14,210 nucleotides of DNA from Martensiomyces pterosporus (Eukaryota > Kickxellomycota > Kickxellomycetes > Kickxellales > Kickxellaceae), in contig MU603962.1 in assembly GCA_025201845.1 (NCBI GenBank), positions 115,602 to 129,811 on the forward strand, in the 5' to 3' direction. The notes under the pieces were generated by a model. That model ran no database searches, was not told where the DNA came from, and was given only the letters and a program-made list of their open reading frames with translations. Numbering within the stretch: the first letter of the stretch is position 1; every line of letters starts with the position of its first letter. The position numbers and the translations under genes are program-made. This document shows positions 1-14,210 of this stretch, one piece after another.

Positions 1-350
<350 letters not shown>

Positions 351-507
351 ACCCCTGCTGCTCGTTGAGCATCTCTCGCTTCGCTTGTGGCCCACCTCCT
401 GGACGCTTTCAAAGCGCCTTTGAGCGCATTCTCTTTTCGGCCTTGCCTTCCACTGGTTCTCAGTAGCTGGGCACTCTCTTTCTCTTTCTATTGCCACTAG
501 GGCCACC

Positions 508-513
508 AATAAA
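508..513 (+). terminator. Poly(A) signal of polyubiquitin gene
   Basis: A canonical AATAAA lies 158 bases after the ubiquitin stop codon, following a pyrimidine-rich stretch. It is the best candidate for 3'-end formation of the polyubiquitin mRNA. The cleavage site itself cannot be seen. Confidence 0.5.
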
Positions 514-712
514 CGAAGCGCATTATGACCCTTATTACCCAAAGCCATATAACGCAATCGATGTGACTAATGAATGAATGGCGGTGTTGCCAATGAGCAG
601 TTCCGCAAATGCGGCACCAGCCCCTCACACGGAGACCTTCTGCGTGGCTTCGCCTATTCGCCTTTGGATGATGCTGCCCAGGAGCCGAAGCCAGACCCGG
701 AGCCGTGCCTGT

Positions 713-973
713 GCTTGGTGCTGGCACGTCTTATTCGATAGCTTTTGCTGCTGACCCCTGCGTTGCTACCGAGCTGCGGAAGCAGGGATGCGCTGGCGCC
801 CCCTGTGTTGCTGCTGCGTCCAAGCAGGCACATGAAAGGAGGCTCGGTGCCGGCACTTCTTATTCGATAGCTCTTGCTGATGACCCCTGCGTTGCTACCG
901 AGCTGCGGAAGCAGGGATGCGCTGGCGCCCCCTGTGTTGCTGCTGCGTCCAAGCAGGCACATGAAAGGAGGCT
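713..973. repeat. Two-copy 129-bp tandem repeat
   Basis: Copy one spans about 713-841 and copy two about 842-970, with a further three matching bases (to 973). The offset is exactly 129 bases. The copies differ at five positions, all within the first third of the unit; the remaining 80-odd bases are identical. The unit length is divisible by three, and at least one frame on each strand stays open across both copies. In the + frame three of the five differences are silent. I do not recognise the encoded sequence, and the open + frame has no ATG at its beginning, so I call this a repeat and not a gene. A recent duplication or a remnant coding fragment are both possible. Confidence 0.85.
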
Positions 974-1635
974 AAACATAGAGCAGCACCCCCTGCTTGC
1001 TTCTCTACAGCCTCCACGTATCCATTTTACCAATGCTCCACACATGCAAGCGCTTCCATGAAAGACATTCACAGCATGCTCTCTCCGCACAACATGGGTG
1101 CTGCTGTGTTTTGGTCTCGCGGCACGCATTCTTTGACCTGCAGCAAGTGGCTGGCACTTGGCGGCTCGCATGATTTCTTGTGTGTGAGCAGAATGACTGG
1201 CTGGCGCAAACCCTGCCACTCAAAAACCTCCACCTCGCGCAATTTCCTCCCAGGCGTCTCTGTGCTGCGAAGACGAGCAGCAGCGCCCTCATTGGGTCTT
1301 GGCAGAGCAGCCTGCCTGCGCTCATAAAGGAGGCGAGAAAATCTTTGTTTTCCTGCCGCTACAAAACCCCCCACCTCAACACTGCCCACTCAGACAAACC
1401 TGTCTCCCTTACCTCCCTCGTTCTCTGTCCGCACCGTCTATTTGTCCATTTTCCCCTGCTTGCCCGGCAGGAAATCCACAGCTCTCACATTGTCTTGAAT
1501 AGCTCGCTCAATTTGCTCGGGGTTTGCCAGTAAACGCCTCTTCTCTCTGCCTCCCGACCACGCCGTACCGCGCGCTCGCCTCACAAACGACACGCCTTGC
1601 TCTTATATTTGCCTGCTGACGAACACAGATAAACC

Positions 1636-2957
1636 ATGTCATCCGCCTTGGTTTCGCCTTCTCGCGCAGCAGACACCACTGCAGGAAAGAGCGCCGGTAC
1701 AGCTGTTGGCGTTGGTAAGAGCAGCCCTGAGCGTATGCTGCAGAGGCAGCAGACCCCCGTGCTAGAGGATGGCCAGGCCCTGGTGCCAAAGTCCGAGGGC
1801 GCAAAGCGCAAGCACTCGGTGATCATCACCACATCGAGCGGCGAGTTTGACCTCAACGACCTGCCGCCCCCCAGGCCCGGAAGACCCTCGGGGAAGACGC
1901 CCCAGGACCCGGCCATGCAGGAGGCCCGCAAGCGCGCTCGTGTGCTCCGCAACCGCGCAGCCGCCCAGCTCTCGCGCGAGAAGAAGCGCCAGCACCTCGA
2001 GCTGCTTGAGGCCGAGAACGCGGACTTGCGCGCCAAGAACGCGGAGCTCGAGAGGCGTCTGGGCAAGGCGGAGGGCGCCAACTTGGATCTCTCGGCTAAG
2101 CTCGATAACCTGGCCAAGCAGCTCCAGGACTTCCAGAATCTTATTCTTGGCAGCCAGAAGCAGCAGCAGGTGCTGCAGGTGCCTGTGCAGCGCCAGAGCA
2201 GCCTCACCCCTGTGGTCGACTGGAGCTCCATCCCTACCCCGCTTGCTGCCTCGCCGCTTGACCAGCCTCTGCACAGCGCACAGATTAGCATCAGTCCTAG
2301 CGACTCGACGTTCTCTCTTACCAACGCCACCGCATCCACAACCACTCCATCTCCCGCCCAAATGTCCCCATCCACCTCGTCCTCACCCACAGCTTCCATC
2401 ACAAAGTCAGCAGCAGCAGTCTCTGAGGCTTCGTCGATTCTCTCGGCGATGACCGGCACTACTGTCGCATCCACAGCCGATATGTCACCAACACCTGCCA
2501 TGGGGTTGTTTCCTAACGTAGCAGCGTCGTCAGAAATCTCTGGCAAGGGCTTGTCCGAGTCAGCAGCACTCGAACAGTCGGGCGCACACATTTACTGTGT
2601 TGCGCCTGATTCTCAGCAGCGGAGGCCCTTGCCGCGTATGGAGAGTTTCTACCGCAGGCTGCAGCAGCAGCAGCAGCAGCCTTCCAAGAGGGAGGCAGCA
2701 GCTCAAGCAGCAGCAGCATCAACAGCAACGTTGGAAGCATCTTCAGCCAGTTCATCGATGAGCTGGCGGCAGCGAATGGTCAAAACGGCAGTGCGCGCAA
2801 TAGTGTCGGCATCGGCGCAGAGCAGTCCGCAAGCGCTCTGGATGATATTCTGCGCCTTGTGGTGGATCCTGTGCCAAAATGGCGGATGGATCAGCAGACA
2901 CCAGCTTTCGCTCATAGCGCGTGGGATTTTGGAGTCTCCTCATCAACAGACCGCTAG
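1636..2957 (+). CDS. HAC1: Hac1/XBP1-type bZIP transcription factor, spliced form (join 1636-2563, 2617-2957)
   Basis: This is the predicted master regulator of the unfolded protein response, a nuclear DNA-binding activator. The basic region lies at residues 98-118 with the bZIP signature N106-x7-R114 (NRAAAQLSR) and the run SREKKR, close to yeast Hac1. A leucine zipper follows with heptad positions L124, L131, L138, A145, L152 and L159. Pro-rich sequence precedes the basic region, as in filamentous-fungal HacA; a Ser/Thr/Pro-rich linker follows. Removing 2564-2616 joins GAGTCAG to CAGCGG and gives a 422-residue protein. Its new tail contains a poly-Ala run, a Ser run, the acidic/hydrophobic patches SIFSQFIDEL and LDDILRLVVDPV, and AWDFGV near the end, all plausible activation-domain sequence. 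The stop is TAG 2955-2957. The start ATG has A at -3. The bZIP call is certain; Hac1 orthology and splicing are inferred from the basic region, the paired Ire1-type loops and the frame switch. Confidence 0.8.
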
Positions 2958-3219
2958 TGCAGCGATCCGCAAGCCCACCGCTGCTGTTGGAGGCAGCAGT
3001 GGGCTGGCGAGCCTGGGCCTGGTGGCCTCTTGGCTTGGCTCTGGATCGCGCACGGCGGCGGCGCTAAGGCGTGTTGTTGGGAACGGTCCGGTAGACCAAG
3101 TCAGCTCACTGGTTGCGAGACTGCATGCTGTTGCGCGGTCGATTGAGGGCCGCAAGCAGCGTGTGCACTCGAGCAGCCTTGTTTGTAATAAGCAAAAGAC
3201 CATGTTCTACCCACCCTGA
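1636..3219 (+). CDS. HAC1: Same bZIP gene, unspliced reading (527 aa)
   Basis: Without the 53-base removal, the frame stays open to TGA 3217-3219. It shares residues 1-309 with the spliced product, including the whole bZIP domain, but has an unrelated tail of about 218 residues. The tail holds Gln-6, an Ala-rich stretch, a Trp-rich hydrophobic segment at residues 400-413 (ALWMIFCALWWILC), then a Gly/Ala/Leu-rich part and a basic end. The overlap with the spliced frame is 2617-2957; beyond that the unspliced frame is open for another 87 codons. In animals the unspliced XBP1 product binds membranes and antagonises the spliced form; whether that holds here is unknown. The tail could also simply be out-of-frame sequence. 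Confidence 0.6.
   Translation: MSSALVSPSRAADTTAGKSAGTAVGVGKSSPERMLQRQQTPVLEDGQALVPKSEGAKRKHSVIITTSSGEFDLNDLPPPRPGRPSGKTPQDPAMQEARKRARVLRNRAAAQLSREKKRQHLELLEAENADLRAKNAELERRLGKAEGANLDLSAKLDNLAKQLQDFQNLILGSQKQQQVLQVPVQRQSSLTPVVDWSSIPTPLAASPLDQPLHSAQISISPSDSTFSLTNATASTTTPSPAQMSPSTSSSPTASITKSAAAVSEASSILSAMTGTTVASTADMSPTPAMGLFPNVAASSEISGKGLSESAALEQSGAHIYCVAPDSQQRRPLPRMESFYRRLQQQQQQPSKREAAAQAAAASTATLEASSASSSMSWRQRMVKTAVRAIVSASAQSSPQALWMIFCALWWILCQNGGWISRHQLSLIARGILESPHQQTASAAIRKPTAAVGGSSGLASLGLVASWLGSGSRTAAALRRVVGNGPVDQVSSLVARLHAVARSIEGRKQRVHSSSLVCNKQKTMFYPP
2564..2616 (+). other. Predicted Ire1-type non-canonical intron, 53 nt
   Basis: Two identical loops CAGCAGC occur at 2561-2567 and 2614-2620. 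Each matches the Ire1 loop consensus CNG|CNGN with cleavage after the first G (2563 and 2616). The 5' loop is closed by a five-pair stem (CGAGT 2556-2560 with ACTCG 2568-2572). The 3' loop is closed by a weaker stem (TTCT 2610-2613 with GGAG 2621-2624, two of its pairs G-U). The removed piece is 53 bases, 3n+2, which moves translation from the first frame to the third. The last third-frame stop upstream of the acceptor is TGA 2607-2609, inside the intron. The intron lacks GT...AG ends. Known Hac1/XBP1 introns of 20, 26, 56 and 65 bases share the 3n+2 length. Confidence 0.75.
2581..2606 (+). other. Hairpin inside the predicted Ire1 intron
   Basis: GGCGCACACA (2581-2590) pairs with TGTG-T-TGCGCC (2596-2606). 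This makes a ten-pair stem with a single bulged T at 2600 and the five-base loop TTTAC. It fills most of the space between the two cleavage stem-loops and would bring them side by side. This fits a three-stem arrangement suited to two cuts and exon ligation. Confidence 0.65.
2662..2679 (+). repeat. (CAG)6 tract read in two frames
   Basis: Six CAG triplets lie just after the predicted non-canonical intron. Read in the unspliced frame they encode Gln-6; read in the spliced frame they lie within an eight-Ala run. Length changes by whole triplets would keep both frames intact. Confidence 0.9.
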
Positions 3220-3676
3220 CATTCTTTTTCATCTGTTTCCTTTGTTTCTTTCGTTAATATCCCCTCTTTCACCACGTGCGGATGCTCCATTCCGCACACC
3301 TTGTTTCAATACAACAACGCTCTCTCATCATCCTCGCCGCATCCTTGCGCATGCTGTTTGGGCTGGCTGTGATCCATGGCTTGATCCGGCACTAGTAACA
3401 AGTGAAAAAATTTTATGTGCTTAATTTTTCTTGCCCTCCCTTTCTGCCAAACCCGGCGCTGCGATCCAGTGCTAAACACAAGGCGGGTGAGGCGGCAGAG
3501 ACAGGGCGGCTTTTCTGCTAAACTCTGCTCGCGCACCCACTGCTTGAATGCCTGTGTCTCTTGCTTGATTTTCCCCATCCGATAAGCTATCATTGCCACT
3601 ACATTTGCAGCCAGCAGCCTTTGCTGAAACAGCGCACCTTCACAGCCTCGATAGCAACGCCGATAGAAGAACAGGA
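3220..3676. other. Intergenic region between bZIP gene and nucleolar-type gene
   Basis: The left part is T/C-rich and would be bZIP 3' UTR. An AT-rich stretch at about 3400-3430 (AAAAAATTTTATGTGC and following T-rich bases) stands out from its surroundings and may mark 3'-end formation. A CCACGTG element lies at 3272-3278. No gene was found. Open frames here lack ATG starts or recognisable sequence. Confidence 0.55.
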
Positions 3677-5491
3677 ATGCCTGCTCGAGGCTCTACCTCA
3701 AAAGGCAGCAATGTGCCCAGCACACCGCCACGCGGGAATGCCCCCTCTCCTATTTCCACCCGCCTGCGTTCGCGGGTAAAGAGCCAGTCAACGCTGGACG
3801 AAGGCGACGCTGCTGATGCGCCCATGACCCCTACCACCACACGCGGACGGCGCTCTGTCTTGCGCAAGACTGCGTCGGAGGACCATAGCGAGGCGCCTGC
3901 GACGCCGTCGCGGAGGTCGACCAGGGCGGCGGCGAGAAAGGCGACCGACTTGATCCAGGACGAGGTTGCCGAATTGATGGGATCGCGCAAGAGAGCCACA
4001 AGGAAGGCACCCGCATCATCGGCCAAGAAGACAACTGGTGCGTCGTTGGCAGAGGAGATGCTGCCGGCTACACCCACGGGGAAAACAACAAAGGCGAGTA
4101 GCCATACACGCAGAGTAGCGAAGATTGAGGAGGAGGAGGAGGTAGCGAAGAAGGCACCCACAGGCACAAATCGCCCATCTAAGGCCGCCAAGAAGCCGTC
4201 GGAGGAGTCGGTGGCGACTGAAGGCGAGAAGCGTGGAAAGACCAGCCTTCCTCCACCACACCCCGACCTTGCTGCCGCCGAAGAAATGCCCAGTGCCGCT
4301 GCTGCTGCGGCGTTGGACAATAGCCAGTTCAAGTCGGCGAGCCAGTCGGCTGACGAGAACTACCATACTGCGCCTGAGAGCCCCGTGAAGCCAGACGCTG
4401 GTGCGCCGGTTGCTAAGGAGAACCGCAGTGTTTCATCTGCTGCTGTTGGTACAAAGGGGGAGGAGGAAAGCTTTGAAAGCGAAGAGGACGAGATCTCGGA
4501 TCTAAGCGATATCGACGACCCCCACTTCACTGAGATTATGACCAGTGAAGCTGCCACCGCAGCTCTTTCGGCCGCTGGTTCCACGCCTGCTGCGTCTGTG
4601 CACGAGGACGAAGAAGCCGACGCTGAGGAGAGGCTCGAAGGTGCTGCTGAAGATGCGTCTGGGTCTGAACCACAGGCCAAGAGCAGCCATGTGGTATTCG
4701 ACTCTGACGCAGAGGCTGAGAGCGACAGCGAGAGCGATGACGAGGCCGCCACAACCGCCGCACCGGCTGGCTTTGCTGCCAAGGGCGCTGATATGGACAG
4801 CGACAGCGACGACGAGGCACCAGAGGTTGTGTCCACAAAGACAGCTCCTCGCCCAGAGCCCGTAGAGGCTAACGGCAGAAGCGAGACTGAGGCCGTCGTG
4901 CCCGCAGCCAAAGAGAGCGAGCAACAAAAGACGAAAAAGAAGCACCGTGCTCGGCACCGCAAACGTGCAGTGCCTGCGACAGTTGTCAAGGATATTTCCA
5001 CGACGATGGATAATGTCGCTAGAATGAAGAGCCGCCCAGGGCTGTTCCGCCCGACAGAGATCCCCGAGGAGCTTCGTCTTGAAGAAGATGCTGGGCTCGC
5101 AGAGGCAAGTTCGGCTCCTGCTGCCAAGCGGCCTACGGCCGGCGACAGGATTGACATGTCGGTGCTGGCAGAGTTTGCACAGGAGTCGAAGAAGCGGGCC
5201 AAGGACGAGGCTGACCAGGACAGCGAGGACGGGCTGGCAGAGAGGAGAAGGAAGGACAAGAAGAGGAAGAAGAGCAAGGGCAAGGACTCGCGTGTCGTCT
5301 CGGGCATCCGCGTGGTTTCAACAAGGCCTGCCAAGAAAGCTAGCCTTTTGGAAACCCTCTCGCAGAAGGTGCCGGACACGGTCAGGAGCTTCAGCAAGAA
5401 GAAGAGAGGCGCAAGAGGCATCAAGCGCTCAAACCCTCTTGTTGGAATAGCTCGCCACAACAACCAGCCAGCTATCAATTTCTTCAAGTAG
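3677..5491 (+). CDS. Acidic/basic nucleolar-type protein, possible U3 snoRNP-associated Utp16/Bud21-like
   Basis: A 604-residue, almost entirely low-complexity protein, with no signal peptide or membrane segment. The N-terminal part (1-170) is basic, with Thr-Pro sites and Arg/Ala/Lys-rich stretches such as RSTRAAARKA. A Glu run and Lys-rich stretches follow. The middle (about 270-395) alternates Ser/Asp/Glu-rich acidic blocks, including HVVFDSDAE and DSDSDDEAPEVVS. Next come a basic block (KKKHRARHRKR), a Lys/Arg-rich probable nuclear/nucleolar signal (RRRKDKKRKKSKGK, about 523-536) and a C-terminal segment starting SGIRVVS. The DSDSDDEAPE motif, Lys-rich block and GIRVV segment recall the U3 snoRNA-associated family (Utp16/Bud21) of small-subunit processing factors. 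This rests on memory of the family pattern, and low complexity weakens it. ATG 3677 is the first ATG in the frame; a longer open frame exists only from a TTG. No intron is needed. Confidence 0.85.
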   Translation: MPARGSTSKGSNVPSTPPRGNAPSPISTRLRSRVKSQSTLDEGDAADAPMTPTTTRGRRSVLRKTASEDHSEAPATPSRRSTRAAARKATDLIQDEVAELMGSRKRATRKAPASSAKKTTGASLAEEMLPATPTGKTTKASSHTRRVAKIEEEEEVAKKAPTGTNRPSKAAKKPSEESVATEGEKRGKTSLPPPHPDLAAAEEMPSAAAAAALDNSQFKSASQSADENYHTAPESPVKPDAGAPVAKENRSVSSAAVGTKGEEESFESEEDEISDLSDIDDPHFTEIMTSEAATAALSAAGSTPAASVHEDEEADAEERLEGAAEDASGSEPQAKSSHVVFDSDAEAESDSESDDEAATTAAPAGFAAKGADMDSDSDDEAPEVVSTKTAPRPEPVEANGRSETEAVVPAAKESEQQKTKKKHRARHRKRAVPATVVKDISTTMDNVARMKSRPGLFRPTEIPEELRLEEDAGLAEASSAPAAKRPTAGDRIDMSVLAEFAQESKKRAKDEADQDSEDGLAERRRKDKKRKKSKGKDSRVVSGIRVVSTRPAKKASLLETLSQKVPDTVRSFSKKKRGARGIKRSNPLVGIARHNNQPAINFFK

Positions 5492-6054
5492 AGCCTCGGG
5501 CAGAACTGGATCTGGCACCGGCACCCCAGGTGTATCTGCTTCCTTCCAAAGAGCACAAGGTCTAAAATAATCCTTTCTACATATAGCCATTATCCTGGCA
5601 TTCTGCCACTTGCTTTTACGCGAATACCATACTTTTCAAGCGCCATCTCCATGTCTGCTTCTGCTGGCGAAGGAAAACCAGCATGCTGCTCTCCCGGCAC
5701 ACCTTCCTCCACCCATATCGAATGCCTCCCCAGGTGCCTATAAAAAGGGCCTCTAAACTGCAGCTGTCGGCCCTTCCGCCGAGCACATCAAACGGCCCTC
5801 CCTGTTTTCTCCTTCCTCTCCACACAGCGTGCGCAACAGTATCTACTTGCCCCTCTTCTACAATCGCTACGCTACAAATTGGTGTTTCACTCGGAGCCCT
5901 CGCCTCACCTGGCAGCTGCAAGCACACGAATTCCGCCTGCATTTCTTCTCATTAGCTGACCAGCAACCTGCTACATGTGCACCTGGGAATTGCGGTTCAT
6001 CGGATTAAAGAGAGCAAATTCCAAAGACTGTTTGGCGCTGTTAGGTTGGTCGCT
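5492..6054. other. Intergenic region and elongin A promoter/leader
   Basis: The stretch contains the 3' UTR of the preceding gene, with ATTATCC and T-rich sequence around 5570-5640. It also holds a strong TATA box at 5739-5747, then a pyrimidine-rich leader up to the elongin A ATG at 6055. I find no further gene; the open frames here look unlike protein. Between the TATA box and 6055 the only ATG is at 5975, which opens a short upstream ORF. Confidence 0.65.
5739..5747 (+). promoter_or_regulatory. TATA box of elongin A gene
   Basis: TATAAAAAG in the context CCTATAAAAAGGGC is a near-perfect TATA box, 316 bases upstream of the elongin A ATG. A pyrimidine-rich stretch follows it. If transcription starts 40-100 bases downstream, the leader is about 210-280 bases and includes the upstream ORF at 5975. 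Confidence 0.6.
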
Positions 6055-6058
6055 ATGA
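5975..6058 (+). promoter_or_regulatory. Upstream ORF overlapping elongin A start (ATGA)
   Basis: The first ATG after the TATA box opens a 27-codon reading frame. Its TGA stop (6056-6058) overlaps the elongin A ATG (6055-6057) as ATGA. The uORF start has T at -3 (weak context), whereas the main start has G at -3. Leaky scanning or termination-reinitiation could therefore set elongin A output. No experimental support is visible. Confidence 0.45.
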
Positions 6059-7547
6059 GCAAGCAGCAGCAGCGACCGGGAGGCAGTCTGCAGCTGATGT
6101 CGCTGAAGCAGCTGTGCCAGCGCGCACTGATGTCCAAGGTTGACCGTAGGTATCTATACTGTCTCACACCCACACGCGGCATTCACATCGCACGGCGATA
6201 GCACCGTCAGCGGTGCGCATGTGCATGCGCCAAACCAGCACCGCCATATCGTGGAAGCACCTGTAGCGAATAATGCCAGCGTGGCTGCCTTTCATTATTT
6301 TAGGGATAAGACGGCTTGGGATTGTTCCCCAGTACCTGGTGGCCGATGCGCTGGCGATGTGCACGCCAAAGCAGCTGGAGACTATCGAGCGCTTCAACCC
6401 GCACATCATTGAGGACAACGAGCCGCTGTGGATGGCGCACTGCACACGATCGTACAAGGAGCTGCGAGAGCTGCCTGAGAATATTGCACAGGGCATCGCG
6501 CCGCCTGTTCCTTCGTGGCGCAGGCTGTATTGGGAAATGAAGCACCAGGACGAGGTGCGGGCACAGGAGATTGCCCAGCGTGTGCGCAACAAGGTGGCAG
6601 AAATCGAGCGTGCCAAGAGCTCGCGCAAAGTGCGAATGACAAAGATGCCTGTGAGCGCCATGGTTTCGAGTGGCTGTGGAGGTGGGCTCAAGAGCAGAGG
6701 TGGTTGGGGAGCGAGTGGTTTGCATGCGCGCAATCTCTCGCCGTTTGACAGAGCAAGGATAGAGACTAAAGTACACATGTCAAAGATGACGAACCCCGTC
6801 GAGCGCCGCAACCCAGGGGCAGCCGTGCGGTCCTTGTCTACTAGTACCACGGCGAGGCCCCGTATGCCACCCTCTTCCCCAGCACCAGCACCAGCACCAG
6901 CACCGAGGCAACAGCAGGAGCAGCTCTCGCCCAGGCAGCGATGTAGCAACTATCGACAGCAGCATACACCTCCACCACAGCCAGCAATGGCAACAGCAAC
7001 AGCAGCATACCCGAGCCAGACATCGCCATACGAATCACCTGCTCACTCACCCCCGTATCAGGCGGCGTCGTATTCGCCCCCCTATTTCTCCTCTGCTTCC
7101 TCGTGCTCGCCCACACACTCAGCGGCCTCCCCGCCGTACGTCCCGGACTCGGGGAGCAATAGCCAGAACGAGGCGTCGTCCTCAAGTTTCAACCTGTTTG
7201 ATGACATCTTTGGCTGGTCGCCCCGCAGCACAGGGGCCAGCAGATCTGGGATCTTCCTTACGCCCACAGCCACCATCACAGAGCAGACAGTGTATCGTAA
7301 GGTGCCTGCGCAGCCGTCGCCTGAAAGACGGAAGCGAATGCGGCGGGATGGAGGCTCTAGGCAGCGCGAGCACTCACCTAGTGGCGGCAGCAAAGGCAGC
7401 AAGACCTTGAGGAAACCGAAAGGCCACAGGACCCACAACCCTAGGGCGCCAGCCAGTGCATTTGGGCAAAGAGAGGCCAAGGATGTTTCGAATAATGCTG
7501 CTGACGATAATGCTGAGGACGCTGTCGTCAAGGTCTCAGGCCCCTAG
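6055..7547 (+). CDS. ELA1: Elongin A (join 6055-6145, 6304-7547)
   Basis: Elongin A joins elongin C and a cullin in a ubiquitin ligase that removes stalled RNA polymerase II (Ela1-Elc1-Cul3 in yeast). The spliced 444-residue product has a BC-box at residues 16-25 (SLKQLCQRAL) for elongin C binding. The elongin A domain then runs to about residue 110: VDRI, GIVPQYLV, CTPKQLETIERFNPHIIED, LWMAHC, and WRRLYWEMK. The intron position was chosen because joining C6145 to GG6304 restores the family spacing VDRI...LG.VP. A Lys/Arg-rich helix follows. The rest is disordered: a Pro-Ala repeat, Gln/Pro/Ser-rich sequence with repeated SPPY, then DIFGWSPRS and a basic tail. The domain is in the N-terminal third, so the long tail is the variable part. 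The neighbouring polyubiquitin gene is functionally related but not linked as an operon. Confidence 0.9.
6146..6303 (+). other. Spliceosomal intron in elongin A, 158 nt
   Basis: Donor GTAGGT at 6146 and acceptor TTTTAG ending at 6303 give phase-1 joining and codon CGG at the junction. An alternative pair (donor GTATCT at 6150, acceptor ATAAG ending at 6310) is also in frame and gives one residue fewer. The first is preferred because it fits the elongin A family alignment. Without splicing, the frame of exon one does not continue into the elongin domain. Confidence 0.75.
6881..6904 (+). repeat. Four-copy hexanucleotide AGCACC repeat
   Basis: Four perfect copies of AGCACC lie within the elongin A coding region and encode a Pro-Ala run in its disordered part. 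This is a simple coding microsatellite. Confidence 0.9.
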
Positions 7548-7859
7548 GCCGTGGGCGTGATCTGTCGCACTGCTTGGCTTCATTTGAGATCTTTGCATTC
7601 AATGATGCTGTCGCTGCCAACAGCCTTCGCTTAGCAGGGCCACTATTTTGTGCTGTAGCTGTCACTGTCGATTCTGGGTTATGTCCTTTTCCCGTGTACT
7701 TTTAGCGATTCAAATGCCTCCTCTGTCTACGTGGCTTCCTTTGCATTCTATTCATAACACTGTGGATGCACTGCTGCACATATGGCGCTGTTTGTAGAGT
7801 GGGGTTTGTGTTGTGCAGACATATGAAAGAGCCGAGGCAATGGATCTGGGTGGCTGTAT
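7548..7859. other. Convergent intergenic region, elongin A / SEC53
   Basis: This is the shared 3' region of two genes that face each other. I see no canonical AATAAA on either strand and no gene. It is T-rich on the + strand, with stretches such as TTTTCCCGTG and CTATTCATAAC. Confidence 0.6.
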
Positions 7860-8760
7860 TTACAGCTTGAAGGTCTCCTTGAGAATGGCCTCAGTCTCCT
7901 CGGGGTTGTTGACAGCGTGGCCGGTGATTACGGGGTGGTTGTAGATCTCCCAGTCGTTGCCGCCCTTAAAGGTCTTGTCGCCAAAGAAGTGGTACGTCTT
8001 GAATCCCTCGTCCTTGAGGTGGTTCAGGCAGTAGGTCTTGTCCCAGCCAATGGGGAAGACATCAAACGAGATCTGGCCGCCAATCGAGTACTTGAGGCCA
8101 TAGTCGGGGAACTCCTTCTCCAGAGCAGCCACGAACTTCTCGCGGATCTTGTTCTCGAGATCAAACTTCTCGTACTCGTTGCGCTCCTCGCGGGTGCAGT
8201 TGCGGCCGATGGGGGAGATGTTGACCATGCCCCTGCGGAACTCAATAAAGGTGCCGCGCTTCTGGGGGAGCTCGAGATCGGCGATGTAGCGGAGGCAGAA
8301 GTTCACAAGCTTGGCGTAGCGATCCTCGCCCAGGAACTGCAGGAAGCTGTTGCCCGGAAGGGGCTTGCCCTCGCGGTAGGCGGTAAGGCCGTTCTCCGAG
8401 AAGCAGAAATCGAACAGGTCCAGGGCGTTGTCGCCCAGCTGCTCCTTCTGCTTGACGAAATCGGAGCCACCGACAAAGCCGACAACGCACTTCTTGCGGA
8501 GATCGATCAGGGTCTGCTTCATGTGGTCGGTGATAACCTATTGACGGAAGAGGAAAGCAACACCATGGACAAAATAGAAGGCGCAGTTAGCCGCTGGGCA
8601 CCGCTGTGCTACCAGTTGAGCAGCTACGGGAAGCAACGCGAGCAGCAGCGGTGCATGTCGCCTCTGCTGTTGCACTTACACCGCGGGCAGGGGTAAGAGT
8701 GCCGTCGACGTCAAAGAGACAGATGGTGTCGGGGAATTCGCGGTCGGACCAGTTGGACAT
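7860..8760 (-). CDS. SEC53: Phosphomannomutase (complement of 8680-8760 and 7860-8537)
   Basis: A cytosolic HAD-superfamily enzyme that converts mannose-6-phosphate to mannose-1-phosphate, the precursor of GDP-mannose for N- and O-glycosylation, GPI anchors and cell-wall mannan. Exon one encodes 27 residues with the catalytic motif DVDGT (D17 nucleophile, D19 acid/base). Exon two encodes 225 residues and starts [13 protein letters not shown]. Family hallmarks follow: [14 protein letters not shown], the ENGL segment, [33 protein letters not shown] and the metal-binding [15 protein letters not shown]. The total of 252 residues matches the family (about 250). Codons are strongly C/G-ending, suggesting high expression. 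It diverges from SPF1 and converges with elongin A. The identification is secure. Confidence 0.97.
8538..8679 (-). other. Spliceosomal intron in SEC53, 142 nt
   Basis: On the minus strand the donor is GTAAGT (8679-8674), with a perfect branch sequence CTAAC (8590-8586) and acceptor CAATAG ending at 8538. It is phase 0 and falls directly after the TLTPARG segment. These are textbook fungal intron signals. Confidence 0.95.
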
Positions 8761-9559
8761 TATTGGTTTGAAATGAGAAAGTTGTCTGTGGAAGCGCAGG
8801 GAGAAGAGAGCGTGCGAGGCGGGTTGAGGTCGTATGAAGACGCGACAAAGGAGCGAGAGGGAAAAAAATTGCTTGCGGGGAAAGGAAGGGAAGGAGGGAC
8901 GTGCGCGCCGTGTTATAAGTCCTCTGTGAGACTGTCGTCCGCAACCCAACGCCCCACCTAGTCCCACAGCAACGAACAGCTCGCTCAGGAATGTTGAGTG
9001 ACGTTTGGAATGCTACTCCACACCTTGATTTGTACCATAGCGTGAGCCGACTCTTGCGTGCGGCGATCGGCGCTGAGACCGAAAACAACAACAAAAGGGC
9101 GTCTGGGACCGTGTGGGGAAGCCATTGGCAGGAAACCGACACTTGGAGCCCAGCCTAATTGTCCACATTTCAAGGGAGCACGCGCCTTGAATGCGCCGGA
9201 CAGCAGCGACCAAAATAGCACAGATGCCATTGCAATGCCACATCGCCTCTTTCCCAGCTGCGCCCTGCCAAGACAGCCGCTGCGCAGGTGGAGCAGCGGT
9301 TCTTGCGGCGGCCCTTTCGCTAACAAAAAAAAAGCCCGCTGCCGACTGCCGGTGCTGGCGCGCGAGGGGATATGCATTTGCTGGCCCGAACCAGAAACGC
9401 AATGCCCGCTCGCTCGGCTCAGAGAGTTACAGCGATCTAGAAGCACGAGGATTCTTTGTTAGGCTGTCAGCCGAGTAAGCTTCCACGCCATTCCGCCCCC
9501 TCCTTTTCTCCCTCGCTTTATCTCCACGTCGCTATTCTCCTATTATTTGAATAAAGACT
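8761..9559. promoter_or_regulatory. Divergent SEC53/SPF1 promoter region
   Basis: No coding sequence is convincing in these 0.8 kb. The SEC53 side has a purine-rich stretch (pyrimidine-rich on its own strand) and a TTATAA at 8913-8918. The SPF1 side has a C/T-rich tract at about 9491-9515. Three ACGT-core elements stand out: GGACGTG at 8897-8903, TGACGT at 8999-9004 and CCACGTC at 9524-9530. They resemble UPR elements (TGACGTGG type). A nine-A run lies near 9325. Binding is not demonstrated. Confidence 0.5.
8913..8918 (-). promoter_or_regulatory. TATA-like element of SEC53
   Basis: TTATAA is palindromic and lies 153-158 bases before the SEC53 ATG. It is the only TATA-like sequence I noticed near that start. 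It would imply a leader of about 100-120 bases. Confidence 0.35.
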
Positions 9560-12500
9560 ATGCCGTAAGTTTGCTCGCCTCTCGGTTGGCAATTTCAACG
9601 CAATTCGCACGCTGCTTTGGCTGACATGCCAGCAGCAGCAGCAGCAGCAGCAGCAGTGCCAGCAGTGCCAGCACCACCAGGGGCTTGCTGGGAGTGTGCC
9701 ATGTCTCCGCCACAGCGAAACCCTCTTTCATTACGTGCATGGACAAAGTGTCTCGCATATATGCCTGCAATGCCACAACTAATTCGCAAGGCTCATGCCT
9801 TCAATTACGCGCATCTTGTAGATCCCTACCGCAAGAACGGTTGGTTCAGGCCAAGGCGGTGAAATCGGCGACGCTGCACCGGCGGCTGCCGCTTTTCCAG
9901 CACACGTACATCTGGCCATTCACCTTTGTTTACCCAGCATGGCTGTACATTTACACTCTGCGCTATGACGACTTTCTGGGCTCGCAAGAGTTCACGGTTC
10001 TGTCCCTGATCATCGTGTTCATGTCGCAGGCACTCGTGTTTCTTATGTGCCAGTGGAGCGTCAATGTTCGCGCGCTGTTTACCTGCCAAAAGGTGGACGA
10101 CCCGTACGAGGCCGAGCTTGTCAAGGTTATCGCTGCTGACCACCTGGGGAAGAGTGCCATGTGCGAGATGCTGTTTGGAATTAATGTCCACGACGAAACT
10201 CGCCCCCAGCTTTCGTTCGTGTTCCAGGCCCTAAAGTACATCTACGACGATGACAAAAAGATATTCAGCCCTGTCACCTACCCCTCCGACAGCTGCCCGC
10301 CGCTCGGAGAGCTTCAGAGGTCCACGGGTCTCTCTGACGAGGTCGCGATCAGCGAGGCGCTTGAGATTTATGGCGAGAACAAGTTCCTCGTCCCGATCCC
10401 GACGTTTATGGATCTGTTCAAGGAGCACGCAGTCGCGCCTTTCTTTGTGTTCCAGATCTTTTGCGTCGGTCTGTGGTGCATGGACGAGTACTGGTACTAC
10501 TCCATCTTTACTCTGGTCATGCTTGTTGTGTTCGAGTCCACTCTGGTGTTCCAGCGCCAGCGCACCCTGAACGAATTCCGGTCGCTGTCGATGCACCCGT
10601 ACAAGATCCACGCCCTCCGCAACGGCGAGTGGGCTGAGATCGGAACCGAGGCCCTGTGCCCTGGCGATGTCATTTCTGTTGTGCGCTCGGCTGAAGACAG
10701 CGGAGTCCCCTGCGACGTCATCCTGCTTGAGGGCACGTGCATTGTGAACGAGGCCATGCTCTCTGGAGAGTCGACGCCCCAGCTCAAGGAGCCCATCCAC
10801 CTGCGCGACCACACGGACTTGCTGGATATGGAGGGCGCTGACAAGAACAGCATGCTGTTTGGCGGAACCAAGGTGCTTCAGGTAGAGGCTCCTGCGGAGT
10901 CGAGCAAGATTGCGACTCCCGACGGAGGCTGTGCCTGCTACGTTCTGCGCACTGGCTTTGGCACTTCGCAGGGCGAACTCGTGCGCACGATGATCCACAG
11001 CACCGAGCGCGTGTCTGCCGACAACATGGAGTCGTATCTGTTCATCTGCTTCCTCCTCATCTTTGCCATCCTTGCCTCTGCCTACGTGTGGGTCCAGGGT
11101 AGCAAGGATGCCCGTCGCTCCAAGTCCAAGATTCTGCTCGACTGCGTTCTCATCATCACCTCGGTTGTCCCGCCCGAGCTTCCCATGGAGCTCTCGATGG
11201 CTGTGAACTCGTCGCTGATGGCTCTTTCTCGCTTGGCTATCTTCTGCACCGAGCCGTTCCGCATCCCCCACGCTGGAAAGATCGACATTTGCTGCTTCGA
11301 CAAGACCGGAACCCTGACTGGCGAGGACCTTGTTGTCGAGGGCGTTGCCGGCTCTCCTGGATCGACAGACCCCTCGAAGCTGAGCAGCGCTCAGTCCGTT
11401 AGCCGTGACACTGCCCTGACCCTGGCCAGCGCCCATGCTCTGGTCCAGCTGGAGGACGGCGAGCTGGTCGGCGACCCCATGGAGCGCACCCAGCTCGAAG
11501 CGATTGGGTTCAAGCTTGTTACCAGCGACATCATCGTCCCCGATGTCTCATGCGCCCGGGTTATCGACAAGATGGGTATCAGCTCTGACAAGCTGAAGAT
11601 CACTGTTGCCCGCCGCTTCCCCTTCTCCTCGGCGCTTAAGCGCAGTGCGACGCTCAGCGTTGTCAGCGGACTTGGCTCGAGCGTGAGCAAGGCCAAGCAC
11701 GACTACTTTGTTGCGGCCAAGGGCGCGCCGGAGACCCTGCGTGGCATGCTTCGCTCGGTTCCTAGCTGGTACGACGAAACGTACAAGGCGTTCAGCCGCC
11801 GCGGTGGCCGTGTGCTTACTCTCGGGTGCAAGTGGATGCCGCGCAATGCTGCACTCACGGAGCAGGAGCTCAACGATCTGCCGCGCGACGAGATCGAGGC
11901 TGACCTGGAGTTCCAGGGGTTCCTTGTCTTTAGCTGCCCGCTCAAGCCCGACTCTGCGGACGCGATCAAGATGCTCAACGAATCGTCTCACCGCTGCGTC
12001 ATGATCACCGGCGACAGCCCGTTGACTGCGTCGCATGTTGCTCGCGAAGTCGGCATCGTTGACCGAGGCGTTTTGATCTTTGATGCCCCGCACAGCTCTG
12101 AGGTCAAGGAGGGCGAGGCTCGCACCATCAGCTGCGTCTCCATTGACGAGGCTGTGTCGTTTGACATTGACACTAACGATGCGCCCCGCATGAAGCGCAT
12201 CATGGATGGCTGGGACCTCTGCATTACCGGGTCGGCGCTTGAGCTCTTGGAGGGCACGATGCTGTGGAAGGACTACCTGCTTCACCACGCGTGGATCTAT
12301 GCCCGCGTCAGCCCCTCGCAGAAGGAGTTTATCCTGACCGAGTACAAGCTTGCGGACTACATTACGCTCATGTGCGGCGACGGCACCAACGATGTCGGCG
12401 CGCTCAAGCAGGCGCATGTCGGCGTGGCTCTTTTGAACGGAAGCCCGGAGGACCTGCAGGCGATTGCGGAGCGGCAGCAGATTGAGCGGCTCAAGCAGGC

Positions 12501-13686
12501 GTACGATGCGCAGTGCAAGATCGCTCGCCGCTTCAACCAGCCCCCGCCCAACCCGCCGCCGATGCTCAAGAAGCACATGGACAACCTTGCTGCCAAGGGG
12601 AAGGAGCGCGAGAAGGAGAGCAGAGAGGAGCGCAAGCGCATCATTGCCGCTGGCGGATCGGTTTCCAAGGCAGCGATCGAGGAGGAGAAGAAGAGGGCTG
12701 AGGCTGCCAAGAAGGCTGAGGAGCTGGAGCGCGAGGCTGCTGACCAGCGGCGCAACGCCAACCCGCAGGCGGAGGACCTCCACTCCAAGATGAGCGAGTG
12801 GATGATGCAGATGGACACGATGGAGGACGACGTTCCCGTGCTCAAGTTTGGCGATGCGTCGGTTGCAGCGCCGTTCACCTCGAAGCTTGGCAGCATCAAC
12901 GCCATCTGCAACATTGTGCGCCAGGGACGCAGCACCCTTGTGGCTACTACTCAGATGTACAAGATCCTCGGGCTGACGTGTCTGATCTCGGCATACAGTC
13001 TGAGCGTGCTGTACCTTGAGGGCATCAAGTTTGGCGACTGGCAGGCGACGATCATGGGCGCCCTGATGTCTGTTTGCTTCCTGTGCATTTCCAAGTCGTC
13101 GCCCCTCGAGAAGCTGTCCAGGGAGCGTCCCCAGGCAAACATTCTCAGCGTCTACATGCTGCTCACGGTCCTTGGCCAGTTTGCTGTCCACGTTGGCGCC
13201 CTTGTTTTCCTGACCCTCGAGGTGCGCAAGTACGAGCCGTCGGGCGAGGTCGACGTTGAGGGCGACTTTGAGCCCAGCCTGCTGAACACGGCCATGTACC
13301 TGATTTCGCTCTCGCAGCAGGTGTCGACGTTTGCGATCAACTACCAGGGCTACCCGTTCCGCGAGGCCCTGAAGGACAACAAGGTTCTGTACCGCGGCCT
13401 GGTGGGCGTCGGGGGCATCGCCGCTGCGTGCGCCACCGAGATGATCCCTGACTTCAACGCGTACCTCAAGCTCGTTCCGATGCCCGAGAAGTTCCGCGAC
13501 GTCGTCTGCATCACCATGGCAGCCGACTACGCGCTGGCGTATTTGGTCGAGAAGGTCTGCGCCTTCATGTTCGCCGACTACTCGGCCAAGCCCATCGCCC
13601 ATCGCGAGCCCGTGGAGAAGACCGTCCAGATGCCCGACTACGGGACCAAGGCGGCTGCTCTGCAGGTGGCCGAGAAGCAAAAATAA
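9560..13686 (+). CDS. SPF1: P5A-type ATPase Spf1 (join 9560-9564, 9822-13686)
   Basis: An ER-membrane P5A ATPase (yeast Spf1, human ATP13A1 family), known to pull mis-inserted transmembrane segments from the ER membrane. Exon one is only ATGCC; splicing to 9822 gives MPSLPQERLVQ and a 1289-residue protein, against about 1200 for relatives. In order: an N-terminal P5-specific membrane hairpin (HTYIWPFTFVYPAWLYIY and FTVLSLIIVFMSQALVFLM), the A-domain SGES loop (316-319), the M4 signature PPELP (452-456), the phosphorylation motif DKTGTLT (Asp495), TGDSPLT, and the hinge GDGTNDV (Asp855). A charged, Pro-containing insert of about 125 residues (about 875-1000) with Lys/Glu/Ala-rich helix follows, then the C-terminal membrane segments. 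Alternative starts within the intron (in-frame ATG 9739) would give an unusual Cys-rich N-terminus; I favour the spliced one. Confidence 0.96.
9565..9821 (+). other. Spliceosomal intron in SPF1 after a five-base coding exon, 257 nt
   Basis: A perfect GTAAGT donor follows ATGCC directly. The acceptor is CTTGTAG ending at 9821. The junction codon CCA keeps the frame, and the resulting N-terminus runs directly into the conserved VKSATLHRRLPLFQHTY segment. The intron holds a (CAG)9 tract at 9630-9656. Confidence 0.8.
9630..9656 (+). repeat. (CAG)9 tract in SPF1 intron
   Basis: Nine perfect CAG triplets, followed by imperfect TGCCAGCAG copies, lie in the first intron of SPF1. As a non-coding microsatellite it is likely length-variable. 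Confidence 0.9.
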
Positions 13687-14047
13687 GCAGCCCCCCTTTG
13701 GCGCTGCCTCTGTCTCTTGACTCTGACTCTGACTCGTTTCGTTTCCCTTTTCTTTTATTGTCGCTGGCAAAAGTAAATCTGGCTTTCTCCTGCAACAGCG
13801 CGGCCCGCACAGAAGCAGCAGCAGCAGCAGCGCAAAGAACAGCCTCTGCGCCCATATGCAGGCCGGACCGCGCCCGCCATTGTGTGCCAGTCGTTTATAA
13901 TTAAATGTTTTTTGGGCTGCAATTCATTACATAGAGAAAAGGGAAAGGAAACTAGAAAATGTGACAAAGATTTAAACCATCGTAGTAAGGAGAAAAGAAA
14001 GAGACGAGATTACTCGCAGATGTCTAGCACAGCGGGGGACTATTCAC
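13687..14047. other. Convergent 3' region, SPF1 / Thr-rich protein gene
   Basis: This shared 3' region holds no gene. It contains an ATTAAA at 13900-13905 that could end the SPF1 transcript. On the minus strand, AATAAA at 13759-13754 could end the opposite one. A short GACTCT repeat (13719-13735) and (CAG)5 (13816-13830) are also present. It becomes AT- and A-rich around 13890-14010. Confidence 0.55.
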
Positions 14048-14210
14048 TTAGTAGTAGGCGTGGGCAACGGTGGTGTAGCCAGGGGCGGGGACCGAGGTGG
14101 TGGTGGGAGCAGCAGAGCTGGTGGTGACGGGAGCCTCCTCAGTGCAGGTGGTGCTCGAGGGAACAGCGGTGGTGTACGACTGAACAGTGGTGGCGGGGGT
14201 GGTCTCCTCA
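14048..14210 (-). CDS. C-terminus of a Thr/Ser/Pro/Ala-rich protein (partial)
   Basis: The last 53 codons of a minus-strand gene are visible, ending TACTACTAA (stop 14050-14048). The sequence is dominated by Thr, Ser, Pro, Ala and Val with one Cys (SSTTCTEEAP) and ends YTTVAHAYY. Such composition is typical of O-glycosylated secreted or cell-wall proteins in fungi. There is no hydrophobic GPI-anchor tail. Codons are almost all C- or T-ending (ACC, GCT, GTC), suggesting high expression. Its start and any domain lie outside the window, so no function can be named. Confidence 0.75.
   Translation of the reverse strand, partial: EETTPATTVQSYTTAVPSSTTCTEEAPVTTSSAAPTTTSVPAPGYTTVAHAYY

Follow-up and report, generated by a model that had tools for sequence, protein, structure and literature searches.

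Does the bZIP gene at this locus of Martensiomyces pterosporus, a species of the order Kickxellales, give rise to an mRNA that Ire1 cuts and that is then rejoined in a second reading frame, and, if it does, is the frame read from the uncut mRNA of any use to the cell? A sequence-only reading of the locus had proposed that this mRNA is an Ire1 substrate of the Hac1/XBP1 type. We examined the proposal by RNA folding, comparison with relatives, simulation of the overlapping frames and structure prediction. On the sequence evidence assembled here, we consider it very probable that the gene is a Hac1/XBP1 orthologue and an Ire1-spliced switch with two outputs, in which the product of the unspliced (U) frame probably assists or restrains the pathway that the product of the spliced (S) frame would drive.

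The window, that is, the whole 14,210-nt stretch of DNA that was analysed, contains ubiquitin repeats, the bZIP gene and genes for an Elongin-A-domain protein, a phosphomannomutase and a P5A-type ATPase. The features of the bZIP gene are listed in Table 1. In the interval from the ubiquitin gene to the bZIP gene, a 129-bp unit is present in two tandem copies (713-973, 96% matches). An ORF of 632 aa (3593-5491) has no Pfam match at E <= 0.001. The P5A-type ATPase gene (9685-13686) shares its window with HAC1; the Aspergillus P5-type ATPase SpfA appears in UPR-related literature, as in PMC8524344.

Table 1. Coordinates of features of the bZIP gene, numbered from the first letter of the window
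Feature	Position	Strand	Remarks
Unspliced (U) frame, Hac1-type bZIP gene	1636..3219	+	527 aa
bZIP region, residues 94-165	1915..2130	+	Pfam bZIP_2 (PF07716), 26 bits, E 9.5e-6, cut-off 22.3
Outer stem, 5' arm GGCAAGGGC	2542..2550	+	pairs with 2625-2633, probabilities 0.99-1.0; covariation
5' Ire1 hairpin	2556..2572	+	stem 2556-2560/2568-2572, loop 2561-2567, predicted cut after 2563
Predicted non-conventional intron, 53 nt	2564..2616	+	junction is that of published model P0003
Hairpin inside intron	2577..2610	+	14 pairs, one bulge
3' Ire1 hairpin (weak)	2611..2623	+	stem 2611-2613/2621-2623, loop 2614-2620, predicted cut after 2616
Exon 2, spliced (S) frame	2617..2957	+	joined to 1636-2563 gives a 422-aa protein; S-frame tails in P0001-P0004
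Outer stem, 3' arm GCCCUUGCC	2625..2633	+	pairs with 2542-2550
Six predicted helices, residues 377-511	2764..3168	+	U frame, crosses the S stop; AlphaFold2
Trp-rich hydrophobic helix, residues 398-414	2827..2877	+	U frame; motif in 35 of the 43 sequences examined (including the window)
S-frame motif DDILRLVVD, putatively activation-domain-like	2841..2867	+	small changes in P0002, P0003, P0004
U-only coding tail past the S stop	2958..3219	+	identity above linker in 23 of 25 relatives
Pro-Pro-stop terminating the U frame	3211..3219	+	Pro-Pro end in 21 of 35 U-tail proteins, window included

Loops, RNA fold and splicing machinery

As in the Ire1-spliced bZIP genes of the Hac1/XBP1 group, the bZIP domain lies upstream of the splice sites, and the sites themselves fall in two stem-loops with 7-nt CNG|CNGN loops. 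The earlier description of two CAGCAGC loops 53 nt apart, the first in a clean five-pair stem and the second in a weaker one, proved accurate. The 5 pairs of the 5' stem have probabilities of 0.92-0.97, whereas the 3' stem has at most four possible pairs, two of them G-U, and its inner three form at a probability of about 0.1. We take the 5' hairpin, GAGUC(A)GCAGCACUC, to be near-identical to that of human XBP1.

Folding of the RNA, which had been put forward as a check, gave -48.8 kcal/mol for the 101-nt region compared with a mean of -34.1 for shuffled sequences (z -4.06), and none of 200 shuffles was as good. The structure in which both loops form lies 1.4 kcal/mol above this minimum, at -47.4. 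Two elements that had escaped the sequence-only reading accompany the loops, namely a strong outer stem of 9 bp that links the two exons and the hairpin inside the intron. Lone CNGCNGN motifs are frequent, with 35 in the gene. When loop pairs were sought on both strands of the whole window (stems of at least 5 and at least 3 bp, a spacing of 15-300 and 3n+2), the CAGCAGC pair was the sole one to qualify.

The Rfam model of the Hac1/Xbp1 intron, RF04247, matches the region from end to end at 19.6 bits, below its 41-bit cut-off, and a search of the whole genome placed the best matches elsewhere, at 23.8 and 20.4 bits. Because of the sub-cut-off score and the better-scoring matches elsewhere in the genome, Rfam by itself lends no support. 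The RF04247 family is described in PMC11701678 as found in Metazoa. The top match of the genome (L009; G000:C146:17751-17817) lies at a locus occupied by a single long polyglutamine-rich ORF, and it is probably a chance match.

Genomes with a gene of the Hac1/XBP1 group are expected to encode Ire1 and an RNA ligase, and searches of the same genome (a 17.4-Mb assembly) recovered both. The sole KEN-domain match lies in an ORF of 1847 codons in which a kinase domain and, weakly, PQQ_2 are matched as well; we read this ORF as one Ire1. A Trl1-type ligase with its three domains is present in single copy, and RtcB had no match in the genome. A search for bZIP paralogues found none closer than E 3e-5.

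The predicted frame switch and its traces in relatives

With the 53 nt (3n+2) removed, translation ends at 2955-2957 after 422 aa and no longer at 3217-3219 after 527 aa, so that both ends of the frame change originally predicted hold. The frame switch to a conserved C-terminus that characterises this group of genes is seen here in the 3n+2 length together with the S-frame tails of the published models P0001-P0004. Codon usage scores, trained on four adjacent reading frames, are strongly positive in frame 0 as far as about 2300 and then hover around zero until about 2660; in one part of this interval (about 2300-2420) the S frame scores above frame 0. In windows beginning at 2660-2780 they are positive in the S frame only (8.9, 14.7 and 4.9), and near 3080-3260, past the S stop, frame 0 is positive once more.

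A search with the spliced protein returned 38 matches, of which 36 are named Martensiomyces, Coemansia, Linderina or Kickxella, one is unnamed and one is Entomortierella; we take Coemansia, Linderina and Kickxella to be genera of the Kickxellales. The nearest named protein is P0001, a model from M. pterosporus that matches at 97% across 43% of the query. It follows the window across the N-terminus and the S-frame tail but enters the tail via other junctions, and thus the public model looks wrong there. In the public models P0001, P0002, P0004 and P0009, the S frame is entered, or the Ire1 intron left out, by way of differing junctions, which are probably prediction artefacts.

Comparison with relatives, which had also been suggested as a check, was carried out on tail-bearing proteins selected for a downstream Trp-rich motif, independently of the loops; counting the window, 35 of the 43 sequences examined carry it. 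Of these 35, 34 contain the peptides that correspond to the two loops, ESA(A/V) and SQQR, the exception, P0009, being a model that skips the stretch. A longer pattern, which itself requires the loop peptides, was matched by 32 of 40 sequences; the remaining eight are either spliced or truncated, have been modelled in another way or are distant. The intron lengths deduced by whole codons in the 32 are 41 (5 sequences), 50 (2), 53 (24) and 59 (1), and since they are 3n+2 by construction they add no extra evidence. At the second base of the outer stem and its partner, the same 32 sequences encode Gly/Pro (17), Asp/Ser (6), Ser/Gln (5), Gly/Ser (3) and Ser/Pro (1). Asp, which places an A at the pairing base, occurs solely with Ser (6/6), and a mismatch at this pair is forced in none of the 32, although this covariation may represent few events because the species are related. 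Several relatives have K-D instead of K-G, which by our codon reading would cost one inner pair.

The junction itself is found in the published model P0003 of Coemansia mojavensis, BX667DRAFT_493669, in which SKGLSESAA is followed by DVLAIYGEYL, that is, by the spliced frame, joined as SESAA|DVLAIYGE. When the S frame of P0003 is set against the U frame of P0035, a near relative, one DNA sequence fits their overlap, and in that sequence exon 2 begins CAGCGG. The overlap of P0002 and P0021 likewise fits one DNA, P0002 itself being joined elsewhere upstream. As a control, the frame-pair procedure recovered the DNA of the window except for a few ambiguous bases, and the negative control, P0003 with P0032 from a different species, failed as expected. 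The exact bond in P0003 is ambiguous by a few bases because CAGCAGC is repeated in the loops; by our reading, none of the equivalent placements would fit a GT-AG or GC-AG intron. The junction may reflect transcript evidence or the output of a gene predictor. Together, the loop pair and its fold, codon usage, the loop peptides in 34 of 35 proteins, the P0003 junction and the presence of Ire1 and a Trl1-type ligase favour the proposal that this mRNA is an Ire1 substrate, and the predicted Ire1-type splicing of 2563 to 2617 is thus well supported.

The unspliced frame and its possible roles

The unspliced form is often regarded as a mere precursor, and the sequence-only reading had treated the U frame at this locus as discarded sequence. 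The frame is instead conserved in relatives over about 200 codons, 86 of them beyond the S stop. A search with U residues 300-527 returned 30 proteins named Coemansia, Kickxella or Linderina at 46-60% identity. Mean identity between the window and 25 aligned relatives is highest in the bZIP region (0.76), followed by the dual-coded core (0.64) and the U-only tail (0.47), and lowest in the linker (0.34).

Constraint on the two frames was examined in a gap-free block of 61 codons, with DNA known or inferred, from three lineages, none of which has a stop in either frame; the three species pairs overlap in their lineages and are thus not independent. When only the U frame was constrained in simulation, the observed plain S identity was reached in 46, 55 and 183 of 500 runs for the three pairs, and in the S-only calibration no constraint beyond stops was needed for two of the three pairs. 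The plain-identity result for constraint on the S frame is weak. The similarity-weighted test, with weighting applied to both acceptance and scoring, was positive: of 1000 U-only simulations for each pair, 0, 10 and 1 attained the S score that was observed, and 3, 9 and 10 attained the codon-position pattern. In the converse simulation, in which only the S frame was constrained, the observed U identity was reached in 6, 0 and 9 of 500. The U frame is clearly under constraint, and the S frame is probably under additional constraint in the overlap. The apparent conservation of two endings that share one stretch of DNA suggests a function proper to the uncut form.

AlphaFold2 predicts six helices in the U tail (residues 377-390, 398-414, 421-433, 454-466, 472-481 and 483-511). 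Averaged over 10 residues, pLDDT lies mostly at 76-93 within the helices, drops to 66-70 at certain edges and is below 50 in the loop 440-452. The full U model has a mean pLDDT of 61 and a pTM of 0.37, and the tail modelled alone gave the same helices with a mean of 70 and a pTM of 0.55. It is a real possibility, if short of a probability, that the U protein is itself a complete regulator, in which the bZIP and a helical C-terminal domain would serve to dimerise with the S form and restrain or destabilise it, or to act on separate targets. The mostly good confidence of the six predicted helices and the higher identity of the U-only tail than of the linker are consistent with such a domain. Furthermore, pXBP1(U) is described as sending pXBP1(S) to degradation (PMC5636610), and data from A. 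fumigatus suggest functions for unspliced hacA (PMC7580959). The pTM values are modest, however, and structural searches with the U tail gave no informative match and no recognisable fold or family.

The Trp-rich helix points to another role, which we put forward more tentatively. The U nascent chain, with the hydrophobic helix outside the ribosome and slow termination at the Pro-Pro-stop, may carry its uncut message to the ER membrane in the vicinity of Ire1. A hydrophobic segment within the U-specific tail, as in XBP1u-type recruitment, is indeed present and widely shared (Table 1). Its maximum 15-residue Kyte-Doolittle value is 1.83, compared with 1.86 for an assumed sequence of the human XBP1u tail, and it lies 100-153 residues ahead of the C-terminus in all but one 908-aa model. 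However, the peak 15-residue hydropathy of the protein falls in this helix in just 19 of 35 sequences, and the 19-residue peak of the window protein lies elsewhere and is lower than in the assumed XBP1u sequence (1.32 versus 1.62). As one of six helices that possibly form a folded domain, it may also belong to a core instead of serving as an anchor. The Pro-Pro end, which would slow termination, occurs in 21 of the 29 apparently complete tails (the 35 minus four named partial and two with divergent model ends), but the other 8 lack it. Stalling of ribosomes at stop codons is reported for terminal diproline in PMC9648851, and the Pro-Pro-stop is a candidate pause only. In animals, the XBP1u nascent chain is described as tethering its message at the ER (PMC4138184, PMC6624018, PMC10501990).

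More doubtful is a fuller proposal, that the HAC1 mRNA of the Kickxellales carries two selected C-terminal modules in overlapping frames. The U module would be a helical domain of a new kind, and its nascent chain would pause at the Pro-Pro-stop with its last helix in the tunnel, while the hydrophobic helix tethers the message to the ER beside Ire1, an XBP1u-like arrangement that would be either ancestral to animals and fungi or independently evolved. We speculate that pausing, if real, would keep the last helix in the tunnel, so that the domain would be unable to close and the hydrophobic helix would be exposed.

It is very improbable that the spliced frame alone matters and that the open U frame is a by-product of GC-rich DNA. 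Codon usage of Martensiomyces in the windows beginning at 2660-2780, favouring S and negative for U, would agree with a by-product, but the U frame stays open and conserved past the S stop, and S-only simulation seldom reached its observed identity. Likewise very improbable is a conventional spliceosomal intron at 2518-2657, the main alternative named in the sequence-only reading, which has GT and AG in place and a length of 140 nt (3n+2) that could cause the frame change, but which would delete the flank and the loop-encoding peptide conserved across unspliced models, whereas the joined P0003 retains both SKGLSESAA and DVLAIYGEYL.

We therefore return to the Ire1-spliced switch with two outputs. 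Under ER stress, Ire1 would cut the mRNA after G2563 and G2616, and the Trl1-type tRNA ligase would join the exons. The joined mRNA would encode a 422-aa bZIP protein, whose acidic and hydrophobic C-terminus would make it an activator. Without splicing, the 527-aa protein would be made, its C-terminus of about 200 residues forming a second conserved product that partly overlaps S in another frame. This U product would most likely help to keep the mRNA from which it is being translated at the ER, or else serve as a stress-off partner or inhibitor. By analogy, the core steps of Ire1 cleavage, ligation and the switch to an activator would be those of the established Hac1/XBP1 pathway.

Comparison with known systems and significance

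The dual-frame idea was reportedly put forward for vertebrate XBP1 by Nekrutenko and He in 2006. Metazoan XBP1 is likewise a bZIP gene with paired CNG|CNGN loops and a frame shift, and its overlapping U frame is described as having a hydrophobic segment (HR2; PMC4138184). In contrast to the Trl1-type ligase here, metazoa are reported to use RTCB (PMC4891664). The intron is 53 nt here and reportedly 26 nt in metazoan XBP1, and the extra hairpin and the long outer stem are features of the present gene. The U tail is also longer than that of XBP1u, with six predicted helices, and ends in Pro-Pro-stop, a candidate pause site; XBP1u has an arrest peptide.

Among fungi, the HAC1 system of Saccharomyces cerevisiae likewise includes Ire1 and Trl1, and the basic region here is presumably Hac1-type as in that gene. 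The S. cerevisiae intron is 252 nt, and PMC3154848 describes silencing of the unspliced mRNA by pairing between the 5'UTR and the intron, whereas the gene studied here has a conserved U tail. A search for such 5'UTR-intron pairing here found none better than in shuffled sequences (-27.7 versus a mean of -30.3). Cryptococcus neoformans HXL1 has an Ire1 intron of similar kind, given as 56 nt with CAG borders (PMC3154848), but belongs to a different lineage. Aspergillus hacA resembles the present gene in its overlapping U and S frames and in an unspliced form with proposed functions (PMC7580959), and differs in an intron given as 20 nt (PMC3154848).

Among the matches listed in searches of the open-access literature, there was nothing on Hac1 splicing in Kickxellomycota, no fungal XBP1u-like U tail and no conserved fungal U-specific domain, and no open-access paper with both Coemansia and HAC1 was found. 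Our results would thus extend Ire1/Hac1 splicing to the Kickxellomycota with comparative evidence, and they indicate that the published M. pterosporus model needs correction. With regard to a possible role of the unspliced protein in fungi, on which the inhibitor data from A. fumigatus in PMC7580959 bear, the conserved U-specific helical tail, present in the models of 34 relatives, is a concrete object for testing. Additionally, it offers a chance to ask whether the targeting of mRNA by a nascent chain may be older than animals.
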